Shown: piece by piece, positions 1 to 64,000 of the stretch
Layout of the letters: each line of letters opens with the position of its first letter
How positions within the stretch are numbered: position 1 is the stretch's first letter
NCBI RefSeq assembly: GCF_029229925.1
Contig: NZ_CP107254.1
Span: 1,054,001 to 1,118,000 of the forward strand
Source of the DNA: Halorhabdus sp. BNX81
Lineage (GTDB): Archaea > Halobacteriota > Halobacteria > Halobacteriales > Haloarculaceae
Length of the DNA: 64,000 nucleotides
Direction of reading: 5' to 3'
Made by a program: the position numbers and the translations under genes
Notes under the pieces: model-generated
Database searches by the model: none
Seen by the model: only the letters and a program-made list of their open reading frames with translations
What the model was told of the DNA's origin: nothing

Positions 1-10
1 TTATATATTG
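1..10 (+). promoter_or_regulatory. TATA box of the formyltransferase gene
   Basis: An A+T-only stretch (ttatatatt) lies about 25 bases before the ATG at 30. This is the spacing expected for a haloarchaeal promoter giving a leaderless or nearly leaderless transcript. The window begins here, so the BRE upstream of the box cannot be seen. Confidence 0.6.
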
Positions 11-29
11 AGGGAGTTATTGCTGTGGC

Positions 30-764
30 ATGGTAGATGTAGCTTTCTTAGGGATCAACGACGTAGGAGAGCGGATCTACGACTGGCTGACAGAGCGTGA
101 TGATGCGAATATCCTGGGTATATTTACCGAACGTGAGCAGCTTGATACCGTCCGAGAACTCGAACCTGAACTCATTCTCTCGGTGGGATATCGACATATC
201 GTTCCGGAAGATGTTCTCGAAATTCCCGACCTCGGAGCGGTCAACCTGCACAAATCGTATCTACCCTACAATAGAGGGTTCAATCCAAACGTCTGGAGTA
301 TCATCGAAGATAATCCTGCGGGAACGTCCCTCCACTATATGACTGCTGAGATAGATGAGGGGCCGATTATCGATAGACAAAAAGTACCCGTAAAGCCGGA
401 TGATGACGGCCGGGACTTATACGAACGCCTCGAGGACGCACAGGTCGAGCAGTTTACGCGACACTGGGAGTCGATACGCGACGACGACGTGGACACAATC
501 GAGCAGCAGTCCTCAGAAGGAACGTATCATTATAAACGGGAGTTTGTCGAGCAATGGGAGATCGATCCTGACGAAGAAGTGAGAATTGGTGATTTCATTG
601 ATCGACTTCGTGCATTGACGTTTCCACCATATGACAACGCATACTTCGAGAAAGACGGCAAAAAGTACTATATCGACATCTCTATACGATCTGCACAAAA
701 TGAGTCAGAGGCCTCTGTCGAAACGAAGAACGTTCCCACGTACTCGGAGGAAGACACGGAGTAG
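30..764 (+). CDS. sugar N-formyltransferase (methionyl-tRNA formyltransferase fold)
   Basis: The 244-residue protein has the formyltransferase active site: Asn72 and His74 in an N-x-H-x-S-x-L-P motif, an NRG at 81-83, and Asp109 in the segment EIDEGPI. These match the catalytic Asn/His/Asp triad of the PurN/Fmt fold, including the spacing of about 35 residues to the Asp. Such enzymes move a formyl group from N10-formyl-tetrahydrofolate. The C-terminal half (YHYKREF, then IDRLRALTFPPY and YYIDI) resembles the tail of sugar-nucleotide formyltransferases rather than Fmt, and 244 residues is short for Fmt. With an amino-sugar aminotransferase nearby, N-formylation of a nucleotide-linked amino sugar is the likely role (inference). 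The AT content is higher than most of the window. The start is supported by the TATA box at 1-10. Confidence 0.8.
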   Translation: MVDVAFLGINDVGERIYDWLTERDDANILGIFTEREQLDTVRELEPELILSVGYRHIVPEDVLEIPDLGAVNLHKSYLPYNRGFNPNVWSIIEDNPAGTSLHYMTAEIDEGPIIDRQKVPVKPDDDGRDLYERLEDAQVEQFTRHWESIRDDDVDTIEQQSSEGTYHYKREFVEQWEIDPDEEVRIGDFIDRLRALTFPPYDNAYFEKDGKKYYIDISIRSAQNESEASVETKNVPTYSEEDTE

Positions 765-770
765 TCGGGA

Positions 771-794
771 CCCTCCCGTATGTAGACGGGAGGG
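771..794. terminator. 9-bp perfect hairpin between convergent genes
   Basis: CCCTCCCGT (771-779) and ACGGGAGGG (786-794) form a perfect stem around a 6-base loop. It lies just after the formyltransferase stop and between two convergent genes, so it may end transcription. It lacks a T tract. Hairpins of this composition also occur near the ends of IS200/IS605-type elements in haloarchaea, so a transposon-end relic is the alternative. Confidence 0.5.
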
Positions 795-860
795 CTCCAG
801 CATGGACGATCAGGTATCCGAACGGGGTAGCAAAACCACGGGGAATTCAAACTGGATTGA

Positions 861-1853
861 TTACATGTACGGGTATTCCGAGTTTCGGAAGCTGTCCCGC
901 TCGTAGTCCGTGATATCCTCTTCTTTCATCCACTCTTTGATCTCTTGGACACCGTCCGCGATATCGTACTCCGCCTCCCAGCCCAGAATGTAGTTGATCT
1001 TGTCGAAGCTGACGCGGTAGGTGCGGTCGTCTTCCTTGTGTTCGACGAACCGGACTTCCGCATCCTCGACGTTATCTTCGACTATTTGACCGACTTTCTT
1101 GATCTGGTAGTTCAGGTCGTTGTCGCCAACGTTGAAGATCTGATGATCAACTTTCTCTTCGTCTGCTTCCAGTACGTCGACGAAGGCTCGTGCAGCATCG
1201 TGGACGTGGACGAGCGGCCGGTACTGCTCACCGCCATAGACGGGGATATCGTCTTCGAGTACTGCTTTCGCCGTGAGGAGATTTACGACGAGGTCAAAGC
1301 GCATCCGGCGTGACCATCCAAAGATTGTCCCGAGTCGGAGAATCGTCGCCGTAATCTTATTATCGGAAAATTGGTCATTCGTCTCGTGGAGAATAATCTC
1401 CTCGGAGTCGATTTTTGATTCCGCATACAGCGAGAGCGGGTTGAGATATGAGCCCTCGTTCAACTCCATCAGTTCACTTGCCCCATAGACGCTACAGGTA
1501 GAGGCAAAGATGAGTCGTTCGATGTCGTGGAGTTTTGCGACCTCAACGAGCGACTTCGTGGCTTCGACGTTGACCGATTGGGTCGCTTGTTCGTTGATGC
1601 CACAGGCAGGGTCGCCGACGATGCCGGCCATGTGGATGATCGCTTCGCAATTTTCAACCGCGTACGACAGATCCTCGATATGCCGAATATCACCTTCGTG
1701 GATTTCGAGATTCCCGTCACCTTTGAACGGATCTAGGGCGTCATCTCCCCACAACATCGAATCGAGAACGTGGACTTCGTGTCCGTTATCGAGTAATTCC
1801 TCGACGATATAATTCCCGATGTAGCCAGCCCCGCCAGTGACAAGCACGTGCAT
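861..1853 (-). CDS. NAD-dependent nucleotide-sugar epimerase/dehydratase (extended SDR)
   Basis: The 330-residue protein starts with a Rossmann motif G7-x-x-G10-x-x-G13. Its catalytic pair is Tyr143 and Lys147 in SLYAESK, preceded by Ser/Thr at 118-119 (FASTCSVYG). This is the GalE/RmlB-type extended SDR family, which epimerises or dehydrates nucleotide sugars using bound NAD. The ATG at 1853 was chosen because the glycine motif follows directly; the longer reading frame upstream adds 24 residues with no SDR character. Neighbours on both sides are sugar-modifying enzymes, so it probably helps make a sugar for the cell-surface glycan. The exact substrate cannot be read from the sequence. Confidence 0.85.
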   Translation of the reverse strand: MHVLVTGGAGYIGNYIVEELLDNGHEVHVLDSMLWGDDALDPFKGDGNLEIHEGDIRHIEDLSYAVENCEAIIHMAGIVGDPACGINEQATQSVNVEATKSLVEVAKLHDIERLIFASTCSVYGASELMELNEGSYLNPLSLYAESKIDSEEIILHETNDQFSDNKITATILRLGTIFGWSRRMRFDLVVNLLTAKAVLEDDIPVYGGEQYRPLVHVHDAARAFVDVLEADEEKVDHQIFNVGDNDLNYQIKKVGQIVEDNVEDAEVRFVEHKEDDRTYRVSFDKINYILGWEAEYDIADGVQEIKEWMKEEDITDYERDSFRNSEYPYM

Positions 1854-1970
1854 TGACGTCGTGAGATTCACGAGGAAGAGACAAAAAGCGTTCCGTTTGT
1901 AATCCAGCGTCCTTCGACTCCCCAAACAGCGATGGCCGGCAGGTGTTGCGTAATGGAAACACTCTTCATC

Positions 1971-1980
1971 CTTATCAAAT
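1971..1980 (+). promoter_or_regulatory. probable TATA box of the phosphatase-fold gene
   Basis: The A+T-rich cttatcaaat lies about 20 bases before the ATG at 1993, in the 139-base spacer between two divergent genes. It fits a short-leader archaeal promoter. Confidence 0.4.
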
Positions 1981-1992
1981 AAGCTGGATTCA

Positions 1993-2955
1993 ATGGATCC
2001 CTGGTATGCGTTGCGAGAAATCCGAAAACACGGGACAAATCCGCAGTGGTGGCGGAAACGATTTTTAACCCATATTGTGAGCAGGTATTATCGATTGAAT
2101 CCACCATCCTCGGATCCGCTTGTGACACAGGATTGGGACAACGTACTGCTACTGGATGCGTGTCGATACGATCTATTTGAAGACGTATTATCGGACTATC
2201 CCCTCCCCGGCACACTTGGGAAACGGCGATCCGCGGGGTCAGGAACACCCGAATACTTAAAAAAGAATTTTGAAGGAAGACAACTCCACGATACGGTCTA
2301 TATCACGGCGAACCCATATGTAAATACGAAATTATCACGTGAGACGTTCTACGACGTCGTCCCCGTATGGAAGCACGACTGGGATGAGGAACTACAAACG
2401 GTTCCGCCTGAAGCAGTCCGTGATAGTGTGCTTGAAGCCAATGACAAATATCCCAACAAACGAATCATTGCCCACTTCAATCAACCGCATGTGCCGTTTA
2501 TTGGCGATGTCCGTCTGGACGGTCGAAAGGTAAGCGCAATACGACAAGAGGCACTTGGGAAAGAACGACCGGACCCGTCCGAGCGGATCCCGACTCCGTT
2601 TGATCAGCTTGCGGCTGGTGGACGCACCTACGATGAGGTTTATGAAGCATACCGGAGTAATCTCGTGCGCGTGCTACCGACGGTTACGGAATTGCTCGAT
2701 GCCCTTCCTGGCCTGACAGCCGTCACGTCGGATCATGGCAACGCATTCGGTGAATTGGCCCGTCCGTTCCCTATCAAGGTCTATGGCCATCCACTCGGCA
2801 TTTTAATCCCGGCGTTGACGGAAGTCCCCTGGCACGTTTCACAGAACGGAGATAGAAAACAGGTCACTGCGGGGAACCCAGCCCAGACGAGTCACAATGA
2901 CGACCCCTCCGAGGATGTACAGCATCGACTTCGTCAACTCGGTTACGCAGAATGA
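1993..2955 (+). CDS. alkaline-phosphatase/sulfatase-fold protein of the glycan island
   Basis: The 320-residue protein has an early metal-binding type segment with Asp55 (LLLDACRYD), a central HFNQPHVP (161-168), and a late SDHGNAFGE with Asp247-His248, the usual DHG of the AlkP/sulfatase superfamily. No signal peptide or membrane helix is visible, so it should act in the cytoplasm. Family members include phosphatases, sulfatases and phospho-group transferases. The neighbours suggest it modifies a glycan or its carrier, but the reaction is unknown. Its gene is AT-rich compared with later genes and overlaps the convergent aminotransferase gene by 13 bases at the 3' ends. Confidence 0.7.
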   Translation: MDPWYALREIRKHGTNPQWWRKRFLTHIVSRYYRLNPPSSDPLVTQDWDNVLLLDACRYDLFEDVLSDYPLPGTLGKRRSAGSGTPEYLKKNFEGRQLHDTVYITANPYVNTKLSRETFYDVVPVWKHDWDEELQTVPPEAVRDSVLEANDKYPNKRIIAHFNQPHVPFIGDVRLDGRKVSAIRQEALGKERPDPSERIPTPFDQLAAGGRTYDEVYEAYRSNLVRVLPTVTELLDALPGLTAVTSDHGNAFGELARPFPIKVYGHPLGILIPALTEVPWHVSQNGDRKQVTAGNPAQTSHNDDPSEDVQHRLRQLGYAE

Positions 2956-4121
2956 TCTGCAACGGTATTCCGAAACTCCGAGACAGTTTCGACGACGTAT
3001 TCGATCTCGTCGTCCGTCAGATTCGGATGGTTGGGAAGTCCGATCATCTTCCCGACTACGTCTTCGACATTCGGCAACGTTAGTGACTCGTAGTCGTGGT
3101 CGTTCTCGTTTTCGCTCCAGGGGAATTCGCCGTTGAATCCTTTGTGGTTCCTAAACACAGGCTGTTCGTAAAGTGGTCTATTGTAACGGTGACGTGTTTC
3201 GACCCCCATGTCCCCGAGTCGGTCCCATACCTCTTTGCCAGAGAGTCCGATTACGTCCTCTTTCACCTCGAAGGGGGCCCAAAAGTACGCGTGCTCGACG
3301 TGATCAGGTACCGTCGCCGGTTCGAGCCATTCTAGATCTCCAAGTTCGTCGGCCAACCGTTCGGAGATCCGTCGACGCTTCGCGTTGAATTCGGCGAGTC
3401 TCTCGACTTGCTTTGCGCCAATCGCTGCGTGTAGTTCGCTCATCCGGTAATTGTATCCCAAATCGACGTGCGTATCTCGATCGACGAGGCCATGATTTCG
3501 GAGCCGCCGGAGTTTCTCGGCGAGCTCGTCGTCGTCGGTCGTGATTATTCCTCCCTCGCCTGAGGTGATGTTCTTGGTCGCATAGAAGGAGAAACAGCCG
3601 ACATCGCCGAGTGAGCCAACGCGGTCCCCTTTGTAGCTGGCCCCGTGTGCCTGTGCTGCGTCTTCGACGACTGCAATGTCGTGTCTCTCGGCGAACGACT
3701 GGATCTCGTCCATCGCTGCCGGTTGGCCGTACAGATGGACTGGCATGATGGCAACAGTCCGATCTGAGACACAACGCTCCAAATCCCGGTAATCGAGCGT
3801 ATAGAGCTCACGATCGATATCTGCGAATACTGGGATCCCTCCTTGATGTACCACTGCGGTTGCCGTTGAGCCGAACGTGAGGCTGGGGACGATGACTTCG
3901 TCGCCAGGTTCAAGCCCGAGCGCATTGAGCGAGACTTGAATCGCGACAGTGCCGTTCGCCACCGCGACTGCGTGATCAACGCCAGTATACTCCGCCCATT
4001 TCTCTTCGAATTCCTCGACGAAGGGGCCCTGAACGAACCGACCGCTGTCGAGCACCTCGGAGACGTTCTCACGCTCGACTTCCCCCAATACCGGCTCCGC
4101 AACACTCACTTGCCTGTCCAT
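2943..4121 (-). CDS. DegT/DnrJ/EryC1-family sugar aminotransferase
   Basis: The 392-residue PLP enzyme shows the family hallmarks: Asp154 in VVEDAAQAHG, which pairs with the PLP ring nitrogen, and the PLP-binding lysine Lys183 in ATKNITSGEGG. Family members add an amino group to keto-sugar nucleotides, for example GDP-perosamine synthase or ArnB. The ATG at 4121 is preferred because residues from MDRQ onward match the family N-terminus; an upstream ATG at 4163 adds 14 residues that do not. A formyltransferase and an epimerase lie nearby. Together they would convert a keto-sugar into an amino sugar and then into an N-formyl amino sugar (inference). Confidence 0.88.
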   Translation of the reverse strand: MDRQVSVAEPVLGEVERENVSEVLDSGRFVQGPFVEEFEEKWAEYTGVDHAVAVANGTVAIQVSLNALGLEPGDEVIVPSLTFGSTATAVVHQGGIPVFADIDRELYTLDYRDLERCVSDRTVAIMPVHLYGQPAAMDEIQSFAERHDIAVVEDAAQAHGASYKGDRVGSLGDVGCFSFYATKNITSGEGGIITTDDDELAEKLRRLRNHGLVDRDTHVDLGYNYRMSELHAAIGAKQVERLAEFNAKRRRISERLADELGDLEWLEPATVPDHVEHAYFWAPFEVKEDVIGLSGKEVWDRLGDMGVETRHRYNRPLYEQPVFRNHKGFNGEFPWSENENDHDYESLTLPNVEDVVGKMIGLPNHPNLTDDEIEYVVETVSEFRNTVADHSA

Positions 4122-4271
4122 ACTTTCAAACAGAAGGAGCAGATAATCAAAGTCACGATCCACGATGGTACGAATGGTTTAGTTTCAAACGGTTCTAATC
4201 CATCCTTGTTTAGGAAACAATATCGCTGCCATCCCGTACACTTTTTCACGGAGCCATCCGACAACCAGCCA

Positions 4272-5219
4272 ATGCCAACCCGCGACGACGTCTGCGTGCT
4301 CATCCCGACCTACAACGAGGCGGCTGCTATCGGCGACGTCATCGACGGCTTTCACGACCAAGACCTCCAGAAGGTCCTCGTCATCGACGGCGGATCCGCG
4401 GACGACACCCAGGAGATAGCCGCCGAGCACGGCGCAGAGGTCGTCGAACAATCAGGCAGCGGCAAAGGCCAGGCCGTCCGAGAGGCCTTCGAGTACATCG
4501 ACGCCCCATATATCCTCATGGTCGACGGAGATGGGACCTACCGCCCGGCGGACGCGGATGTCCTTCTCGATCCACTCCTCTCTGGAGAGGCCGACCACGT
4601 CATTGGCAACCGATTTGCCGACATGGAGTCGGGTGCAATGACGCGACTCAATCAGGTGGGCAACCGACTCATCAACCGTGCTTTCGCGCGGATTCACGGC
4701 CGGGATTTCGTCGACATCCTCTCGGGATACCGGGCGATGACGCGTGAGTCTATCGACCGCTTCGACCTCTCTTCGGAGGGATTCGGTATCGAGACCGAAC
4801 TCTCCGTCGAGTGCGTCAAACACAACGTTACCACCGAGGTTGTGCCGATCCGCTACGAGAGCCGGCCCGAAGACACCGAAACGAACCTCCGGCCGTTCCG
4901 TGACGGTGCTGTCATCCTTCTGACGCTGTACCGGATGGCCAAGACGAACAATCCGCTCTTTTATTTCGGCAGCGTGGGAACAGCGAGTCTCCTTGTCGGT
5001 GCGCTGCTCGGCGTCTACGTCGCTGTCGAGTGGTTCATGAAAAACATCTCACACGAGGTCATTGCCATCGTCTCCGCCGTTGGAATCATCTTCGGCGTCC
5101 AACTCCTGGTCTTTGGCGTCCTCTCGGATATGATCTTCAAACTCCACCGCGAGCAGATGCACCGACTCGATCAGGTGCTCGAAGACACGCGATCGGTAGA
5201 CGAGGAAACCAGCGAGTGA
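4272..5219 (+). CDS. aglJ: family 2 glycosyltransferase, AglJ-like (dolichyl-phosphate sugar transfer)
   Basis: The 315-residue protein is a GT-A glycosyltransferase: LIPTYNEA at the N-terminus, VIDGGSADDT near 38-46, and the metal-binding DGDGT at 85-89. Two membrane helices follow (about 229-253 and 262-285), then a short charged tail. This layout and sequence match the haloarchaeal AglJ group, which in Haloferax volcanii loads the first hexose of the S-layer N-glycan onto dolichol phosphate (established for that organism). The ATG at 4272 was chosen over a far upstream one because the conserved domain begins at once. The gene diverges from the aminotransferase gene, with 150 bases between them. 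Confidence 0.78.
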   Translation: MPTRDDVCVLIPTYNEAAAIGDVIDGFHDQDLQKVLVIDGGSADDTQEIAAEHGAEVVEQSGSGKGQAVREAFEYIDAPYILMVDGDGTYRPADADVLLDPLLSGEADHVIGNRFADMESGAMTRLNQVGNRLINRAFARIHGRDFVDILSGYRAMTRESIDRFDLSSEGFGIETELSVECVKHNVTTEVVPIRYESRPEDTETNLRPFRDGAVILLTLYRMAKTNNPLFYFGSVGTASLLVGALLGVYVAVEWFMKNISHEVIAIVSAVGIIFGVQLLVFGVLSDMIFKLHREQMHRLDQVLEDTRSVDEETSE

Positions 5220-5247
5220 CTGTACAGCTGCGTAATCGATCGAGGCG

Positions 5248-5571
5248 TCAAAACGGTATCAGTGATCGTATTTGACCGACAATCCCGCTTGGATTCTCGG
5301 CCCGGAGTCGTTCGAAGACGGGGTGGGTTGCGTTGAGGAGATCCTGCTCAGTCTCAAAGTTTCGCTGATCGATCTCGTCGAGCACGTCCTCTAGGGAAAC
5401 GGTGTTTCCGGACGCGTTGTATGGCACTTCGAGGTCGCCGTGCTCCGCGCGCAACTCCTCGGCCGTCGCTGGAAACGAGGCATCCTCGAGACGGGCGTCC
5501 AAGGCGGGAATCCCGAACTCGATGACGTCCGGTTCCGAAAGACCGTCGTCGGCAGGTGGGCGAACTCCCAT
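5248..5571 (-). CDS. DUF5789-type small haloarchaeal protein
   Basis: A 107-residue acidic protein with the pattern FGIPALDARLEDASFP followed by an EELRAEHGD segment, as in the DUF5789 family found across haloarchaea. It has no membrane segment, signal peptide or metal motif. The function of the family is unknown. It lies tail to tail with the AglJ-like gene and diverges from the rhomboid gene. Confidence 0.7.
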   Translation of the reverse strand: MGVRPPADDGLSEPDVIEFGIPALDARLEDASFPATAEELRAEHGDLEVPYNASGNTVSLEDVLDEIDQRNFETEQDLLNATHPVFERLRAENPSGIVGQIRSLIPF

Positions 5572-5714
5572 CGTGTAGTCGCACGCTCCCGATCCGGTAA
5601 AAACCTGCGGGCGAGACCCGCCACGGGGGTGGCAACTCGCGGCGGGATCAGTGACAAAACGGCTCCCCGGAAGTGGGCGTCAGGGCTAAACCTACCTGCC
5701 CCGTTGATCGGAGT

Positions 5715-7439
5715 ATGTCGGCGATCCCGTCAGCACTCCGTTCGGCCCCGCTGGCCGCGACTGGCTTGCGGGCGGCGATCGAGGCCGTCCCCCTGTGGAG
5801 CTGGCAACTCCTGTTGGCCGCTGGGATCATCGTTTCTGTGCTCACCCTCTATCGGACGGCCCGTCCTAGTGGCCGCTGGGGCGGGCGCTTGCGTTCGCGG
5901 TTCGTCCTGGGCGTGCCCTGGGGAACCGTCCTCGGGCTTGGGTTCGTCATCTGCGTGTATCTGTTCGTTCAGGGTGGCTGGGGGAATCTCCGCGATCCGG
6001 TGAATCTGCCGTTTCAGGCCACGTCCTATGCGTATCCTCTCGGTATCCTCACCGCCGGATTCGCCCACATTGGCTGGACCCATCTCGTTGGCAACCTCTG
6101 GGCCGGCCTCGTCTATGGCTCGATTGCCGAGTTCGCCTGGAGTCATTATCCCACGGAACGGGGCAGCGAGTCGTTTTCCTCGTGGCGGCGTAATCCATTC
6201 GTCAGAATCGGGATCGTCTTCGGGACCATCCTCGGTACCGGCCTCCTCACGGCCGCGTTTTCGTGGGGGCCGATCATCGGCTTCTCGGGCGTTACGTATG
6301 CGATGGCCGGGTTCGCGCTCGTCTTCTATCCGATCACGACGATCGTCGCCGTCGTGGGCTGGAGCCAGCTCTGGCACGTCTATAGCGGGTTCGTCTCGCC
6401 GTACTCCGTCGCGGAGGCGGGCGTCAGTTACGATACCGTCGGGTGGGCGAGTACGGCTATACAGGGCCACGCGTTCGGGTTCTTACTCGGTGTGTTCGCC
6501 GCGGCACTCCTCCTTCGACAGCGGCGTCGGAGTGGGAATCCAGCGCGGATCTGGCTCGCGGCGATGATCTACGGCATTGATGCCGAACTCTGGCGGGTCT
6601 ACTGGTTTCTGGGGGAGGGCCAATACATCCAGTTCAAGGCAGTCGGGACGGCGCTTTTGTTCGCCCTCGCGGGACTTATCGTCGCAGTCGTCGCCGGGTC
6701 CGACCGGTCGGTGTTCTCCGGGCTCCCGGGCCTCGATCGGTCGCTCGATGCACCACGCTGGGAGATTGCGGCGAGCGTCCTGCTCGCCGTGCTGGTGACG
6801 ATGTCGATGGTCGGTGTGACGTTGAACCTCGCTGCGCCTGCGGGCGGTGGACTGCCCGACGACGCGGTCGAAGTCGAGGATTACGAGATCGCTTACGCCG
6901 AGAACGTCACCAACCAACAGATCGCCGTCGTGGATCTTCCGTTCTTGACCCAAGCTACCCAGATCCGGTCGAGCGGCGTGATCGTCACGAGCGAGAAGCG
7001 CCACCTCTGGCGGGTTGCAATTTCCAAACGCGCGATAGAGGCCCGCGGTAGCGGCCGCGTCCTCGTCGGGGGCGTCGGCTGGCGGTCATCGGTCTGGGTG
7101 ACGCGGTCCGGGTGGTCAGTCGTCGGCGGAAACAGCACCTACCGTCTCTTCCTCGATCCCGAAGACAGCGAGAAGCGTCTCGTCCACACGTCATCACCGG
7201 CGGTCGCGGATCTTCGACTTGCCAATCGGACGATCGCGATCCGACCGGCAGCCGATGCGTTCGAGGTGGCGATCCGACGCAACGACGAGACGGTCGATGC
7301 CGTCCCGATTCCCGAGGCGGGTGAGAACGCGACTGTCGGCGGGATCACGATCAACCGGTCGGGCCGTGATCTCTATGCGAGCGCTGACGGGACCGTCATT
7401 CGGGTTGCCAACCGGCAGGTCCCACCGACACGACGGTGA
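5715..7439 (+). CDS. rhomboid-family intramembrane serine protease with long C-terminal domain
   Basis: The 574-residue membrane protein contains rhomboid motifs: HLVGN with Asn127 (oxyanion hole), the catalytic Ser191 in GFSG, and the catalytic His252 in GHAFG. Rhomboids cut other membrane proteins within or next to their membrane segments. About 370 residues are mostly membrane-spanning. After a last helix (near 355-375) there is a non-membrane region of about 190 residues rich in beta-forming segments, probably on the outer face. The ATG at 5715 is preferred; the reading frame extends 14 codons further without family character. The substrate is unknown. Confidence 0.85.
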   Translation: MSAIPSALRSAPLAATGLRAAIEAVPLWSWQLLLAAGIIVSVLTLYRTARPSGRWGGRLRSRFVLGVPWGTVLGLGFVICVYLFVQGGWGNLRDPVNLPFQATSYAYPLGILTAGFAHIGWTHLVGNLWAGLVYGSIAEFAWSHYPTERGSESFSSWRRNPFVRIGIVFGTILGTGLLTAAFSWGPIIGFSGVTYAMAGFALVFYPITTIVAVVGWSQLWHVYSGFVSPYSVAEAGVSYDTVGWASTAIQGHAFGFLLGVFAAALLLRQRRRSGNPARIWLAAMIYGIDAELWRVYWFLGEGQYIQFKAVGTALLFALAGLIVAVVAGSDRSVFSGLPGLDRSLDAPRWEIAASVLLAVLVTMSMVGVTLNLAAPAGGGLPDDAVEVEDYEIAYAENVTNQQIAVVDLPFLTQATQIRSSGVIVTSEKRHLWRVAISKRAIEARGSGRVLVGGVGWRSSVWVTRSGWSVVGGNSTYRLFLDPEDSEKRLVHTSSPAVADLRLANRTIAIRPAADAFEVAIRRNDETVDAVPIPEAGENATVGGITINRSGRDLYASADGTVIRVANRQVPPTRR

Positions 7440-7455
7440 TCTGGGCTCCCTGTAG

Positions 7456-8091
7456 CTACTGAGGCCCACGTCGCCACTCGATCCGGAACAGTTCGACGTC
7501 GATCTCCCGGGACTCGGCCTCGTGAAACGAAAACTGACGGGGCAGCGAAAGGGTCGTGCCATACGCTGCCGTCACCTCGCCGCCGTTGTCAGCGGCGAAC
7601 GCCTCGACGAAGTCCACACTCCCCGCGTTGTGAATCGAGTACGAGACCGACGCGATGTCGGCTGCGGTCGCCAGGAACGCTCGGTCGGCGTGTTCGTTGT
7701 CCGACTGAGCGCCGAACGGCGGATTCATGATGGCGGTAACTGGCTCGGACGGACACACCGGCAGTTCGGTCGCGTCGGCCCGGAGCCAGGAGATCCGTGT
7801 CCGCGTTCCGACCCGGTTTTGGTTTGCCCGTGCAGTCGAGAGTGGGGCCGGATCGATGTCTACGCCGAGTACCGTTGCGGGGCCACGGAGCGCTGCACCG
7901 AGCGCGAGCATGCCCGTCCCGCACCCGAGATCGACGACAGTCCCGCCCGCGATGTCCCCGTTGAGATCCGCCAGATGGACGAGATGCGCCGCGACCGAGG
8001 GGGGCGTGCGGTACTGTTCGAGTGACGCTTCCGGATCGTCGAACCCGACGACAACCCCGAGTTGCTGGGCCAGCTCCCGTTTCGTGCTCAT
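7456..8091 (-). CDS. METTL5-type N6-adenine RNA methyltransferase
   Basis: The 211-residue protein has SAM motif I (DLGCGTG at 54-60), the adjacent VDID, and the N6-adenine catalytic motif NPPF at 123-126. LEQYRTP near 24-30 and a closing FSFHEAE region match human METTL5 closely in layout. METTL5 methylates an adenine in small-subunit rRNA (established in eukaryotes); the archaeal homologue is expected to act on 16S rRNA (inference). It converges with the rhomboid gene and is divergent from nothing obvious, since the next gene upstream is a small zinc protein on the same strand. Confidence 0.85.
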   Translation of the reverse strand: MSTKRELAQQLGVVVGFDDPEASLEQYRTPPSVAAHLVHLADLNGDIAGGTVVDLGCGTGMLALGAALRGPATVLGVDIDPAPLSTARANQNRVGTRTRISWLRADATELPVCPSEPVTAIMNPPFGAQSDNEHADRAFLATAADIASVSYSIHNAGSVDFVEAFAADNGGEVTAAYGTTLSLPRQFSFHEAESREIDVELFRIEWRRGPQ

Positions 8092-8214
8092 CGATGTAGT
8101 TCCTATCTCTGTCCCTAGTGGGCTCGCGGCGGGAAAAGCGTTCGATGCCCCAGAAGCGTTCAGCTACCGGTCCACTGCCGTGGTACTTTCACCAACACTA
8201 CGGCCGGGCGACAT

Positions 8215-8352
8215 TCAGGAACTCCAGAGATGTCGATCCTCCATCGACTCCGGGGCCCGATACCCCAGTACAGCGTGTCCCTGTGATTCGTGCCACGACG
8301 CCATGCGCTCGTCGATGTACTCCGAGCAGTCCTTGCAGTACCATGTTGCCAT
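8215..8352 (-). CDS. 45-residue CCHH zinc-finger-like microprotein
   Basis: This short gene was found by reading the spacer. Its product starts MATWYCKDC and continues to a WHESQGH segment, giving Cys6-x2-Cys9, then His21 and His26. That C2H2-like spacing could bind one zinc ion. A strong Shine-Dalgarno sequence (AGGAGGA) lies 5 bases before the ATG, which is rare and persuasive in this GC-rich genome. Haloarchaea encode many small zinc-finger proteins of under 70 residues, mostly with unknown roles. Nearby are the methyltransferase gene downstream and a divergent GAF sensor. Confidence 0.7.
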   Translation of the reverse strand: MATWYCKDCSEYIDERMASWHESQGHAVLGYRAPESMEDRHLWSS

Positions 8353-8357
8353 GTGTG

Positions 8358-8364
8358 TCCTCCT
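8358..8364 (-). promoter_or_regulatory. Shine-Dalgarno site of the CCHH microprotein
   Basis: On the minus strand this reads AGGAGGA, 5 bases before the ATG at 8352. It is fully complementary to the 16S rRNA 3' end and fixes the start codon. It implies a transcript with a leader. The A+T-rich stretch near 8405-8445 probably holds the divergent promoters. Confidence 0.65.
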
Positions 8365-8549
8365 AGTGGTGGCGCTTGTCCGCACTGTCGCCGGCCCACA
8401 CCCAACAATTAACCATGATATAGGATAATCTTTCCGGTATTTTAACCCCGGGTTGGCTATCGTGCGGGCTGGCCAGGGGCCAACTATAGAATGGCCGGTC
8501 TCGGTGGGCCACCCGAACGCTCAATGGGCCGGTGGCCGTCTGGGGGGCC

Positions 8550-9479
8550 ATGGAACGACGTCATCTCTACGGAGCTACGTTCGGCATCGTCGGCCTGCTC
8601 CTGGCCGGAATACAACTCGTCCACGCGGCCGAGCAGACCGACGTAGCGATCGCAATTGCTGTCGACGGGGTGCCCTTCGCGCTGCTGGGGCTGACGCTTT
8701 CGTTTACGGGGTACTGGCTCGGGTCGTCTGCGGAATACGATCCGGACCTCCCGCGAATCGCGGCGTGGGCCGTCGGCGGCACAGCCCTGTTCACGGCAGT
8801 CGCAGCGCTCATGCTGTTCAGTCAGCGCGTGGCCACCGGCACCGTACCGCGGGTGATGTACACGGCGATCGACGGTGTCACAGTCGGGGCGGTCGCCGGC
8901 ACACTCATCGGCCTGTATGACGCCCGCAGTCACCACCATCGGCGCCAACTCCAGCGTGAGCGCGATCGGACGGAAGCGTTTGCCCGCAAAGCCGCTGACC
9001 TCAACAATTACGGTCGGGCGCTCGCCCAGTCGTCCTCGGTCGAGGAAGTCGGTGCCTTCTGCATTCAGGCCGTCTCGTCGCTCCTCGGATACGACCAGAC
9101 TACCTACGTCGAGGTCGAACCCGACGGCGAACGGATCGTTAGCAGTACTGTCGCGGGCGTCCCCGACGGGGAAATCCGACGCCTTGCCAGACATGCCGCC
9201 GCTCAGGACGATGTCGTCCGTATCCAACGGCCGGGAGACGACACCACGGTAGCGACGCCGTCTGGCTCCCCGGACCTGTCGATGGCATCACTGTCGATCG
9301 TTCTCGACGGCGCTGCCCAGACGACTGGTGTGCTCGTCACTGTCGGTGACATCGAGGCCGAACTGTCATCGGAGGACGAACAACTACTGGAACTGCTGGC
9401 CTCCCACGCGGGCATGGTACTCGAGCAACTCTATCGACACAGAGGTCCACAAACGAGTGCATCCGAACCCACCGAGTAA
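8550..9479 (+). CDS. membrane-anchored GAF-domain sensor
   Basis: The product of about 309 residues begins with about four membrane helices (roughly residues 6-26, 33-55, 66-90 and 100-125), then a basic helical linker rich in Arg/Gln, then a GAF-like domain (about 145-290) ending in LLASHAGMVLEQL. There is no kinase, HTH or cyclase domain, so it has a sensory part without an output that I can recognise. It may signal through a partner. A GTG at 8532 would add six residues; ATG at 8550 is preferred. It converges with the RNase P gene. Confidence 0.65.
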   Translation: MERRHLYGATFGIVGLLLAGIQLVHAAEQTDVAIAIAVDGVPFALLGLTLSFTGYWLGSSAEYDPDLPRIAAWAVGGTALFTAVAALMLFSQRVATGTVPRVMYTAIDGVTVGAVAGTLIGLYDARSHHHRRQLQRERDRTEAFARKAADLNNYGRALAQSSSVEEVGAFCIQAVSSLLGYDQTTYVEVEPDGERIVSSTVAGVPDGEIRRLARHAAAQDDVVRIQRPGDDTTVATPSGSPDLSMASLSIVLDGAAQTTGVLVTVGDIEAELSSEDEQLLELLASHAGMVLEQLYRHRGPQTSASEPTE

Positions 9480-9501
9480 GCAGCACCGACAGCTCCTCCG
9501 C

Positions 9502-10209
9502 TCACGGCGACTCGTCGTCCCGACCCAGACGCACCCCTGGTTCGACGAACCGGTCGCTGGATCGGGTCCGGTTGCGGTCGGCGATCTCACCCCAGGCAGC
9601 CAGCCCGGTCTCGATCCACTCCGGCGAACAATCGAGGACCTCGCCGAGTGCGCGCAGTTCCCGCGGCGCGCGCACCTGGAGATGGGTGGTTGCGTCCGCG
9701 CTCACGACGTAGGGCGCGTCGTACTGCTCGATCAACTCCCGGAGTTTCCGAAGCCCGCGGATCGTCTCGACGCGACGGCCGCCGTCCGACCGGAGGACAT
9801 CCCGCAGTGACCACTCGATGTGGACACTGTTTTCGGCTGCTGTCCTGGCGATGACGTGATTGACGTCGCCCTCATCGGCCATCGGATGAGCCAGCACGTC
9901 GACCGCCGGTTGCTCGACGGCAAACCGGTTCATTTCGACGGACCCGCCGTGCACAGCGACGACCGTGCGGTGGTCCCGATGGTTGCCGATGAACCCACTC
10001 GCCCTGGATGGGTCCTCGGCCCGGACTTCGACGCCATCGACCACGTCGACGCCGTACGATTCGGTGATCGCCTCCCGGTCGTACTCCGGGAGTGCGTCAC
10101 CGTGATTCCGGACGACCAGGCCGTCGTATCCGTATTCGGCGGCCGTCAGCGCGAGTCGGCCGACGGTGGTTTGCCCGTCCGGCCGGGCGTGGGCCGCCTC
10201 GTACATCAC
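9502..10209 (-). CDS. rnp3: RNase P protein component 3 (p30)
   Basis: A 235-residue PHP-like TIM-barrel protein of the Rpp30 family: it starts YEAAHARPDG, then has GLVVRNHGD, a VDVLAHPM strand in mid-protein, and VVSADATTHLQVRAPREL near the end. It is a protein subunit of RNase P, which trims the 5' leader of tRNA precursors with the catalytic RNA. The gene overlaps the upstream COG1325-type gene by 4 bases (ATGA), so the two are translated from one transcript. Confidence 0.9.
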   Translation of the reverse strand: MMYEAAHARPDGQTTVGRLALTAAEYGYDGLVVRNHGDALPEYDREAITESYGVDVVDGVEVRAEDPSRASGFIGNHRDHRTVVAVHGGSVEMNRFAVEQPAVDVLAHPMADEGDVNHVIARTAAENSVHIEWSLRDVLRSDGGRRVETIRGLRKLRELIEQYDAPYVVSADATTHLQVRAPRELRALGEVLDCSPEWIETGLAAWGEIADRNRTRSSDRFVEPGVRLGRDDESP

Positions 10210-10637
10210 AGTGTTTCGAGTGCGTCCCGGACGTGTTCGATCGCGCGATCCCGCGTCGCCGGATAGGCCTCGACTTTGCCCCGGAGCGTGATCCCGTCGC
10301 CGCGCTCGATGTCCCCGTTGAACGCGGCTTGTTTCGACAGTGTCAGGAAAAACGACGTGTTGTCGTCGATCCGGTCGTCGAGTTCAGCGAGGAGCGTCTC
10401 GCGTTGCCGCTCCTGTAGCGTCGCCAGCTTCGAAAGTACGTGTCTGATCTCGTCCGCCCGTTCCAGCCGCGCCGACAGTACGAGGATCCGGTCACCGTGA
10501 TGGCCCTCGCTTTCGACGCCTTCGAGCTCGGCCTCCTCGGGCATCAGCGTCCGCAGGGCCGTCTCGACGCGCGTGCTGTCCTCGGTAGCATAACAGAACG
10601 CCCGCAGATCGACGTAGTGGAAGGGGACGGACGACAT
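10206..10637 (-). CDS. COG1325-type RNA-binding protein (predicted exosome-associated)
   Basis: A 143-residue protein opening with FHYVDLRAFCYATED and containing GHHGDRILVLSARLERADEI-type segments, typical of the archaeal COG1325 family. The family is predicted to bind RNA and is often encoded beside RNase P subunits and exosome genes. Here it overlaps the p30 gene by 4 bases and follows a small acidic gene by only 5 bases, so the three form an operon for RNA processing (inference). Confidence 0.75.
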   Translation of the reverse strand: MSSVPFHYVDLRAFCYATEDSTRVETALRTLMPEEAELEGVESEGHHGDRILVLSARLERADEIRHVLSKLATLQERQRETLLAELDDRIDDNTSFFLTLSKQAAFNGDIERGDGITLRGKVEAYPATRDRAIEHVRDALETL

Positions 10638-10642
10638 TCGAG

Positions 10643-10891
10643 TCAGTCGTCAGCGTCGTCGGTCTCGGCTGGATCGTCCGCTTCGTCCGCTTCAGCATCC
10701 GGTCCATCCGCGTCCGGGGCCGCTTCCAGGGCGTCTTCGGGGACGCCCTGCTCTTGGCCGTCCTCGAATTTGACTGTGTAAGTCGCGTCGCCGAACATCG
10801 TCTCCATCACTTGCTTGATCGTTCCGGTCTCGCCGTCGTAGTCGCTGTGCTCGTCGTGTAGCACGACCGTCTCGTCCTCTTCGAATGCCAT
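10643..10891 (-). CDS. small acidic protein with SH3-like segment
   Basis: An 82-residue protein. Residues 1-50 (ETVVLHDEHSDYDGETGTI, then TYTVKFEDGQEQGVPEDAL) look like a small SH3/KOW-type beta barrel. The last 30 residues are almost all Asp, Glu, Ala and Pro, a common halophilic tail. The ATG at 10891 was chosen because upstream sequence in the same frame has no such character. It is the first gene of the operon with the COG1325-type protein and RNase P p30, so an RNA or ribosome link is possible, but I do not recognise a function. Confidence 0.6.
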   Translation of the reverse strand: MAFEEDETVVLHDEHSDYDGETGTIKQVMETMFGDATYTVKFEDGQEQGVPEDALEAAPDADGPDAEADEADDPAETDDADD

Positions 10892-11018
10892 GTGGGTGTG
10901 ATAATCAGGTAGGGAGTAAAAAGGGACTGATTCGACTGTTGCTGTCCGGCGCCACTGCCTGGCGGTACCGGGGACCGACCGCTCGCGCGAGCGTCTCACG
11001 GGTTTGGACTGTCGAACA

Positions 11019-11024
11019 CACTTA
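11019..11024 (+). promoter_or_regulatory. TATA-like box upstream of the upstream ORF and NUDIX gene
   Basis: ACTTAA lies about 28 bases before an ATG at 11051 and about 100 bases before the NUDIX start. The spacing would place the transcript start close to 11051. Confidence 0.35.
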
Positions 11025-11050
11025 AGCCACCGACGGCCGAACACATCCCC

Positions 11051-11125
11051 ATGAACCCCCTCACACATCTCTTCCCCCAACTGGATCATCTGCCAAATCC
11101 ATCCGACGGCATCCGCAGGCAATGA
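11051..11125 (+). CDS. possible 24-codon upstream ORF coupled to the NUDIX gene
   Basis: A short frame from ATG 11051 encodes MNPLTHLFPQLD and twelve further residues, and its TGA overlaps the NUDIX ATG (ATGA at 11122-11125). A TATA-like box sits at the right distance for this ATG to be at or near the 5' end of the message. Translation of the short frame could deliver ribosomes to the NUDIX start, which has no visible Shine-Dalgarno site. It may be a leader peptide or merely chance. Confidence 0.35.
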   Translation: MNPLTHLFPQLDHLPNPSDGIRRQ

Positions 11126-11685
11126 CGGTCGTCGACGATCTCTGGTACCGCGCTGACGTCGCCGAGCAGGAAGCCGAGCAGACGTATCATCGGCTCCTCG
11201 AAGACCGAGACGACGTCATGGAGTTCACTCGGACGCGGTACGTTTCTCGCCCCCGTTTCGAGACGATCACCGAGCGGATTCAGGACAACGGCCTGCCGTA
11301 CGGAGCCCATACCGTAGTCTATCGCGACGACGGCGAGTTGTTGCTCGTCCGTCACGACGCTGTCGGCAAGTGGGTGCTTCCCGGCGGCGAGGTCGGCACT
11401 GACGAGACGTTTCGGGAAGCTGCACGGCGCGAACTGACGGAGGAAGCCGGGATCGAGGCTGCGTTCACCGACCTCGCGCTGCTCGGCCGGGTCCAGTTTT
11501 ACTGTAACGAGTACGAAACCTGGGGCGTGCTTCCGATCTACGAGGGACGAGCCACGGAGACGACACTGACCGTCGAGGATCCCGATGGCGAGATCACCGA
11601 CGCGGAGTGGTTCACGTCACTGCCCGAGGACACGCGGGATCGCGATGTGCTGGTGCGCTTTCGCGATCACGAGCTAGACGGCTAG
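11122..11685 (+). CDS. NUDIX hydrolase
   Basis: The 187-residue protein has a complete NUDIX box, G-x5-E-x7-REL-x-EE-x-GI (GGEVGTDETF, then RRELTEEAGI), which binds Mg and cleaves nucleoside diphosphates linked to another group. About 60 helical residues precede the NUDIX fold (DVAEQEAEQTYHRLLEDRDD), a layout common in one haloarchaeal NUDIX group. The substrate cannot be told. The ATG at 11122 overlaps the stop of a possible upstream ORF. Confidence 0.8.
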   Translation: MTVVDDLWYRADVAEQEAEQTYHRLLEDRDDVMEFTRTRYVSRPRFETITERIQDNGLPYGAHTVVYRDDGELLLVRHDAVGKWVLPGGEVGTDETFREAARRELTEEAGIEAAFTDLALLGRVQFYCNEYETWGVLPIYEGRATETTLTVEDPDGEITDAEWFTSLPEDTRDRDVLVRFRDHELDG

Positions 11686-11699
11686 GGTACCGAGCCAGC

Positions 11700-11718
11700 G
11701 GGGGTGAACGCTACCCCC
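11700..11718. terminator. hairpin after the NUDIX gene
   Basis: GGGGGT (11700-11705) and ACCCCC (11713-11718) form a 6-bp stem with a 7-base loop, 15 bases after the NUDIX stop and before a convergent small gene. No T tract follows, so its role as a terminator is only plausible. Confidence 0.35.
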
Positions 11719-11760
11719 AACGTGCTACAGAAGCCAATACGACGACCACAGGCCTGTTCG

Positions 11761-11838
11761 TTAGCGCTTTTCCTTCAGGACGTACGCGATGACCACGAGG
11801 GTGATCAGGGCGATCAGGAGTTTCTTTTTCGACATCAT
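11761..11838 (-). CDS. 25-residue single-pass membrane peptide
   Basis: The frame encodes MMSKKK, then a hydrophobic stretch of about 15 residues (LLIALITLVVIAYVL), then KEKR. A positive N-terminus, one membrane helix and a positive C-terminus make a convincing membrane microprotein. A TTTTATC box about 24 bases upstream on the same strand puts a transcript start at the ATG, as for a leaderless gene. It lies just after pyrI but has its own promoter. The function is unknown. Confidence 0.6.
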   Translation of the reverse strand: MMSKKKLLIALITLVVIAYVLKEKR

Positions 11839-11858
11839 GTGATATGTCGCCCCGTGCC

Positions 11859-11865
11859 GATAAAA
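11859..11865 (-). promoter_or_regulatory. TATA box of the 25-residue peptide gene
   Basis: On the minus strand TTTTATC is centred about 24 bases before the ATG at 11838, inside otherwise GC-rich sequence. Confidence 0.5.
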
Positions 11866-11936
11866 CAGTTCTGGGTCCGGGCTTGCAAGCCGGTTCTTTG
11901 CCTGCCCCGCTCGTTCGATCTCCGGAGCGATTCCCC

Positions 11937-12395
11937 TCAGTCGATCAACTCGGCGACGTCCTCACGGACGATGGTGTCGCAGTAACAGCACCGCACACCG
12001 TCCTCGAGTACCTCGAAGCGGGTCTCGACAGGCTCGTCTTCCGTTGTAATACACTGTGGATTCGGACACGACAGGACGCCGACGACCTCCTCGGGGCGGG
12101 CGACCCGGCGCTTCTCGATGACCTCGAAATCCCGAATGATGTTGATCGTCGCGGCCGGCGCGATCAGCGAAAGGACGTCGACTTCGGCCTGGCTTAACTC
12201 CCGGTCTTCGACCTTGACGATGTCTTTCTTTCCGAGCCGATCGCTCGGGACGTTCATCACGATGCTGACGGTATCCCCATCGCCGCCCTTGATCCCGAGA
12301 ATCGAGAGGACGTGCATCGAGGCGCCGCCGTTGACGTGGTCGATGACGGTCCCGCTCCGGATCTTGCTGACGCGAAGCTCCTGGTCGTCGCTCAT
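11937..12395 (-). CDS. pyrI: aspartate carbamoyltransferase regulatory chain
   Basis: The 152-residue protein matches PyrI in length and layout. It has an N-terminal nucleotide-binding domain and a C-terminal zinc domain with Cys110, Cys115, Cys136 and Cys139, the C-x4-C...C-x2-C set that holds the regulatory chain to the catalytic chain. The regulatory chain lets CTP and ATP tune the first committed step of pyrimidine synthesis. It overlaps pyrB by 4 bases, so the two are co-translated. Confidence 0.95.
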
Positions 12396-13309
12396 GCCGA
12401 GTCACCCCCGAGGACGAGATCGAGCAGCGCCATCCGCACCGGGACGCCGTTGTGTGCCTGCTGGAAGTACTCCGCATGGCTGGTCGCGTCGACGTCGTGA
12501 TCGATTTCGTCGACCCGTGGCAGCGGGTGTAACACAGTGAGGTCGTCGCGCGCGTCTTCGAGCGTCGCCGCGTCGATCCGGTACTCGCCGGCGACCTTCC
12601 GGTACTCGCTTTCCTCCGGGAAGCGCTCCTCCTGAATCCGGGTTACGTACAGCACGTCCAGGCTGTCGAGGACGGTCGACAGTTCCGTGTGCTCCCGGAT
12701 CGTGGCCCCCTCCTCGTGGAGGTCGTATCGGACGTTCCGTGGGAGTCTGAGACTCTCCGGGCTGATGAAGTGCTGGTTCGCGTCGAAGTTCGTCAGGGCG
12801 TGGGCCATCGAATGGACGGTTCGCCCGTATTTCAAATCGCCCATGATTCCGATCGAGAGGTCATCGAGGCCGGCGTTCTCCCGGATCGTATAGAGGTCCA
12901 GCAGCGTCTGGGTCGGGTGTTGGCCCGCCCCGTCGCCGCCGTTGATCAGCGGCACGTCGACGAATTCGCTGGCCATCTTCGCCGATCCTTCCATCGGGTG
13001 GCGCAATACCAGCGCGTCGGCGTATCCCTCGACGACCCGGATCGTATCGGCGAGGCTTTCGCCCTTCTTGACGCTCGAGTACTCGACTGGCCCCATGTCG
13101 ACGATGTCACCGCCGAGGCGCTTGATCGACGCGCTGAAACTCATTTTCGTCCGCGTACTCGGCTCGAAGAACAACAGCCCGAGCAACGCGCCGGGATGGC
13201 GCTGGCGGAACGCGGCCGGATCGTCCGCGATCTCGGCCGCCCGGTCCAGCACCTCCTCGATGTCGGCCCGGGAGAGCTGTTTGGCATTGATAATGTGGTC
13301 GTGACGCAT
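12392..13309 (-). CDS. pyrB: aspartate carbamoyltransferase catalytic chain
   Basis: The 305-residue enzyme joins carbamoyl phosphate and aspartate in UMP synthesis. It carries the carbamoyl phosphate loop STRTK at 51-55 and a later [13 protein letters not shown] segment, followed by [10 protein letters not shown], which helps bind aspartate. The ATG at 13309 begins [14 protein letters not shown], a normal PyrB N-terminus; a longer frame adds 14 non-family residues. It precedes pyrI in a two-gene operon. Confidence 0.95.
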
Positions 13310-13484
13310 TGGTTTCACTCCTGATCCCCGGGCTATTGAATCCCCCGACACACCGGATTGGCTTCGAGCAACGACGACTTGTACAGTCGATTGACCGACC
13401 GATGGCTGTCGAGTCTCCGGGTTCTAACTCTCTCAAACGGCGGTCTAAACCCCCTGCGACCGCCATGGTTCATATATCCGGAAT

Positions 13485-13491
13485 CTTTAAT
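13485..13491 (+). promoter_or_regulatory. probable TATA box of the RAD55-like gene
   Basis: CTTTAAT lies about 30 bases before the ATG at 13521. A second A+T run (catatat at 13471-13477) is 10 bases further upstream. One of them should be the TATA box of this gene in the 211-base divergent spacer with pyrB. Confidence 0.45.
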
Positions 13492-13520
13492 CAGGTGGGG
13501 ATAATAGGTCCTGTTGATCT

Positions 13521-14150
13521 ATGTCCGACCGGCTCCGGACCGGGATCGACGTACTCGATCGGAAACTCGACGGGGGCATCCCGGCCGGTAGCATCGTCGT
13601 GTTGAACGCCACGCCTGCGAGTCAGGCCGAGCTGTTCCTCTATGAGCTGACAGCTACGCGGGGGACGCTGTACCTTTCGCTTGATCGTTCCGAGCAGGCG
13701 ATCAGCGACAGCTTAGAACAGTCGCCGACCGCAACTGGCCAGCCGACGATCAGACACGTCTCGGGTGAAGCCCCGCTCGACAACGCGGGCAAGCTCGTGA
13801 GCGCGCTCCCCGAGACGTCGAACCTCATCATCGACCCACTGGATGTCCTCGAAGCACAGGAACCACCGTCTCGATTCCGTTCGTTCATGAACGACCTGCA
13901 GAATCACATCTTCAACACTGGCAGCCTCGCCGTCTTGCACTGCTTGAGCGGTCGATCGGTACCGCCGCTGCGTGACACGACGGAACACTTCGCCGATGTC
14001 GTCTTCGACCTCAACACGACCATCTCGAACGACGAGGTCGAAAACCGACTCGCGATTCCGAAGTTCCGCGGCGGCCGCGCGCCGACGAACGTCATCAAGC
14101 TCGACCTGGTCGAGGAAGTCAGCATCGACACCAGCCGCGACATCGCCTAG
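13521..14150 (+). CDS. RAD55/KaiC-like protein with a degenerate P-loop
   Basis: A 209-residue RecA-superfamily protein: GIDVLDRKLDGGIPAGSIVV at the N-terminus is the classic RadA/KaiC opening. The Walker A loop that should follow is replaced by NATPASQAEL, lacking the GKT lysine. A Walker B-like strand is present (NLIIDPLDVLEA). It is therefore probably unable to hydrolyse ATP in the usual way and may act as a regulator or partner of an active RecA-type protein (inference). Haloarchaea encode several such RAD55-like or HTR-like proteins. It diverges from pyrB and is followed by a T tract. Confidence 0.7.
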   Translation: MSDRLRTGIDVLDRKLDGGIPAGSIVVLNATPASQAELFLYELTATRGTLYLSLDRSEQAISDSLEQSPTATGQPTIRHVSGEAPLDNAGKLVSALPETSNLIIDPLDVLEAQEPPSRFRSFMNDLQNHIFNTGSLAVLHCLSGRSVPPLRDTTEHFADVVFDLNTTISNDEVENRLAIPKFRGGRAPTNVIKLDLVEEVSIDTSRDIA

Positions 14151-14158
14151 AACCGACC

Positions 14159-14164
14159 TTTTTT
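14159..14164 (+). terminator. T-tract terminator of the RAD55-like gene
   Basis: Six consecutive T residues lie 9 bases after the stop codon at 14150. A short T run like this is a usual archaeal terminator signal. Confidence 0.5.
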
Positions 14165-14231
14165 CCGCTCGGGTATCCTCGCGCCGCCGGTGGCGGCGCT
14201 GTGGGTACCACTCGCGCAAAAAAGCTCGGCC

Positions 14232-14263
14232 AAAAAAGCGAACGCTCCCTCCGGTCGCGTTCG
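14232..14263 (-). terminator. hairpin plus T tract facing leftward
   Basis: CGAACGC (14239-14245) pairs with GCGTTCG (14257-14263). Read on the minus strand, the stem is followed by TTTTTT (complement of 14232-14237), with a second T6 about 15 bases further on. It looks like a terminator for minus-strand transcription, although no minus-strand gene now ends here; the nearest ends at 14873. Confidence 0.4.
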
Positions 14264-14361
14264 GAGTGTACTGCACCTTACTTCAATTTCCGGACGTTTA
14301 ATATAGATCGGTTGGGTAATAAATCGAAGTTCTTTCTACAGTTACGTGCTTTGAGAAAGAT

Positions 14362-14766
14362 ATGGCCAATTTAACCCTTGCCGCACTCGTTTTTGGTGGT
14401 GCGTTTCTGATTGGGAATCAACTCCATGAACGATTTCATTTTTGGATAGGGAGGCTTTTCGGAGCCGATCCTGAATATACTGGTAGATTTGCACCAATTT
14501 TTCCAACTCGAACTGAGTATCGCAGTGATGATGTTCTAACCAAGCGAGAAGTTCAGTATGTAAGCATACCTGGACATCTCTTTTTCGCAGTCCTAGCAAT
14601 TCTCGCGTCTATTCCCAATTTTCCAACATCTTACACAGAATTTGCACTTGTAGGTTGTGCTGTAGGCGGTGGTTTAATTTCGTGGACAGATGATATGGCT
14701 GCAAGAGATCCAGAGATCTGGATAAAGTTCAAAGAATGGATGGAGTCGGAGAGTGATTCCCCCTAA
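14362..14766 (+). CDS. AT-rich membrane protein of unknown function
   Basis: The 134-residue product has a first hydrophobic segment (about 4-17), a soluble middle with GNQLHERFHFWIGRLFG, and two hydrophobic segments near 66-84 and 91-108. I do not recognise a family. The coding sequence is markedly AT-richer than its neighbours and uses codons such as tta, att and ttt that are rare around it, which points to recent transfer. TTTAATATA at 14297-14305 may be its promoter. It is flanked by terminator-like signals on the left. Confidence 0.6.
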   Translation: MANLTLAALVFGGAFLIGNQLHERFHFWIGRLFGADPEYTGRFAPIFPTRTEYRSDDVLTKREVQYVSIPGHLFFAVLAILASIPNFPTSYTEFALVGCAVGGGLISWTDDMAARDPEIWIKFKEWMESESDSP

Positions 14767-14872
14767 TCAATACGCCAAGACAGTGATCAGGCAATTCAAG
14801 ACAAACACGTCGAATGTATCACCTCGAAGAGACCAATAGCAGTCTACAGCAGACCCCGAAATCAGACCCTTG

Positions 14873-15388
14873 TCACGGCCCGTTCACGCACTCTTCGTAG
14901 GCGGATACCATCAAATCCGGGTTGAAGACGTTCTCGGGCAGGCCCTCGAACCAGCGAATATCGGTGATCTCCTCGTCGTCGACGGACGGATCGCGGTCGA
15001 TCGTCGGGTCGTCGGCGATGGCCTCGAAGCAAACCAGCGTCCAGCCGACCGTCTCACCAGTCCCTTCGTGCTCAAAGGTGAACTCGTCGACTGCGCGGGG
15101 TGCGACGGGCGTTGCCTCGACGCCGGTCTCCTCGTCGATCTCCCGTTTGACCGCCGCTTCGAGGGACTCCCCTGGTTTGCGTGCACCGCCGGGGGCGAGC
15201 CAGCCGTCGGCCCACGGTTCCTCGATCAACAACACGCGACCGGCCGCGTCGAACGTCAAGGCCACCACGACCCACCCCGCCTGTACTGGCTCCGATTCGC
15301 GCGCGTCCGCGAACGCGTCCGCATCGATCTGCTCACGGGTCTCGGTCGTACGGATGTCGTCTCGGTCGCGGGGATCGACGATCGTCAT
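14873..15388 (-). CDS. NUDIX hydrolase
   Basis: A 171-residue protein with a full NUDIX box: GGARKPGESL followed by KREIDEETGV (G-x5-E-x7-REI-x-EE-x-GV). The strand WVVVALTFDAAGRVLLIEE precedes it and a GWTLVCFEAIADD strand follows, a compact single-domain NUDIX. Substrate unknown; it is unrelated in detail to the NUDIX protein at 11122 and lacks that protein's helical N-terminus. It starts at ATG 15388. Confidence 0.8.
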   Translation of the reverse strand: MTIVDPRDRDDIRTTETREQIDADAFADARESEPVQAGWVVVALTFDAAGRVLLIEEPWADGWLAPGGARKPGESLEAAVKREIDEETGVEATPVAPRAVDEFTFEHEGTGETVGWTLVCFEAIADDPTIDRDPSVDDEEITDIRWFEGLPENVFNPDLMVSAYEECVNGP

Positions 15389-15465
15389 GCAAGAGATACT
15401 GAATCGTCAGCGTGAGATCGTGTCGATCTCCAGCCGTTCGGGCGAACCAACCGTGGTCCGTCGGC

Positions 15466-16431
15466 TTACTCTTCGACGTCGAGCTCTTCGGCCAGTTCGT
15501 CGGCGTCGACGTCAGCGTCCTCCAGGGCGTCCTCGAGGTCGCCGCCACCGCCGCCCATGCCGGGCATCATGCCGCCCATGCCGCCCATCATGCCGCCGCC
15601 CTCGCCGAGGGTCTCCTGAACGATAACGCGATCGACGCCGAGCAGTTCGACGAACTGCTGGGCGATCTGCTGTTTCTGGAACATCCACTGCTGGTTCATC
15701 GAGAGCTGCGGCGTGGCCTCGATGTACAGCGTGTCCTTCTCGACTTCAACGGTCTCGGTGACCGGGCCGTCATCCTCGTCGTCCCCTTCCTCCGCAGCTT
15801 CTTCGAGGTCGTCGGCCTCCTCGACGATCTCCTCTTCCTCCTCGACGTCGGTCTCGAACCAGACGTCGAGGTCCATGCCGAGCATGGTGTCGAGCAGGCT
15901 CGATGCCTGTTCTTCGCGGTCGTCGACCGTGTCGAGGATCTCGTAGTCGTACTCGATGTCCTCGCCGGCCAGCGGGTGGTTGAAGTCGACGCGGGCCCGC
16001 CCGCCGATGATCGTCTCGACGTAGCCCTGTTCGCCATCGATGGTGACGGCCGCACCGGGATAGCGGTCGTCTTCCTCGATCTTGTTGGCGCTGATGGTCC
16101 GAACCTCCTCGTCGTCGTACTCGCCGAACGCGTCGGCAGCCGGGACGACGACGGATCCCTCGTCGCCTACTTCGCTGCCGACGATGTCGTCTTCGACGTC
16201 CGGGAAGATGTGGCCCTCGCCGAGGACGACCGTCCGTGGTTCGAACTCCTGGTCCTCGCCAACGCCCTCTTCGTCGGCGACTTCCTGGCTGGTCGTGTCG
16301 ACCAGGTCGCCCCCGTCGACGGTCCGGGCCGTGTAGGCGACTGTGACGAAGTCCCCGTCCTGGAGGCCGGTCGATTCGGCGTCGTGCTCAGCTTCGGTGT
16401 CGGCCTCGTCGGCCGCTGTATCGTCGCTCAT
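15466..16431 (-). CDS. FKBP-type peptidyl-prolyl isomerase, SlyD-like, with Met/Gly-rich tail
   Basis: The 321-residue protein starts with an acidic leader of about 20 residues, then an FKBP domain (DFVTVAYTARTVDGGDLVDTT, later EPRTVVLGEGHIFPDVEDDI) split by an insert-in-flap type domain with VDFNHPLAGEDIEYDYEI, as in SlyD. Such proteins isomerise proline bonds and act as chaperones. After a long Glu/Asp-rich linker there is an extra domain of about 80 residues, then a tail of Gly and Met (about residues 285-305) that resembles the GGM tails of chaperonins, then a last acidic helix. The tail is unusual for FKBPs. ATG at 16431 chosen; the reading frame continues upstream only as antisense of the CYTH gene. 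Confidence 0.82.
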   Translation of the reverse strand: MSDDTAADEADTEAEHDAESTGLQDGDFVTVAYTARTVDGGDLVDTTSQEVADEEGVGEDQEFEPRTVVLGEGHIFPDVEDDIVGSEVGDEGSVVVPAADAFGEYDDEEVRTISANKIEEDDRYPGAAVTIDGEQGYVETIIGGRARVDFNHPLAGEDIEYDYEILDTVDDREEQASSLLDTMLGMDLDVWFETDVEEEEEIVEEADDLEEAAEEGDDEDDGPVTETVEVEKDTLYIEATPQLSMNQQWMFQKQQIAQQFVELLGVDRVIVQETLGEGGGMMGGMGGMMPGMGGGGGDLEDALEDADVDADELAEELDVEE

Positions 16432-16542
16432 ACCCCAACCGACAGTCGTTTCGCTCTTAAGGACAACGTTTCCGACTCGTACCCGCGAGACAGTACATGC
16501 CGAGTCGAGTCGTTTTTGCCGGATGGAATCTTTCCCGGTGTC

Positions 16543-17085
16543 ATGTACGAGGTCGAACTCAAGGTCCCTGCCGACCACGGGAAAGTCAAGGAGCGACTTC
16601 TCGACGCCGAAGCCGATCCCCTCGGCACGATCCGACAGGTCGACACCTACTACAACGCCCCCCACCGGGACTTTGCGGCCACCGACGAGGCGCTCCGTAT
16701 CCGCCGCGAGCACGCCCACGGCGAGGTGACGGCGAAGATCACTTACAAGGGGCCGAAGGTCGACGGGGCGTCCAAGACTCGCGAAGAACACGAGACGAGT
16801 GTCGGCGACGGTGAGACGGCCGACGCCATCTTCCGCGGTCTCGGGTTCGAACCGGCCGCCACCGTCGAGAAACAACGACACCGGTACGCCCTCCGAAATT
16901 CTACCGTTACACTCGACGACGTGACCGATCTCGGCGAGTTTGTCGAAGTCGAAAGGGCTGTCGAGACGGACGCCGAAATCGAGGCGGCACGCGAGTCGGT
17001 AACGTCGTTGCTGTCGGATCTCGGTCTCGATCCTGCGGATAGCATCCGAACGTCGTACCTCGGTCTTCTGCTTGAGAATAACTAA
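16543..17085 (+). CDS. cyaB: CYTH-domain phosphatase/cyclase (class IV, CyaB-like)
   Basis: The 180-residue protein opens with the signature E-x-E-x-K (YEVELKV) and continues with TYYNAPHRDFAATDEALRIR and a late YLGLLLE, the pattern of the CYTH tunnel fold. Family members bind a triphosphate inside a barrel: some are adenylate cyclases of class IV, others hydrolyse thiamine triphosphate or inorganic triphosphate. The archaeal role is not settled. The ATG at 16543 sits in a 111-base spacer divergent from the FKBP gene. Confidence 0.82.
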   Translation: MYEVELKVPADHGKVKERLLDAEADPLGTIRQVDTYYNAPHRDFAATDEALRIRREHAHGEVTAKITYKGPKVDGASKTREEHETSVGDGETADAIFRGLGFEPAATVEKQRHRYALRNSTVTLDDVTDLGEFVEVERAVETDAEIEAARESVTSLLSDLGLDPADSIRTSYLGLLLENN

Positions 17086-17151
17086 TAGTAATCGTTTGGG
17101 GTCCAAAGGTTTCCGTAAGTTATAGACGATGGGGATGCCTACCCTCCACTA

Positions 17152-18354
17152 ATGAGTGAACGGAATATTCGGGTCACGCAGGCACGCGGGCAAGCGGTCG
17201 AAGATCAGCGGATCGAAGTCGTCGAACGAAAGGGGATCGGGCATCCCGACTCGATCTGTGACGGTCTCGCCGAGGCCGTTTCCCAGGCACTCGCGGGGGC
17301 GTATCTCGACCGCGTCGGGAAAGTACTGCACTACAACACCGACGAGACGCAACTCGTGGCCGGGACATCTGCCCCAGCGTTCGGCGGCGGCGAAGTCATC
17401 GAGCCCATCTATCTGCTGCTCGTCGGCCGTGCGACCAAGGAGTACCAGGGAACGCGTATTCCGACGGATACGATCGCGCTCGAAGCCGCCCGCGAGTACC
17501 TCGACGAGACGTTCCCACACCTCGATGTCGGCTCGGACGTGATCGTCGATGTCCGGCTGGGCGAGGGCAGCGGCGACTTACAGGAGGTCTTCGGCGAGGA
17601 CGGCGCAGTCCCGATGGCCAACGACACCTCGTACGGCGTGGGTCACGCCCCACTCACTGAAACAGAGCGGATCGTCCTCAACACCGAACGTCGCATCAAC
17701 GGCGAGTACACCGACGAGCACCCCGAAATCGGGCAGGACATCAAGGTCATGGGCAAGCGCGAGGGCGACGAGATCGACGTGACTGTCGCCGCCGCGACCG
17801 TCGACGCCCACGTCGACAACATCCACGAGTACCGCGACGCCGTCGAGGGTGTCCGGGAGTTCGTCGCCGACCTCGCGACGGAGTACACGGACCGGGACGT
17901 CAGGGTCCAGGTCAACACCGCCGACGACTACGAGGAGGGCGCGATCTACCTGACGACGACCGGGACCAGCGCCGAACAGGGCGACGACGGCTCGGTCGGC
18001 CGTGGCAACCGTGCGAACGGCCTCATCACGCCAAACCGGCCGATGAGCATGGAGGCGACCAGCGGGAAAAACCCCGTCAACCACATCGGGAAGATCTACA
18101 ACCTTCTCAGCACGGAGATCGCCGAGTCGGTCGTCGCGGAGGTCGAGGGCATCAGACAGTTGCAGGTCCGGCTGCTCAGCCAGATCGGCTCGCCGATCGA
18201 CGACCCCCACGTCGCCGACGCCACGATCGTCACCGAGGACGGCGTAGCTGTTAGCGAGGTCGAAGACGATGTGGCGGCGATCATCGACGACGAACTCGAA
18301 GACATCACGAGCGTCACCGAGCGCGTCATCGACGGCGAACTCTCGACGTTCTGA
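17152..18354 (+). CDS. mat: S-adenosylmethionine synthetase, archaeal type
   Basis: A 400-residue enzyme of the archaeal methionine adenosyltransferase family, which makes SAM from methionine and ATP. Family features seen are [20 protein letters not shown] near the N-terminus, [13 protein letters not shown], and [17 protein letters not shown] in the C-terminal third. The family is distinct from bacterial MetK. The gene follows the CYTH gene by 66 bases; an A+T-rich stretch there (gtaagttatag) could be its promoter. No SAM-responsive RNA element is visible. Confidence 0.95.
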
Positions 18355-18445
18355 GCGCAGGTTTGTCCCGTCAGACGGCTGGCGTCGGCTCACCCTCGAC
18401 CGTGTCGAAGCCTGTTTATCCCCCCATCGAGTAGCCGGAAGCCAG

Positions 18446-19696
18446 ATGCATCCGCCAGGAGCCGATGTCGTCGTTGTGCGCCACGGCGAAGTCGGCGTCA
18501 AGAGCGATCAGGTTCGGATGAAAATGGAGTTTCAACTCCAGGAAAACCTGAACGCCCTGCTCGCGGATCGCGACCTGCCGGGCGACACCGGCTGTGAGCG
18601 CAACCGGCTGTACATTCGGACCGAGGAATCCGCCGTCGAGGCCGCGACAGCAGCCGCTGTCGAGGCTCCCGGTGTCGTCTCCGCGAGCCCAGCCGTCTCG
18701 GTCGAGCCGACGATGGATGGGATCACTGACGCGCTTGCGGCGGCTGCGCGGGCCTGCCACGACGGCGGTCCCTTTGCCGTCCGCGCCCGCCGGGCCGGCA
18801 ACGCGGACACGCACGACTTTTCCAGTCGCGACCTCGAATCCGAGGGGGGCCAGGCGATCTGGGACGCGATCGCCGAGACGGGCGGGACACCCGAAGTCGA
18901 TCTGGACGATCCAGCGTTCACTGCCTTTGTCGACTGTCGGCCCGACGAGGCGTTCGTCTTCGTGGAAAAACGGGCTGGTCCGGGTGGCCTGCCGCTGGGG
19001 ACCCAGAAACCGCTGGTGGCGCTGGTCAGCGGCGGGATCGACTCGCCGGTCGCCGCCTGGCAGGCCATGACTCGCGGCGCACCGATCGTCCCCGTCTACG
19101 TCGATCTCGGTGCCTACGGCGGTGTCGACCACCGTGCCCGGGCAGAGACGACTGTCGGGGCGTTGGCCCGGCGCGCGCCGAACTTCGATCTCCGGCTCAG
19201 AGTGGTAGACGGCGGCGCGGCCGTCGAACAACTGGTCGAAGCGACCGACGACACCAGGATGCTATCCCTCCGGCGGTTCATGTACCGCGCTGCCGAGACG
19301 GTCGCCCGCGAGCACGACGCTGTCGGGATCGTCTCCGGCGAGGCGATCGGCCAGAAATCGAGTCAAACGACCGCCAACCTCGCGGCGACCGACGCTGTCA
19401 CCGACTTGCCGATCCATCGACCCTTGCTCACGATGGACAAGACCGACATCATCGAGGCCGCTCGCGACCTCGGGACCTATGATGACGCGACCGTCCCGGC
19501 CGGCTGTAACCGTGTCGCTCCCTCGCGCCCGGAGACGGCAGGAACGCCCGAGTCCGTGGCGTCGGCCGAACCCGAAGGGTTCCTGGCGATGGTTGAGTCC
19601 GCCGCTCGTGATCCGGCTGTCGTCGACGTTGTCAGCCAGTCCGCCAACTCGTCATCGACCACGCAGTCCGGCGAGCCGTCGGCGGCCGACCGGTGA
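18446..19696 (+). CDS. thiI: tRNA sulfurtransferase ThiI-like (THUMP plus PP-loop)
   Basis: The 416-residue protein has an N-terminal ferredoxin-like segment, a THUMP RNA-binding domain (about 60-175), and a PP-loop ATPase domain with SGGIDSP at 195-201. ThiI activates U8 of tRNA for 4-thiouridine; it also feeds sulfur to thiamine synthesis in bacteria. There is no C-terminal rhodanese domain, as usual in archaea. The ATG at 18446 is chosen: RHGEVGVKSDQVR follows at once, whereas the longer frame overlaps the SAM synthetase gene. GTTTATC at about 18412-18418 may be its TATA box. Confidence 0.9.
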   Translation: MHPPGADVVVVRHGEVGVKSDQVRMKMEFQLQENLNALLADRDLPGDTGCERNRLYIRTEESAVEAATAAAVEAPGVVSASPAVSVEPTMDGITDALAAAARACHDGGPFAVRARRAGNADTHDFSSRDLESEGGQAIWDAIAETGGTPEVDLDDPAFTAFVDCRPDEAFVFVEKRAGPGGLPLGTQKPLVALVSGGIDSPVAAWQAMTRGAPIVPVYVDLGAYGGVDHRARAETTVGALARRAPNFDLRLRVVDGGAAVEQLVEATDDTRMLSLRRFMYRAAETVAREHDAVGIVSGEAIGQKSSQTTANLAATDAVTDLPIHRPLLTMDKTDIIEAARDLGTYDDATVPAGCNRVAPSRPETAGTPESVASAEPEGFLAMVESAARDPAVVDVVSQSANSSSTTQSGEPSAADR

Positions 19697-19735
19697 CGAA
19701 ACCGCTTTGAGTCGCCCCATCGTTGTCCCGAGCGA

Positions 19736-20269
19736 ATGACTCGCGTCTGCCTCCTCGGGAGCGAGGACGTTTCACTCCGGCAGACGTTACTCGGCCACGA
19801 GACGGCCCGGGAGGCGCTCGCGACCTACGACCTCGCGGAGCCGTACCACAACGCCATCGAACTCGAGACGGTGAGTCTTGGCGCGGCCGTCGCGCTGTTG
19901 AACGATCTCAACTGGTATCTGGTCCGGTACGTCGATGCTGCGCTGGTCCGGGAGCCGAGCGTCAGCGAGAGGGAATGGCTCTCGCGGGAGCTCGCCACGG
20001 CGATTCGGGATGGGGATGTCGATCCCGACGCATCCGGACGATATCTCAAAGTGTATGGCGTCGAGGAACCGTCGTCGACCACTGCCAGGACAGCGGCTGA
20101 ACCCGATGGAAGCGACAGCGGCGACGAACAACAGCCAGACGACCCCTCACCACGACTCGTCGAACCGATGTACGTCACACGGACTGATGGGTCGATTCCG
20201 AGGTACGATCTTCGGGATGTCGAGGAAACTGTCGTCGTCCGTGTCTCCGAGCGGGAGTTCTCACGGTGA
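19736..20269 (+). CDS. haloarchaeal conserved protein (probably DUF5804)
   Basis: A 177-residue acidic soluble protein. A compact N-terminal part (MTRVCLLGSEDVSLRQTLLG, later GAAVALLNDLNWYLVRYVDAAL) is followed by a low-complexity linker rich in Asp, Ser and Gln near 110-135, and then a short C-terminal beta segment. It resembles haloarchaeal proteins grouped as DUF5804, though I am only moderately sure of that label. No catalytic motif is evident. It begins 39 bases after thiI and may share its transcript. Confidence 0.55.
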   Translation: MTRVCLLGSEDVSLRQTLLGHETAREALATYDLAEPYHNAIELETVSLGAAVALLNDLNWYLVRYVDAALVREPSVSEREWLSRELATAIRDGDVDPDASGRYLKVYGVEEPSSTTARTAAEPDGSDSGDEQQPDDPSPRLVEPMYVTRTDGSIPRYDLRDVEETVVVRVSEREFSR

Positions 20270-20297
20270 GACGCGGTGCCCCTTCCGGGAGGGGCCC

Positions 20298-20711
20298 TCA
20301 GTTCGACGTGTATATTTCCGGCTGCCCCGTTCGGCCCTGGGTCGCGGTCGCAATTCGCTCCGCCAGCCGACTGTATTGTCCGCTTTCGGCCCCTTTCAGG
20401 AAATAGTCGGTCACGTCTTGGGCCATCGCTGCGCTGGCGACTTCATCGTCCCCCTTCCCAGTGAACAGGATGAACGGAAGTTCGGGATAGTCGTTCCGAA
20501 CCGACTCCAGCAGCTCCAGGCCGTTCATCTCGGGCATGTCGTAATCGCTGACGACGCAGTCGATCGATCCCGTTTTCAGACGCTCGATGGCCGCACGTGG
20601 ATTCGTTTCCGCAACTGTCTCGAATCGCTCGTTTGTCTCTTCCAGTAGCGATGCCGTAAGCGTCACAAGATCCGGATCGTCGTCGACACATAGAACGGTG
20701 ATCTGGCCCAT
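20298..20711 (-). CDS. stand-alone response regulator receiver domain
   Basis: A 137-residue CheY-like receiver: VLCVDDDPD gives the acidic pair, VSDYDMPEMNG holds the phosphorylated Asp, and the later FTGKGDDE supplies Thr and Lys. There is no output domain, so it should signal by binding another protein. The sequence style matches receivers fused to haloarchaeal sensor kinases, such as the one at 35356. ATG at 20711 is preferred over one 7 codons upstream. The partner kinase is not adjacent. Confidence 0.85.
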   Translation of the reverse strand: MGQITVLCVDDDPDLVTLTASLLEETNERFETVAETNPRAAIERLKTGSIDCVVSDYDMPEMNGLELLESVRNDYPELPFILFTGKGDDEVASAAMAQDVTDYFLKGAESGQYSRLAERIATATQGRTGQPEIYTSN

Positions 20712-20802
20712 CCCTATCTCGACGAATGTCACATTCCCTCATAAACTCTGGCGCGGATTTACACGGCGAGAAAACGCAGACGGCGACGCGATTATTTGAT
20801 AG

Positions 20803-21711
20803 TTAGTCGAACAGACCGGTTGAAAGATATCGTTCGCCACTGTCCCAGAAGACGGTCACGACCAGGGGCGGTTCAGCGGCGTCAGGTTCGGCCCGTTCCG
20901 CGGCGACTTCCCGGGCGATGACGCCCATCGCGCCGCTGGACTGGCCGACGAGCAATCCTTCCGCACGGGCAAGGCGTCGACATTCCGCTTCTGCATCCGC
21001 GAGTTCGATCGTCCGGACCTCGTCGATCACGTCCCGATCCAGGTTCTCGCTGATGAACCCCGGCCCCATGCCCTGGAAGTCGTCCGAGCCCGATTCGCCT
21101 GTCGAGAGGACCGCGTTCTCGGCGGGTTCGACGCCGATCACGTCCACATCCGGGAATTCCTCACGAAGCCGCCGGGCTGTCCCGCTGATCGTCCCGCCAG
21201 TGCCCACGCCGGCGACGAACGCGTCGATTTCCCGATCACCAACCTGTTCGAGAATTTCGGGCCCTGTTGTCTCGTAGTGTGCCTGGGGGTTCGCGGGGTT
21301 CTCGAACTGCCGGAGCTGGACCATCCCCTCATCGGCTTCGAGTGCATCAGCCCGATCCCGGGCGTCGGTCATGTCGCCCTCGATCAGTTCCAGATCTGCC
21401 CCGTAGGCTTCCATCAGCCGGCGGCGCTCGACGGACATGTCCGCTGGCATGACGATGGTCACGTCGTACCCCTTCGCGGCCGCGACCAGCGAGATGCCGA
21501 TGCCGGTGTTCCCGCTGGTCGGCTCGACGATCCGGTCACCTGGAGAGAGGTCACCGTCGCGTTCGGCGGCCTCGATCATCCCGAGTGCGGGGCGGTCCTT
21601 CGCCGACCCGCCGGGGTTGAACGATTCGACCTTGGCGGCGACGGTCGCGCCCGGTGGCGAGTCGATCTCGACCAGCGGCGAGCCGATCGTCTCGAGAATG
21701 CTATCGTCCAT
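20803..21711 (-). CDS. cysK: cysteine synthase (O-acetylserine sulfhydrylase family)
   Basis: The 302-residue PLP enzyme carries the PLP lysine Lys38 in GGSAKDRPA, the substrate loop EPTSGNTGIG, and a glycine-rich phosphate loop (GVGTGGTISG). It makes cysteine from O-acetylserine and sulfide. The last 20 residues read VTVFWDSGERYLSTGLF, the usual C-terminus of this family. Cystathionine beta-synthase is a related alternative, but the length without a CBS pair favours cysteine synthase. It diverges from a thioredoxin gene. Confidence 0.92.
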   Translation of the reverse strand: MDDSILETIGSPLVEIDSPPGATVAAKVESFNPGGSAKDRPALGMIEAAERDGDLSPGDRIVEPTSGNTGIGISLVAAAKGYDVTIVMPADMSVERRRLMEAYGADLELIEGDMTDARDRADALEADEGMVQLRQFENPANPQAHYETTGPEILEQVGDREIDAFVAGVGTGGTISGTARRLREEFPDVDVIGVEPAENAVLSTGESGSDDFQGMGPGFISENLDRDVIDEVRTIELADAEAECRRLARAEGLLVGQSSGAMGVIAREVAAERAEPDAAEPPLVVTVFWDSGERYLSTGLFD

Positions 21712-21828
21712 TGTGCCCGGATTCGACGCCCGGGAGTAAACACCCGGCGGTCACCGGCAGGTCGTGCCGGTGTCGACACTGCCTCCCCAAGCGGTGCTGT
21801 TATTCAGCGTCGACCCCTGGATCGAACA

Positions 21829-22203
21829 ATGATACTCGAAACGATGGAACCCAATCCGGTCTGGAACGCCGACGCCCACGCCGACACGGTCGAGACGCTC
21901 GGCGATTTCGCGGACGCGACGTTCAAAATCTGGGGCGCGGACTGGTGTGGCGACTGCCGCTCGCAGCTCCCCGACTTTGCCGCTGCGCTGGACGCGGCGG
22001 AGATTCCTGATGATCACGTCGAGCACTATCCCGTCGACCGCGACAAACAGGGTGACGGCGTCGATGCATACGGGATCGAGTACATCCCGACTGTTGTCGT
22101 CGAGCGCGACGGCGAGGAACTCGCCCGCTTCGTCGAGGCGGAGCGTGAACCGATCGCCGTCTATCTGGCAACTCAGCTCGAATCGGCCGAATCGACCGCC
22201 TGA
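21829..22203 (+). CDS. thioredoxin-like protein (CGDC active site)
   Basis: A 124-residue thioredoxin fold with active site WCGDC, later IPTVVVERDGEEL holding the cis-proline. Unlike classic thioredoxin (WCGPC) it has Gly-Asp between the cysteines, which will shift its redox potential. It is likely a thiol-disulfide reductase in the cytoplasm. The divergent cysteine synthase suggests a link to sulfur chemistry (inference). TTATTC at about 21800 is a plausible TATA box. It ends 7 bases from the convergent YyaL-like gene, itself a thioredoxin-fold protein. Confidence 0.85.
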   Translation: MILETMEPNPVWNADAHADTVETLGDFADATFKIWGADWCGDCRSQLPDFAAALDAAEIPDDHVEHYPVDRDKQGDGVDAYGIEYIPTVVVERDGEELARFVEAEREPIAVYLATQLESAESTA

Positions 22204-22210
22204 ATCGCAC

Positions 22211-24364
22211 TCAGGGGCCGCTGTCGAACCACGCCAGGGCGTCCTCGACGTCCTGTTGGGGCTGCGAACACGTGAACTCCCGGCAGGCGTAGATCGTCGG
22301 TCCGCCGTCGGCCGCCCGCCCGGCGAAGATCGGCGGCGCGTCCTCGAGCCCGAACTGGTCTAGCCACTCCGCTAGCCCGGCTTCGGTCGCCGGTCGACGA
22401 GCGAGTACGCGAGCGGGGAGGTACACCTCTCCGACGCGTTCGCGCCACTCTGCCGGGATCTCATCGGCGGCGATCGTCAGTTCGGTCGAGCCGTGCTGGT
22501 CGCGATCACTTCCCAGCACCAGCGACGCGTGCTGGAGCGCGTCGGCGGCGATAGCACTGTGGTGTGTTTCCAGGACCGCACCCGCGACCGCTCCGAACCG
22601 ATCGTGCGGGACAAATTCGTCGAGCGTGACGAGCACGTCGACAGCCACGCCGGCGCTGGAGGGTGTCGAGCGGTCCGTCAGCTCCTGGGGGCGAGCAAGC
22701 AGGTCCGTCCCGGCGTCGCTTCCAGCTTCCTCGGTGAAATACAGCGTTCCCGCATCCTCGTCGAAGAATCGCGTCGCTATCTCTTCGGCGAGATCCAGCG
22801 CGAACGCGAGCTGATCGGGATCGCCACTCGCCTGATAGCAGTCGAGTGCGCCCCGAGCGAGGAAGGCGTAATCTTCGAGGTACCCCTCAACGCGGACGTC
22901 ACCGTCGATATATCGACGCTTGAGGAGGCCGCTATCCTCGTCCCAGAGCGTCTCCCGGACGAATTCCAGGGCATCGACGGCGCGATCCAGGTGATCCGCT
23001 TCGAGCGCGAGCGATCCTTCGGCGAGCGCGGAGATGGCCAGCCCGTTCCACCCCGCGAGGATCTTCTCGTCGCGCGGCGGTCGGGTGCGCTCCGACCGCG
23101 CGTCGAACAGCTGCTCGCGTGCCCGCTCAAGTCGGTCCCGGACGTCATCGACTTCGAGCCCCGACTGGGCGGCCAGTTCGTCCACGCTCGCGGCGATCGT
23201 CAGGACAGTCTGACCGTCCTCGAAATTGCCGTCCTCGGTGATCCCGTAGCGGTCGAGGACGAGCGAGACGTCAGTTTCGTCCGCGACAGCCGCCCGGACC
23301 TCCTCGGGTGTCCAGACGTAGAACTTCCCCTCCTCGCCCTCGCTGCGGGCGTCGAGCGTGCTGTAGAATCCGCCCTCGGGATGGCCGAGTTCGCGCTCGA
23401 GGAAGTCGAACGTCTCGCCGGCGACGCGGGCGTAGCGCTCGTCGCCGGTCACCCGATAGCCCTCGATGAGCGCCCGCGGGATCTCGGCGTTGTCATAGAG
23501 CATCTTCTCGAAGTGCGGCACAGTCCAGGATCGATCGGTCGCGTACCGATGGAACCCGCCGCCGACGTGATCGTAGAGGCCGCCGTCGACCATCGCGTCC
23601 AGGCTCTCGGTGAGGACGGCCCGGTATTCGCCGGGGTCAGCGCCGTCGCCGTCAGCACTGCGTTCACTGCCGAACCTGGCGTCGGCGCGCAACAACAGCT
23701 GCAGGCGGCCGGGCTGGGGGAACTTCGGCCCACCGGAGCCAAAGCCGCCCTGTTCCCGATCGGCGGTGCGGACGGCCGCGTCAGCGCCCGCACGGAGTAG
23801 TTCGTCGCTCCGAACGTCGCTGGGATCGGCTGGAGTGGGCGTCCCTTCGAGTTCGCCGCTGATGGCATCAGCCCACTGATCGGCCCGCTGTTCGATTCCG
23901 TCGCGATCGTTCTCCCAGGTTTCCTTGAGGTCTTCGAGCAGGTCGGCGAATCTGGGCCGGCCACCACGGGAATCCGGTGGAAAGTAGGTGCCGACGTAAA
24001 ACGGACGGCCATCCGGCGTCAGCCACACCGAGAGGGGCCAGCCGCCCTGCTGGCCGAGTAGCTGGGCCAGCGTCTGGTAGATCCGGTCGACGTCCGGGCG
24101 CTCCTCGCGGTCGACCTTGATTGGGACGAAGTTCTCGTTGAGGACGGCTGCCGTCGCTTCGTCCTCGAAACTCTCCTCGGCCATGACGTGACACCAGTGA
24201 CAGGCGGCATAGCCGATCGACAGGAAGATGGGCTTGTCCTCGTCCTCGGCGGTCGAGAGTGCTGTCTCGTCCCAGGGTTGCCAGTGAACCGGATTGTCGG
24301 CGTGTGCCTGCAGATACGGGCTCCCCTCCGCAGCAAGTCGGTTACGATCGGTCGGATCGGTCAT
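22211..24364 (-). CDS. thioredoxin-domain protein, YyaL/SSP411 family (DUF255)
   Basis: The 717-residue protein begins with a DUF255 thioredoxin domain (NRLAAEGSPYLQAHADNPVHW, then ACHWCHVM with CHWC) and continues with a large alpha/alpha-barrel region that resembles N-acylglucosamine 2-epimerase folds (segments such as FEKMLYDNAEIPRAL and KILAGWNGLAISALAEG). The family is widespread, and its exact reaction is not established. It ends with CREFTCSQPQQ. The ATG at 24364 was chosen as MTDPTDRNRLA leads straight into the domain. Confidence 0.9.
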   Translation of the reverse strand: MTDPTDRNRLAAEGSPYLQAHADNPVHWQPWDETALSTAEDEDKPIFLSIGYAACHWCHVMAEESFEDEATAAVLNENFVPIKVDREERPDVDRIYQTLAQLLGQQGGWPLSVWLTPDGRPFYVGTYFPPDSRGGRPRFADLLEDLKETWENDRDGIEQRADQWADAISGELEGTPTPADPSDVRSDELLRAGADAAVRTADREQGGFGSGGPKFPQPGRLQLLLRADARFGSERSADGDGADPGEYRAVLTESLDAMVDGGLYDHVGGGFHRYATDRSWTVPHFEKMLYDNAEIPRALIEGYRVTGDERYARVAGETFDFLERELGHPEGGFYSTLDARSEGEEGKFYVWTPEEVRAAVADETDVSLVLDRYGITEDGNFEDGQTVLTIAASVDELAAQSGLEVDDVRDRLERAREQLFDARSERTRPPRDEKILAGWNGLAISALAEGSLALEADHLDRAVDALEFVRETLWDEDSGLLKRRYIDGDVRVEGYLEDYAFLARGALDCYQASGDPDQLAFALDLAEEIATRFFDEDAGTLYFTEEAGSDAGTDLLARPQELTDRSTPSSAGVAVDVLVTLDEFVPHDRFGAVAGAVLETHHSAIAADALQHASLVLGSDRDQHGSTELTIAADEIPAEWRERVGEVYLPARVLARRPATEAGLAEWLDQFGLEDAPPIFAGRAADGGPTIYACREFTCSQPQQDVEDALAWFDSGP

Positions 24365-24486
24365 ACCGGGGTTGGGAGTCCCGGCGGTAAAACCGTCGTG
24401 CAGGCGGCGATATGGACGCCATCTCCGTCCGGAGGGCTGTCCGGCAAAGAGCAACCTTTACACTCCCCTGGCGTGGCGATTCTCCC

Positions 24487-25779
24487 ATGACAGAGACGGT
24501 ACTACTGGTCGGGGGTGGCGGTCGAGAGCATGCGGTCGCCCGTGCGCTCGCCGACTCGGACTGTTCGCTGTACGCTGCCGCCGGCAACCGCAATCCAGGC
24601 ATTGCCAGTCTCGCCGACGGGTTCGAGACGCTGGATACCACCAACCCGACGGCAGTCAGGACCTATGCCGAGGAAACCGACGCGACACTTGCGGTCGTCG
24701 GCCCGGAGAGTCCGCTCGAAGCGGGCGTCGCCGACGCGCTCGACGACGCCGGCGTCTACGCGTTCGGCCCACAACAGAACGAAGCGCGCATCGAGACGGA
24801 CAAGGGCTTCCAGCGTCGGTTCATGGAGCGAAACGACATCCCCGGCCTCCCGGATTTCGAGGAGTTCACCGACAGCGAGGCCGCCTGTGCGTTCATCGAC
24901 GAGTACGACGGCGACCTCGTCGTCAAACCGGCCGGACTGACCGGCGGGAAAGGCGTCCGCGTCATCGGCGATCAGGTCACTGCCGCGGAGGCCAAAGAAT
25001 ACATCCGCGAGTCCGATCACGACCGACTCGTTCTCGAAGAGCGACTCGTCGGCGAGGAGTTTACGGTCCAGGCGCTCGTCGCGAACGGCGACGTCCGCGT
25101 GACGCCCGCCGTTCAGGACCACAAACGGGCCTACGAGGGCGACGAGGGACCCAACACCGGCGGGATGGGGAGTTACAGCGACGCCACCCTCGAACTGCCG
25201 TTCATGGATCGGGCGGACTACCTCGAAGCCGTCGACATCCTCGAAGCGACGGTCGACGCGCTGGAGGGGTACAAGGGCGTCCTCTACGGCCAGTTCATGC
25301 TCACCGCCGAGGGTGTGAAAGTCGTCGAGTTCAACGCCCGCTTTGGCGATCCCGAGGCGATGAACACCTTGCCCGTGATGGAGACTGACCTGCTCGATGT
25401 CCTCGTCGCCGCCCGTGATGGCGAGGCGCTGCCGCAACTCCAGTTCCAGTCGGCAGCGACCGTCTGTAAGTACGCTGTCCCCGACGGCTATCCGGCGGAC
25501 CCGGAAGCCGGAGCAAAGGTGCAGATCGACCCCGAAAGCGCCGGCGCGGCCACACTGTTCTACGCGAGCGTCGACGAACGCGATGACGGGATCTACACCA
25601 CCACCTCACGTTCCTTTGCGGTCGTCGGCGTCGCGGATTCGATCACCGATGCCGAGGCGATCACGACCGAGGCCTTGGAGCGTGCCGGCACCGATGGCTT
25701 GCGCGTGCGCTGGGACATCGGCAAAGCCGACCTTGTGCAGTCCCGGATCGACCACATGGCCGAATTGCGTGGGGAGTAA
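24487..25779 (+). CDS. purD: phosphoribosylamine-glycine ligase (GARS)
   Basis: A 430-residue ATP-grasp enzyme for the second step of purine synthesis, joining phosphoribosylamine and glycine. Visible features are LLVGGGGREHAVARAL at the N-terminus, the ATP-grasp segment VVKPAGLTGGKGV, the metal-binding FNARFGDPE, and GPNTGGMGSY. CCTTTACAC at about 24456 may be the TATA box. It diverges from the YyaL-like gene. No other pur gene lies in the window. Confidence 0.96.
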   Translation: MTETVLLVGGGGREHAVARALADSDCSLYAAAGNRNPGIASLADGFETLDTTNPTAVRTYAEETDATLAVVGPESPLEAGVADALDDAGVYAFGPQQNEARIETDKGFQRRFMERNDIPGLPDFEEFTDSEAACAFIDEYDGDLVVKPAGLTGGKGVRVIGDQVTAAEAKEYIRESDHDRLVLEERLVGEEFTVQALVANGDVRVTPAVQDHKRAYEGDEGPNTGGMGSYSDATLELPFMDRADYLEAVDILEATVDALEGYKGVLYGQFMLTAEGVKVVEFNARFGDPEAMNTLPVMETDLLDVLVAARDGEALPQLQFQSAATVCKYAVPDGYPADPEAGAKVQIDPESAGAATLFYASVDERDDGIYTTTSRSFAVVGVADSITDAEAITTEALERAGTDGLRVRWDIGKADLVQSRIDHMAELRGE

Positions 25780-25928
25780 TCCGTCGGCCGACGGAGTCGC
25801 CGGATCTCTCGGTGGAGCAACGTCCGACTGTCGGCTTTCGGAGCCGTAGTCTTGTTCACAAAATTCAATAACGGGCAATACTTGTTCGGAGGGGAGGAAT
25901 TACCCCGATCGCCCTCGTTTGTCGTCTC

Positions 25929-26339
25929 ATGGCAACGTATACGAACCGCTATCGCGTCGACGCATCGTTCGAAGACACGATCGAGGCCGTCACGGCGGCA
26001 CTGGGTGAGGAAGGATTCGGCATTCTTTCGGACATCGACGTCCAGGGGGCGTTCCGGGAGAAACTCGACGCGGAGTTCGGCCAGTATCGCATCCTGGGTG
26101 CGTGCAACCCCGGCATTGCGTACGACGCACTGGACGAGGAGTTCGAACTCGGTGCGTTGTTGCCCTGCAACGTCGTCGTGTACGATGACGGCGACGCCAC
26201 GGGCGTCAGTGTCGTCGATCCGACCCAGCTGTTCTCCGTCGTCGACAACGACGACCTCGAATCGCTCGTCGAGGAGGTCGATAGCCGACTCGAAACGGCG
26301 CTCGAGGCAGTTCCCGATGCAGAACCTGTCGCCGACTGA
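25929..26339 (+). CDS. DUF302-domain protein
   Basis: A 136-residue protein with the DUF302 pattern: SFEDTIEAVTAALGEEGFGI, ILGACNPGIAYDAL, and LLPCNVVVYD. DUF302 proteins are small homodimers of unknown function, some linked to sulfur or metal metabolism. There is no signal peptide. The gene lies alone between purD and the repeat protein, with a 149-base A+T-rich spacer before it (ttcacaaaattcaataac near 25854-25871) that may hold its promoter. Confidence 0.85.
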   Translation: MATYTNRYRVDASFEDTIEAVTAALGEEGFGILSDIDVQGAFREKLDAEFGQYRILGACNPGIAYDALDEEFELGALLPCNVVVYDDGDATGVSVVDPTQLFSVVDNDDLESLVEEVDSRLETALEAVPDAEPVAD

Positions 26340-26456
26340 GCCGGCCGACTGTCACCGAGGCGACGTTTCGAGCGCTTTCTTACGGAATCGAGCGTCTATT
26401 GATTACGCAGGGCCTTCCATCCCAAAGGATTTCACCACGCTGGGCGGAATAGGAGT

Positions 26457-27098
26457 ATGAATCAACAACGAACAGACGCCCTGGTTGACGCCGTGTATGG
26501 GGCGTTAATTTTTGTTTCGGTTGTGCTGATTGTCGTCGTTGACAACGATGTGGGGATCGCGTTCGGCATCGGCGTGCTGGTATCGTACTTCGTTCACGTC
26601 GCCTGGAAGATGTCACAGTACGATCCGGAGTGGATGGTTTCGGCCGTCGAACAGACCGTCGAAGAGACAGTCGACGAGACGGTCGAAAAGCAAGTGGGTG
26701 ATACCGTCGAGTCCACCGTCAAGGAAACGGTCGACCAGCAAGTCGGCGAGACTGTCGAGGAAACGCTCGGCGAAACGGTCGGCGAGTCAGTCAACGAGAC
26801 CGTCGAGGAGACCGTCGAAGCAGCGGTCGACGAAACGGTCGGCGAATCGGTCGAAGAAACCGTCGAGGAGACCGTGGAAGAAACCGTCGGTGAAACCGTC
26901 GAAGAGACAGTCGAAGCGGCAGTCGACGAGTCGGTCGAAGAGACGGTTGGCAAGACAGTCGAGGAGAAAGTCGAGGAAACGGTCGAGAAAACGGTCGAGG
27001 AGAAAGTCGAGGAAACGGTCGAGGAGAAGGTCGACGAATCCGTCGTTGACACGGACGAAGACGACTCGGCCGACGGCTCGGATTCAAACGACAACTGA
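26457..27098 (+). CDS. two-helix membrane protein with 34 tandem tetrapeptide repeats
   Basis: The 213-residue product has two membrane helices (about 12-29 and 32-50), a short joint (KMSQYDPEWM), then residues 64-199 made only of four-residue units of the form V-E-E-T and variants (VEET, VDET, VGET, VEEK, VEAA). There are 34 units without a break, with Val at the first place in all but one. An acidic 14-residue tail closes it. I do not recognise a family. A strict period of four does not match a heptad coiled coil. The long helical or fibrous arm would face the cytoplasm or the outside depending on topology. The antisense frame also stays open, but that follows from the repeat and is not evidence for a gene. 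Confidence 0.75.
   Translation: MNQQRTDALVDAVYGALIFVSVVLIVVVDNDVGIAFGIGVLVSYFVHVAWKMSQYDPEWMVSAVEQTVEETVDETVEKQVGDTVESTVKETVDQQVGETVEETLGETVGESVNETVEETVEAAVDETVGESVEETVEETVEETVGETVEETVEAAVDESVEETVGKTVEEKVEETVEKTVEEKVEETVEEKVDESVVDTDEDDSADGSDSNDN
26646..27053 (+). repeat. 12-bp tandem coding repeat (34 units)
   Basis: The codons of the tetrapeptide array give a 12-base period, mostly of the form gtc-gaG/a-gag/gaa-aCg/acc. Units 15 and 23 both read VEAA and are followed by VDE, suggesting a past duplication of a block of about eight units (96 bases). Confidence 0.85.
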
Positions 27099-27120
27099 GC
27101 GAACGACCGGTATCGACCGT

Positions 27121-28983
27121 TTACGAGGGCGACACGACGATCTGCTGGCTCCGGTCGATCGCCAGTTCGAGTTCTTCGGCGATCGCACTCCCCCGGGAGA
27201 CCTGGATCTCGCCGCCCCGACTCACGGTCGCGGTGAAGAGGTATTCGCCGTCGGCCTGGACCTCGACGGTCTCGCCGGCGTGACCGTCGGCCGGAACGAT
27301 GACGTGCCGTGAGGTGATCTCCGGCGTGACTGCGACGCCCGCCGAGCTACTGCTCGAACCGCCCCCGGAGTTTCCGGATGTCGATCCGCGACGCTTCCCG
27401 CCCGGTCGTTCGTCGAACGTCCGCACGTCGATGTCGATCCCGAGGCGGTTCTCGACGTCGCTGATCCGGCCGCCACCCTTGCCGATGACCTGGGAGATGT
27501 CCCGATCCTCGACCCAGACGATCGCGCGGTCGCGGCCCCGTACCTCGACTTCGACGTGGCCGTCGGCGATCGACCGGATCTCGCGTTCGACTTCCTGGCG
27601 GGCGATCCGATCGACGCCGCTCTCGCTCTCCTCGCTCTCGCCGATCGGCACCGTCACGACCTGGCGGTTGAAGGTGTAGATCTCGTACTCGGGCCTTCCG
27701 GTCTCGAAGTCCTCGATGACGATCACCGGCCGCGCAAGGTCCTCCTCCATCAAGCCCTCGGGCACTTTCACCTCGGTGGTGACGTCGTAGACAGTGTCGA
27801 TCTCGCCGGCCTCGATGTAGACGACGGTGTCGACCACTTGGGGGATCATGCCCAACTCGACGCGCCCGACCAGCCGCTGGAGCGCGTCGATGGCCCGCGT
27901 CGCGTGGACGACGCCGATCATGCCGACGCCGGCCAGGCGCATGTCCGCGAACACCTCGAAGTCGTCGGTCTTGCGGACCTCGTCGTAGATGGTGTAGTCC
28001 GGCCGGACCATCAGCAACGAGTCCGCGGTCCGCTCCATCGAGCCCGCGAGTTCGGTGTACTGGGTGACTTCCGGGCCGACCTGAAGGTCCCGGGGTTTCT
28101 CCATGGTCTTGACCGAGTAGTCGGCGTCGGTCAGGAACTCGGCGACTGCCTGAGCGAAGGTGGACTTGCCGGCCCCCGGCGCGCCCGAGATGAGGACGCC
28201 GCGCTGGCGTTCGACCAGTCGATCCCGGAGCTCGTCGGCGTACTCGTAATCCTCAAGGTCCGTCTTGACGATCGGCCGGACGGCCGTGATCTCCAGGCCG
28301 TCGGCAAACGGCGGGCGGGCGATCGCGATCCGGTATTCGCGGAACTGGACGATACGCATTCCGGGTTCGTCGATCTCGATGAACCCGTCGGGAGAGGCAC
28401 GAGCACTCTCCTCGATGTCGTGGGCGAACTCCTTGAGCTGTTCCTCGGTCGAGACGTCCTCCCGGATCCGCTCGTAGTGCATGTCGCCGATCGCCCCGCG
28501 TTTGGCCATCGGCGCGACGCCCACCTTGAGATGGACGCTCATCGTCGTCTCGTCGAAGAACTGCCCGATATCTAGAGATTCGACGTCTCTGCCGACTGGT
28601 TCGATAAAGACGACGTCGAGTCCCTTCGCTTGACCGACCTCGCTCTGGACGACGTCGCTGGTGACCAGCGTCGCGTCTCGATCCTCCGCAAGATCGCGGA
28701 TCAACGCGTCGATATCGCCTTCGTCGGCGGCCCGTCGCTCACTCGATTCCGGTCGACGGCCGATGTATGCAATCTCGATCTCGCCGTCGTCAGCCAGGTC
28801 GGCCAACCGTTGAAGCTCTTCGAGCCCGTCCCAGCCGGTTTGTCTCCCCTCGTTGGCCTGGGATTCAAGCTCGCCCACGACAGCCTCGGGGACCGCGACC
28901 GTCGCGTCGGCGAACTCGCCATCGCTGATGCGATCGGACACACGCCCGTCGATAATGACGCTCGTGTCCGGTACAATGTTCAT
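27121..28983 (-). CDS. PIN-domain ATPase with KH domain (PINA type)
   Basis: The 620-residue protein joins three parts. Residues 1-130 form a PIN nuclease domain beginning VPDTSVIIDG. A PilT/VirB11-like hexameric ATPase follows, with Walker A GAPGAGKST near 267-275 and MRLAGVGMIGVVHATRAID further on. A KH RNA- or DNA-binding domain lies near 515-545 (ISQVIGKGGGRISDVENRL). A Gly/Ser-rich linker and a small beta domain end the chain. Archaeal PINA proteins are conserved; the Sulfolobus one is an ATPase linked to Holliday-junction processing (known). The ATG at 28983 gives a direct PIN start. It converges with the repeat protein gene, 22 bases apart. Confidence 0.9.
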   Translation of the reverse strand: MNIVPDTSVIIDGRVSDRISDGEFADATVAVPEAVVGELESQANEGRQTGWDGLEELQRLADLADDGEIEIAYIGRRPESSERRAADEGDIDALIRDLAEDRDATLVTSDVVQSEVGQAKGLDVVFIEPVGRDVESLDIGQFFDETTMSVHLKVGVAPMAKRGAIGDMHYERIREDVSTEEQLKEFAHDIEESARASPDGFIEIDEPGMRIVQFREYRIAIARPPFADGLEITAVRPIVKTDLEDYEYADELRDRLVERQRGVLISGAPGAGKSTFAQAVAEFLTDADYSVKTMEKPRDLQVGPEVTQYTELAGSMERTADSLLMVRPDYTIYDEVRKTDDFEVFADMRLAGVGMIGVVHATRAIDALQRLVGRVELGMIPQVVDTVVYIEAGEIDTVYDVTTEVKVPEGLMEEDLARPVIVIEDFETGRPEYEIYTFNRQVVTVPIGESEESESGVDRIARQEVEREIRSIADGHVEVEVRGRDRAIVWVEDRDISQVIGKGGGRISDVENRLGIDIDVRTFDERPGGKRRGSTSGNSGGGSSSSSAGVAVTPEITSRHVIVPADGHAGETVEVQADGEYLFTATVSRGGEIQVSRGSAIAEELELAIDRSQQIVVSPS

Positions 28984-29126
28984 ACCCGTTGGTGGGGCCG
29001 CGCCGGTGATAAACGCCAGCATCCCGGCGCGGGAGGGGTCAGGCCGGCAGTCAACGCCCCTCCTTCTCGTCCGCACTTGCTCGTCCCGTCGAAGCCTATT
29101 TGCTTTCCTCGTCCGACCCTCTCAGT

Positions 29127-30305
29127 ATGGCCGATCAGTACCGGCGGGCCGATTGGCTCGTCGATCGCCTTCGGGACGTTCTCACGTTCTACTATCCGAC
29201 CGGGATCGACGAGGAGGTGGGTGGATACATCGCCCAACTCGACGAGGAGACCGGGGAGATCTACGACGCGGAGTCGAAACACCTGGTCGCCACGACGCGC
29301 TACGTCGTGAACTGCTGTCTCGGCGCTCGGTTCGAGGACCAACAGCCGTGGCTCGATGCCGCCGAGCACGGCGTCGAATTCCTTCGGGAGGGGCACTACG
29401 ATCCCGAGACCGGCGGTTACGACTGGCTGCTCGAAGGGGCCGAAACTGTTGATCGAAAGCGCGTCTGCTACGGGCACGCGTTCGTCCTGCTTGCGTATGC
29501 TCGGGCGCATGAGGCCGGCATCGATGGGGCCCGCGAGGGGATCGAAGCGACGTACGATCTGCTGATGGAGCACTTCTGGGAACCGGCCCATCACCTCTGT
29601 CAGAGTGAGTTCGACGGCGACTTCGCCGAGGCGTCGGCCTACCGTGGACAGAACGCCAACATGCACACCTGCGAGGCGATGCTCGCCGCCCACAAGGCGA
29701 CCGGCGAGGCTCGGTATCTCGACCGCGCTCGCGAGATCGCCCATGCACTCACCGTCGACCTGGCTGGCGAACACGACGGTCGTCTGTGGGAACACTACAC
29801 CGAATCGTGGGACCACGACATGGACTACAACCGCGAGAAGCCGAAGGATCTCTTTCGGCCGTGGGGCTACCAGCCGGGCCACCACGTCGAGTGGGCGAAA
29901 CTCCTGGCGATCCTCGACCGCGACGCCGAGGTCGAGTGGGCGATCAACCGCGCCGAGGAACTGTTCGAGATGGCCATCGAGCACGGCTGGGACGACGAGT
30001 TCGGCGGGTTCTACTATACGTTCGATCGTGATGGCCAGCCGATCGTCGAGGACAAATACGGCTGGCCGGTCGCCGAGGGCATCGGTGCGGCCGCGGCGCT
30101 GTCCGAGCGGACCGGCGACGACGCCTATCTGGACTGGTACGACCGGTTCTGGGAGTACGCCCAGACCCACCTGACCGCGCCCGGCGGAAACTTCTACACC
30201 AAGCTGACGCGGGCAAACGAGCCGATCGACACTGACGAGGGCCCCGCCGTCGAGCCAGGGTATCATCCGATCGGAGCCTGTTTCGAGGGACTCCGGTCGC
30301 TGTGA
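29127..30305 (+). CDS. AGE-family sugar isomerase/2-epimerase
   Basis: The 392-residue (alpha/alpha)6-barrel protein belongs to the N-acylglucosamine 2-epimerase family. Seen are GGYIAQLDEETG, CYGHAFVLLAYARA, GQNANMHTCEAMLAA, WGYQPGHHVEWAKLL and GGFYYTFDRDG, with the conserved His residues used for proton transfer. Members include mannose isomerase, cellobiose 2-epimerase and renin-binding protein. The PfkB kinase 69 bases downstream on the same strand suggests that it makes a ketose, for example fructose from mannose, which the kinase then phosphorylates (inference). ATG at 29127 is preferred over 29100. Confidence 0.88.
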   Translation: MADQYRRADWLVDRLRDVLTFYYPTGIDEEVGGYIAQLDEETGEIYDAESKHLVATTRYVVNCCLGARFEDQQPWLDAAEHGVEFLREGHYDPETGGYDWLLEGAETVDRKRVCYGHAFVLLAYARAHEAGIDGAREGIEATYDLLMEHFWEPAHHLCQSEFDGDFAEASAYRGQNANMHTCEAMLAAHKATGEARYLDRAREIAHALTVDLAGEHDGRLWEHYTESWDHDMDYNREKPKDLFRPWGYQPGHHVEWAKLLAILDRDAEVEWAINRAEELFEMAIEHGWDDEFGGFYYTFDRDGQPIVEDKYGWPVAEGIGAAAALSERTGDDAYLDWYDRFWEYAQTHLTAPGGNFYTKLTRANEPIDTDEGPAVEPGYHPIGACFEGLRSL

Positions 30306-30374
30306 GCTCGGGTTGCATCCGTCCCTCGCTCTCGAAGGCAAGGAACGATAGGCCGTCGTGACGAACCGCTCGAT

Positions 30375-31337
30375 ATGACCGATCCAGACGTGTTGATCGC
30401 GGGCGAGACACTCATCGACCTGTTCCCGACGACGGCCGGCCCACTCGCCGACGCCGAGACGTTCGAACGCCGGGCCGGCGGCGCACCGGCGAACCTCGCG
30501 GTCGCGATGACCCGCCTCGGAACGCCCCCGTATCTCTGGACGCGACTCGGGGCCGATCCGTTCGGCGAGCATCTCGCTGACGTCCTCGAAACCCAGGGCG
30601 TGCCCGACCGCTTTGTCGAGGTCGACGTCGACCGGAAGACCGCCCACACGCTCGTCGGCGAGGATCCGGCGGCCGACCAGTCGTTCGTCTTCTACAAGGA
30701 GGGGACCGCCACGATGGCGATGGAGTCCGAAACCGTCCCTGACGAGACGCTCGCGAACCTGGAGTGGGTCCACTTCGGTGGCGTCATGCTCTGTGAAGCG
30801 CCGGTTCGAACCGCGATGCTTGACCTCGCCGAGCGCGCACAGGCCCAGGCCTGTACGGTCTCGTTCGACCCCAATACCCGCGAGGATCTCTGGCCCGATC
30901 CCGCCGACCTCGAACCGACGATGCGGCGGGCGCTCGAACTTGCCGACGTCGTCAAGACTGATCGCGAGGATCTCTCTGTCCTGCTGGAGACGATCGACCA
31001 GGACATCGCGTTGGTCGCCGAGGAACTGCTCGCGTACGGCCCGCACACGGTGTTTCTCACCCGCGGCGCTGACGGAACGTACGGGATGGCGACGGCCGAC
31101 GCTCCGTGGGGGCCGGCCGAGGTGGACCAGCCTGCTGTCGACGTGGACGTCGTCGACACGACAGGGGCCGGTGACGCGTTCACGGCGGGGACGATCACGG
31201 CCTTGCTGGCGGGGCGATCGCTTCCGGACGCAGTCACGTTTGGCAACGCCGTCGGCGCACTGACGACGACTGAGACGGGGGCGATGGAACCGCTGCCGGA
31301 CCGTGAGGCCGTGGAACGATTGATCGCCGCACAATAA
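30375..31337 (+). CDS. PfkB-family sugar kinase (fructokinase-like)
   Basis: The 320-residue kinase has the N-terminal ribokinase motif RRAGGAPANLAVAMTRLG and the C-terminal DTTGAGDAFTAG, which holds the catalytic Asp and anion hole. Substrate is a sugar or sugar phosphate. Its nearest look is to bacterial fructokinases, and its place after the isomerase gene supports fructose or a similar ketose. 2-keto-3-deoxygluconate kinase is an alternative in haloarchaea. The two genes probably form an operon. Confidence 0.88.
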   Translation: MTDPDVLIAGETLIDLFPTTAGPLADAETFERRAGGAPANLAVAMTRLGTPPYLWTRLGADPFGEHLADVLETQGVPDRFVEVDVDRKTAHTLVGEDPAADQSFVFYKEGTATMAMESETVPDETLANLEWVHFGGVMLCEAPVRTAMLDLAERAQAQACTVSFDPNTREDLWPDPADLEPTMRRALELADVVKTDREDLSVLLETIDQDIALVAEELLAYGPHTVFLTRGADGTYGMATADAPWGPAEVDQPAVDVDVVDTTGAGDAFTAGTITALLAGRSLPDAVTFGNAVGALTTTETGAMEPLPDREAVERLIAAQ

Positions 31338-31368
31338 CAGTCGATTCGGTGGCCCGGCTGTCGTCGTG

Positions 31369-32547
31369 TTACTCCCCGGTGAGTGCCACCGGGTACTCGG
31401 TCAGGTTCTCCGCACCGTCGTCGGTCACGACCAGGAAGTCTTCGATCCGAACGCCGCCGACGTCGGGATCGTAGAGGCCAGGCTCGATCGTAATGATGTG
31501 GCCGGGTTCGAGTTCGCCGCCGCGCTGGCTCACGCTCGGCTGTTCGTGGACTGCCAGCCCGACGCCGTGACCCGTCGAATGGATGAACCCCGTCTCGGCG
31601 CTCCCGTCGCTCCGGAGCGTCGGCAGGCCGGCGTCCTCGTAGACGTCACAGACGACGTCGTGAACTTCGGCTCCGGTGACACCTGGTTCGACTGCATCGA
31701 TGGCCGCCTTTCGAGCCTGATCGGTCAGTTCGAACCATTCTTGAACTGTCTCAGATGGCTCACCGACCAGGAACGTCCGTGTCATGTCGGCGTGGTACTT
31801 CGAGTCCTTGTCCTGGGGGAAGATGTCGACGATGATGGGCTCGTCGGCCATGAGCGGACCACTTCCGCGGTCGTGGGGATCGGCGGCGTCCGCGCCACAG
31901 GCGACGATCGTCTCGTCGAGCGCACACCCATTGCGGAGCAGCGTCACTTCGATCTCCTCGCGGACGCGCTCGCTGGTCAACACTTCGCCCTCGGCGAGCA
32001 GTCGACCCTCGTCGTCGACAGCGGCTCCCCTGATGAGGTCTTCGGCGGCGGCCATCGCGGCCTCGTTGGCTCGCTGGGCAGTCCGGATATGGTCGATCTC
32101 CGCGGCGGTCTTTATAGCCCTGGCTTGCTCGATGGCATCGTCGTGATCGACCGTGACCTCGATGCCCTGCTCGCGCAACGCGTCTGCCGTTCCCGTCGGG
32201 AAGCGTGGCGGGACGGCGACGCTCTCGACGCCGTGCTCGCGGAGGAACGCGGCTCGAACACGGCCAGCGGCCTCGCGACGGTCGTGCCGTTCCCGAAGTC
32301 GATCGTAGTCGTAGTCGACGAACCGCTCGACGGTGTCGGCACGCGCCTCCCGCTTTGCACGGCCGAACTCCAGGCTCCGGACGAACAAGAGATGGGTGCC
32401 GTCCGCGTACAGGGTCACGAACGGGTCGGGGGCGTCGAACCCGGAGAGGTACTGCTGGTTCGGGTCAGTGCTGTCAGCGTCGAGGAGATAGCCATCGGCG
32501 TCTACCGCTTCGAGTCGGGCGTCGACGGCGGAGAGATCCGGTTCCAT
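31369..32547 (-). CDS. pepQ: M24-family Xaa-Pro type aminopeptidase
   Basis: The 392-residue protein has a creatinase-like N-terminal domain and a C-terminal pita-bread metallopeptidase domain. The metal set is visible in order: VDIFPQDKDSKYHADMTRTF (two Asp), STGHGVGLAVHE (His), TIEPGLY (Glu) and GGVRIEDFLVV (Glu). Such enzymes remove the first residue before proline or split Xaa-Pro dipeptides. The ATG at 32547 was chosen because upstream residues lack family features. It converges with the sugar kinase gene and follows the TetR gene by 31 bases on the same strand. Confidence 0.88.
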   Translation of the reverse strand: MEPDLSAVDARLEAVDADGYLLDADSTDPNQQYLSGFDAPDPFVTLYADGTHLLFVRSLEFGRAKREARADTVERFVDYDYDRLRERHDRREAAGRVRAAFLREHGVESVAVPPRFPTGTADALREQGIEVTVDHDDAIEQARAIKTAAEIDHIRTAQRANEAAMAAAEDLIRGAAVDDEGRLLAEGEVLTSERVREEIEVTLLRNGCALDETIVACGADAADPHDRGSGPLMADEPIIVDIFPQDKDSKYHADMTRTFLVGEPSETVQEWFELTDQARKAAIDAVEPGVTGAEVHDVVCDVYEDAGLPTLRSDGSAETGFIHSTGHGVGLAVHEQPSVSQRGGELEPGHIITIEPGLYDPDVGGVRIEDFLVVTDDGAENLTEYPVALTGE

Positions 32548-32578
32548 GCTGTCGGTTCTGGCCGCCGAAGCCAAAGGG

Positions 32579-33184
32579 TTACCGACCCGCTGGCAGGAGC
32601 CGTTCCTCGATGTAAGCATCGACCTCCGATCGCATCGTCGAGAGGTCGAGATCGGACGTCACCTGCTCAGCCATTGCGCCGGACAACACCGTGTGCAGCA
32701 TCGTCGCCGCCTGTTCCGGGTCGACCTCACGGAAGGTGCCTGCCTCGATGCCGTCGCGGATGATGTCGGCGAGCCGGTCCCGGAAGAATCGATCGTGTTG
32801 GGTGAAGTGGTCACGGTACTCCTCGTCGGTCGTGGCCTGAGCACGCATCCAGGCCATCGCCTGCTGGAACGCTGCCTCCTCCGGGGTTTCGCTTCCAGAG
32901 AGCGTCCGATCGAATATGGTCCGAAGTCGCTCATCAGCGTCGGCAGTTTCGTCGGTGCCCAGGCTCGTTTCGGCATCTTCGAGCAGATACGATAGGAAGT
33001 CAAGTAGCAGGTCGTCTTTGCCCTCGTAGTGGTGATACACCAGTGACGTGCTTTTCGGGAAATGCTGACCGATTCGCTCGATGGTCAGATCCGCATATCC
33101 GTGTTCGCACAACGCCGCATACGTCGCTTTCAGGATCTCGATGCGCGTCTCGTCCGGATCGTCCGGAAACAGTCTCGCTGTCAT
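32579..33184 (-). CDS. TetR-family transcriptional regulator
   Basis: The 201-residue protein has an N-terminal helix-turn-helix typical of TetR (ILKATYAALCEHGYADLTIE, then FPKSTSLVYHHYEGKDDLLLD) and a helical ligand-binding C-terminal part. It is divergent from an ABC exporter operon, and the spacer between them holds a perfect palindrome close to the exporter promoter. It most likely represses the exporter and itself until a small molecule binds. The ATG at 33184 is preferred over an upstream one 16 codons away. Confidence 0.9.
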   Translation of the reverse strand: MTARLFPDDPDETRIEILKATYAALCEHGYADLTIERIGQHFPKSTSLVYHHYEGKDDLLLDFLSYLLEDAETSLGTDETADADERLRTIFDRTLSGSETPEEAAFQQAMAWMRAQATTDEEYRDHFTQHDRFFRDRLADIIRDGIEAGTFREVDPEQAATMLHTVLSGAMAEQVTSDLDLSTMRSEVDAYIEERLLPAGR

Positions 33185-33322
33185 CCTTGGTGGTGGTCTG
33201 TGTGCCGTGTCGATTAGTCTCCCGGTTTGCATCGCCTCTCAGTTTCGGTTCCCCTCACATGGCACCGCACTCTCGAACTCGAGCTGATGCGCACTGAGAG
33301 ACGTGCATCGCCTGTGAGGGTG

Positions 33323-33340
33323 TGATTGAACATTCAATCA
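33323..33340. promoter_or_regulatory. palindromic operator for the TetR regulator
   Basis: TGATTGAA (33323-33330) and TTCAATCA (33333-33340) are exact inverted repeats with a 2-base centre. The site lies just before a TATA-like GCTTATG (33344-33350), itself about 30 bases before the ABC gene start. A bound dimer would cover the BRE/TATA region and block transcription. Confidence 0.75.
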
Positions 33341-33377
33341 AAGTGCTTATGTGTGCTACGATATTTCCCGGAAGTAG

Positions 33378-34460
33378 ATGAGTACGAACCAGACTGACGC
33401 CACTGACGAACACCCGCCCGTCGATCGTCGGTACGCGATCGAGGCCGAGGCTCTCGGACTTACCTATGCCGATGGGACCGAAGCGGTCTCGGGTGTGTCG
33501 ATGGCCGTTCCTTCGGGTGAGTTCTTCGGGTTTCTCGGACCGAACGGAGCCGGGAAGACGACGACGATCAAGGTGCTTGCCACGCTGTTGTCCCCGACGA
33601 CCGGAACAGTCGAAGTCAACGGGTTCGACGTCGAGACCGAACAACAGGCGGTCCGTGAGTCGATCGGGTACATGGCCCAGGAGACGAGTGTCATCACGGA
33701 GATGACCGCCCGTGAGAACCTCCGGTTTGCCTGTGATGCGTACGGTGTGCCCACGGCCGACCGGGCCGAGCGGATCGAGGAACTGTTGGACCTCGTGGAT
33801 CTGGCTGACGTCGCTGACAAACAGGCCGAGGGGTTCTCCGGCGGGATGAAAAAACGGCTGGACGCCGCGATGGCGCTGGTCCACCAGCCGCCGCTGGTCT
33901 TTCTCGACGAACCGACGACGGGGCTGGATCCGAAGGCCCGGAATCGTCTCTGGGACTATTTCGAGGAGATCAACGACCGCGGGACAACTATTTTCCTCAC
34001 GACACAGTACTTAGAGGAAGCCGACCATCTCTGTGATCGGCTTTCGGTCATCCTCGACGGTGAGATCGTCGCAGAGGGGGCCCCCGAAACGCTCAAACGT
34101 GAGGTCGGCGGCGAGATTCTCGATGTCGAACTCGATGATGGATCCGATGCGCGCCAGCGTGCCGCGGAGATCGTGCGGGAGGACGGGCTGTTTTCCGACG
34201 ATCCGACCGTCGACATCACTGATGACGGCATTACAGTCACGTCCCGTGAATCCAGAAAGCGTGGTCCCGACCTGCTCGTTGCGCTCCGTGACGCCGAGAT
34301 CACCGTCACCGGATTCAACGTCCGGTCGCCGACGCTCGATGACGTGTTCCTCGCGATCACCGGCGAGCATCTCGACGACGAGGATCCGGCCGAGTCGGAC
34401 GCTGACGCGGTCGAGTCGGCGGCAGGTTCGACCACCGCTGCCGACGGAGGTGACCGATGA
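33378..34460 (+). CDS. ABC exporter ATP-binding subunit (DrrA-like)
   Basis: A 360-residue ATPase with Walker A GPNGAGKTT, the ABC signature FSGGMKKRL, and Walker B LVFLDEPTTGLDPKARN. The C-terminal extension of about 120 residues (from GGEILDVELDD to FNVRSPTLDDVFLAITG) is the pattern of DrrA-type drug-export ATPases. It pairs with the permease that overlaps it by 4 bases. The TetR gene is divergent. A final low-complexity stretch rich in Asp, Ala and Ser is typical of halophiles. Confidence 0.93.
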   Translation: MSTNQTDATDEHPPVDRRYAIEAEALGLTYADGTEAVSGVSMAVPSGEFFGFLGPNGAGKTTTIKVLATLLSPTTGTVEVNGFDVETEQQAVRESIGYMAQETSVITEMTARENLRFACDAYGVPTADRAERIEELLDLVDLADVADKQAEGFSGGMKKRLDAAMALVHQPPLVFLDEPTTGLDPKARNRLWDYFEEINDRGTTIFLTTQYLEEADHLCDRLSVILDGEIVAEGAPETLKREVGGEILDVELDDGSDARQRAAEIVREDGLFSDDPTVDITDDGITVTSRESRKRGPDLLVALRDAEITVTGFNVRSPTLDDVFLAITGEHLDDEDPAESDADAVESAAGSTTAADGGDR

Positions 34461-35317
34461 GTACTGACACGGCCCCGGATCGCGAGGTCGCTCGCACCTC
34501 GAACTCGTTCCTGCGTGACGTCTGGACGAACTTCATGCGCTGGAACATCAACGCGATCCGCAACCCCTTCGTGGTGGTCTCCTCGCTCCTCCAGCCGATC
34601 ATCTTTCTCGTGTTGTTCACCCAGGTGTTCGGCAACATCGCCGGGGGTGCCCTCCAGACGGGCATTAACTACGAAACCTATCTCCTGCCGGCGATCGCCG
34701 TCCAGATCGCACTGATCGTCGCCTCCTCCTCTGGCATTGGGCTCGTCGATGACATCGAAAGCGGCGTCTTCCAGAAGACCCTGGTCACGCCGATGAATCG
34801 GGCGGCGGTCTTCCTCGGCAAGACGCTCTCGGAGCTGGTCCGGATCGTCGTCCAGGTTGTCATCATCCTCGTGCTGGGCGTCGTCCTCGGTGCGGAGGTG
34901 GCGACGGGGATCCCCGGCGCGCTGGCGATCGTCGGCATCGCCGTCCTCTTTTCGCTGTGGTTTCTGGCGTTCTCGAATACGGTCGCGCTCATCACGCGGG
35001 ATCAGGAGTCGACGATCATCGCCGCCAACATGGTCCAGCTTCCCCTGTTGTTCGTCTCGAGTGCGTTCCTCCCCGTTTCGGAGATGAAGCCCTGGATTCA
35101 GACGGTCGCGACCTACAATCCGATCACCTACGGCGTCGATGCCGCGCGGGCGATCATGCTCGACGCCGACGTGATGGAAGTGCTCGACGTGACTGCCTTC
35201 GGTGGGATCTGGAACACGCTCGTCCCCTCGATCGCAATCCTGCTCGTCCTCGACGTGATCCTGGGTGCAATCGCCGTCTACATGATCAACCGCGCTTCGA
35301 GCGCTAGCGTCCAGTGA
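34457..35317 (+). CDS. ABC-2 type exporter permease
   Basis: A 286-residue membrane protein with about six helices and the ABC-2 family core (NPFVVVSSLLQPIIFLVLF near the N-terminus, PLLFVSSAFLPVSEMKPW, then TVATYNPITYGVDAARAIM). Its ATG overlaps the ATPase stop (ATGA), so the subunits are made together. The pair should export a lipid-like or drug-like compound; the substrate is unknown. Confidence 0.92.
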   Translation: MSTDTAPDREVARTSNSFLRDVWTNFMRWNINAIRNPFVVVSSLLQPIIFLVLFTQVFGNIAGGALQTGINYETYLLPAIAVQIALIVASSSGIGLVDDIESGVFQKTLVTPMNRAAVFLGKTLSELVRIVVQVVIILVLGVVLGAEVATGIPGALAIVGIAVLFSLWFLAFSNTVALITRDQESTIIAANMVQLPLLFVSSAFLPVSEMKPWIQTVATYNPITYGVDAARAIMLDADVMEVLDVTAFGGIWNTLVPSIAILLVLDVILGAIAVYMINRASSASVQ

Positions 35318-35355
35318 CCGGTCGACCCGACGCTTACGGAAGCTCCAGCAGCTGA

Positions 35356-37683
35356 CTACACGATGTCGACGCCGGTGAACTCGAAACGCGCGCCGCCCTC
35401 CCGGCTCTCGGTCACCGAGACGTCCCAGTCGTGGGCCTCGGCGATCCGCTCGACGATCGTGAGGCCGAGTCCCGTCCCGTCGACGGTGGTCGTGTAGCCC
35501 GACTCGAAGATGTCGTCCCGTTCCTCGGCCGGGATTCCCGGCCCGTCGTCGGCGACGTAGAAGCCACGATCGTCGATGCGGTCGATGCGGACCGTGACGC
35601 CTGCCCGCTCAGTCGCTTGTTCGTCCGTCGGCGTCGTCGCGTGATCGACGGCGTTCGAGAGCAGATTCTCGAAGACGTGTCTGATCCGGTCGGGATCACC
35701 CCGGATCCCGAATTCCTCGGGAACCTCGACCGTCTCGGCCTCGCTGTCGATCATCTCCGCACACTCCGCGACGACCGACTCGACCGGGACGGGTTCGGTC
35801 TCGCCGACAGTGTCGCCCTGGCGGGCCAGCGTCAGCGTGTTGCCGACGATGTCGTCCATCCGGTCGAGCGCGTCAAGCAACGGTCGCGTGTGGTCGCTTT
35901 CGCAGTTCTCCGCGAGTAATTCCGCCCGGCCGAAGGCGACGTTCAACGGGTTCCGCAGGTCGTGGGAGATGACCTCGGCGAACTCGTCTAAGCGCTCGTT
36001 CTGGCGTTCGAGCCGGCGCTCGTAGGCCTTGAGTTCGGTCACGTCGGTCACCGTCCCGACGACGCGGGGGCCATCCTCGTCGTCCATGACCTCGGCTTGT
36101 TCGCGAACCCAGAGTTGCTCGTCGTGTGGTTGAACCGGATACGTGAGATCGTAGTCGGTCCCGCCATCGATCGCCGATTCGATGGCGGATCTGACCCGTT
36201 CGCGATGGTCCGGCGGGATGAGCTCGAAGTAGGCGTCGAAAATCGGTTCGACGTCCGTCGCATCGGTGCCGAAGACGTCCTCGAAGGTCGGGTACCACTG
36301 GATCTCGCTTTCCCCCGGACGCCAGTCGAAGGTGCAGGCGCTGGTCGTCTCCAGGGCGAGTTCGAGTTGATCGCGGACGGTCTCGAGGCGGTCGTTCATC
36401 GCCTCGAGTTCCCGTTCGCGCTCGTGCCGGTCGGTCACGTCGAAGAACGTCGTCACGAACTGCCCGTCGCCCAGCGGGAACGCGGTGATCGAATACCGGC
36501 GACCGAGTGACTCCGCGTAATGTTCGAACTCGACCGGTTCGCCCGACAGGGCGACCGTCCCGTAGGTCTCGATGAACGTCGGATCCAGGTCCGGCAAGAT
36601 GTCGGTTGCCCGCTCGCCGACGATCGCCTCGCGATCCAACCCGGTCGCGTCCTCGAAGGCCCCGTTGGCCTCCAGAAACACGTAATCGATCGGTTCGCCT
36701 TCCTCGTCGGTCACGATCTCGTGGACGGCGATCGCGTTGAGCGACCGCTCGAAGAGTTGTCGATACCGGCGCTCCTGTTCGAAGCGACGGAATGCGTGGC
36801 CGAGGTCGCCGGCGAGTTCGCGGAGTAAGTCCCGCTCGGCCCCGTCGAACGGATCCGGCTCGCCGCTGTAGACGGTCAACACGCCGTACTGTCGGTCTTC
36901 GAAGGAGAGCGGGACGGCCGCACTGGCGGCAAAGCCCCGTTCGAGCGCCTGTTCGCGCCAGGGGTCGACGGGCTCCTCGTCGGCGATCGATTGGGTCACG
37001 ACGAGATCGTTCGTCCTGAGTGCCCTGGCCGTCGGGGGCTGGTCCGTCTGACTCTCGTCGAGCGTGATCGTGATCGCCGCCAGATAGTCGTCATCGGCCC
37101 CCGCACTCGCCTGCGGGACGACGGTCCCCGCGTCCGGATCGGCCTCGCCGATCCACGCGAACGCGTAGGGCGGGCCGTCCGTGACGATCTCACAGACCCG
37201 ACGTTCGAGGTCGGCCCGGTCGCGCGACCGGACGAGTTCCTGATTGACGTCCCGGACGGTGCTTCTGATCCGGTCGAGCCGGTCGGCGCGTTGCCGGGCC
37301 CGATACTGCTCGACGGCGTTCTCGATCCGGTTCGCGAGAACGGCGTACTGTTCGGTCCCGCCGGCCTTTTCGAGGTAGTCGGTGACGCCCGCGGAGATCG
37401 CATCGCTCGCGATCGACTCGGATCCCCGCGCAGTGTAAAGGATGAAGGGCAGCTCCGGGTACTCCTCACGGACGGCAGCCAGCAGTTCGAGCCCGTCCAG
37501 CCCGGGCATCTCGTAGTCGCTGACGACGCAATCGATCGTCTCGTCGAGCCGTCCGAGCCCCTCGCTGGCGGTGGTCGCCCGTTTGACGACGAACTGATCG
37601 TCCTCCGCTTCGAGCATCGTCGCGACGAGGTCGAGGAAGTCGGGTTCGTCGTCGACGTGGAGCACCCGGATTGGCTCCCCCAT
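35356..37683 (-). CDS. hybrid sensor histidine kinase (receiver-GAF-PAS-PAS-HisKA-HATPase)
   Basis: The 775-residue protein runs in this order. First is a receiver domain (VLHVDDEPD, phospho-Asp in [11 protein letters not shown]), then a coiled linker and a GAF domain (about 160-300). A PAS domain follows ([17 protein letters not shown]), then a second PAS near 440-560, then HisKA with [16 protein letters not shown] and an HATPase domain ([38 protein letters not shown]). No membrane helix is present, so it senses inside the cell. A receiver at the front of a kinase is common in haloarchaea. It is flanked by convergent and divergent unrelated genes; the cognate regulator is not adjacent. Confidence 0.92.
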
Positions 37684-37807
37684 ACGTGAACCTCTCGCGT
37701 GTCGAGGAGAAAAATGTGTGGTATTGCCACCCAATAGTTCGGGGGAGCGTGCGATCCGGGACGATGACACCGGTATCCTCATATCGCCCCCTCACAACCA
37801 TTGGCAC

Positions 37808-39094
37808 ATGGACGTCCACGTCACACCGTCGACCCTCGCGGGCCGGGTTCAGGCCCCGCCGTCGAAGAGTTACACGCACCGTGCGATCCTCGCCGCCGGA
37901 TACGCCGACGGCGCGACCGTCCGGGATCCCCTGGTCAGCGCCGACACCGAGGCGACGATGGGTGCCGTCGAAGCCTACGGCGGCAGCGTCGAACGCGGCG
38001 TCGATGCGCTCGAAGTCACCGGATTCGACGGGCGGCCGGCTGTCCCGGGGACCGTTGTCGACTGTGCGAACAGCGGCACGACGATGCGACTGGTGACGGC
38101 GACCGCTGCTCTCGCCGACGGGATCACCGTTCTCACCGGCGACGACTCGCTTCGGTCGCGCCCGCAGGGGCCCCTGCTCGACGCGATCGGGCAACTCGGC
38201 GGTCGCGCCGAGAGTTCGCGGGCGAACGGCCAGGCTCCGCTCGTGGTGAAAGGCCCGGTCGACGGTGGGACGGTCTCGATCCCCGGCGACGTCTCCTCGC
38301 AGTACATCACGGCCCTGTTGATGGCCGGCGCGGTCACCGACGAGGGAATCGAGATCGACCTCGAAACCGAACTCAAGTCCGCGCCGTACGTCGATATCAC
38401 GATCGAAGTGCTCGACGCCTTCGGCGTGGAGGCCGAATCGACGCCCGAGGGCTTTGACGTACCTGGCGGACAGACCTACGATCCCGCTGGCGGCGAGTAC
38501 GCCGTCCCGGGGGACTTCTCGTCGATGTCCTATTTGTTGGCTGCTGGCGCGCTCGCTGCGCCTGATGGTCTTACCGTCACCAGCGCCCACCCGAGTGCAC
38601 AGGGCGATTCGGCGATCGTCGACGTCCTTGAACGGATGGGCGCGGACATCGACTGGGATCGCGACGCCGGCGAGATCACCGTCAGCCAGTCCTCGCTGTC
38701 GGGCGTCGAGGTCAGCGTCGCCGACACGCCCGACCTCCTCCCCACGATCTCGGTCCTGGGCGCGGTCGCCGACGGCGACACCCGGATCGTCGACTGCGAA
38801 CACGTCCGCTACAAGGAGACCGACCGCGTGGCCGCGATGGCCGAGGAACTCACGGCGATGGGTGCAAGCGTCACCGAGGAGCCCGAAACCCTGACGATCC
38901 ACGGTGACGACACCGACCTCTCGGGAGCGGTCGTCGACGGCCGCGCGGACCACCGGATCGTGATGTCACTGGCCGTCGCCGGCCTGGTCGCCGACGGCGA
39001 AACGACCGTCAAAGGCGGCGAGCACGTCGACGTCTCGTTCCCGAACTTCTTCGACGTTTTCGAGTCGATGGGTGCGTCAGTCCAACGGGACTGA
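37808..39094 (+). CDS. aroA: 5-enolpyruvylshikimate-3-phosphate synthase
   Basis: The 428-residue enzyme performs the sixth step of aromatic amino-acid synthesis. It has [19 protein letters not shown] near the N-terminus (binding of both substrates), [21 protein letters not shown], and [15 protein letters not shown] with a later [13 protein letters not shown]. All match AroA. The ATG at 37808 gives the usual start; TATA-like letters are not obvious. No other aro gene lies in the window. Confidence 0.96.
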
Positions 39095-39185
39095 TCGGCT
39101 GTCGATCGGCGGGTCCGTTCATTGGGACTGAGCGATCGCCGATCGGCGGGTCACGTTCATGTACCGGGCGACGGAACGTCGGTCC

Positions 39186-39767
39186 ATGAGCATCTTCGAC
39201 GGCTTCGACTCTGAGGGGCCATCCAAAGAGCCAAACGTCGCGGACCTGGTCGAGGAACTCGACGAACTGGAAGCGACCGTCGATTCCCCTGCGGAGCGTG
39301 CCAAGGTCGAGACTGTCAGGGAGACCGCGCTCTCGGTGAGCCAACAGGGGTCGTTCGGCCGCGTCATCTCGGGATTCGACCGTGCGGACGCCTCCGAGGC
39401 GCTGCTGGGAAGCGTTCTGTTCGGGATCCCGATGTTCGTCGAGGGTGGGACGAGCGAGGTCGGCGAGTATCTCGCGGCACACCCGCCCTTCCTGGTCGGG
39501 ACCGCCGGGTTCACGTTCGCGCTCGTCTTCGGCATCCTCTACGTTGCCGAAATCCAGGACGTCCGCGTCGTCGATCCGTACCTCGGGTTCATCCCGCAGC
39601 GCTTCGCCGGCGTACTGGTCATCGCCTCGGTGACCGCATTCGTCCTGATGGCGATGTGGGGGCGTCTCACGTGGGCCCACCCGCTTGTCGCCGTCGGCGA
39701 ACTCGCCGCCGCTATCCTGCCGATGTCCGTCGGTGGCGCGCTGGGTGACATCCTCCCTGGGTCGTGA
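39186..39767 (+). CDS. DUF2391-type membrane protein
   Basis: A 193-residue protein with a soluble, charged first third (PNVADLVEELDELEATVDSP) and then about four membrane helices from residue 75 on (SEALLGSVLFGIPMFVEGG and later segments). The pattern corresponds to DUF2391, a family of haloarchaeal and bacterial membrane proteins without a known role. An ATG at 39159 would add nine residues. It follows aroA by 91 bases. Confidence 0.65.
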   Translation: MSIFDGFDSEGPSKEPNVADLVEELDELEATVDSPAERAKVETVRETALSVSQQGSFGRVISGFDRADASEALLGSVLFGIPMFVEGGTSEVGEYLAAHPPFLVGTAGFTFALVFGILYVAEIQDVRVVDPYLGFIPQRFAGVLVIASVTAFVLMAMWGRLTWAHPLVAVGELAAAILPMSVGGALGDILPGS

Positions 39768-39782
39768 GCGTCGCCTGGGCGA

Positions 39783-42521
39783 TCACTCCAGTCGTCGCTG
39801 CCACTCCTGAACCTCGGCGAGGAGGTCGACCGGCGACGTCTCCTCGACATCGAGATCGGCGAGTGTTTCGAGGACGTCCGGAGCGTCCTCGCCGAAGCGG
39901 TCGACGATCACCTCGCCGTCCGAATCCGCGGGTTCGCTGGTTGTCCCGTTCCCTTCCGGGTTGCCCGCCCGCCGCTGGTCGGTATTCGACTCCCGCATCT
40001 GCCCGGAATCGAGATCGAAGACGACTTGCCGGGTCTCGTCGGTCGAGCGGCCGTTCTGGACGTCGATCGCCTCGTCGGCCCGGAGTTTCCGGAGGACCTC
40101 CCGGGCCCGGGAGACGACCGGATCAGGGACGCCGGCCAACTCGGCGACGTGGACGCCGTAGGAGCGATCCGCCGGCCCGTCCCGTACTGTCCGCAGGAAC
40201 GCCACCTCGTTGTCGGCTCCGCTGGCTGGGCCAGCACCACTCCCGCTTTCGGCCGCATCCGGTTCGCCGTCGACGGCGACGTGGACGTTTTCGACCCCCG
40301 AAATGTGGTCGGCCAGCGCCGTGAGTTCGTGGTAGTGGGTCGCAAAGAGCGTCTTCGGCGACGGCGATGCCGACTGGGCCGAAGAGAGGTATTCGGTCGC
40401 CGCCCATGCGATCGAGATGCCGTCGTAGGTTGCCGTCCCGCGGCCGACTTCGTCTAGGATGACCAGCGAATCCTCGGTGGCCGAGTGGAGGATATTCGAG
40501 AGTTCCTGCATCTCGACCATGAACGTCGAGCGGCCCTGGGCGAGCTCGTCGAGCGCGCCGACACGAGTGTAAATCCCGTCGACGAGGCCGACCGCTGCTG
40601 ACCGAGCGGGCACGAACGACCCGATCTGAGCCAGCAGGACGATCAGCGCCGCCTGGCGCATGTAGGTGGATTTCCCGCTCATGTTGGGGCCGGTCACGAT
40701 CAGGAACCGCCGGTCGTCGTCCATTCGGAGGTCGTTGGGGACGAACTCGGTAGTCTGCTCGACGACCGGGTGGCGACCTGCTTCGACGGATAGCGCCCGC
40801 GAGTCGCGCAACGTCGGTCGGGTCCAGTCGTTTCGGACGGCGTGGGTCGCCAGTGCCGCCAACACGTCGACTGCCGCGAGGGCCTGGCCGACGCGCTGGA
40901 GGAGGTCGGCATGCTCGGCGACGTGCTCACGAAGCGCCGTGAAGCGCTCGTGTTCGAGGTCGTGGCGACGCTCCTCGAGTCGGAAGATCTGCCGTTCGCG
41001 CTCGGTCAACTCCGGGATGGTGTATCGCTCGGAGTTTTTCAGCGTCTTGACGTTCTCGTAGTGCTCCGGGACTTTCCCGGTCTCGCTGTTGCCGACCTGG
41101 ATGTAGTAGCCGTCCGTCTTGTTCCGGTCGACCGAGAGGTGCGTGATACCGTGTTCGCGCTGCTCGCGCTCGGGCAACGTTTCGATCCACTCTAAGGCCC
41201 CCTCGTGTTCCTCGATAACCTCGTCGAGTTCGTCGTCGTAGCCCGGTTTGATGATGCCACCTTCCGTGATCGTTCCCGGCGGATCCTCCACGATCGCCGC
41301 GTCGAGTTCGGCGGCGAGTCCCGCCACGGCGTCGGGATCGGGTTCGTCGAGCCACGTCGAAAGCGGCGATTCGGCCAGCGCCGGCGTCTCGGTGATGATC
41401 CCACGGACAGTCCCGAACAGTTCCAGGGTGTCGACCGCGGCCCGGAGGTCCCGGGCGTCGGCGCTCGCCGAGGCGGCCTTGCTCGCGAGTCGTTCGAGGT
41501 CGTACGCGTCCCCGAGGACGTCACGGAGCCGTTCACGCGCCATTGCCTCACTCGCGAGCGCCTCGACGCTGTCCTGCCGACGGGTCAGTATCTCCCGCGA
41601 TCGGCGGGGACGCTGGAGCCATGCGCGCAACGTCCGGGTGCCCGCGCTCGTGACGGTGTGATCGATCGTCTCGAGGAGCGATCCGCTCTCTTCCCCCCGC
41701 ATCGTCTCGGTGAGTTCGAGGTTGCGTTGGGTCGTGGCGTCGAGTTCGACGTGATCGCTCGCGCCGTAGCGCTGGAGGCGTGTCATCGACGCAAGCACGC
41801 CCTGGCCGGTCTCTTCGACATACGAGAGCACAGCCCCGGCGGCCGCGATGGCCGCGTCGGCATCGTCGATCCCGACGCTGTCGATCGTTTCGGCACCGAA
41901 CTGTTCACGGAGTCGGTGGCGGGCACGGCCGGGCGCGAACGATTCGGTCGCGTGCAGCGAGACCGCCGCGTCAGTCCGTTCTCGGAGCCGCTCGATCGTC
42001 TCGTCATCAGCGCGTACGGTGGGGCCAGGCAGCACCTCGGCCGGGTCAAAGCGGTAGAGTTCGCTGAAGACCGCGTCCCGATCGCCCACCTCCGTCACGA
42101 AGAATTCGCCGGTCGTCACGTCGGCGAACGCAAGTCCCCACGTCTCGCCCTCGACGATCGCCGCGAGATACCGGGCCTGTGGGTCAGTCGTCGACAGCAG
42201 CGTCCCCGGCGTGACGACCCGGCTCACCTCCCGAGCGTGGCCGTCTTCGGTCTCGTGTTGGTCGGCGACGGCAACATCGTAGCCACGCTCGACGAGCGCT
42301 GTCAGGTACGGCGTGAGTTCGCCGACCGGAACGCCAGCCATCGGATACGACGAGCCATGACTCGATTTCTGGGAGACCTGAAGGTCGAGTTCGTCGGCGA
42401 CCGTCTCGGCATCGTCGCCGAAGAACTCGTAGAAATCCCCCACTTGCATCGCCAGTAGATCCGCGTCAGCCCCGTCTCTCAGCGAGAAGAACTCGCCGAC
42501 GATCCCCGTCGCTTCGGTCAT
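39783..42521 (-). CDS. mutS: DNA mismatch repair protein MutS (canonical mismatch motif)
   Basis: The 912-residue protein has all MutS domains. Domain I carries the mismatch-contact motif Phe30-Tyr31-Glu32 in VGDFYEFF. The ATPase has Walker [13 protein letters not shown], then [15 protein letters not shown] and LFATHYHELT. A spacer rich in Glu, Asp and Ser precedes a C-terminal helical clamp region. MutS binds mismatches and signals to MutL. A second MutS-type gene lies 12 kb away with a changed motif. No mutL is in the window. Confidence 0.95.
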   Translation of the reverse strand: MTEATGIVGEFFSLRDGADADLLAMQVGDFYEFFGDDAETVADELDLQVSQKSSHGSSYPMAGVPVGELTPYLTALVERGYDVAVADQHETEDGHAREVSRVVTPGTLLSTTDPQARYLAAIVEGETWGLAFADVTTGEFFVTEVGDRDAVFSELYRFDPAEVLPGPTVRADDETIERLRERTDAAVSLHATESFAPGRARHRLREQFGAETIDSVGIDDADAAIAAAGAVLSYVEETGQGVLASMTRLQRYGASDHVELDATTQRNLELTETMRGEESGSLLETIDHTVTSAGTRTLRAWLQRPRRSREILTRRQDSVEALASEAMARERLRDVLGDAYDLERLASKAASASADARDLRAAVDTLELFGTVRGIITETPALAESPLSTWLDEPDPDAVAGLAAELDAAIVEDPPGTITEGGIIKPGYDDELDEVIEEHEGALEWIETLPEREQREHGITHLSVDRNKTDGYYIQVGNSETGKVPEHYENVKTLKNSERYTIPELTERERQIFRLEERRHDLEHERFTALREHVAEHADLLQRVGQALAAVDVLAALATHAVRNDWTRPTLRDSRALSVEAGRHPVVEQTTEFVPNDLRMDDDRRFLIVTGPNMSGKSTYMRQAALIVLLAQIGSFVPARSAAVGLVDGIYTRVGALDELAQGRSTFMVEMQELSNILHSATEDSLVILDEVGRGTATYDGISIAWAATEYLSSAQSASPSPKTLFATHYHELTALADHISGVENVHVAVDGEPDAAESGSGAGPASGADNEVAFLRTVRDGPADRSYGVHVAELAGVPDPVVSRAREVLRKLRADEAIDVQNGRSTDETRQVVFDLDSGQMRESNTDQRRAGNPEGNGTTSEPADSDGEVIVDRFGEDAPDVLETLADLDVEETSPVDLLAEVQEWQRRLE

Positions 42522-42616
42522 GTCCCTTCCTGGGTGCGAAGTGGGTTAAAACGCTACGGGATGCGTTCGATCGGCGGGCCGTCGCACTCAAATACTCGGG
42601 CCTGCAATGTGTTATC

Positions 42617-45235
42617 ATGCACAGGCGGCACGTCGGTGCTGTGGCTGTTCTTATCGCACTCGTGATTGGTACGGCCGCGGGCGTCGGCGTGGCCGGAGCG
42701 GCCACCGATGACGATCCCGCGCTGGCGACGACCGAGTGGAACAACGTCACCATCACCCAAGAGTACCGGCTGCAACCCGATACCCCGGGCCACATCGAAG
42801 TGACGGCGACAGTCACGTTTCCGGAGGCCGCAACCGAGTTTGAGGTCGCAGTCCCCTGGCAAGGCACGGTCACGGACACCGACGGGTTCGAATCCACTGT
42901 GGGCCGTCGGTACGAATGGACTGGCGAGCGTGACGAAGCGACGATTACCTACGATCTTGACGCCAACGAGACGGCTCGGGGAGGCGGTCCGGAGCGTGGC
43001 AGCGGTCGATATCTGTACGCCGATACGGGTTCGTGGGCGCTGGTAAAGCCACCTTCCATCGGTTTCGTCAGCGGGACCTTCCGATCGGTCGACGACGACG
43101 TCCAGGTCGGCGTCGATCGAAAACGAACCGTTGCTGGCGAGGGTGCCGCCGGCGACTACGTCGCGTTTCTCGGTCCACACGAGACCTACCGCCGCACAGC
43201 CCACGGTCAATCCTTTACCCTTATTGTCCCCGAGGCCGCCTCGATGACGGCCGAACCCGAGGCGATCCTTGCGGCGTTTGCAAACGCCTCCGACGAACTC
43301 CGGGTCGGCGATCGGGACGAGCAGGTCTTCACCGTGGCGGCTCCGACCTCGGTCGACTGGGCCGTCCTGGGATTACAGACCTGGGAGAGCGATATGTGGG
43401 TGCGGGCCGACGAGCCGATAGCGACCGCCGACAACACCTGGCTCCACGAGTACGTCCATTCGAGACAACAACTCAATACGACGAACGCGACCGAGTGGTT
43501 GATCGAGGCGACGGCGACGTACCACGCCGCCGAACTCGCACTCGAAGACGACCTCACTGATTTCGACAGTTTCGAGGAAGTCCTGGCCCGTGGAAGCCGC
43601 GACCGATACGACGAGGTGGTTCTCGCTGAGCAGGCGACCTGGACCAGCCTGGCCGAATACGACAAGGGCGCGCTGGTAGCCGGCGAACTCGATAGACAGA
43701 TCCGACTCGCCACGGACCGATCGAAGCGCTTCGAGACTGTGTTTGGCGACCTCAACGACGACATTGCTATCGACCACGACCGGTTTATCGAGGCGGTCGA
43801 AACGGCCGCCAACAAGACAGTCGCGGCGACAGCGGACCGATACGTCACGAGCGACGCGACGCCCGCGACGTGGACCCGTCGCCAGCACGAGGATGCGTTC
43901 GGGTCGGCGCCGGCCGAGTTCACGCACGAACTCGCGTCGGATGCAGCGCCCTATCGCATCGAGGGGCCGTACCGGAACGTCTCGACCGACGACATCGACC
44001 GATTGGCCGTCAACGAAACGGTGGTCGTTCCACTCACGGTCTCGAACGTCGGCGGGTCGACTGGGACCTACGACATCGGGCTGACGGTCGAGGGGACTGT
44101 CGTCTCGCGGGTCTCGGGAACACTCGCGGCGAACGAATCGGCCACTATCGAGTTGGCACACACGTTTGAGGACCCTGGCACGTACTCGGTTGCTATCGAG
44201 TCCAGCAAGACGACGATTCGGGTCACCGAGCCGGCGAGTGCTTCGGTTGAATCGGTTGCGGTCGATCGGGAGACCCTGGAAGCGCCGGGGAACGTGACGC
44301 TTTCGGCAACGCTCGTCAACGACCGGGACGAGCCAGCGAGGACAACGGTGACGTTCACCCGAAACGGGACAACCGTCGCTGAGCGAACCGTCTCGCTGGC
44401 TCCCGGCGCGTCGAAACCCGTCGAGGCGACGGTCATACTGTCGGACGCCGGCCGGTACGAACTGGGCGTGAACGGCCGAACCACGACGGTCGTCGTCGAT
44501 CCGGCACGATTCACCTACGCCGTCGACGAGACTGCGGATATCACCGTCGACGGTGAGTATCGGACCGTCACAGGAGCCGAGATTCCGCCCCTTGTCGTCG
44601 GTGAGACGGTGACGATCCCGGTCACCGTCACGAACGACGGCGGGGTGGCCGGAACCTACAGGGCAACCCTTTCGATCGACGGTGCGGTTGCGACCCAGTC
44701 GACGGGAACCCTCGCTGCCGGCGAATCGACCACACTCACCCTCTCAGCGACGTTCGATCGACCTGGCTCCTATCGGCTCACGACCGGCCATCAGGAGAGA
44801 CGAGTCCAGGTGAGCGAGCGGGCGACACCCACAGTCCGGTCAGTCGCAGTCGATCGATCGACGCTCCCGGAACCGGGGAACGTGACGATTTCAGCCGCCA
44901 TCGTGAACGATTCACCGATTCCAGCTGCGGGAGAAATAAACTTTACGCGAAACGGAACCGTATTCGCGGTCGAATCGGTTTCCCTGGACGTCAACGAAAC
45001 ACTGTCCGTTGCGGCCACGGTTACGCTACCACGATCGGGGACGTTCGCGCTCGCAGCGGGTGACCAGTCGACGACGGTGACTGTAACGACTCCGACAGGA
45101 TCGGTGACCCAAGCGAACCGATTCGGAACGGCGGATGGTACCGAGACGACGACGGCGACCGGGCCGGGATTCACCGCACTGGGCGGACTACTCGTGGTCG
45201 TCGTGACCGCTCTCGCGGTCATTCCGCGGTACTAA
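42617..45235 (+). CDS. PGF-CTERM surface protein with gluzincin-like peptidase domain and four Ig-like repeats
   Basis: The 872-residue protein has a signal peptide (about 1-28, ending GVAGAA). Next is a domain of about 400 residues with a zinc peptidase motif HEYVH at 277-281 and a following EWLIEATATY with Glu297, the arrangement of M1/M61-type gluzincins. Four beta-sandwich repeats come after, in the order A-B-A-B (about 43960-45085), with CARDB-like features. The C-terminus is PGF-x-ALGG, a hydrophobic stretch, then RY, matching the PGF-CTERM sorting signal cut by archaeosortase. It should be a lipid-anchored secreted protein. The substrate is unknown. Mucin-like Thr/Ser content is low. 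Confidence 0.85.
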   Translation: MHRRHVGAVAVLIALVIGTAAGVGVAGAATDDDPALATTEWNNVTITQEYRLQPDTPGHIEVTATVTFPEAATEFEVAVPWQGTVTDTDGFESTVGRRYEWTGERDEATITYDLDANETARGGGPERGSGRYLYADTGSWALVKPPSIGFVSGTFRSVDDDVQVGVDRKRTVAGEGAAGDYVAFLGPHETYRRTAHGQSFTLIVPEAASMTAEPEAILAAFANASDELRVGDRDEQVFTVAAPTSVDWAVLGLQTWESDMWVRADEPIATADNTWLHEYVHSRQQLNTTNATEWLIEATATYHAAELALEDDLTDFDSFEEVLARGSRDRYDEVVLAEQATWTSLAEYDKGALVAGELDRQIRLATDRSKRFETVFGDLNDDIAIDHDRFIEAVETAANKTVAATADRYVTSDATPATWTRRQHEDAFGSAPAEFTHELASDAAPYRIEGPYRNVSTDDIDRLAVNETVVVPLTVSNVGGSTGTYDIGLTVEGTVVSRVSGTLAANESATIELAHTFEDPGTYSVAIESSKTTIRVTEPASASVESVAVDRETLEAPGNVTLSATLVNDRDEPARTTVTFTRNGTTVAERTVSLAPGASKPVEATVILSDAGRYELGVNGRTTTVVVDPARFTYAVDETADITVDGEYRTVTGAEIPPLVVGETVTIPVTVTNDGGVAGTYRATLSIDGAVATQSTGTLAAGESTTLTLSATFDRPGSYRLTTGHQERRVQVSERATPTVRSVAVDRSTLPEPGNVTISAAIVNDSPIPAAGEINFTRNGTVFAVESVSLDVNETLSVAATVTLPRSGTFALAAGDQSTTVTVTTPTGSVTQANRFGTADGTETTTATGPGFTALGGLLVVVVTALAVIPRY

Positions 45236-45239
45236 CAGG

Positions 45240-46589
45240 TCAGGCCATCACGTCGAGCAGTTGTTCGGTTCGTTCCCGGAGTGTGTCGGGATCGTGTGCA
45301 AGCAGGATCGTGGTCGGAACGCGTCCTTCGCCACCCGGATCGACGACGGCGACTGGATCGTCCACGGTAGCGAACTCGGTCCCGAACCCGGATTCGAGCG
45401 TTGGTCGGCCATCGAGTTCGACGACCTCGCCGTCCAGGGTATCGAGCGCCTCGGCCACCCTCTCGTCGTATCGCCAATTGACCGCGAAGCGGCAGTCCGC
45501 ATCGCCCTCGCGGGCGTCCAGCAGGTATCTGGCGACGTGACTCGACGCGCCGAACCGGACGCCGCGGTTCGGACGGGGACCCGCCAGCGTCCGGGTAATT
45601 CGGCCGTCGACGGCTGCCACCTCCCCGGGCCGCTCGGCGAACGGCGTCGCGCCGGCCACGTTCGTCCCGACTTCGGGAATCAGTGCGGAGATGTCACCCT
45701 GGATGGCCTCGTCGCCCTCGCCCACGAAGTCTGCGACGAGTGCTTCGATCGCCTCGGCAGTCGCAGTACGCTCAGCGCGCTCGCGCGTCTCGACGAGGTG
45801 GTGGACGGCACCCGGTCCTTCGCCCACGTCGAGGTTGTACCGGACGGCTCGCGCGAGCAGGTCGATCCCCGCGCCCACGCTGTCGGCCAGCGATTCTCCC
45901 TGCCCACGATGAGTGGCGATCGCCGCCGAGAGTGTACACCCCGAGCCGTGGGTCGCGTCGGTGTCGATCCGTTCGTGCCGAAACGTCCGGACTGATTCAG
46001 GAGTGACCAGCACGTCGACGATGTCCTCACCGGCGATGTGGCCTCCCTTGACCAGGGCGGCGTCGGCACCCATCCCGACGATTGCCTCGCCGGCCTCGAT
46101 CGCCGTCGACTCGTCGACCGGCTCGATCCCGGTCAGGACGGCCGCCTCGTCGGCGTTGGGCGTTACCAACGTGGCCTCGGCGATGAGTCGCTCGTAGGCG
46201 TCCTCGGCCTCGGGTTCGAGCAGCCGATCACCCGACGCCGCCACCATCACCGGGTCGACGACGAGTTCGGGCAACGCGTCGGCGTATTCGACGACCGTCT
46301 CGATGACCTCGGCGGTCGCCAGCATACCGGTCTTTGTCGCCTGGACGTCGAAATCGTCGATCACGGCGTCGATCTGGGCCGCGATGTGGTCGATCGGCAG
46401 GAGGTGACTCCCCCGGACGCCAGTCGTATTCTGGGCCGTGACGCTCGTGATCGCGCTTGTTCCAAATCCACCCGCTGCCTCGATGGCCTTGAGATCCGCC
46501 TGAATCCCTGCGCCGCCGCCGGAGTCGCTGCCGGCGATCGTCAACACGGTCGGCGGGTCGTGTGGTGCTTCGTTGCGCGTCATAGCCAT
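45240..46589 (-). CDS. thiD: bifunctional HMP-phosphate kinase and thiamine phosphate synthase (ThiD-ThiN)
   Basis: The 449-residue fusion has an N-terminal ThiD domain (VLTIAGSDSGGGAGIQADLK, VVDPVMVAASGD, GSGCTLSAAIATH) and a C-terminal ThiN domain (about 270-445, with GTNVAGATPFAERPGEVAAV and RGVRFGASSHVARYLLD). ThiD phosphorylates hydroxymethylpyrimidine; ThiN joins it to the thiazole to give thiamine phosphate, replacing ThiE in archaea. Start is ATG 46589 or 46583; both are close. No TPP riboswitch is visible in the 98-base spacer divergent from the cupin gene. Confidence 0.93.
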   Translation of the reverse strand: MAMTRNEAPHDPPTVLTIAGSDSGGGAGIQADLKAIEAAGGFGTSAITSVTAQNTTGVRGSHLLPIDHIAAQIDAVIDDFDVQATKTGMLATAEVIETVVEYADALPELVVDPVMVAASGDRLLEPEAEDAYERLIAEATLVTPNADEAAVLTGIEPVDESTAIEAGEAIVGMGADAALVKGGHIAGEDIVDVLVTPESVRTFRHERIDTDATHGSGCTLSAAIATHRGQGESLADSVGAGIDLLARAVRYNLDVGEGPGAVHHLVETRERAERTATAEAIEALVADFVGEGDEAIQGDISALIPEVGTNVAGATPFAERPGEVAAVDGRITRTLAGPRPNRGVRFGASSHVARYLLDAREGDADCRFAVNWRYDERVAEALDTLDGEVVELDGRPTLESGFGTEFATVDDPVAVVDPGGEGRVPTTILLAHDPDTLRERTEQLLDVMA

Positions 46590-46687
46590 GTCTATTCGGC
46601 GGTTGTACAAATCCGTGATGCTCCCGGGTCGGCGACCGCCCGTTTCGAAACAGCTTTTTCCGGCCGGCGATTCAACATTGTGCCGGG

Positions 46688-47008
46688 ATGACATACACCA
46701 AAGTCAACTACGAGGACGTCGAGCCGGTTGCGGAGTCGATGCACTTCCTGCGGGACGCCTTAGCGTGTGAGACCGTCGGGGTGACGGTGCTCGATTGTGA
46801 GCCCGGCTGGTCGGGGAAAGCACACGATCACGCCGCGGAGGAGCACGAAGAGGTGTACCTACTCGTGGACGGAGAAGCCACGGTCACGATCGAGGGCGAA
46901 GAAGTCGAGATGGAGTCCGGCGACGCAGTCCGCGTTCCGTCCGAGGCAACCCGCGAGATCCGGAACGGCGAAACAGAGAGTACGTTCGTGCTGACGGGTG
47001 CGCCCTGA
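46688..47008 (+). CDS. small cupin-domain protein
   Basis: The 106-residue protein is a single cupin barrel: HDHAAEEHEEVYLLVDG carries the His/His/Glu metal ligands and GEEVEMESGDAVRVP is the second strand pair. The fold can bind a metal and act as an enzyme or as a small-molecule sensor; nothing here decides which. It converges with the AIR-synthase-like gene (14 bases apart) and diverges from thiDN. Confidence 0.85.
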   Translation: MTYTKVNYEDVEPVAESMHFLRDALACETVGVTVLDCEPGWSGKAHDHAAEEHEEVYLLVDGEATVTIEGEEVEMESGDAVRVPSEATREIRNGETESTFVLTGAP

Positions 47009-47022
47009 GGCGGCGACGCGGC

Positions 47023-48060
47023 TTACTCCTCGGCCGCCTGGAGTTTCCCCATGTACTCCTCGAAGGCTGCCCAGTAGGGATCTTTGCCGGGATGATCGAC
47101 ACGTTCTCCGTCGACGGTGAGTCCCGATCCCTCGACGACCCGGCCGGCGTCCGCTGCCGGGATTCCCTCGCGTTCCAGCGCGGAGAGGACATCGCTTGCC
47201 CCATCGGGATCGACCGTCGCCAGTAGCGTCCCCTCGCTGATCGAGATCCACGGGTCGATGTCGAAAAAGTCACAGGCGGCCTCGACGCCGGGTTGAATCG
47301 GGATGCGATCCTTCTCGATTTCGAAGCCGACGCCCGCCGACCGGGCCATCTCGAAGAGGCCGCCGTAGACGCCGCCCTCCGTGGCGTCGTGCATCGCCGT
47401 GACCGGGCCGGCCGAGGAAGCCACCATCGCCTCCTTGATCGGACTCATGTCGAAAAAGCGGTCCTTCGCGGCCTGGATCTCCTCGTCCGGGACGTCACCA
47501 TCCATCAGGGAATCGAAGTGAACGGAAAGTAGCCCCGTCGCCTCGATCGCCGGCCCTTTCGTGACGATCACGCGGTCGCCCGGCCGAGCGCCGTCGGGCG
47601 TGACCAACTCCTCGAAGTCACCGGTTGCCAGTGAGGTACCGCCCCCGACCATCGGGTAGTTACACCCCGCGTAGCGACCGGTGTGGCCGGTGACGATCGA
47701 GACGCCGAGGTCTTTGGCCTCCCGGTCGAAGGTCTCCCAGACGGTCTCGAACTGCTCGTCGGTGATCTCCGGCGGGAGATTGAAGTCGACGCTGAGATAT
47801 GCCGGATCGAGCCCCGAGACCGCTACGTCACTGATGAGGATGTGGAAGGCGAACCACGCCGCCCGCTCGAAGCCCGCCGCCGGCACGATGAACACGGGGT
47901 CGGTCGCCATCGCCAGTGCCTGGCCGCCCACGTCGGCGACGCCGAAGTCGACGCCGTGCTGTGGCTGGAGGCGGACGTCGTCGCGGTCGGCCCCGAGCCG
48001 TGGGTAGATGTACTCGTCGAAGAATTCGCGATCGGCTTTACCGAGTTCGGGTTCGCTCAT
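47023..48060 (-). CDS. AIR-synthase/HypE-fold ATP-binding protein
   Basis: A 345-residue protein of the PurM/HypE/ThiL superfamily: DVGGQALAMATDPVFIVP (N-terminal metal/phosphate segment), GHTGRYAGCNYPMVGGGTS, and HDATEGGVYGGLFEMA, the usual late glycine-rich signature. These enzymes activate a substrate by ATP-dependent phosphorylation or dehydration. It is not PurM or ThiL themselves, since each has clearer motifs; the family is annotated simply as AIR-synthase related. It diverges from an AmrS-type radical SAM gene. A role in the same pathway is possible but unproven. Confidence 0.75.
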   Translation of the reverse strand: MSEPELGKADREFFDEYIYPRLGADRDDVRLQPQHGVDFGVADVGGQALAMATDPVFIVPAAGFERAAWFAFHILISDVAVSGLDPAYLSVDFNLPPEITDEQFETVWETFDREAKDLGVSIVTGHTGRYAGCNYPMVGGGTSLATGDFEELVTPDGARPGDRVIVTKGPAIEATGLLSVHFDSLMDGDVPDEEIQAAKDRFFDMSPIKEAMVASSAGPVTAMHDATEGGVYGGLFEMARSAGVGFEIEKDRIPIQPGVEAACDFFDIDPWISISEGTLLATVDPDGASDVLSALEREGIPAADAGRVVEGSGLTVDGERVDHPGKDPYWAAFEEYMGKLQAAEE

Positions 48061-48210
48061 ACACCCGGTGGTACTTTTCGGTGGTACTTAGACTCCTCGT
48101 CATGGCTCGCGGAGTTGACGCCGACTGTCCCGATCGGCGGGGTTCACCTGTCGACCTGGGACTACTTTCTGCGGGGCAGGCTTTTGATCATCAGGTCCCT
48201 ATGATCGGAC

Positions 48211-49251
48211 ATGTCCACGTTCGACGACGCGGCGGGCGTCCCTGCCGAGCTGGTCGTCGAAACCGACGACGGCCTGCAGTGTACGGCCTGTGCCCACCGG
48301 TGTACGCTCTCGCCCGGCCAGGCCGGTATCTGTGACGTGCGAAAGAACGTCGACAGCGAGTTGCGCCTGCTGACCTATGGACAGGTGTTCGACCGACCGA
48401 CCGGTCCGCCGGGGACGGCCGATCCGATCGAGAAGAAACCGCTCTATCACTTCCACCCGACGAGTCGCGTGCTGAGCTTCGGCGGCGTCTCCTGTAACTT
48501 CGCCTGTGAGTTCTGTCAGAACAACCACATATCCTTTGCCGGCCCTGAGGATCTCGAACTGCGGGAGGTCTCCCCTGAGGAGGCGGTCGAGAGTGCACGA
48601 ACACAGGACTGTGAGGGCGTCGCCTGGACGTACAACGAGCCGACGATCTACGCCGAGTACGTCAGGGATGGAGCCAAACTGGCGAAAGCGGACGGCCGCT
48701 ACACGGTGATCGTCACAAACGGCTACTTCACCGAGGAGTTCATCGACGAAGTGGGTCCGTATCTCGATGCAGCCAACGTCGACGTCAAGGGGTTCCGGGA
48801 TCGCCCGCACGTCAAGCACATGGGCGCGAAGCTGGAGCCCACTCTCAGGGGGGCGGAGCTGGCACACGACGCCGGTATCCACGTCGAGATCACCTATCTC
48901 ACCATTCCGGACCTCAACGACGAGCCCGGGGAGATCCGCGAGTTCGCCGAGTGGGTGCGGGACGAACTCGATCAGTCGGTTCCGATCCACTTCACCCGCT
49001 TCCATCCGGATCACGAGATGCGCGATCGGCCCGCGACGCCGGTCGAGACGCTCGAACGCGCGGCGGAGATCGCCCGCGAGGTGGGCCTGGAATTCGTCTA
49101 CGTCGGCAACGTTCCCGGCCACGCCGACAACGACACCCGCTGTCCCGATTGTGGGACAACGTGGATCAGGCGCAACGGGTTCCGGGCGAGCGTCGAGGTA
49201 AATCTCGACGGCACGTGTGACTGTGGTCGCGAGATAGACGTGGTGGTCTGA
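48211..49251 (+). CDS. amrS: AmmeMemoRadiSam-type radical SAM enzyme (AmrS/PflA-like)
   Basis: The 346-residue protein has the radical SAM triad Cys95-x3-Cys99-x2-Cys102 in SCNFACEFCQN. Ahead of it is an N-terminal Cys set (CTACAHRCTL, then GICDVRKN), and after it AWTYNEPTIYAEYV, VTNGYFTEE and an NVDVKGF strand, all features of the AmmeMemoRadiSam radical SAM group. A C-terminal extension ends in a zinc-ribbon (CPDCGTTW... CDCG). The partner AMMECR1 and MEMO proteins are not seen here. Function is not established for this family, though glycyl-radical activation is the ancestral role of relatives. Confidence 0.85.
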   Translation: MSTFDDAAGVPAELVVETDDGLQCTACAHRCTLSPGQAGICDVRKNVDSELRLLTYGQVFDRPTGPPGTADPIEKKPLYHFHPTSRVLSFGGVSCNFACEFCQNNHISFAGPEDLELREVSPEEAVESARTQDCEGVAWTYNEPTIYAEYVRDGAKLAKADGRYTVIVTNGYFTEEFIDEVGPYLDAANVDVKGFRDRPHVKHMGAKLEPTLRGAELAHDAGIHVEITYLTIPDLNDEPGEIREFAEWVRDELDQSVPIHFTRFHPDHEMRDRPATPVETLERAAEIAREVGLEFVYVGNVPGHADNDTRCPDCGTTWIRRNGFRASVEVNLDGTCDCGREIDVVV

Positions 49252-49305
49252 AAAACGACCGTGTCACACTGCCACAAACATCTGTCCGCTGGCGATTCGT
49301 GACTC

Positions 49306-50652
49306 TCAGGTGTCTCCAGGTTCGATTTCGTTTCTCCCGTGGTTCGACAGATCGACCCGGACTTCCAGGAGGCGGTTGTTCGCCACCGTTTCGGCGGTCA
49401 GGTCGACCCCGCCGTAGGTCACCTGATCACCCTCGTCGACGAGACGCCCGGTCTGACTCATGATCAGCCCCGCGACTGATTCGAACGTCCCGGTTTCGGG
49501 GAGATCAGTGCCGAGTGCTTCGTTCGCTTCGTGGATGTTGAGTTCGCCTCGGACGATCGCTGTCTCGTCGTCGAGCCAGCGGACCGGGGCCGTTTCGCTC
49601 TCCGCCAGTACTTCCCCGATGATCTCCTCGATGATGTCCTCGATGGTCACGATCCCCGACGTCGTTCCGTACTCGTCGACGACGATCGCCATCCGGCCCC
49701 GTCGCTCGCGCAACTCCGTCAACAGTTCGTCGACGTCTTTGGTCTCCGGGACGACGAGCGGCTCGCTGGCAACGGAGCGAACTGACGAATCCTCGCGATT
49801 GAATCGCGCGTCGACCAGATCCCGAACGTGAACGGTCCCGACGACCGTATCGAGGACACCCTCGTACACCGGAAGCTCGTTGAACTCGCTCTCCAGACAC
49901 GTCTCGATCGCCGTTTCGACGTCCGTCTCGGCGTCGATAGCGACGACATCCAGCCGTGGAACCATCGTTTCCTTGACGATCCGATTGTGAAAGCGAAGCA
50001 GCCGCTGGAGCATCCGGTGTTCGGCTTCAGTGAACACGCCCGCCCGTTGCCCGGCCGTAACCACTTCCCGGACTTCCGATCGCGTGACGTACGCCCGCTC
50101 GAAGTCCTCTTTGCTCCCCATGAGTCGGTTGACGCCGTCCGTGAGCACGTCGAAGACCGCCACGAGCGGGTACATCAGTTGCTGTAAGCGGCGCAGTGGA
50201 CGGGCGATCCGCAGTGCCCACGATTCGCTGTGGTCGACGGCGTAGGATTTGGGCGCGCTCTCGCCAAACAGCAACACGATCGACGTCACGCCGAACGTGG
50301 CGATCAACACCGACTGACCGGGATCGACGTACAGTCCCAGCAATCCAGTCGTGATGGCGGACATCCCGATGTTGGCGATGTTGTTCCCGACGAGAATCGT
50401 CACCAGCAACCGACGCGGATCGGATTTCAAAACGGATAGCGTCTTCGCGCCGCGAACCTCGTCCTCGACCAGCGTCGCGATCCGGTGGTCGGCCAGCGAG
50501 AAGATGGCGATCTCCGAGGACGCGAAAAACGCCGAGAACACCACGAGGATCACGACGGCAAGCGCTCCGACGCCAGTGATCATCCCCCGGGATACGTCGA
50601 CCATTGCCACCAGCCCCCCGAGACTCATTGGGGACAGCATCGGTGTGTACAT
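49306..50652 (-). CDS. CNNM/HlyC-type membrane protein with CBS pair
   Basis: The protein of about 448 residues has four membrane helices in a CNNM (DUF21) domain (first half, with VVFSAFFASSEIAIFSL and LLVTILVGNNIANIG), then a CBS domain pair (MVPRLDVVAIDAETDVETAI, and VVDEYGTTSGIVTIEDIIEE), then a CorC/HlyC domain (TFESVAGLIMSQTGRL). These proteins are proposed metal-ion exporters, sensing nucleotides through the CBS pair. The start could be ATG 50652, 50640, 50628 or 50604; the first is used here. Confidence 0.85.
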   Translation of the reverse strand: MYTPMLSPMSLGGLVAMVDVSRGMITGVGALAVVILVVFSAFFASSEIAIFSLADHRIATLVEDEVRGAKTLSVLKSDPRRLLVTILVGNNIANIGMSAITTGLLGLYVDPGQSVLIATFGVTSIVLLFGESAPKSYAVDHSESWALRIARPLRRLQQLMYPLVAVFDVLTDGVNRLMGSKEDFERAYVTRSEVREVVTAGQRAGVFTEAEHRMLQRLLRFHNRIVKETMVPRLDVVAIDAETDVETAIETCLESEFNELPVYEGVLDTVVGTVHVRDLVDARFNREDSSVRSVASEPLVVPETKDVDELLTELRERRGRMAIVVDEYGTTSGIVTIEDIIEEIIGEVLAESETAPVRWLDDETAIVRGELNIHEANEALGTDLPETGTFESVAGLIMSQTGRLVDEGDQVTYGGVDLTAETVANNRLLEVRVDLSNHGRNEIEPGDT

Positions 50653-50776
50653 ACAGGGGGATAGGGGACAGCCCTGAAAAGGACAGGGTGCGCGCTGCTG
50701 TGACGGTGCATCGGACCCACAATGTGCTCGATCTCCGTTGACTGGCGGCGACAAACGAGCGGGGGCGGATCGACAA

Positions 50777-51733
50777 TCAGATGTCGAGTTTGGCGATCTC
50801 TTCGCTGAGTAGTTCGCCGGACTCGATGAACTGTTCGCGCTCGTGGTCGTTGAGGTCGAGGTCGACGACCCGTCGGATACCGCCGCGATTGACGACGGCG
50901 GGGAGACTCAGGTAGACGTCTTCGAGGCCGTACTGGCCGTCCATCAGTGTCGACACTGTCAGGATCGAGTTCTCGTCACGGATGATACTCTCGACGATCT
51001 CGGTCGTCGCCAGTCCGATCGCGTAGTACGTTGCCCCTTTGCGTTCGATGATCTCGTAGGCCGCACCCTGCACTTCCTCGGCGATCAGGTCCCGGTTGTT
51101 GAGGTCACAGTCCTGCTCACAGACGGGACAGTAGTCGTCGAATTTAACGCCGGCCATGTGGGTCGCACTCCAGACGAGCACCTCGCTATCGCCGTGTTCG
51201 CCGATAACGTAGGCGTGGATGTTCCGGGCGTCGACGTTGCAGTTCTTGCTGAGGACGTTCCGGAACCGGGAGGTGTCCAGTACCGTCCCGGTTCCGATGA
51301 CTCGGTGTCGGGGGAGATCAGAAATCTTCCAGGTGACATACGAAAGCACGTCGACGGGGTTGGCGACCACGAGAACGACGGCGTCATCGGCGAGCCCGTC
51401 GGTGATGCGGGGCACCATGTCGTGGAAGATGTCGACGTTCCGTTCGAGCAGTTCGAGCCGGGTCTCGCCCGGCTTCTGACTCGCGCCGGCCGCGATGATG
51501 ACGACGTCTGCATCGTGTGCATCCTCGTAATCACCGGCGTAGATGTTGACCGGCTTGACGAAGGCAGCGCCGTGACGCAAGTCCATGGCTTCGCCTTCGG
51601 CCTTTTCGTGGTCGATATCGACGAGTGCGATCTCGGAGACTGACCCACTCATCATGAGTGCATAGGCGGTCGTCGCACCGACGTCGCCGGCCCCGATGAT
51701 CGCAACTTTTCCCTTGACTGCTTGGTTCGCCAT
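50777..51733 (-). CDS. ldh: L-lactate dehydrogenase
   Basis: The 318-residue NAD enzyme opens KVAIIGAGDVGATTAYALM (Rossmann). The specificity loop reads AGASQKPGETRLEL, with Gln86 at the position that separates lactate from malate dehydrogenase (Arg in MDH) and Arg92 gripping the carboxylate. The catalytic His is in YVIGEHGDSEV. A Cys-rich surface segment (DYCPVCEQDCDLN) is unusual. It interconverts pyruvate and L-lactate. True malate dehydrogenase is less likely because of the Gln. A LarA-type racemase is encoded at the window end, hinting at lactate use or fermentation. Confidence 0.88.
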   Translation of the reverse strand: MANQAVKGKVAIIGAGDVGATTAYALMMSGSVSEIALVDIDHEKAEGEAMDLRHGAAFVKPVNIYAGDYEDAHDADVVIIAAGASQKPGETRLELLERNVDIFHDMVPRITDGLADDAVVLVVANPVDVLSYVTWKISDLPRHRVIGTGTVLDTSRFRNVLSKNCNVDARNIHAYVIGEHGDSEVLVWSATHMAGVKFDDYCPVCEQDCDLNNRDLIAEEVQGAAYEIIERKGATYYAIGLATTEIVESIIRDENSILTVSTLMDGQYGLEDVYLSLPAVVNRGGIRRVVDLDLNDHEREQFIESGELLSEEIAKLDI

Positions 51734-51891
51734 GATGATCTGGTCCGGGTTTGTTGACAGGCGGGGATAAAGATTCGGAGGTTGATCGACCGGGCCGGAG
51801 GGGTTTCCCCACCGCTGTACCGTTCCCGTCCAGTGTCCCGACCGGAGAAGCCATCAAGTAGCTGCCGCCCGCAGTCGCTGTTGAGGGCTGC

Positions 51892-52068
51892 GTGACACGA
51901 ACTACCCATATCTGTGACGGCTGCGGGGCGACACTGGACAACGAAAAAGACCTCACACGGAATGAGGGCACAACGGCACCGGCCTGGAAGTGTACCCGTT
52001 GTCAGACGACCGTGCCGTCGATCGTCGCCGAGCGGATCAGCCACCAGTCCCAGCGCCCCCGCAAGTGA
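51892..52068 (+). CDS. 58-residue zinc-ribbon microprotein (GTG start)
   Basis: The frame from GTG 51892 encodes a small protein with two CxxC pairs: CDGC near residues 8-11 and CTRC near 34-37, which suits a one-zinc ribbon. The C-terminus is basic (HQSQRPRK), compatible with nucleic-acid contact. It lies in the 385-base spacer between the divergent LDH and SDR genes, and its stop is 50 bases before the SDR start, so it may share that transcript. The GTG is assumed; no ATG exists in the frame. Confidence 0.6.
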   Translation: MTRTTHICDGCGATLDNEKDLTRNEGTTAPAWKCTRCQTTVPSIVAERISHQSQRPRK

Positions 52069-52118
52069 ACTGGTCGCGTCGCCCGACAACTTATCCACTG
52101 TCGGCCCCGAACTCATCT

Positions 52119-53009
52119 ATGCGCGTACTGGTCACCGGAGCGACTGGATTCGTCGGTAGCTCACTCGTCCCTGCGCTCCGTGAGGCGGGCCACGATGTCG
52201 TCGCGATGACGCGAGACGCGAGTGCGTACGCTCCTCCCGACGGCGTCGACGTCGTCGAGGGTGATCTGCTCGAACCCGAGTCGCTGTCGCTGCCCGATGG
52301 GATCGACGCTGCCTACTACCTCGTTCACTCACTGGAGACCGGCACTTCCTTTGCGGACCGTGATCGGCGGGCCGCGGAAAACTTCGTCGAGGCCGCCGAC
52401 GGAGCCGACATCGCCCGTACTATCTATCTCGGCGGACTCGGCGAGGCCGGCGACGAACTCTCGGAACATCTCAAGTCACGCCAGGAAGTCGAGGCTGTCC
52501 TCGACAGCGGTGATTTCGACCTCACGACGCTGCGAGCGGCGATCATCGTCGGTGACGGCAGTGCGAGCTTCCGGATGGTGCGCCAACTCGTCGACCGATT
52601 GCCGGTGATGATCGCACCCCGGTGGCTCCACACCGAGTGCCAACCCATCGCAATCGACGACGTGGTCGCGTACCTGGTTGGCGTGCTCGAACGGCCCGAA
52701 ACGGCGGGCAACACCTACGAGATCGGTGGCCCCGAGATATTGACCTACCGGGACATGCTCGAAAAGACCGCGGAGATCCTCGGCAAGCGCCGGTACATCG
52801 TCCCGGTACCCGTTTTGACGCCGCGACTGTCCTCCTATTGGGTGGAGTTCGTCACTGACGTCCCGAAGGCGATCTCCCGGCCACTCATCCTGGGACTGAA
52901 AAACCCCGTCGTCGTCACCGATGCCAGCATCGAGGAGATTATCACTCTCGACAAAACCTCCTTCGAGGACGCCGTCCGGCGGGCGTTCGCCAGTGAGTCC
53001 GGCGAATGA
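52119..53009 (+). CDS. NAD(P)-binding SDR-like protein (NmrA/complex I 39-kDa type)
   Basis: A 296-residue Rossmann protein: MRVLVTGATGFVGSSLVPAL with GxxGxxG, then GIDAAYYLVHSLE and TIYLGGLGE. The middle strand has no clear YxxxK, so it is probably an atypical SDR that binds NAD(P) for reduction or sensing. A C-terminal segment (VLTPRLSSYWVEFVTDVP) resembles quinone-related SDR proteins. The ATG at 52119 was chosen. It overlaps the next gene by 4 bases, so the two form an operon. Confidence 0.75.
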   Translation: MRVLVTGATGFVGSSLVPALREAGHDVVAMTRDASAYAPPDGVDVVEGDLLEPESLSLPDGIDAAYYLVHSLETGTSFADRDRRAAENFVEAADGADIARTIYLGGLGEAGDELSEHLKSRQEVEAVLDSGDFDLTTLRAAIIVGDGSASFRMVRQLVDRLPVMIAPRWLHTECQPIAIDDVVAYLVGVLERPETAGNTYEIGGPEILTYRDMLEKTAEILGKRRYIVPVPVLTPRLSSYWVEFVTDVPKAISRPLILGLKNPVVVTDASIEEIITLDKTSFEDAVRRAFASESGE

Positions 53010-53740
53010 CGCCCCGGCAACCGGACGGCCGGGACGTGAGTGATCCCCGGAGCAACCAGCGGTGGGTGTACGAGAGCATCGTCGGATCGATCCCCGGTGT
53101 TTCACTCTCCAGGGGTGCTGCGCTGGTGCTCCAGCTCGTGATTTTCGAGGCCGGCGTGGTGGCGCTGGCGGCTGGGTACGGGCGCTGGGGCAGTCTGCCG
53201 GCCGGGACAGTGGCCGTGGTCGTCGCCTCGGCCGGGAGTGTCTTCATGCTGACTATCGGGCGGCGGACGCGCCGGCTCGACGTTCCCGAACAATACACGC
53301 ACACACTGTTCGGTACCGGGATCGAGATCGTCCTCGGGTTGGTCGCCTTCTTCGCCCTCGTCACGTATCTGTTCGTGCTCGATCCCGGATCGGGCGGGGA
53401 GACGGTACTCACCGGCTTGCTCGGTGAGCCGCTCCCGGCACCAGCGGTGTTTTTCACGCTCGTGGTTCTCTGGGACGTGTGCTATCGCATCGGCACCGGC
53501 TGGTGGGCGAGCCTGATCGGGCTCTGGCGGAGTCTGTGGTTGTCCGAAGCGCTTGACCGGGAAACGGTCGACGAACTCCGACGGATCGACGCGATCACGA
53601 TCGGCTTCGCCTGGATCCAACTCTCGCTGGTCCCGTTCGTTGTGGGCCATCCGATCCTTGTGGCTGCGGTCGTCGGCCACGTCGTTGCGATCACGCTCGT
53701 CTCCGGTGCCTCGATCCTTGTGTTGCACCGGCTGAAGTGA
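53006..53740 (+). CDS. polytopic membrane protein of unknown function
   Basis: The 244-residue protein has about six hydrophobic segments (about 37-56, 64-82, 104-124, 144-162, 196-215 and 219-239), separated by charged loops such as GRRTRRLDVPEQYTHTLF. I cannot name a family. It overlaps the SDR gene by 4 bases (ATGA), so it is made together with that protein and may be its membrane partner. It converges with the UPF0058 gene. Confidence 0.6.
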   Translation: MTPRQPDGRDVSDPRSNQRWVYESIVGSIPGVSLSRGAALVLQLVIFEAGVVALAAGYGRWGSLPAGTVAVVVASAGSVFMLTIGRRTRRLDVPEQYTHTLFGTGIEIVLGLVAFFALVTYLFVLDPGSGGETVLTGLLGEPLPAPAVFFTLVVLWDVCYRIGTGWWASLIGLWRSLWLSEALDRETVDELRRIDAITIGFAWIQLSLVPFVVGHPILVAAVVGHVVAITLVSGASILVLHRLK

Positions 53741-53746
53741 CCGGGA

Positions 53747-53977
53747 TCACTCAGTCGCCATCACGACTGTCTGTGTGTCTTCGAATTCCTCAGTGAGTGC
53801 TTCGGCCAGTGCAAAAACCGCCGAGCGATGTTGGTCTCTACCCTGGTGGATTGAGGCCTCGTCCGTGTCCAGCGACTCGTATTTCGAGAGATCGATCTGA
53901 CGGTGGCCGTCCTGCTCACAGTACCGGCGTACCTCCGCGAGGAGGCCATGCAGGTGAACGAGCTCCTGTTTTCGCAT
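53747..53977 (-). CDS. UPF0058-family protein
   Basis: The 76-residue protein starts MRKQELVHLHGLLAEVRRYC, the exact style of the archaeal UPF0058 family. It is small, soluble, helical and acidic, with no catalytic motif. Function is unknown. Its upstream 135 bases are A+T-rich for this genome (aatatttgaatttct near 53980) and probably hold the promoter; no other gene is there. Confidence 0.85.
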   Translation of the reverse strand: MRKQELVHLHGLLAEVRRYCEQDGHRQIDLSKYESLDTDEASIHQGRDQHRSAVFALAEALTEEFEDTQTVVMATE

Positions 53978-54112
53978 AGAATATTTGAATTTCTTTCCAG
54001 TCGAGCATATCTGTTAAGCCTGGTAGGTCAAGGATTTCTTATCCCTGTATGGCTCGACAATGACATCCACCAGTGCCCGCTGAAACACCGCTCTGATTCG
54101 ATGAACCGATGC

Positions 54113-54469
54113 TTATCTCGCGCTTTCGAGCAGCGCCACGACATCCTCGGCTGGCTGGAAGCCGTCGGCGACGCGCTCGACTGGTTCGCCGTTCCGGAAC
54201 ACGACCAACAGTGGGACGCTGCGCACGTCGAAGCGTTCGACCAGCGGCGGATCGTCGCGCGGGTTGATCGTCCCGACCACGGCGTCGCTCTCGTGGGCGA
54301 CGATCCCCAGGATCGGCTCCATTGACGCACAGACCCCACAACCGTCGGTGTAGAATTCGACGAGAACGGTATCGTACGTTTCGATCAGGGCGTCGAGATC
54401 GGCACCGTCGTCGAGTGCGACCGGCCGCTCGGGCGGGTCTGTGGCGTCATACTGGCTGGTGGTGGTCAT
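54113..54469 (-). CDS. thioredoxin-family protein (CGVC active site)
   Basis: A 118-residue thioredoxin fold with active site DGCGVCASM, a later SVPLLVVFRNGEP holding the cis-proline, and a C-terminal helix. The CGVC centre differs from the classic CGPC and from the CGDC of the protein at 21829. It likely reduces disulfides in the cytoplasm. It has about 20 extra residues at the N-terminus rich in Asp and Pro. It diverges from the second MutS gene. Confidence 0.85.
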   Translation of the reverse strand: MTTTSQYDATDPPERPVALDDGADLDALIETYDTVLVEFYTDGCGVCASMEPILGIVAHESDAVVGTINPRDDPPLVERFDVRSVPLLVVFRNGEPVERVADGFQPAEDVVALLESAR

Positions 54470-54602
54470 TGTCTACGTTCGGGTCTGGAGGTTCAAAGAC
54501 CACTCGATATTGTCTGGTTAGGACAAGACAGCGAGGCGCCAGCGGATCCCCGCCAGCCGACGACCAACGGGTATTTGTCCGCCGGCCCACACCCACTCTG
54601 GC

Positions 54603-57200
54603 ATGGACGCGGCCCTGGGACCGCCGGCGAAGATGACCGACCGGCGCGAGGATCTCACGCCGATGTTGCGCCAGTACGTCGAGTTGACCGAGCGCTACGA
54701 CGACGCCCTGGTGCTGTTTCAGTCGGGTGACTTCTACAAGGCATTCTGCGAGGCCGCCGAGGTACTGGCCCGGATCTGTGAGGTGACGCTGACCGAACGC
54801 GAGGATTCGACCGGCACCTACGCGATGACGGGTGTGCCGATCGACAATGCCGAATCCTATATCGAGCAGTTACTGGACGCGGGCTACCGCGTGGCGATCG
54901 CCGACCAGGTCGAGGACCCCGACGAGGTCAGTGGCGTCGTCGAGCGCGCAGTCACGCGGATCATCACGCCAGGGACACTCACCGAGGACGAACTGCTCGG
55001 TGGTGCCGAGAACAATTACGTCGCCGCGCTGGCCGCTGACGATGGTCGATTTGGTGTGGCCGTCCTCGACGTTTCGACGGGGGACTTCTACGCGACCAGC
55101 ACCGACGACCGGGAGACGGTCAGGGACGAACTCGGTCGATTCTCGCCCGCTGAGGGAATCCTCGGCCCCGACGTCCCGAACCTCTTCGATGGGGCGTGTA
55201 CCGTCAGTCCCGTCGAGGGGACGTACTTCGCCACTGACCGGGCAGCCGAGCGCGTCGGCGAGTACTTCGGGACGCCTGATCGGCTCCTCGCGACCGATGC
55301 CGAGGTCCGGGCCTGTGGCGCGTTGCTGGCCTACGCCGAGTACGCCCGCGGGGGTGAAGCCGGTCGGCTGGACTACCTCAACCACCTCACACGATACGAT
55401 CCGCGGGCGTACATGGTACTCGACGCGGTGGCGCTCGAAAGCCTAGAGATCTTCGAACGCCGGAGTGTCACCGGCGGCGCGGACCTGACGCTCGTGGACG
55501 TGATCGACGAGACGGCTTCTGCGCTCGGCCGTCGTCGGCTGACCGAATGGCTTCGCCGTCCGCTCATCGACCGCGACCGGATCGAGGCGAGACACGCGGC
55601 CGTGGGCGCGCTCGTCTCGGAGCTCCAAACCCGCGAACGGCTCCACGAGCTACTATCCGACGTCTACGACCTCGAGCGACTCATCTCACGCGTTTCCCGC
55701 TCGCGAGCCGACGCCCGTGACCTCCGCTCGTTGAAAGACACACTCGACGTGATCCCGGAGATCAAAGCGGCGTTGGACGGCATCGATGCCCCGCTGTTGA
55801 CCGACCTTCGAGACCGTCTCGACGAGATGGACGACGTCCGCGGGTTGATCGACGACGCGATCGCGGCGGACCCACCGACCGAAATCACCGAGGGTGGGAT
55901 CATCAGTGAGAGCTACGACGACCGACTCGACGAGTTGCGCGCGACCGAACGGGAGGGCAAGGAGTGGATCACCGACTTGGAGGAAAGCGAACGCGAGCGG
56001 ACCGGCATCGACTCGTTGAAGGTCGGCCACAACGCCGTCCACGGCTACTACATCGAAGTGACCGACGCGAACCTCGATCGGGTCCCCGGGGATTACCAGC
56101 GCCGACAGACGCTGAAGAACGCCGAGCGCTACTACACGCCCGAACTCAAGGAGCACGAGGACGAGATTCTCCGGGCGGCGGGGCGGGCCGACGATCTGGA
56201 GTACGATCTGTTTGTCGCAGTGCGAGACGACGTCGCCGCCGAGTCCGAGCGCGTCCAGGCGGTCGCCGACGCCGTGGCGACTCTCGATGTCTTGGTCGGC
56301 TTTGCCACCGTCGCAGCCGAACGCGATTACTGCTGTCCCTCGGTCGACGGGGATGGCATTGCCATTGACGGAGGCCGCCATCCAGTCGTCGAGCGCACCG
56401 AGGACGCATTCGTCCCGAACGACACGGATCTCGATGATGACGCCTTCCTCGCGGTGATCACGGGGCCCAACATGAGTGGCAAGTCGACGTACATGCGCCA
56501 GGTCGCGCTGATCGCGATCCTCGCCCAGGCTGGGAGTTTCGTGCCCGCCGAATCGGCCGACCTGCGGATCGTCGACCGCGTGTTCACCCGCGTCGGCGCG
56601 AGTGACGACATCGCCGGCGGGCGCTCGACGTTCATGGTCGAGATGAGCGAACTCGCGACGATTCTGGCGCAAGCGACCGACGAATCACTGGTGCTGCTGG
56701 ACGAAGTGGGCCGTGGCACCAGCACGACCGACGGCCTGGCGATCGCCCAGGCAGTGACGGAGTTCATCCACGACGAGGTCGGCGCGACGACGCTGTTCGC
56801 GACTCACCACCACGAATTGACTGACGTGGCAGCAGCACTGGATAGCGCACGGAATTTCCACTTCCGGACCGAACAGGCGGGCGAAGAGGTGTCGTTCCCC
56901 TACGACATCGCCACCGGGCCGGCAGCAGCCTCCTACGGTGTCGAGGTGGCCGGGGTGGCCGGCGTGCCGGACCCGGTCGTCGACCGCTCGCGAGAACTGC
57001 TCGGTGACAGTACCCCCGACGGCCGGGAACCGGGTCAAGAGCCCGATCGAACCGCGACGGAACGTGAAAGTGAAACGCTCGGGGAACCCGACCGAGACGA
57101 TGTCGTCGCCGAACTCCGATCGCTTTCCGTCGCTGAGATGACGCCCATTCAGGCGCTGAACGCGTTGGCCGACTTACAGCGTCAGGCCGACCGGGAGTAG
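54603..57200 (+). CDS. mutS: MutS-family protein with altered mismatch-contact motif
   Basis: The 865-residue protein has the full MutS layout: domain I, the connector and lever domains, the clamp, and an ATPase with [28 protein letters not shown] and [11 protein letters not shown]. In domain I the canonical Phe-x-Glu reads Phe44-Tyr45-Lys46 (SGDFYKAF); the codon is aag. The glutamate that contacts the mismatch in MutS is thus a lysine. The protein may have changed its DNA target or be a specialised paralogue. ATG 54603 or 54633 are both possible starts. The canonical MutS lies at 39783. Confidence 0.92.
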
Positions 57201-57301
57201 CGAGATGTCACATTCCGCTTCTCCGTCCGGGTGAAGCTTGTCCCCAAACATAATGTTCTATTGCCATAGTTAGTATGTACCGGAAACACTTACAGGTAAG
57301 T

Positions 57302-58294
57302 ATGGCATCGTATACGCGCCGAACCGTCCTGGGGTTCAGTGCGGCTGCAGTGGCTGGACTTGCGGGTTGTGGCGATGACACCGCTTCGTCGACGGATACG
57401 ACGACGGAACCGGGAGGGACTCCGACACCGACCCCGGAACCGACGCCGACTCCGGAACCGACACCGACAATGCCCTCGTCACTCGCAATCGAACACGTCC
57501 GGTTCTGTACGGAGCAGCCCACAGGCTACCGGCAGTACACCGAACAGCCCGCGGACACGTACGCACCAGGCGATGTCGTCTGGCTCTACCTCGAACCGTC
57601 CACTGTGGGAACGGAACCCGCTGGCGAGGGTGAACGTCGGTTCGCCTACGAACTGAACTGGACGATCTACACGCCGGACGGGGAAGCACTGGACACGATC
57701 ACTCGGACGGTCGAACGAACCGTCGTCGAATCGGCGGACTTCTCCGAGGTGTTTCTGGTACTCAACTTCTCGCCGTCGATGGCGTTCGAGCCGGGTTCCC
57801 ACCGCGTCGAGATCGACGTTCGGGACACGATCGCCGGCAACGAGGCTTCCGAGACGGCGACCTTCGACGTCGAACCCGCGCTGAAACAGGCCACCGAGTT
57901 CGAGGTTCCGGAGCTTGTGTTCACTGATGGGGAAGCCACAGGGTACGACGAGTACACGCCACAGCCCGACGCCGAGTACGGACCGACCGAGACCGTCTGG
58001 TACTACTACGAGATCCACGGGATGCACTACCGGGAGACCGAGGACACGATACGGACGAACGTCTCGATATTCGAGACCCTTACTGGTCCTGCGGGAAGCG
58101 TCTGGGCCGAAAACGAGATCCCGGTCAACAACGAATTCCCGGCGGACACAGACCCATCGATGCTGTATATCGCCGATCGGCTGTCTCCCGCTGAGCAATG
58201 GGATCCCGGCACCTACACGATCACGCTCGAAGTGACCGACGGCTACGTCGACGAGACGATCGAACGGACGGGGACGTTCACCGTCGTCGAGTGA
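57302..58294 (+). CDS. Tat-exported lipoprotein with a duplicated beta domain
   Basis: The 330-residue protein starts with a twin-arginine signal (TRRTVLGF), followed by a lipobox ending in Cys23 (GLAGC). A low-complexity Thr/Pro/Glu linker (about 35-58) leads to two related beta domains of about 125 residues: T74-GYRQYTEQP and VVWLYLE in the first, T213-GYDEYTPQP and TVWYYYE in the second. The repeat spacing is about 139 residues. It should be anchored to the outside of the membrane. No family name is recognised. An ATG at 57275 would add nine residues and spoil the signal. Confidence 0.75.
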   Translation: MASYTRRTVLGFSAAAVAGLAGCGDDTASSTDTTTEPGGTPTPTPEPTPTPEPTPTMPSSLAIEHVRFCTEQPTGYRQYTEQPADTYAPGDVVWLYLEPSTVGTEPAGEGERRFAYELNWTIYTPDGEALDTITRTVERTVVESADFSEVFLVLNFSPSMAFEPGSHRVEIDVRDTIAGNEASETATFDVEPALKQATEFEVPELVFTDGEATGYDEYTPQPDAEYGPTETVWYYYEIHGMHYRETEDTIRTNVSIFETLTGPAGSVWAENEIPVNNEFPADTDPSMLYIADRLSPAEQWDPGTYTITLEVTDGYVDETIERTGTFTVVE

Positions 58295-58312
58295 CGGGCA
58301 GCCGGTTTCGGG

Positions 58313-58585
58313 CTACTCCTCGTCCAATTCGGCGGCGACGATTTCGAGCTCCGCCTTCCGGAACGGTCGTTCCTGATCGCGGTCGTCGTCGAGCCCGTCG
58401 ATTCGGTGGGCGATTTCTTCGCGCATCTCGGCTTTGGATGGGAGCTGTCCCGGAGCGACGTCCCCACCGACGGCCTCGCTGATCGCGGCGAGACTCTCCT
58501 TGGTGAACCCGACCGATCCCCGGCGCTCGAAGCGGTCGACTGCCAGTCGGATCTCGTTGCGGAGTTCGTCGACAGTTTTCGCCAT
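58313..58585 (-). CDS. small haloarchaeal protein of unknown function
   Basis: The 90-residue acidic protein starts MAKTVDELRNEIRLAVDRFE and looks mostly helical; residues 1-20 and 52-70 are amphipathic. It ends in a Leu/Glu/Asp-rich helix. There is no membrane segment or metal motif. It lies tail to tail with the lipoprotein gene and diverges from the AbrB-VapC module, 141 bases away. Confidence 0.6.
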   Translation of the reverse strand: MAKTVDELRNEIRLAVDRFERRGSVGFTKESLAAISEAVGGDVAPGQLPSKAEMREEIAHRIDGLDDDRDQERPFRKAELEIVAAELDEE

Positions 58586-58702
58586 ATCCTCCGGGACGGG
58601 CGGCCATGTCCTGTAGATTGCGGTCGTGGAGCCGATGATCCCCTGGATTGTGAGTGTGCGCGTAGTCCGTGTGTCTGCGTCGTCTCGCCCCGCAAAACTA
58701 AG

Positions 58703-58721
58703 GTATTACGGTGCGTATTAC
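58703..58721 (+). promoter_or_regulatory. direct repeat operator of the AbrB-VapC module
   Basis: GTATTAC occurs at 58703-58709 and again at 58715-58721, a 12-base spacing, and the second copy ends 5 bases before the AbrB start codon. Direct repeats of this kind just before an antitoxin gene suit autorepression by an AbrB-type protein. Confidence 0.55.
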
Positions 58722-58726
58722 CACTC

Positions 58727-58987
58727 ATGAGCGAGGCCACGCGTGTTACGGAGAAGGGGCAGGCGACGATCCCGAAGGAACTCCGTGAGAAGTACGATCT
58801 CGAACCGGGCGACGAGGTCGTCTGGTTGGACACCGACGACGGCATCGTCGTCAAAAAGCGGACCCGCACAACCGGCCGCGGGCTGCTCGTCCCCGATGAG
58901 ACTTCCGAGGAAAAACGCACGGAGATCTCCACGGAGCTACAGCAGCGTCTCCGCAATCGCCGCGACCGAAACTACGAGGACGCCTGA
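58727..58987 (+). CDS. vapB: AbrB-type antitoxin/regulator
   Basis: The 86-residue protein is a swapped-hairpin AbrB domain (RVTEKGQATIPKELREKYDL, then EPGDEVVWLDTDDGIVV) with a C-terminal tail expected to wrap the toxin (STELQQRLRNRRDRNYEDA). It binds DNA and should repress its own operon with VapC. The ATG at 58727 was chosen; it is followed by the PIN gene with a 1-base gap. Confidence 0.88.
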   Translation: MSEATRVTEKGQATIPKELREKYDLEPGDEVVWLDTDDGIVVKKRTRTTGRGLLVPDETSEEKRTEISTELQQRLRNRRDRNYEDA

Positions 58988-58988
58988 A

Positions 58989-59396
58989 ATGGCGACCTAC
59001 ACCGCTGATGCCGTTTCGTTGCTGGTGTATCTCGTCGACGCGCTCCCGGCGCGAGCCGACCGTCTCTTTGCTGAGGCCGAAGCCGGTGAGACAGTCATCC
59101 ACGCCCCAAGCACAGCCCTGGTAGAAGTTCTCTACGCCGTCGCCCACGATAAGAACGTTCGAGGCGTCAGGCTCACAGGAACGCCGGAGGAAACGAGAGA
59201 GGCACTGGTGGGGAGCGGCCCGATCTCGACCGCACCGATTGACGAACGAGCGTTGAGCGAGTACACCCGGATAGTAGACGAATTCAGTATCCACGATGGG
59301 CTGGTAGTTGCGAGCCATCGAGCGAGTGACACTGAAGCCATCATCACGACGGACGGAGCCATCCGTGAAGCTGGATGTGACACCGTCTGGAAGTGA
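58989..59396 (+). CDS. vapC: VapC-like PIN-domain RNase toxin
   Basis: The 135-residue PIN-domain protein has the first acidic residue in YTADAVSLLVYLVD, a middle Glu near LVEVLYAV, and a closing HDGLVVASHRASDTEAIITT with late Asp residues. PIN toxins cut RNA, often tRNA or mRNA, when the antitoxin is lost. The gene starts 1 base after the AbrB stop. Its own TGA lies within a GTGA that could also start the next frame, so a helicase product may be co-translated. Confidence 0.85.
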   Translation: MATYTADAVSLLVYLVDALPARADRLFAEAEAGETVIHAPSTALVEVLYAVAHDKNVRGVRLTGTPEETREALVGSGPISTAPIDERALSEYTRIVDEFSIHDGLVVASHRASDTEAIITTDGAIREAGCDTVWK

Positions 59397-59473
59397 CGTC
59401 CTCCGCCGATCGGCTCGGTCTTGAGCCGCGGCCCACCGACAGCGTTTTTCCCACTCCAGCCCAGTCAATCGAT

Positions 59474-62182
59474 GTGCATCTCCGTGGGCCAGTCCTCGAG
59501 GTAGGCGAGACGAAAACCGTCAGCACGGACTACGGCGAGCGGGACCTCGCCGAGGTCACGATCCGCCCCGAGGACGGCCGCGCGGAGCCAGTCACGGTCA
59601 CGCTGTGGGGTAAGTGGACCGAGACGGCCGACGTCCTCGAAGCCGGGATGGACATCGCCGTCTTCGACGCAGAGGAGCGCGAGTATCGCGGCGAGACCAC
59701 CTATCAGACCGGCGAGGACACGATGGTCGTTGTCGAACCCGACTTCATCGTCGACGTGACCGATGTCCGGTCGTGGGTGCAGTGTCCCCGGATGTACTAC
59801 CTGAACAAGCTCTCGGGGACGCCGCTGGCCTACCCGGTCGTGAAAGGGACCATCGTCCACGAGGTCTTCGGCGATCTCCTTCGCGGTCGGGACGTCGAGG
59901 ACGCCGTCGCCGAACGCGTCGACGAGGTCGGCCTCGAACTCGGCCTTCTGGGACGGGACGCCGAAACGGTCCGCCAGGACGCCCTGGATCACGCCAGCGC
60001 GATCGAAGGCTGGCTCCAGCAGGGCCACCTGACCGACGGCGGCCAGACCACCTTCGGTCCGACCGAGGGCGAGTGGCGCTCCGAACAGACGCTCATCAGC
60101 CAGCGCTACGGGCTGAAGGGACGGGCCGACGCCGTCCGGCGGGGGATGCCCGTCGAACTCAAGACGGGCAAGAACACGAACCGTGAACCACGATTTCAGG
60201 ACAAGATCCAGGCCGCCGCCTACGCCCTCATCCTGGGCGAACACGGCGACGAACCGCCCAACACCGGGACGCTTCTCTATACCAAGAACGCTGCAGTCGA
60301 TCGCAATGAGGAGGGCGGTGACCTCTCGCCGGCCAAGGAGTTCTCCATCGGGTCGGGCCTGCTCGAGTTCGTCCTCCGGACGAGAAACGAAATCGCCGCG
60401 ATGGAGCACGGCATGGATGTCCCGACCGGCTACGAGGCCGATGCAAAGTGCGAGTACTGCTTCGAGCAGGACACCTGCATGGCCGTCTCGGGCCGGCTGG
60501 ATCAGGAGTCAAAGGCCGGCCAGATCGGGAACCCGATCCCGGAAGACGAACGCGAGTACTTCGAGCGGAACTATCGTGCGATCGAGGCCGAGCGCCGGGC
60601 CGCTCACCGTGAGTACGCCAAGCTCTGGGACCAGGACAAAGAGGAACGGGCCGAGGACGACCGCGCGCTGATCGACCTCGAACCCACCGGCCAACGCGAA
60701 CTCGACGACGGCAGCTGGGAACTGCGAGCCAAAGCGACGGGCGCGACCTCGAAGATCCGCGAAGGTGACGTCGTGCTGGCGAGTGACGGTGACCCGATCG
60801 AAGGTGAGGCGGAACTGGCCCGCGTCCAACGGCTAGCAGATGAAATCGTCGTCACCGCCGACGAACCGGTCGAGCTCCGCCGGCTCGACGTCTATCCCTC
60901 GGAACTCTCGACCGACCGGATGCTGACGGCGATCCACGACGCCCTGTTGCAACAGTCACCCGACGAGAAAGCAGTCCTGTTCGGCGGCCAAGCGCCCGCG
61001 TTCGAGGACGTCGCGGAGACGTTCATCGAGAACAACCCCGCCCAGGATCAGGCAGTCAGTCGGGCAGTTGGCGCGGAGGACTTCGCGCTGATCCACGGCC
61101 CGCCGGGGACCGGCAAGACCTACACGCTCGCGACGCTGGTCGACGCGCTGGTCGAGCGCGGCGAGCGCGTTCTCCTCTCTGCCTTCACGAACCGCGCGGT
61201 CGACAACGCCGTCGAGGCGTTGCTGGAGCAGGGCGTCGAGGGCGTCGTCCGGATGGGGACCGAGACCGGCGTTCGCGAGGATCTCGCCCACGTCCGACTC
61301 GATCCGGCGGGCGATCCCGACGAGCGGGCGGCCGAACTCACCGAGGCACCCGTCGTCGCGGCGACGACGGCGACCTGCGGCTCGCGGATCATGCGCGAGC
61401 AGGACTTCGACGTGGCTGTCATCGACGAGGCGGGACAGTTGACCGAACCCGGTGCGCTGGCGGCGGTCGCCCGCGCCGAGCGGTTCGTCCTCGTCGGCGA
61501 CCACCAGCAACTCCCACCGGTCGTCCGCGCGGAAGACGACATCGCCGACCGGGAGTCGACCGCCGACCTTTCCCAATCGCTGTTCGAGCGCCTGATCGAC
61601 GCCCATCCCGACGCCGGCGTGTTGCTCGATCGGCAATACCGGATGGCCCAGCGAATCCAGGCCTACTCCTCCTGGGAGTTCTACGACGGGCAGTTGCGGC
61701 CCGCCAGCGGCGAGATCGCCGGACAGACGCTCGCCGATCTCGATGGCGTCGATCCGGCCGCACTGCCCGACCATCTCGGAGGTCGGGTCACGTTTCTCGA
61801 TCCGGACGGGCAGGCAGTGGGGAACACCAATCCCGACGAGGCTGCGGCCGTGGCGGAGACCGTCGACTCGTACCTCGATGCCGGCGTCGATCCGGGAGAC
61901 GTGGGCGTGATTGCGCCGTATCGCGCGCAGGTCGCCGAGATCGGCCAGCGCGTCCCCGACGGGGTGACCGTCGACACCGTCGATCGCTTCCAGGGGTCCA
62001 GTAAGGAGGTCGTCCTCGTCTCCTTCGTCGCCACAGGGAGCCTGGAGGGACCGATCTTCGAGGACTATCGGCGGATCAACGTCGCGCTGACGCGGGCGAA
62101 GCGTGCACTCGTGCTGATCGGCGATGCCGAGGCACTCTCGACCGACGACCGGTATCGGCGGATGGTCGAGTGGGCGCGCTGA
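59474..62182 (+). CDS. Dna2/Cas4-like nuclease-helicase (SF1B)
   Basis: The protein of about 902 residues begins with an OB-fold-like part (HLRGPVLEVGETKTVSTDYG) and goes on to a Cas4-type nuclease with PLAYPVVKGTIVHEVFG, MPVELKTGKN and QAAAYALIL. A Cys set (CPRMYYL at about 59783, and CEYCFEQDTC at about 60449) would hold an iron-sulfur cluster. The UPF1-like SF1B helicase has Walker A GPPGTGKT near 61098, VIDEAGQL, LDRQYRM, VDRFQGSSKEVV and INVALTRAKR. Dna2 trims DNA ends and flaps in replication and repair. A GTG at 59393, overlapping the vapC stop, would add 27 residues; GTG 59474 is preferred by domain content. Confidence 0.85.
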   Translation: MHLRGPVLEVGETKTVSTDYGERDLAEVTIRPEDGRAEPVTVTLWGKWTETADVLEAGMDIAVFDAEEREYRGETTYQTGEDTMVVVEPDFIVDVTDVRSWVQCPRMYYLNKLSGTPLAYPVVKGTIVHEVFGDLLRGRDVEDAVAERVDEVGLELGLLGRDAETVRQDALDHASAIEGWLQQGHLTDGGQTTFGPTEGEWRSEQTLISQRYGLKGRADAVRRGMPVELKTGKNTNREPRFQDKIQAAAYALILGEHGDEPPNTGTLLYTKNAAVDRNEEGGDLSPAKEFSIGSGLLEFVLRTRNEIAAMEHGMDVPTGYEADAKCEYCFEQDTCMAVSGRLDQESKAGQIGNPIPEDEREYFERNYRAIEAERRAAHREYAKLWDQDKEERAEDDRALIDLEPTGQRELDDGSWELRAKATGATSKIREGDVVLASDGDPIEGEAELARVQRLADEIVVTADEPVELRRLDVYPSELSTDRMLTAIHDALLQQSPDEKAVLFGGQAPAFEDVAETFIENNPAQDQAVSRAVGAEDFALIHGPPGTGKTYTLATLVDALVERGERVLLSAFTNRAVDNAVEALLEQGVEGVVRMGTETGVREDLAHVRLDPAGDPDERAAELTEAPVVAATTATCGSRIMREQDFDVAVIDEAGQLTEPGALAAVARAERFVLVGDHQQLPPVVRAEDDIADRESTADLSQSLFERLIDAHPDAGVLLDRQYRMAQRIQAYSSWEFYDGQLRPASGEIAGQTLADLDGVDPAALPDHLGGRVTFLDPDGQAVGNTNPDEAAAVAETVDSYLDAGVDPGDVGVIAPYRAQVAEIGQRVPDGVTVDTVDRFQGSSKEVVLVSFVATGSLEGPIFEDYRRINVALTRAKRALVLIGDAEALSTDDRYRRMVEWAR

Positions 62183-62226
62183 GAAAGACCGATACCGAAA
62201 AGGGTCATCCGACGTAATCGGTCGGC

Positions 62227-62910
62227 GTGTCACCTGCCACGGACGGACCGACGGTCGCCGGGAAGTGCGCACCTGAACCAGCGGCGCTCGCGGCCGCCGC
62301 CGATCGGGGGTTCGACGCCGTCGAACTCTATCTCGAACGCCAGCATCTCGACGCGCTCGAGGAGACGGTCCGAACTGTCGAGGACGCGGCCGTCTCGGCT
62401 GCTTCGGTTCACACGCCACACGTCACGCCGGACGAACACGAGTACTACGAACTGACAGACCGCCTCGCGGTCGAACTCGATGCCTACCTCGTGCTCCACT
62501 CGAAGTACGTCATGCACGTCTTCGCGCCGGACGTGGAGGCGATCGGCTTCGATGCGGCCCACGGCCACGAGAACAACACCGGCGCGAGCGTCATGCACCT
62601 AGAGGAGATGATCCTCGCCCGCGGGAACGATCTGGTGCTCGATACGGCCCACCTCTACACGGCAGAGCGCGAGTATCACGACGCTCTCGAGTCCCTGCTC
62701 TCGACGTATCCCGACCAGATCGGACTCATCCATCTCACGGACAGCACGCGCCGGGACGACGGGCTTCCGTTCGGTGACGGCGAGATCGACCTGGCGGCGA
62801 CGGTGAGAGCAATCCGCGACTCGTCCTTCGACGGCCCGATCGTGCTGGAGGTCAGCCAGGACGCCCAGGCCGACGCGCTGGCGGTGTTCGAGGACTACTG
62901 GGCGGACTGA
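62227..62910 (+). CDS. xylose-isomerase-like TIM-barrel protein
   Basis: The 227-residue protein is a TIM barrel of the AP endonuclease/sugar-phosphate isomerase family: AADRGFDAVELYLERQHLD, VHTPHVTPDEHEYYEL, VLDTAHLYTAE with metal-type Asp/His, and LIHLTDSTRRDDG. It lacks the full three-metal endonuclease IV set that would mark it as a DNA repair enzyme. A metal-dependent isomerase or epimerase is likelier. It starts with GTG at 62227, 45 bases after the helicase gene, and precedes larA by 62 bases, so an operon is possible. Confidence 0.75.
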   Translation: MSPATDGPTVAGKCAPEPAALAAAADRGFDAVELYLERQHLDALEETVRTVEDAAVSAASVHTPHVTPDEHEYYELTDRLAVELDAYLVLHSKYVMHVFAPDVEAIGFDAAHGHENNTGASVMHLEEMILARGNDLVLDTAHLYTAEREYHDALESLLSTYPDQIGLIHLTDSTRRDDGLPFGDGEIDLAATVRAIRDSSFDGPIVLEVSQDAQADALAVFEDYWAD

Positions 62911-62972
62911 TCGGCCTCGGGCCGTCGTGGGCAATCCATTTGTGGCCCGCGTCCGTCTCGACACCCGAACAG

Positions 62973-64000
62973 ATGACATTCGAAGTCCCACGCGGAGACG
63001 GCTACGTCGAGGTCGATCTCCCCGACTGTGACGTGACGATCGCGGAACTCCCCGGCGGCGAACCGGTCGACGTTCGCGAGGCAGCCGAGGCGGCGGTGGC
63101 CGATCCACACGGCCCGCCACTCGCCGAGCGCGCGAACGCCGACGACGACGTCGCCATCGTCGTCACGGACGTCACGCGGGACGCCCCCGACGGGATTCTG
63201 GTCGACGTGCTCTTCGACGAACTCGAGGCCGCCGGCGTCGACCGCGAACAGGTCACCATCGTCCTCGGACTCGGCCTCCATCGCCCGATGGACGAGGCGG
63301 AGATCGAGGCCGAACTCGGCGAGTACGCCGACCTCGCGGAGAACCACGATCCCGACAACACTGTCACGCTTGGCGAGGTCAACCACATTCCGATCGAGAT
63401 CTACACGCCGGTCGCGGAGGCTGATCTCGTGCTCACGACCGGTCAGAGCGAACCCCACCAGTACGCGGGTTTCTCCGGCGGTGCGAAGACAGTCATCATC
63501 GGCGCGGGCGGCGAGTCCTTCATCAAGTACACCCACGGCCCGGACATGCTGGGCCAGGAGTCGGTCAAGCTTGGCAAGATCGACGGCAACCCGTTCCGGG
63601 AGGCCGTCGAGGAAGCGGGCGAACTGGTCGGCCTGGACTTCTGTCTGAACGTCACGCCCGGCCCTGACGGGTTTCTGGATGCTTCCGCGGGTAACTCCGG
63701 CGCGGTGGTCCGGGACCTCGCCGAGACCGCCCGCGAGGCGCTGGCCTTCGAGGTCGACGGCAAGTACGACGCCGTCGTCTCGGGCGTCGGCGCGCCCAAG
63801 GACGCCCAGCTCTACCAGACGACCCGCGGGATCACCTACGTCGTGCTCTCCGATGGCGCACCGGTCAAGGAGGGCGGTCGCGTGGTCGTGCCCGCCGTGC
63901 TCGACGAGGGCTACGGTGCGGGTCGGGGCGAAGAGCGCTTCTACGAGTGGCTCTCGGGTGCCGAGGACGCCGAGTCGGCCTACCAGGCGATGCTACAGGG
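62973..64000 (+). CDS. larA: LarA-family nickel-dependent racemase (partial, runs off the window)
   Basis: About 342 residues are visible and the frame is still open at the window end. It has DVTRDAPDGILVDVLFDELE, then GLGLHRPMDEAEIE, EPHQYAGFSGGAKTVIIG with the lysine that carries the nickel-pincer cofactor, and VTPGPDGFLDASAG. Known LarA interconverts D- and L-lactate; related LarA-like proteins act on other 2-hydroxyacids. An L-lactate dehydrogenase lies 11 kb away. The ATG at 62973 starts MTFEVPRGDGYVEVDLPD. Confidence 0.85.
   Translation, partial: MTFEVPRGDGYVEVDLPDCDVTIAELPGGEPVDVREAAEAAVADPHGPPLAERANADDDVAIVVTDVTRDAPDGILVDVLFDELEAAGVDREQVTIVLGLGLHRPMDEAEIEAELGEYADLAENHDPDNTVTLGEVNHIPIEIYTPVAEADLVLTTGQSEPHQYAGFSGGAKTVIIGAGGESFIKYTHGPDMLGQESVKLGKIDGNPFREAVEEAGELVGLDFCLNVTPGPDGFLDASAGNSGAVVRDLAETAREALAFEVDGKYDAVVSGVGAPKDAQLYQTTRGITYVVLSDGAPVKEGGRVVVPAVLDEGYGAGRGEERFYEWLSGAEDAESAYQAMLQ

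Follow-up and report, generated by a model that had tools for sequence, protein, structure and literature searches.

A conserved CCHH zinc-finger-type microprotein of Halorhabdus, possibly a relocated member of a haloarchaeal family associated with [NiFe]-hydrogenase maturation

The minus strand of the window, the 64-kb stretch of Halorhabdus DNA analysed here, carries at positions 8215 to 8352 (stop included) a gene of 45 codons for a CCHH zinc-finger-type microprotein, as delimited by translation and by conservation in the genus. Its ATG is found at 8352-8350 and its stop at 8217-8215, and the product, MATWYCKDCSEYIDERMASWHESQGHAVLGYRAPESMEDRHLWSS (45 residues; hereafter the finger), contains C6, C9, H21 and H26. 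A Shine-Dalgarno (SD) sequence, AGGAGGA, stands at 8358 to 8364 on the same strand, five bases before the ATG, with CACAC (8353-8357) as the spacer; its core GGAGG is kept in 7/7 Halorhabdus genomes while the adjacent leader bases vary. Frame, residues and SD position are as an earlier note on this DNA had described them, and the interval given there, 8215-8366, for which it named no strand, comprises the gene plus the SD. At 8416 to 8438 (minus strand), 64-86 bases upstream of the ATG, we found the 23-bp promoter-like element ACCGGAAAGATTATCCTATATCA, which in 7/7 genomes of the genus shows 0-1 mismatch to the consensus ACCGGAAA[GT]ATTATCCTNTA[TC]C[AG] and lies at a similar distance from the ATG in the other six. 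We take it to be of BRE/TATA type, that is, a putative promoter of the finger gene. It occurs once per Halorhabdus genome, with one further copy carrying 3 mismatches in G073; a regulon shared through this element was rejected, because in these genomes it is unique to the finger gene. Downstream of the finger, on the same strand in 7/7 Halorhabdus, comes a METTL5-like methyltransferase gene (7456 to 8091, minus strand), whose product matches the solved structures of PH1948 (1.1e-32) and METTL5 (1.2e-27). The element CATCGAACGCTTTTCCC that precedes it (8131 to 8147, minus strand), with a core conserved in the genus, suggests that the methyltransferase gene has its own promoter; the finger gene would be transcribed separately from it. 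The divergent neighbour on the other side (8532 to 9479, plus strand) is a 4TM + GAF sensor-like gene (HisKA_4TM, 9e-10) in whose product the domain scan found no kinase domain match. In all seven Halorhabdus the finger sits between the methyltransferase gene and an upstream neighbour that is either 4TM-GAF (3/7) or Dph2 (4/7).

Is such a short frame a real gene? By similarity search it is present in 24/146 genomes of the family, including 7/7 Halorhabdus, where the copies are 87-100% identical and both the ATG and the stop are conserved. Across 21/21 Halorhabdus pairs dN/dS is 0-0.215, and we consider the gene real on the strength of this conservation. One antisense frame over the gene is likewise open in 7/7 Halorhabdus; the sense frame is preferred because the differences among the seven genomes, counted in that frame, fall at codon positions 3/1/2 in the numbers 208/80/54. 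Judged from its sequence conservation, then, the 45-codon frame is a genuine protein-coding gene. It is also the sole stretch with the pattern CxxC-x8-14-H-x3-5-H among the ORFs of the window, and in 150 windows simulated with a first-order Markov model a start-bearing frame with that pattern appeared 0.35 times per window and was accompanied by an SD-like motif in 2/150. The rarity of the SD, on which the earlier note had relied, is roughly right: among 54 ORFs chosen heuristically within the window, GGAGG, GAGGT or AGGAG precedes the start in eight and a six-base motif in two. According to PMC3986360, most H. volcanii transcripts have no leader, and where a leader exists an SD is usually missing; the title of that paper states that the SD mechanism is unused in the species. 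For this reason the SD ahead of the finger gene, though genuine, is weak evidence of coding.

The residues W4, Y5, C6, C9, I13, H21, H26, G30 and P34 are invariant in 22/22 similarity-found rows (alignment A1, which leaves out L002, the same protein as that of the window, and L024, the weakest row, in which the ligands are kept), and the finger region is gapless. The four putative ligands thus passed the conservation check proposed at the outset, and the core W-Y-C-x-[DE]-C-x3-I-x7-H-x4-H is kept in the same 22 rows, window protein included; in alignment A2, whose rows came from a pattern scan, it is kept by construction. At the C-terminus the Halorhabdus rows read YR(A/S)PxSMEDRH and have no RPxRLL, the motif of most hydrogenase-type rows. 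The AlphaFold model (24 rows; mean pLDDT 74.8, with block values of 83-90 for residues 1-30 and below 50 for residues 37-45) has strands at 3-6 and 11-13, a helix at 15-23 and a further strand at 28-31. A classical C2H2 finger is a strand-strand-helix unit with the spacing Cx2-4C-x12-Hx3-5H and both histidines at or in the helix; here the spacing is C-x2-C-x11-H-x4-H and H26 falls outside the modelled helix. B-box, UBR-box and ZZ domains, which are protein-interaction domains, were the best though weak matches when VIA-align compared the model with 231 chains of at least 30 residues (top Z 2.8), a length range that lone classical fingers (<30) fall outside. The best Foldseek row was TRIM28 B-box1 (E 0.49), to which a sequence profile search also led (E 0.6). 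With Z ≤2.8 and Foldseek E ≥0.49 these values are within noise, and we claim no fold relation to B-box, UBR-box or ZZ domains. Scans of the window finger against Pfam (best SdpI, E 0.1) and NCBIfam (best rubredoxin-like, 0.049) gave nothing above cut-off and the PADLOC scan gave no match, so that the family is covered by no Pfam, NCBIfam or PADLOC family searched; sub-threshold zf_UBZ matches in some relatives were treated as generic finger resemblance. Sequence and model together give good support to a single-domain CCHH protein with a predicted zinc site, which would bind zinc. According to PMC11241148, several predicted zinc fingers bind no zinc.

A search with the window protein alone already leads to members in other genera (E down to 7.5e-8), and outside Halorhabdus almost every relative is encoded in a [NiFe]-hydrogenase locus, with the maturation protease on one side and HypC on the other. 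We read 35 regions around finger genes, 7 from Halorhabdus, 3 Halosimplex-like and 25 from hydrogenase loci (L061-L071, L073 and L074-L086), in two sets, of 20 (7, 1 and 12, respectively) and of 15 (2 Halosimplex-like and 13 hydrogenase). The 25 hydrogenase loci carry the small subunit, the large subunit, usually cytochrome b, the maturation protease and then the finger, which in most of them is followed by HypC, HypD, HypE, HypA and HypB; the exceptions are L064, with no hyp gene after the finger, and L073, which reaches the contig end. The same order is found on plasmid pAArc1-02 of Natrarchaeobaculum sulfurireducens (RefSeq), where the finger gene shares 4 bases with the protease gene and 1 base with HypC, and its product is annotated as 'hypothetical protein'. 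This plasmid is one of two with a reported group 1a hydrogenase (PMC6176080), a paper whose main text contains the word 'zinc' 0 times and leaves a small zinc protein unmentioned. On the other plasmid, pAArc-Mg-01, the hypD that is an intact single gene in pAArc1-02 is split in the annotation between a short hypothetical protein and a hypD of reduced length (L176, 6670-7773), either a frameshift or an annotation difference. The plasmid search gave credible matches only to the two Natrarchaeobaculum plasmids (E 0.02, same locus type); the remaining 8/10 plasmid records were off-family (E 0.3 or weaker) and were set aside. The family pattern had 0 matches in viral_contigs. From the 25 stretches of a family scan across named genomes, a Marinimicrobia MAG (L097) and a Bacillota MAG (L115) were rejected as non-haloarchaeal members, since they matched no family or hydrogenase profile and their frames look unrelated. 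Among open-access papers, supplements aside, a literature search turned up none that describes a zinc microprotein encoded in the hydrogenase loci of haloarchaea.

Co-occurrence was examined in 391 genomes of the class, 71 of which match the finger at E 0.01 or better; only 32 of them, whose match was strong (E ≤6.4e-16), were counted. Dropped were 37 weak genomes with matches at 7e-4 or weaker, often partial ones in frames of about 900-1000 codons, and G091 (1e-9) and G093 (7e-8) carry Halosimplex-like stand-alone fingers. The large subunit PF00374, present in 41/391 genomes, accompanies the strong finger in 32/32 cases and occurs in 9/359 genomes without it (Fisher p = 4e-39, or 4e-32 excluding Halorhabdus, values uncorrected for shared ancestry); neither G091 nor G093 is among the 41. 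Every strong match outside Halorhabdus lies in a hydrogenase locus (25/25), 22 by read context, one (G002) via locus L095 and two (G005 and G006) by coordinates. The nine genomes with PF00374 and no strong match indicate that the finger is not required for all hydrogenases, and since the large-subunit profile made for this analysis gives their loci much lower scores, the finger goes with one hydrogenase clade. A counter-example is L187, the second locus of G001 with a large subunit: it falls in this finger-linked clade, yet the 18 kb examined there contain no finger; the finger of that genome is elsewhere.

In 6/25 hydrogenase loci (L061, L062, L063, L065, L066 and L082) the finger is fused in frame after the protease domain. 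The carriers are Halorientalis regularis, Halovenus carboxidivorans, a Natronomonas MAG, G011, G012 and G245. No stop separates the two domains, and therefore the protease must carry the finger, although a Met that precedes the finger core by two residues might act as an internal start and yield a free finger as well. The fused loci form one clade in the large-subunit tree (support 100/99), from which we conclude that the fusion probably arose once; a cytochrome b match is absent from 6/6 of them and present in 19/19 of the others.

In Halorhabdus the finger gene lies outside every hydrogenase or hyp locus read. HypC, HypD, HypE and HypA are clustered elsewhere in 7/7 genomes, with no finger match there, and all seven have PF00374 large-subunit matches. 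A group-1 large subunit is found only in G000 and G069; the other five have only distant PF00374 matches and keep the finger, which there either works for the remaining hydrogenases or has been put to a new use. Both group-1 loci of Halorhabdus (L089, 7260-10444; L092, 7153-10307) are isolated sets of small subunit, large subunit and protease (HydS, HydL and HyaD) with no cytochrome b, hyp gene or finger; by eye, the neighbours in L089 read like ABC transporter genes. Across 23 methyltransferase loci outside Halorhabdus the finger is found in 0/23 and Dph2 upstream in 9/23, which suggests that the Dph2-methyltransferase neighbourhood is the older arrangement and that the finger probably entered it later. 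Stand-alone relatives whose loci contain no hydrogenase are also known from Halosimplex (L107 and L111) and, similarly, from L072, L087 and L088. The CCHH relatives of Halosimplex (L107, 5480-5713; L111, 1685-1921) have an arginine-rich repeated tail (ETAIRR-like) and follow a small gene whose product resembles, by eye, a winged-helix/HTH protein. A finger tree places Halorhabdus beside the fused clade, on a branch of 4.2; with 51 columns it is too short and the large-subunit tree disagrees, and this placement was discarded.

We propose that the Halorhabdus finger is a relocated single-domain CCHH zinc protein from a haloarchaeal family associated with [NiFe]-hydrogenase maturation, in which it would act as an adaptor between proteins, a reading to which we give a probability of roughly one half or slightly less (about 0.48). 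Other haloarchaea encode the finger in the hydrogenase operon, with the protease (HyaD/HydD) on one side and the chaperone HypC on the other, and one hydrogenase clade has it built into the protease itself. It would probably serve as a zinc-stabilised docking module, delivering the C-terminal protease to the precursor of the large subunit or to its HypC complex, a role favoured by the protease fusion and by the weak B-box/UBR-box/ZZ resemblance. In Halorhabdus, a separate finger gene with its own promoter-like element would probably serve the hydrogenases of the cell in trans; that this copy retains a hydrogenase role has about even odds. The finger gene, its conservation, the location of its family and the fusion are direct observations. 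Rather more tentatively, we suggest for the family as a whole that it represents an undescribed haloarchaeal [NiFe] maturation factor, a zinc-stabilised protease docking module that may be separate, fused or, in Halorhabdus, distant and serving several hydrogenases in trans. If true, haloarchaeal hydrogenase assembly would have an extra component and a RefSeq hypothetical protein would acquire a role, while the operon copy, the protease fusion and the detached copy would offer natural controls for an orphan micro-protein hypothesis.

Three other explanations deserve weight, each of them improbable to a similar extent. The most serious is that the finger was exapted in Halorhabdus for some other, general protein-protein role and has lost its hydrogenase link. 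Its retention in 5/5 species without a group-1 large subunit, the diverged C-terminal tail and the long branch in the finger tree would be expected if this were so, yet all seven genomes possess other [NiFe] large-subunit matches together with HypC, D, E and A, and we regard exaptation as unlikely. Trm112, a small zinc protein, activates METTL5 in eukaryotes, and the finger might similarly have been recruited as a Trm112-like partner of the adjacent METTL5-like rRNA methyltransferase, which matches METTL5 at 1.2e-27 and is the constant downstream neighbour (7/7) while the upstream gene varies. Nevertheless, canonical Trm112 is already encoded elsewhere in 7/7 Halorhabdus (E 1e-11 to 1e-13), the methyltransferase gene has its own conserved upstream element, and its loci in other genera go without the finger (0/23) and have Dph2 in 9/23. 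This partnership is marginally less probable still. Least probable, by a small step, is a role in the control of nearby or anaerobic genes, with the finger as a small regulator or as a zinc protein that binds nucleic acid, in the manner of Brz or Ros. The strand-strand-helix finger with CxxC and HxxxxH modelled by AlphaFold would fit such a protein, as would the winged-helix/HTH-like gene upstream of the Halosimplex relatives, and Brz is a small haloarchaeal zinc-finger regulator (PMC2253796). However, a single finger in a chain of 45 residues, of which 8 are acidic and 4 basic (K, R), is not what this role would suggest, and the context of the family is one of maturation enzymes and a protease fusion. 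The best, albeit weak, fold matches are moreover to protein-binding domains.

How does the hydrogenase-linked family compare with known systems? A B-box has two zinc sites in a cross-brace. The finger, with its weak resemblance in fold and sequence to B-box, ZZ and UBR-box domains (PDB 6o5k, 5yp7 and 5vmd), has one set of candidate zinc ligands (four conserved) and lacks the second site. Its likeness to Trm112 (PF03966) consists in being a small zinc protein with a METTL5-like neighbour, whereas the Pfam scan of the window finger gave no match to PF03966 and a true Trm112 is encoded elsewhere in 7/7 Halorhabdus. With the C(P)XCG micro-proteins of H. volcanii, which according to PMC11241148 and PMC6562870 carry two C(P)XCG motifs, it shares a single domain, a length below 70 residues and a predicted zinc site; it differs in having one CxxC plus HxxxxH, no CPxCG and no G after the CxxC. 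The likeness to zinc proteins of swarming and biofilm hinted at in the earlier note is not borne out, since those H. volcanii proteins, in the same two papers, are of the C(P)XCG type while the relatives of the finger belong to [NiFe]-hydrogenase loci. Rather than as a generic C2H2 microprotein, the finger is better read as belonging to a CCHH family that is linked to hydrogenases and from whose usual loci it has become detached. The closest known counterparts are the hydABC-hydD-hyp modules of [NiFe] group 1a described in PMC6176080: relatives of the finger lie inside them, including those of plasmids pAArc1-02 and pAArc-Mg-01, whereas the Halorhabdus gene lies outside, between the METTL5-like and the Dph2 or 4TM-GAF genes.

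Follow-up and report, generated by a model that had tools for sequence, protein, structure and literature searches.

The gene at positions 26457 to 27098 (plus strand) of the window, i.e., of the whole 64,000-nt stretch of Halorhabdus sp. BNX81 DNA analyzed here, belongs to a family of small membrane proteins in salt-loving archaea that has not been described before. The genomic partner of this family is a permease of the PiT superfamily. The initial annotation had overlooked both this partner and the spread of the family through the haloarchaea; the gene is not an orphan. Overall, a role connected with PiT is probable. We consider the chances evenly balanced that, more specifically, the protein is an accessory subunit, specific to haloarchaea, of a divergent anion permease of the PiT/CysP-like type, with a cytoplasmic acidic helix that forms a homo-oligomeric rod. 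Such a subunit would probably be of a regulatory or scaffolding type. The arm provides a natural, long test case in which a hydrophobic residue stands at exactly every fourth position, outside the published coiled-coil range, and a set of unnamed, haloarchaea-wide membrane proteins in two distant subfamilies is assigned to one branch of PiT/CysP-like permeases. Both the structure of the arm and the permease partner can be addressed directly in a haloarchaeon that is amenable to genetics.

A membrane hairpin followed by 34 period-four units

The open reading frame starts with ATG and encodes 213 amino acids; its coordinates and strand were exact as first noted. The features of the gene are the following.

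26457 to 27098, plus strand: complete gene (213 residues) for a membrane hairpin, a period-four arm and an acidic end
26463 to 26537, plus strand: transmembrane helix 1, residues 3 to 27, with conserved R5, D7, D11, Y14, G15 and I18 (AlphaFold2, conservation)
26544 to 26618, plus strand: transmembrane helix 2, residues 30 to 54, with invariant G33, G39, H47, W50, K51 and M52 (AlphaFold2, conservation)
26604 to 26636, plus strand: juxtamembrane signature WKMSQYDPEWM, with WKMARFDPxWM as the family consensus (all columns invariant or almost so)
26646 to 27053, plus strand: 34 consecutive V-x-x-x units, residues 64 to 199, predicted to be helical within 57 to 123 and 131 to 197
26814 to 26825, plus strand: VEAA unit, copy 1, residues 120 to 123, within the block that is duplicated in the G006 orthologue
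26910 to 26921, plus strand: VEAA unit, copy 2, residues 152 to 155
27054 to 27095, plus strand: acidic C-terminal end DEDDSADGSDSNDN, without the period (from the translation)

Recounting the array gave exactly the numbers of the initial annotation: residues 64 to 199 (136 residues) make up 34 units, with valine at the first position in 33 of them and leucine in one. The second position is mostly E (19 units), G (7) or D (5), the third is E in 24 units and the fourth is T in 23. When the residues were shuffled 100,000 times at constant composition, the number of valines in the best phase averaged 11.1 and never exceeded 18. Furthermore, a Fourier analysis of arm hydrophobicity peaked at exactly 90 degrees per residue and was near zero at 100 degrees, the value of an ordinary amphipathic alpha-helix. 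This agrees with the earlier statement that the period fits no heptad. The tail as a whole (residues 61 to 213) contains 57 D/E versus 7 K/R and has a net charge of -50 over 153 residues.

The window genome contains a single copy of the gene and one distant paralogue. The neighbors of the window gene are purD, a DUF302 gene and a convergent PIN-ATPase-KH gene, and among the other Halorhabdus members examined, this local context recurs in the two closest relatives (L156 and L157).

A family within the Halobacteriales

All 7 genomes of the genus contain the hairpin (residues 1 to 65), as do 72 of the 146 genomes of the host's taxonomic family and 250 of 392 Halobacteriales genomes. In a phylum-wide sample, none was found outside this order; every match lay inside it. 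At least 192 stretches on GTDB contigs encode the hairpin. The best 80 of these were used for the locus analyses, and they come from Natrialba, Natrinema, Haloarcula, Halosimplex, Halorientalis, Halorubrum, Halobellus, Halobacterium and other genera.

Conserved hairpin residues include Y14-G15, G33, A35-F36, G39, H47, W50-K51-M52 and D56-P57-x-W59-M60. The window protein bears the corresponding YG, AFGxG, HxxWKM and DPxWM motifs, and its tail has the strict four-residue hydrophobic spacing of the family, in which a few short members have only 4 to 7 units. Natural short members (L053, L063, L083, L106 and L117) show a few V-x-x-x units and then a heptad-spaced end, with a motif like ERIDRRPREDEIEELL. 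In most of the Halorubrum-like lineages, the period-four tract follows a heptad-like stretch with ERVDRRPR.

The suggestion that no described family has this layout held up in all searches. Pfam and NCBIfam scans of the window protein yielded only matches below the cut-off, mostly on the low-complexity arm; CdrL_M, DUF445, EcsC and others were rejected as the family for this reason. On the hairpin, Pfam gave nothing consistent. A sequence search of the PDB revealed no clearly related solved structure, Foldseek with the predicted model gave no match at E <= 0.001, and membership in a known family with a solved structure, which would have spoken against the suggestion, was not seen. A literature search on the repeat motif found nothing relevant. 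A viral origin was also rejected: a search of IMG/VR found no viral relatives, and the PHROG matches concern repeats and are confined to the arm (from residue 62 on).

Genomic linkage with PiT permeases

Among the best 80 of the at least 192 loci, there is one dominant neighbor. A PiT-superfamily permease lies near the gene in 55 of the 80 loci, across many genera, and the linked permease matches PF01384 (E = 9e-42). It is the next downstream gene on the same strand in 32 loci, overlapping by 1 to 10 nt in 21 of these, and the divergent upstream gene in 20 loci. Genes of the UspA family were found near the hairpin gene in 26 of the 80.

Since some PiT is present in 145 of the 146 genomes of the host's taxonomic family, the presence of a PiT as such is uninformative, and only the specific clade is informative. 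Of the 146 genomes, 27 have a PiT that shares at least 76% identity with the linked one, and all 27 carry the hairpin gene. For the wider PiT clade, 54 genomes have both, 3 have the PiT only, 18 have the gene only and 71 have neither (Fisher p = 1.9e-20; within-genus CMH chi-square 30). The three PiT-only genomes are incomplete (64 to 88%), and the 18 genomes without a close clade PiT are among 72 gene-positive genomes. The link to PiT is established by genomics at the level of the family; linkage does not prove binding.

A position next to a PiT is typical of the family, not universal, and the window copy is flanked by the DUF302 and PIN/KH ATPase genes instead. Neither subfamily gene adjoins a PiT in the window genome; the nearest PiT of the clade is found at another site (G000:C1:586317, 68% identity). 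PiT neighbors are also missing from Halorubrum and some Natrinema loci; in the Halorubrum-like L092, L104, L105, L107, L111 and L120, mostly an AstE/AspA-type gene is nearby instead. A recurrent cluster surrounds the hairpin gene in the Natrialbaceae (L057, L061, L062, L067, L081 and L089), comprising two PiTs, the hairpin gene, a UspA protein, a 618-aa multi-membrane permease, a ferredoxin-like protein and HisA.

The paralogue in the window genome (G000:C1:866107-866583; L003, L151) represents a second, distant subfamily. Its hairpin is homologous to that of the window protein (hhalign probability 92, E = 6e-7). Its tail is built of V and L with A, D, E and Q, not of V with E, G and T, and the spacing is again exactly four. 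Since the period is kept with different residues, a mere compositional or slippage effect is argued against. Outside Halorhabdus, the second subfamily is directly beside a PiT in 3 of the 3 genomes with strong matches (L148, L149 and L150); one pair overlaps by 4 nt and one is a tandem pair. Most sister-subfamily tails examined also have a strong period-2 Fourier component. For the window family, a beta structure was rejected, since AlphaFold2 gives only helix for it.

The linked permeases match the Thermotoga PiT (TmPiT, 6L85) but differ from it in the signature motifs, with GGSTTGPAFGPAVGA in place of GANDVANSMATAVGA and GTSNIANAVAPL in place of GANDVANAAGPV. In the PiTs of the clade (L048:6834-8012 and others), the GANDVAN signature is lost and replaced by GGSTTGPAF and GTSNIAN, and because of this replacement the substrate cannot be assumed. 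CysP sulfate permease was the only NCBIfam model that responded to the linked PiT, and the resemblance stays below the cut-off (156 of 400 bits). The linked PiT may carry phosphate or sulfate.

In bacterial Pit operons, DUF47/PhoU-like accessory proteins (PF01865) pair with PiT. Like them, the window protein is a small helical protein of a kind whose gene is linked to a PiT permease. However, DUF47/PhoU-like proteins are soluble PhoU-like bundles without a hairpin and without a sequence match to the window family, and a Pfam scan found no PF01865 match in the window protein. The Halorhabdus genomes have one PF01865 gene each, at a separate locus that is not near the hairpin gene. DUF47 was rejected as the linked partner; in the window genome, it is not near any PiT.

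Predicted structure of the arm and proposed function

Structure prediction, which had been proposed as a check, gave a long helix and not disorder, at moderate confidence. The AlphaFold2 monomer (mean pLDDT 67) consists of a hairpin of hydrophobic helices at residues 3 to 27 and 30 to 54, i.e., the two membrane helices first noted, and of helices at 57 to 123 and 131 to 197. Confidence in the arm is moderate, with block means of about 49 to 84, and the model is that of a monomer. For a short natural member, AlphaFold2 gave the same hairpin-plus-helix plan. The positive-inside pattern (R5 before the first helix, the acidic loop VDND and K51 after the second) suggests that both protein ends, and hence the arm, are cytoplasmic. 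The earlier description of a membrane-anchored arm stands in this respect, while the proposed stalk, which implied a surface structure, is disfavored by this pattern.

Every fourth residue of a helix with 100 degrees per residue drifts, by simple arithmetic, 40 degrees per unit, so that the valine stripe would circle the helix once in nine units. The accessible range of coiled coils is about 3.33 to 3.9 residues per turn and excludes 4.0; the natural extreme is 3.8, and the expected limit is about 3.9 (PMC4786415). The window arm departs from this canonical alpha-helical coiled-coil periodicity with 4.00 over 34 units. Because 4.0 lies outside the accessible range, the arm is either no coiled coil or one without a known precedent. 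Like the arm, right-handed coiled coils (hendecad 11/3, pentadecad 15/4 and YadA 19/5) have hydrophobic residues mostly four apart and a right-handed stripe drift, and they form long rods on membrane anchors, as is proposed for the arm, but they reach only 3.8 residues per turn. It is conceivable, though rather doubtful, that the arm forms a helical assembly of a novel type whose period is truly 4.0 and which is stabilized by molar KCl and serves as a scaffold for anion permeases. Just as tentatively, such an assembly might consist of strongly undertwisted or tightly right-handed helices or of a multi-helix lattice, where each valine stripe, as it spirals, would touch several neighbors.

In the accessory-subunit reading, the conserved two-helix hairpin would dock on the permease within the membrane, and the long acidic helix would extend from it into the cytoplasm. 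Identical arms of several subunits would join in register via the valine stripe to form a rod, and the arms could couple or cluster permeases. The physical complex with PiT, the cytoplasmic side, the homo-oligomeric rod and an effect on transport are what we infer.

The main rival to the rod is a monomeric, salt-sensitive PiT regulator, in which the charged-helix arm would act as a sensor of ionic strength or K+ or as an electrostatic regulator of the permease, without a valine-stripe oligomer. The same PiT linkage speaks for it, and the high negative charge of the tail, the UspA neighbors as a hint at regulation and a period that is awkward for a coiled coil are in line with it. Single alpha-helix (SAH) domains resemble the arm as long charged helices with i to i+4 regularity. 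However, SAH domains have balanced E and K/R (an i,i+4 E-K pattern) and no hydrophobic stripe, unlike the arm with its excess of D/E over K/R and Val at every fourth residue. A monomeric arm would also leave unexplained why Val is the most constrained position and how dozens of units stay in register, and we regard this explanation as unlikely.

To the same degree, we doubt that the PiT linkage reflects shared regulation only and that the protein serves as a general scaffold of the membrane or cytoplasm (e.g., of membrane domains) unrelated to transport. The missing PiT neighbor in the window genome and several lineages would fit such a role, as would the genes of other kinds that adjoin the Halorubrum loci; on the other hand, it does not account for the gene overlaps with PiT in many genera, the within-genus co-occurrence with one PiT clade and the independent PiT linkage of the second subfamily.

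The period is old and under selection

Repeat number, another check proposed earlier, indeed varies between relatives, with 34, 36 and 38 units in three Halorhabdus. The near-identical Halorhabdus orthologue G006 contains a clean extra 20-residue copy of exactly the VEAA-VDE block that had been suspected of growth by internal duplication, and it lacks one four-residue unit. We conclude that repeat units are still gained and lost. Between related tails, 397 of 503 indels are multiples of four residues, a proportion that is partly favored by alignment to a periodic sequence. For the accessory-subunit reading, a homo-oligomer would account for a very variable length combined with a rigid register: whole units could be freely gained or lost because all chains would change together, and single-residue slips would not be tolerated because one slip would break every later layer.

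Despite this variation in length, the period is kept throughout the family. In the tails of the members examined, the step from one hydrophobic residue to the next is four in 88% of cases, and members differ in their longest unbroken run, from 4 units up to 56. Among 71 members with at least 15 anchors, the period is exactly 4.00 in 26 and above 3.9 in 59; in Natrialbaceae members that occasionally have a three-residue step, it falls to as little as about 3.8. With a helix predicted and the period kept both family-wide and in the sister subfamily, plain disorder without conservation, which would have counted against the initial annotation, was not found.

At the DNA level, the 12-nt and 24-nt periods match by only about 67 to 69%. 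Since this match is so low and since codon use in the tail is that of the neighboring genes (V GTC, 81.3% versus 81.0%; E GAG, 66% versus 71%), i.e., at genomic equilibrium, the array is old. Anchor codons of related proteins show 24.6% synonymous versus 4.3% non-synonymous differences, and the other arm positions 34% versus 18%; the arm anchors are more constrained than the hairpin itself. In these figures, the compared pairs are not independent and the repeat alignment is uncertain. Because silent sites are equilibrated and the constraint is strongest on Val, the period is selected and not the product of fresh slippage. In the window arm, GTC is the codon of 30 of 33 valines before G, which equals the usage in the genome (85%, p = 0.47). 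Fresh DNA slippage or codon bias behind the period was rejected on the basis of this genomic GTC usage and the mixed Glu and Thr codons.

It is very unlikely that the tail is a disordered, low-complexity acidic sequence without a specific role, grown by slippage with the period as a by-product of 12-nt duplication, since the variable unit number, the freshly duplicated block in one orthologue and the fact that acidic low-complexity tails are common in haloarchaea are outweighed by equilibrated silent sites and a unit DNA identity of only about 70% with V kept in 33 of 34 units, by the rarity of non-synonymous anchor changes, by the same period from other residues in the sister subfamily and by the predicted helix.

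The 12-nt codon pattern of the sense gene also gives rise to an antisense open reading frame (window positions 26594 to 27094, minus strand; 166 aa), which is rich in V, S and T. It is probably an artefact, of a kind that gene finders could call. Further tandem repeats in the window are located at 15550 to 15597 (21-nt unit GCCGCCCATGCCGCCCATCAT) and at 57422 to 57468 (18-nt unit CCGACACCGACCCCGGAA).

Follow-up and report, generated by a model that had tools for sequence, protein, structure and literature searches.

Two MutS1 genes in the window

The window, by which we mean the whole 64,000-nucleotide stretch of Halorhabdus DNA that was analyzed, carries two genes of the MutS1 family. We refer to them as mutS1A and mutS1B, and the features used below are as follows.

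39783..42521, minus strand: mutS1A, 912 amino acids, GDFYE kept; ortholog of Haloferax volcanii MutS1a by MutL neighborhood
54603..57200, plus strand: mutS1B, 865 amino acids, MutS1 family with all five MutS domains; ortholog of H. volcanii MutS1b by MutL neighborhood
54720..54749, plus strand: mismatch-reading segment, MutS1B residues 40 to 49, with V41 changed to S and E46 changed to K
54822..54839, plus strand: second reading-head segment, MutS1B residues 74 to 79 (AMTGVP), which is PMAGIP in most Glu-type orthologs
56454..57002, plus strand: ATPase domain V of MutS1B, with the Walker A Lys and the relay residues N623, S675, D700, E701, and H735 conserved

Both proteins contain the Pfam domains MutS_I to MutS_V in order, and both passed the NCBIfam mutS1 model (TIGR01070, equivalog cutoff of 641.7 bits), MutS1B with 946 bits over residues 18 to 859 and MutS1A with 840 bits. 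MutS1A has the motif MQVGDFYEFF. MutS1B has SGDFYKAF (Phe44-Tyr45-Lys46), its Lys codon, aag, lying at 54738-54740 after ttc-tac. An earlier note on this DNA had given this motif for the second MutS and an intact GDFYEFF for the other; the sequence, codon, and numbering were all correct, and the second motif was confirmed on the minus strand at mutS1A. An ungapped alignment to solved structures places Lys46 at Glu41 of Thermus aquaticus MutS and at Glu38 of Escherichia coli MutS, within GDFYELF. In E. coli, Glu38 hydrogen-bonds the mismatched base at N3 of T or N7 of purines (PMC3848065). Compared with these two proteins, MutS1B has the same five domains, full-length homology, the GDF-Y wedge, and the ATPase and relay, but the Glu of Phe-X-Glu is Lys and V41 is Ser. 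Homology, architecture, and relay all identify MutS1B as a MutS1, yet of Phe-X-Glu, the defining feature of mismatch reading in MutS1, it keeps only the Phe (Phe44). The genome holds four PF00488 genes in all. The two others, at genome positions 598841 and 1034908, match much more weakly and are perhaps MutS5-type paralogs as in Haloferax.

The assignment to MutS1a and MutS1b comes from gene order. In Haloferax genomes other than H. volcanii, a short MutL comes immediately after the MutS1B type and a long one after the MutS1A type. In H. volcanii, MutS1b (HVO_0552) lies beside MutLb (HVO_0551) and MutS1a (HVO_1940) beside MutLa (HVO_1939) (PMC11276520). By this gene order, the second MutS of the window is the MutS1b ortholog and the first is the MutS1a ortholog. 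The sampled Haloferax MutS1B proteins keep Glu. The mutS1B-mutLb pair was also kept in the Glu-less Haloferacaceae that were checked (Halobaculum, Halolamina, and the genera g60 and g51). We considered a MutLb without an endonuclease domain, only the N terminus having aligned, and rejected it: the endonuclease motif DQHAAHER[VI]N[YF]E is intact in these proteins and the MutL_C domain is present. Haloferacaceae MutLb is about 540 amino acids long and directly follows mutS1B, and the dedicated pair looks like a separate mismatch repair-type module. This gene-pair evidence does not extend to Halorhabdus, whose genome has one full-length MutL, which is unlinked (at 1529156).

Other open reading frames lie near mutS1B in the window. 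A RecB/Dna2-like nuclease-helicase of 929 amino acids, named by eye, spans 59393-62182; a counterpart lies beside mutS1B in the genome G050, and no match was seen in the stretch read from G144. Between mutS1B and this gene, AbrB/VapB-like and PIN-like frames (58703-59396), also named by eye, are likely a toxin-antitoxin pair.

Spread and origins of the Glu loss

We aligned 144 MutS1B and 32 MutS1A sequences from haloarchaeal genomes. Glu was found at the position of residue 46 in 109 of the 144 MutS1B sequences (as QVGDFYE) and in 32/32 MutS1A sequences, even where the same genome encodes a Lys-type MutS1B. All seven sampled Halorhabdus genomes had Lys46, as QSGDFYK. RVGDFYK was present in 22/22 aligned MutS1B sequences from five Haloferacaceae genera (g28, g35, g44, g57, and g60), and genus g51 had Gln in the form QNGDFYQ (6/6 aligned sequences and 8/8 in the census described below). 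The earlier note had asked whether an alignment of haloarchaeal MutS would show Lys to be fixed and had named, as its refutation, a private substitution among orthologs mostly with Glu. Lys proved to be fixed in Halorhabdus and not in haloarchaea as a whole; most orthologs do have Glu, yet Lys is no private change, being shared by the genus and recurring in other clades. A private change or sequencing error was rejected on the 7/7 Halorhabdus genomes.

A census of 391 haloarchaeal genomes used a pattern that accepted any MutS1B codon at the Glu position not starting with G. It returned 30 Lys genomes and 8 Gln genomes, so that non-Glu residues occurred only in well-defined clades; three matches were judged to be chance. 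Among the latter were those in G161 and G350, with codons for GDFYTSYC and GDFYFIYC, the G161 match lying away from the MutS1B gene of that genome. Matches to a first pattern in G215, G199, G075, and G154 were not MutS, and the MutS1B proteins of G075, G199, and G154 have Glu. Named genomes with a Lys-type MutS1B include Halorhabdus salina and Halorhabdus amylolytica as well as Halobaculum, Halolamina, and Halobonum. A scan of named genomes added Halospeciosus flavus (QVGDFYK), the related metagenome-assembled genomes (MAGs) LUM.66 and A07HB70 (RVGDFYK), and the MAG QS_1_68_20 (SGDFYK). In QS_1_68_20, mutS1B is frameshifted by one base immediately ahead of GDFYK, which may be an assembly error. 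The Lys codon was AAG in every MutS match of the census; if the ancestral codon was GAG, the changes to AAG and to CAG would each be a single-base change. A search of 247 genomes of the phylum, many of which may lack MutS1, found no Lys-type MutS outside haloarchaea. None of the bacterial matches in the named collection was a MutS, with a pattern that demanded the haloarchaeal Cys after the motif and so was no survey of bacterial MutS.

To count origins, we built trees (quick LG+G4) without domain I, lest the trait itself shape the tree. The MutS1A/MutS1B split had 100% support. On the 131-row tree, the Glu loss mapped to 3 changes, rising to 6 to 7 when the extra lineages were added. The approximately unbiased (AU) test rejected a single clade of Halorhabdus and the Haloferacaceae Lys proteins (P = 1.2e-4) and likewise a union of Halospeciosus with the Haloferacaceae Lys clade (P = 2.5e-8). 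It did not reject Halorhabdus with QS_1_68_20 (P = 0.15 to 0.24) or Halorhabdus with Halospeciosus (P = 0.11), and a single origin for these three lineages is thus compatible with the test (P = 0.11 to 0.24). From these rejections and nonrejections, we conclude that Glu in haloarchaeal MutS1B gave way to Lys independently at least twice and to Gln once, and the tree suggests further changes.

Coupled changes and constraint

We scored accompanying changes in those alignment columns where conservation across all the other Glu-type MutS1B proteins was 98% or higher. In Halorhabdus, domain I carried V41S and E46K, and H767Y was the sole change elsewhere. The Haloferacaceae Lys clade had Q40R, E46K, T64I, and M75A, with one more outside domain I, and genus g51 had V41N, E46Q, and F48Y and none outside domain I. 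With residue 46 left out, the Glu-less clades showed changes in 6/141 domain I cells versus 2/600 elsewhere (Fisher P = 8.6e-4, an indicative value since the test takes cells as independent and the clades are few). Glu-type genera, used as a control, showed no such bias (9/1200 versus 27/5000, P = 0.40). In Halospeciosus, which is separate from the Haloferacaceae clade, K46 is accompanied by I64 and A75. LUM.66 and A07HB70 combine K46 with R40 and retain T64 and M75. Residues 40 to 48 flank the Phe wedge. Residues 74 to 76 are part of the PMAG loop, which presumably lies near the DNA minor groove in MutS-DNA structures.

Such coupled changes would also fit a refitted mismatch pocket, with Lys-type MutS1B doing ordinary mismatch repair with an altered spectrum. 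Lys would donate a hydrogen bond to a purine N7 or carbonyl, perhaps helped by the salt-screened cytoplasm; Gln, the other natural replacement, can also hydrogen-bond, and Phe44, the whole ATPase, and the relay are kept. We consider this explanation doubtful. The E. coli E38Q protein no longer tells matched from mismatched duplexes (PMC3848065), and wherever the MutS1A of a Lys genome was read, it retains Glu for that job. The MutS1 genes are, moreover, dispensable for the mutation rate of Halobacterium salinarum, where deletions of mutS1A, of mutS1A and mutS1B, and of mutL did not raise mutation frequency (PMC2816208). Crystal structures exist for E. coli E38A, E38Q, and E38T (PMC3848065), which alter the same residue, and Gln is the natural state in g51; these are laboratory point mutants without compensating neighbors, unlike the haloarchaeal forms. 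No Lys mutant at E38 was found in the literature examined. The earlier note held that repair needs both Phe and Glu; for Glu, this overstates the general case, given that natural MutS proteins lack it and E38 mutants are described as mainly losing discrimination.

The small mutator effect of the H. salinarum deletions could equally be read as relaxed constraint, with MutS1B redundant with MutS1A and NucS, Glu having drifted away, and Lys or Gln being nearly neutral. Loss of the Phe-X-Glu residues (equivalents of Phe36 and Glu38) from MutS1 of ferns and Zygnema has been read as compromised repair (PMC12292046). That loss is natural, as in haloarchaea, but it is sporadic, while the haloarchaeal replacement is recurrent and conserved over whole genera. 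Between Halorhabdus species, whole-gene dN/dS was 0.09 to 0.13 for MutS1B and 0.08 to 0.15 for MutS1A, about 0.1 and equal in the two; domain I of MutS1B was constrained at least as much as the whole gene, with low dN. Residue 46 did not wander after the switches: the tree beyond them amounts to about 3.5 substitutions per site, with no further change at this residue. Together with changes confined to the reading head, an intact ATPase, and parallel outcomes with parallel partner changes, this makes relaxed constraint unlikely. Pseudogene decay of MutS1B was also judged unlikely, given dN/dS, the ATPase, and the stability of residue 46.

The residues N616, S668, D693, E694, and H728 (E. coli numbers) form the signal relay to the ATPase in E. 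coli MutS (reviewed in PMC3848065). These residues and the Walker A Lys were invariant in all groups, which bears out the intact ATPase described in the earlier note. In MutS1B, then, the relay is intact, and the alteration lies in its trigger alone. Between the window genome and G050, MutS1B was 96% identical and MutS1A only 88%, and the dS of MutS1B was unusually low (0.17 versus 0.51). Gene exchange at mutS1B in the recent past may account for this pattern.

A proposed retuning of the reading head

The earlier note proposed that the charge reversal favors another target. A changed target is plausible, because the reversal is fixed in the genus, arose more than once, and is accompanied by changes on the reading face while the ATPase is intact; no particular target has gained support so far. 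The targets named there were a modified base, a branched structure, and an RNA-DNA site. We consider it very unlikely that Lys46 adapts the protein to base modifications, RNA-DNA hybrids, or embedded ribonucleotides: other chemistry could be favored by a basic side chain at the site that reads the base, but no modification or RNase partner was present among the compared genes around mutS1B.

We instead favor, at roughly even odds (about 0.5), a reading in which Halorhabdus MutS1B still functions as a MutS1 clamp but has a retuned mismatch-reading head, probably for heteroduplex formed in recombination or gene conversion, a substrate and pathway that we infer. The Glu that Lys46 replaces makes the hydrogen bond to the mismatched base, and neighboring reading-head residues have shifted as well. 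Phe44 would still wedge into the duplex. With a basic or neutral residue at position 46, the protein would lose the negative charge that disfavors ordinary duplex, and the bases or backbone available for bonding would differ. The clamp would then be licensed by recombination-type heteroduplex, loops, or flexible DNA and not by single base mismatches, and MutS1A, with its Glu, would keep classical mismatch reading. These cells are polyploid, and MutS1B would most likely serve in them to process heteroduplex arising in intermolecular gene conversion.

The choice of gene conversion follows from H. volcanii, where deletion of mutS1b lowered survival in an intermolecular gene-conversion assay and deletion of mutS1a did not (PMC11276520). 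That role was found in Haloferax, whose sampled MutS1B proteins are Glu-type, and so it cannot by itself explain the loss of Glu. The proposed loss of the classical base-contact license follows from the E38Q protein and from eukaryotic MSH3 (of MutS-beta), an insertion/deletion-loop reader with a basic residue at the Glu position (Arg of GYKYRFF, aligned by eye via the common G and FGEDAE frame). The MSH3 analogy is partial: MSH3 has Tyr245-Lys246 for Asp-Phe and works as a heterodimer with MSH2, whereas MutS1B keeps Asp43-Phe44 and thus the Phe that MSH3 lacks.

More tentatively, haloarchaea may have repeatedly turned a bacterial-type MutS1 into a MutS-MutL module not licensed by mismatches, a prokaryotic counterpart to MSH3 or to recombination MutS proteins; the conversion would consist of exchanging Glu for Lys or Gln together with a few partners in the reading head. 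Textbooks present Glu38/41 as the license for repair; its repeated natural loss, with the same neighbors changed and the downstream machinery kept, amounts to an evolutionary mutagenesis experiment on how MutS chooses what to signal. Cultured species exist for each state (Lys in Halorhabdus and in Halobaculum and Halolamina, Glu in Haloferax), making the proposal testable. The finding also bears on the role of haloarchaeal MutS and MutL, whose deletion did not raise the mutation rate (PMC2816208).
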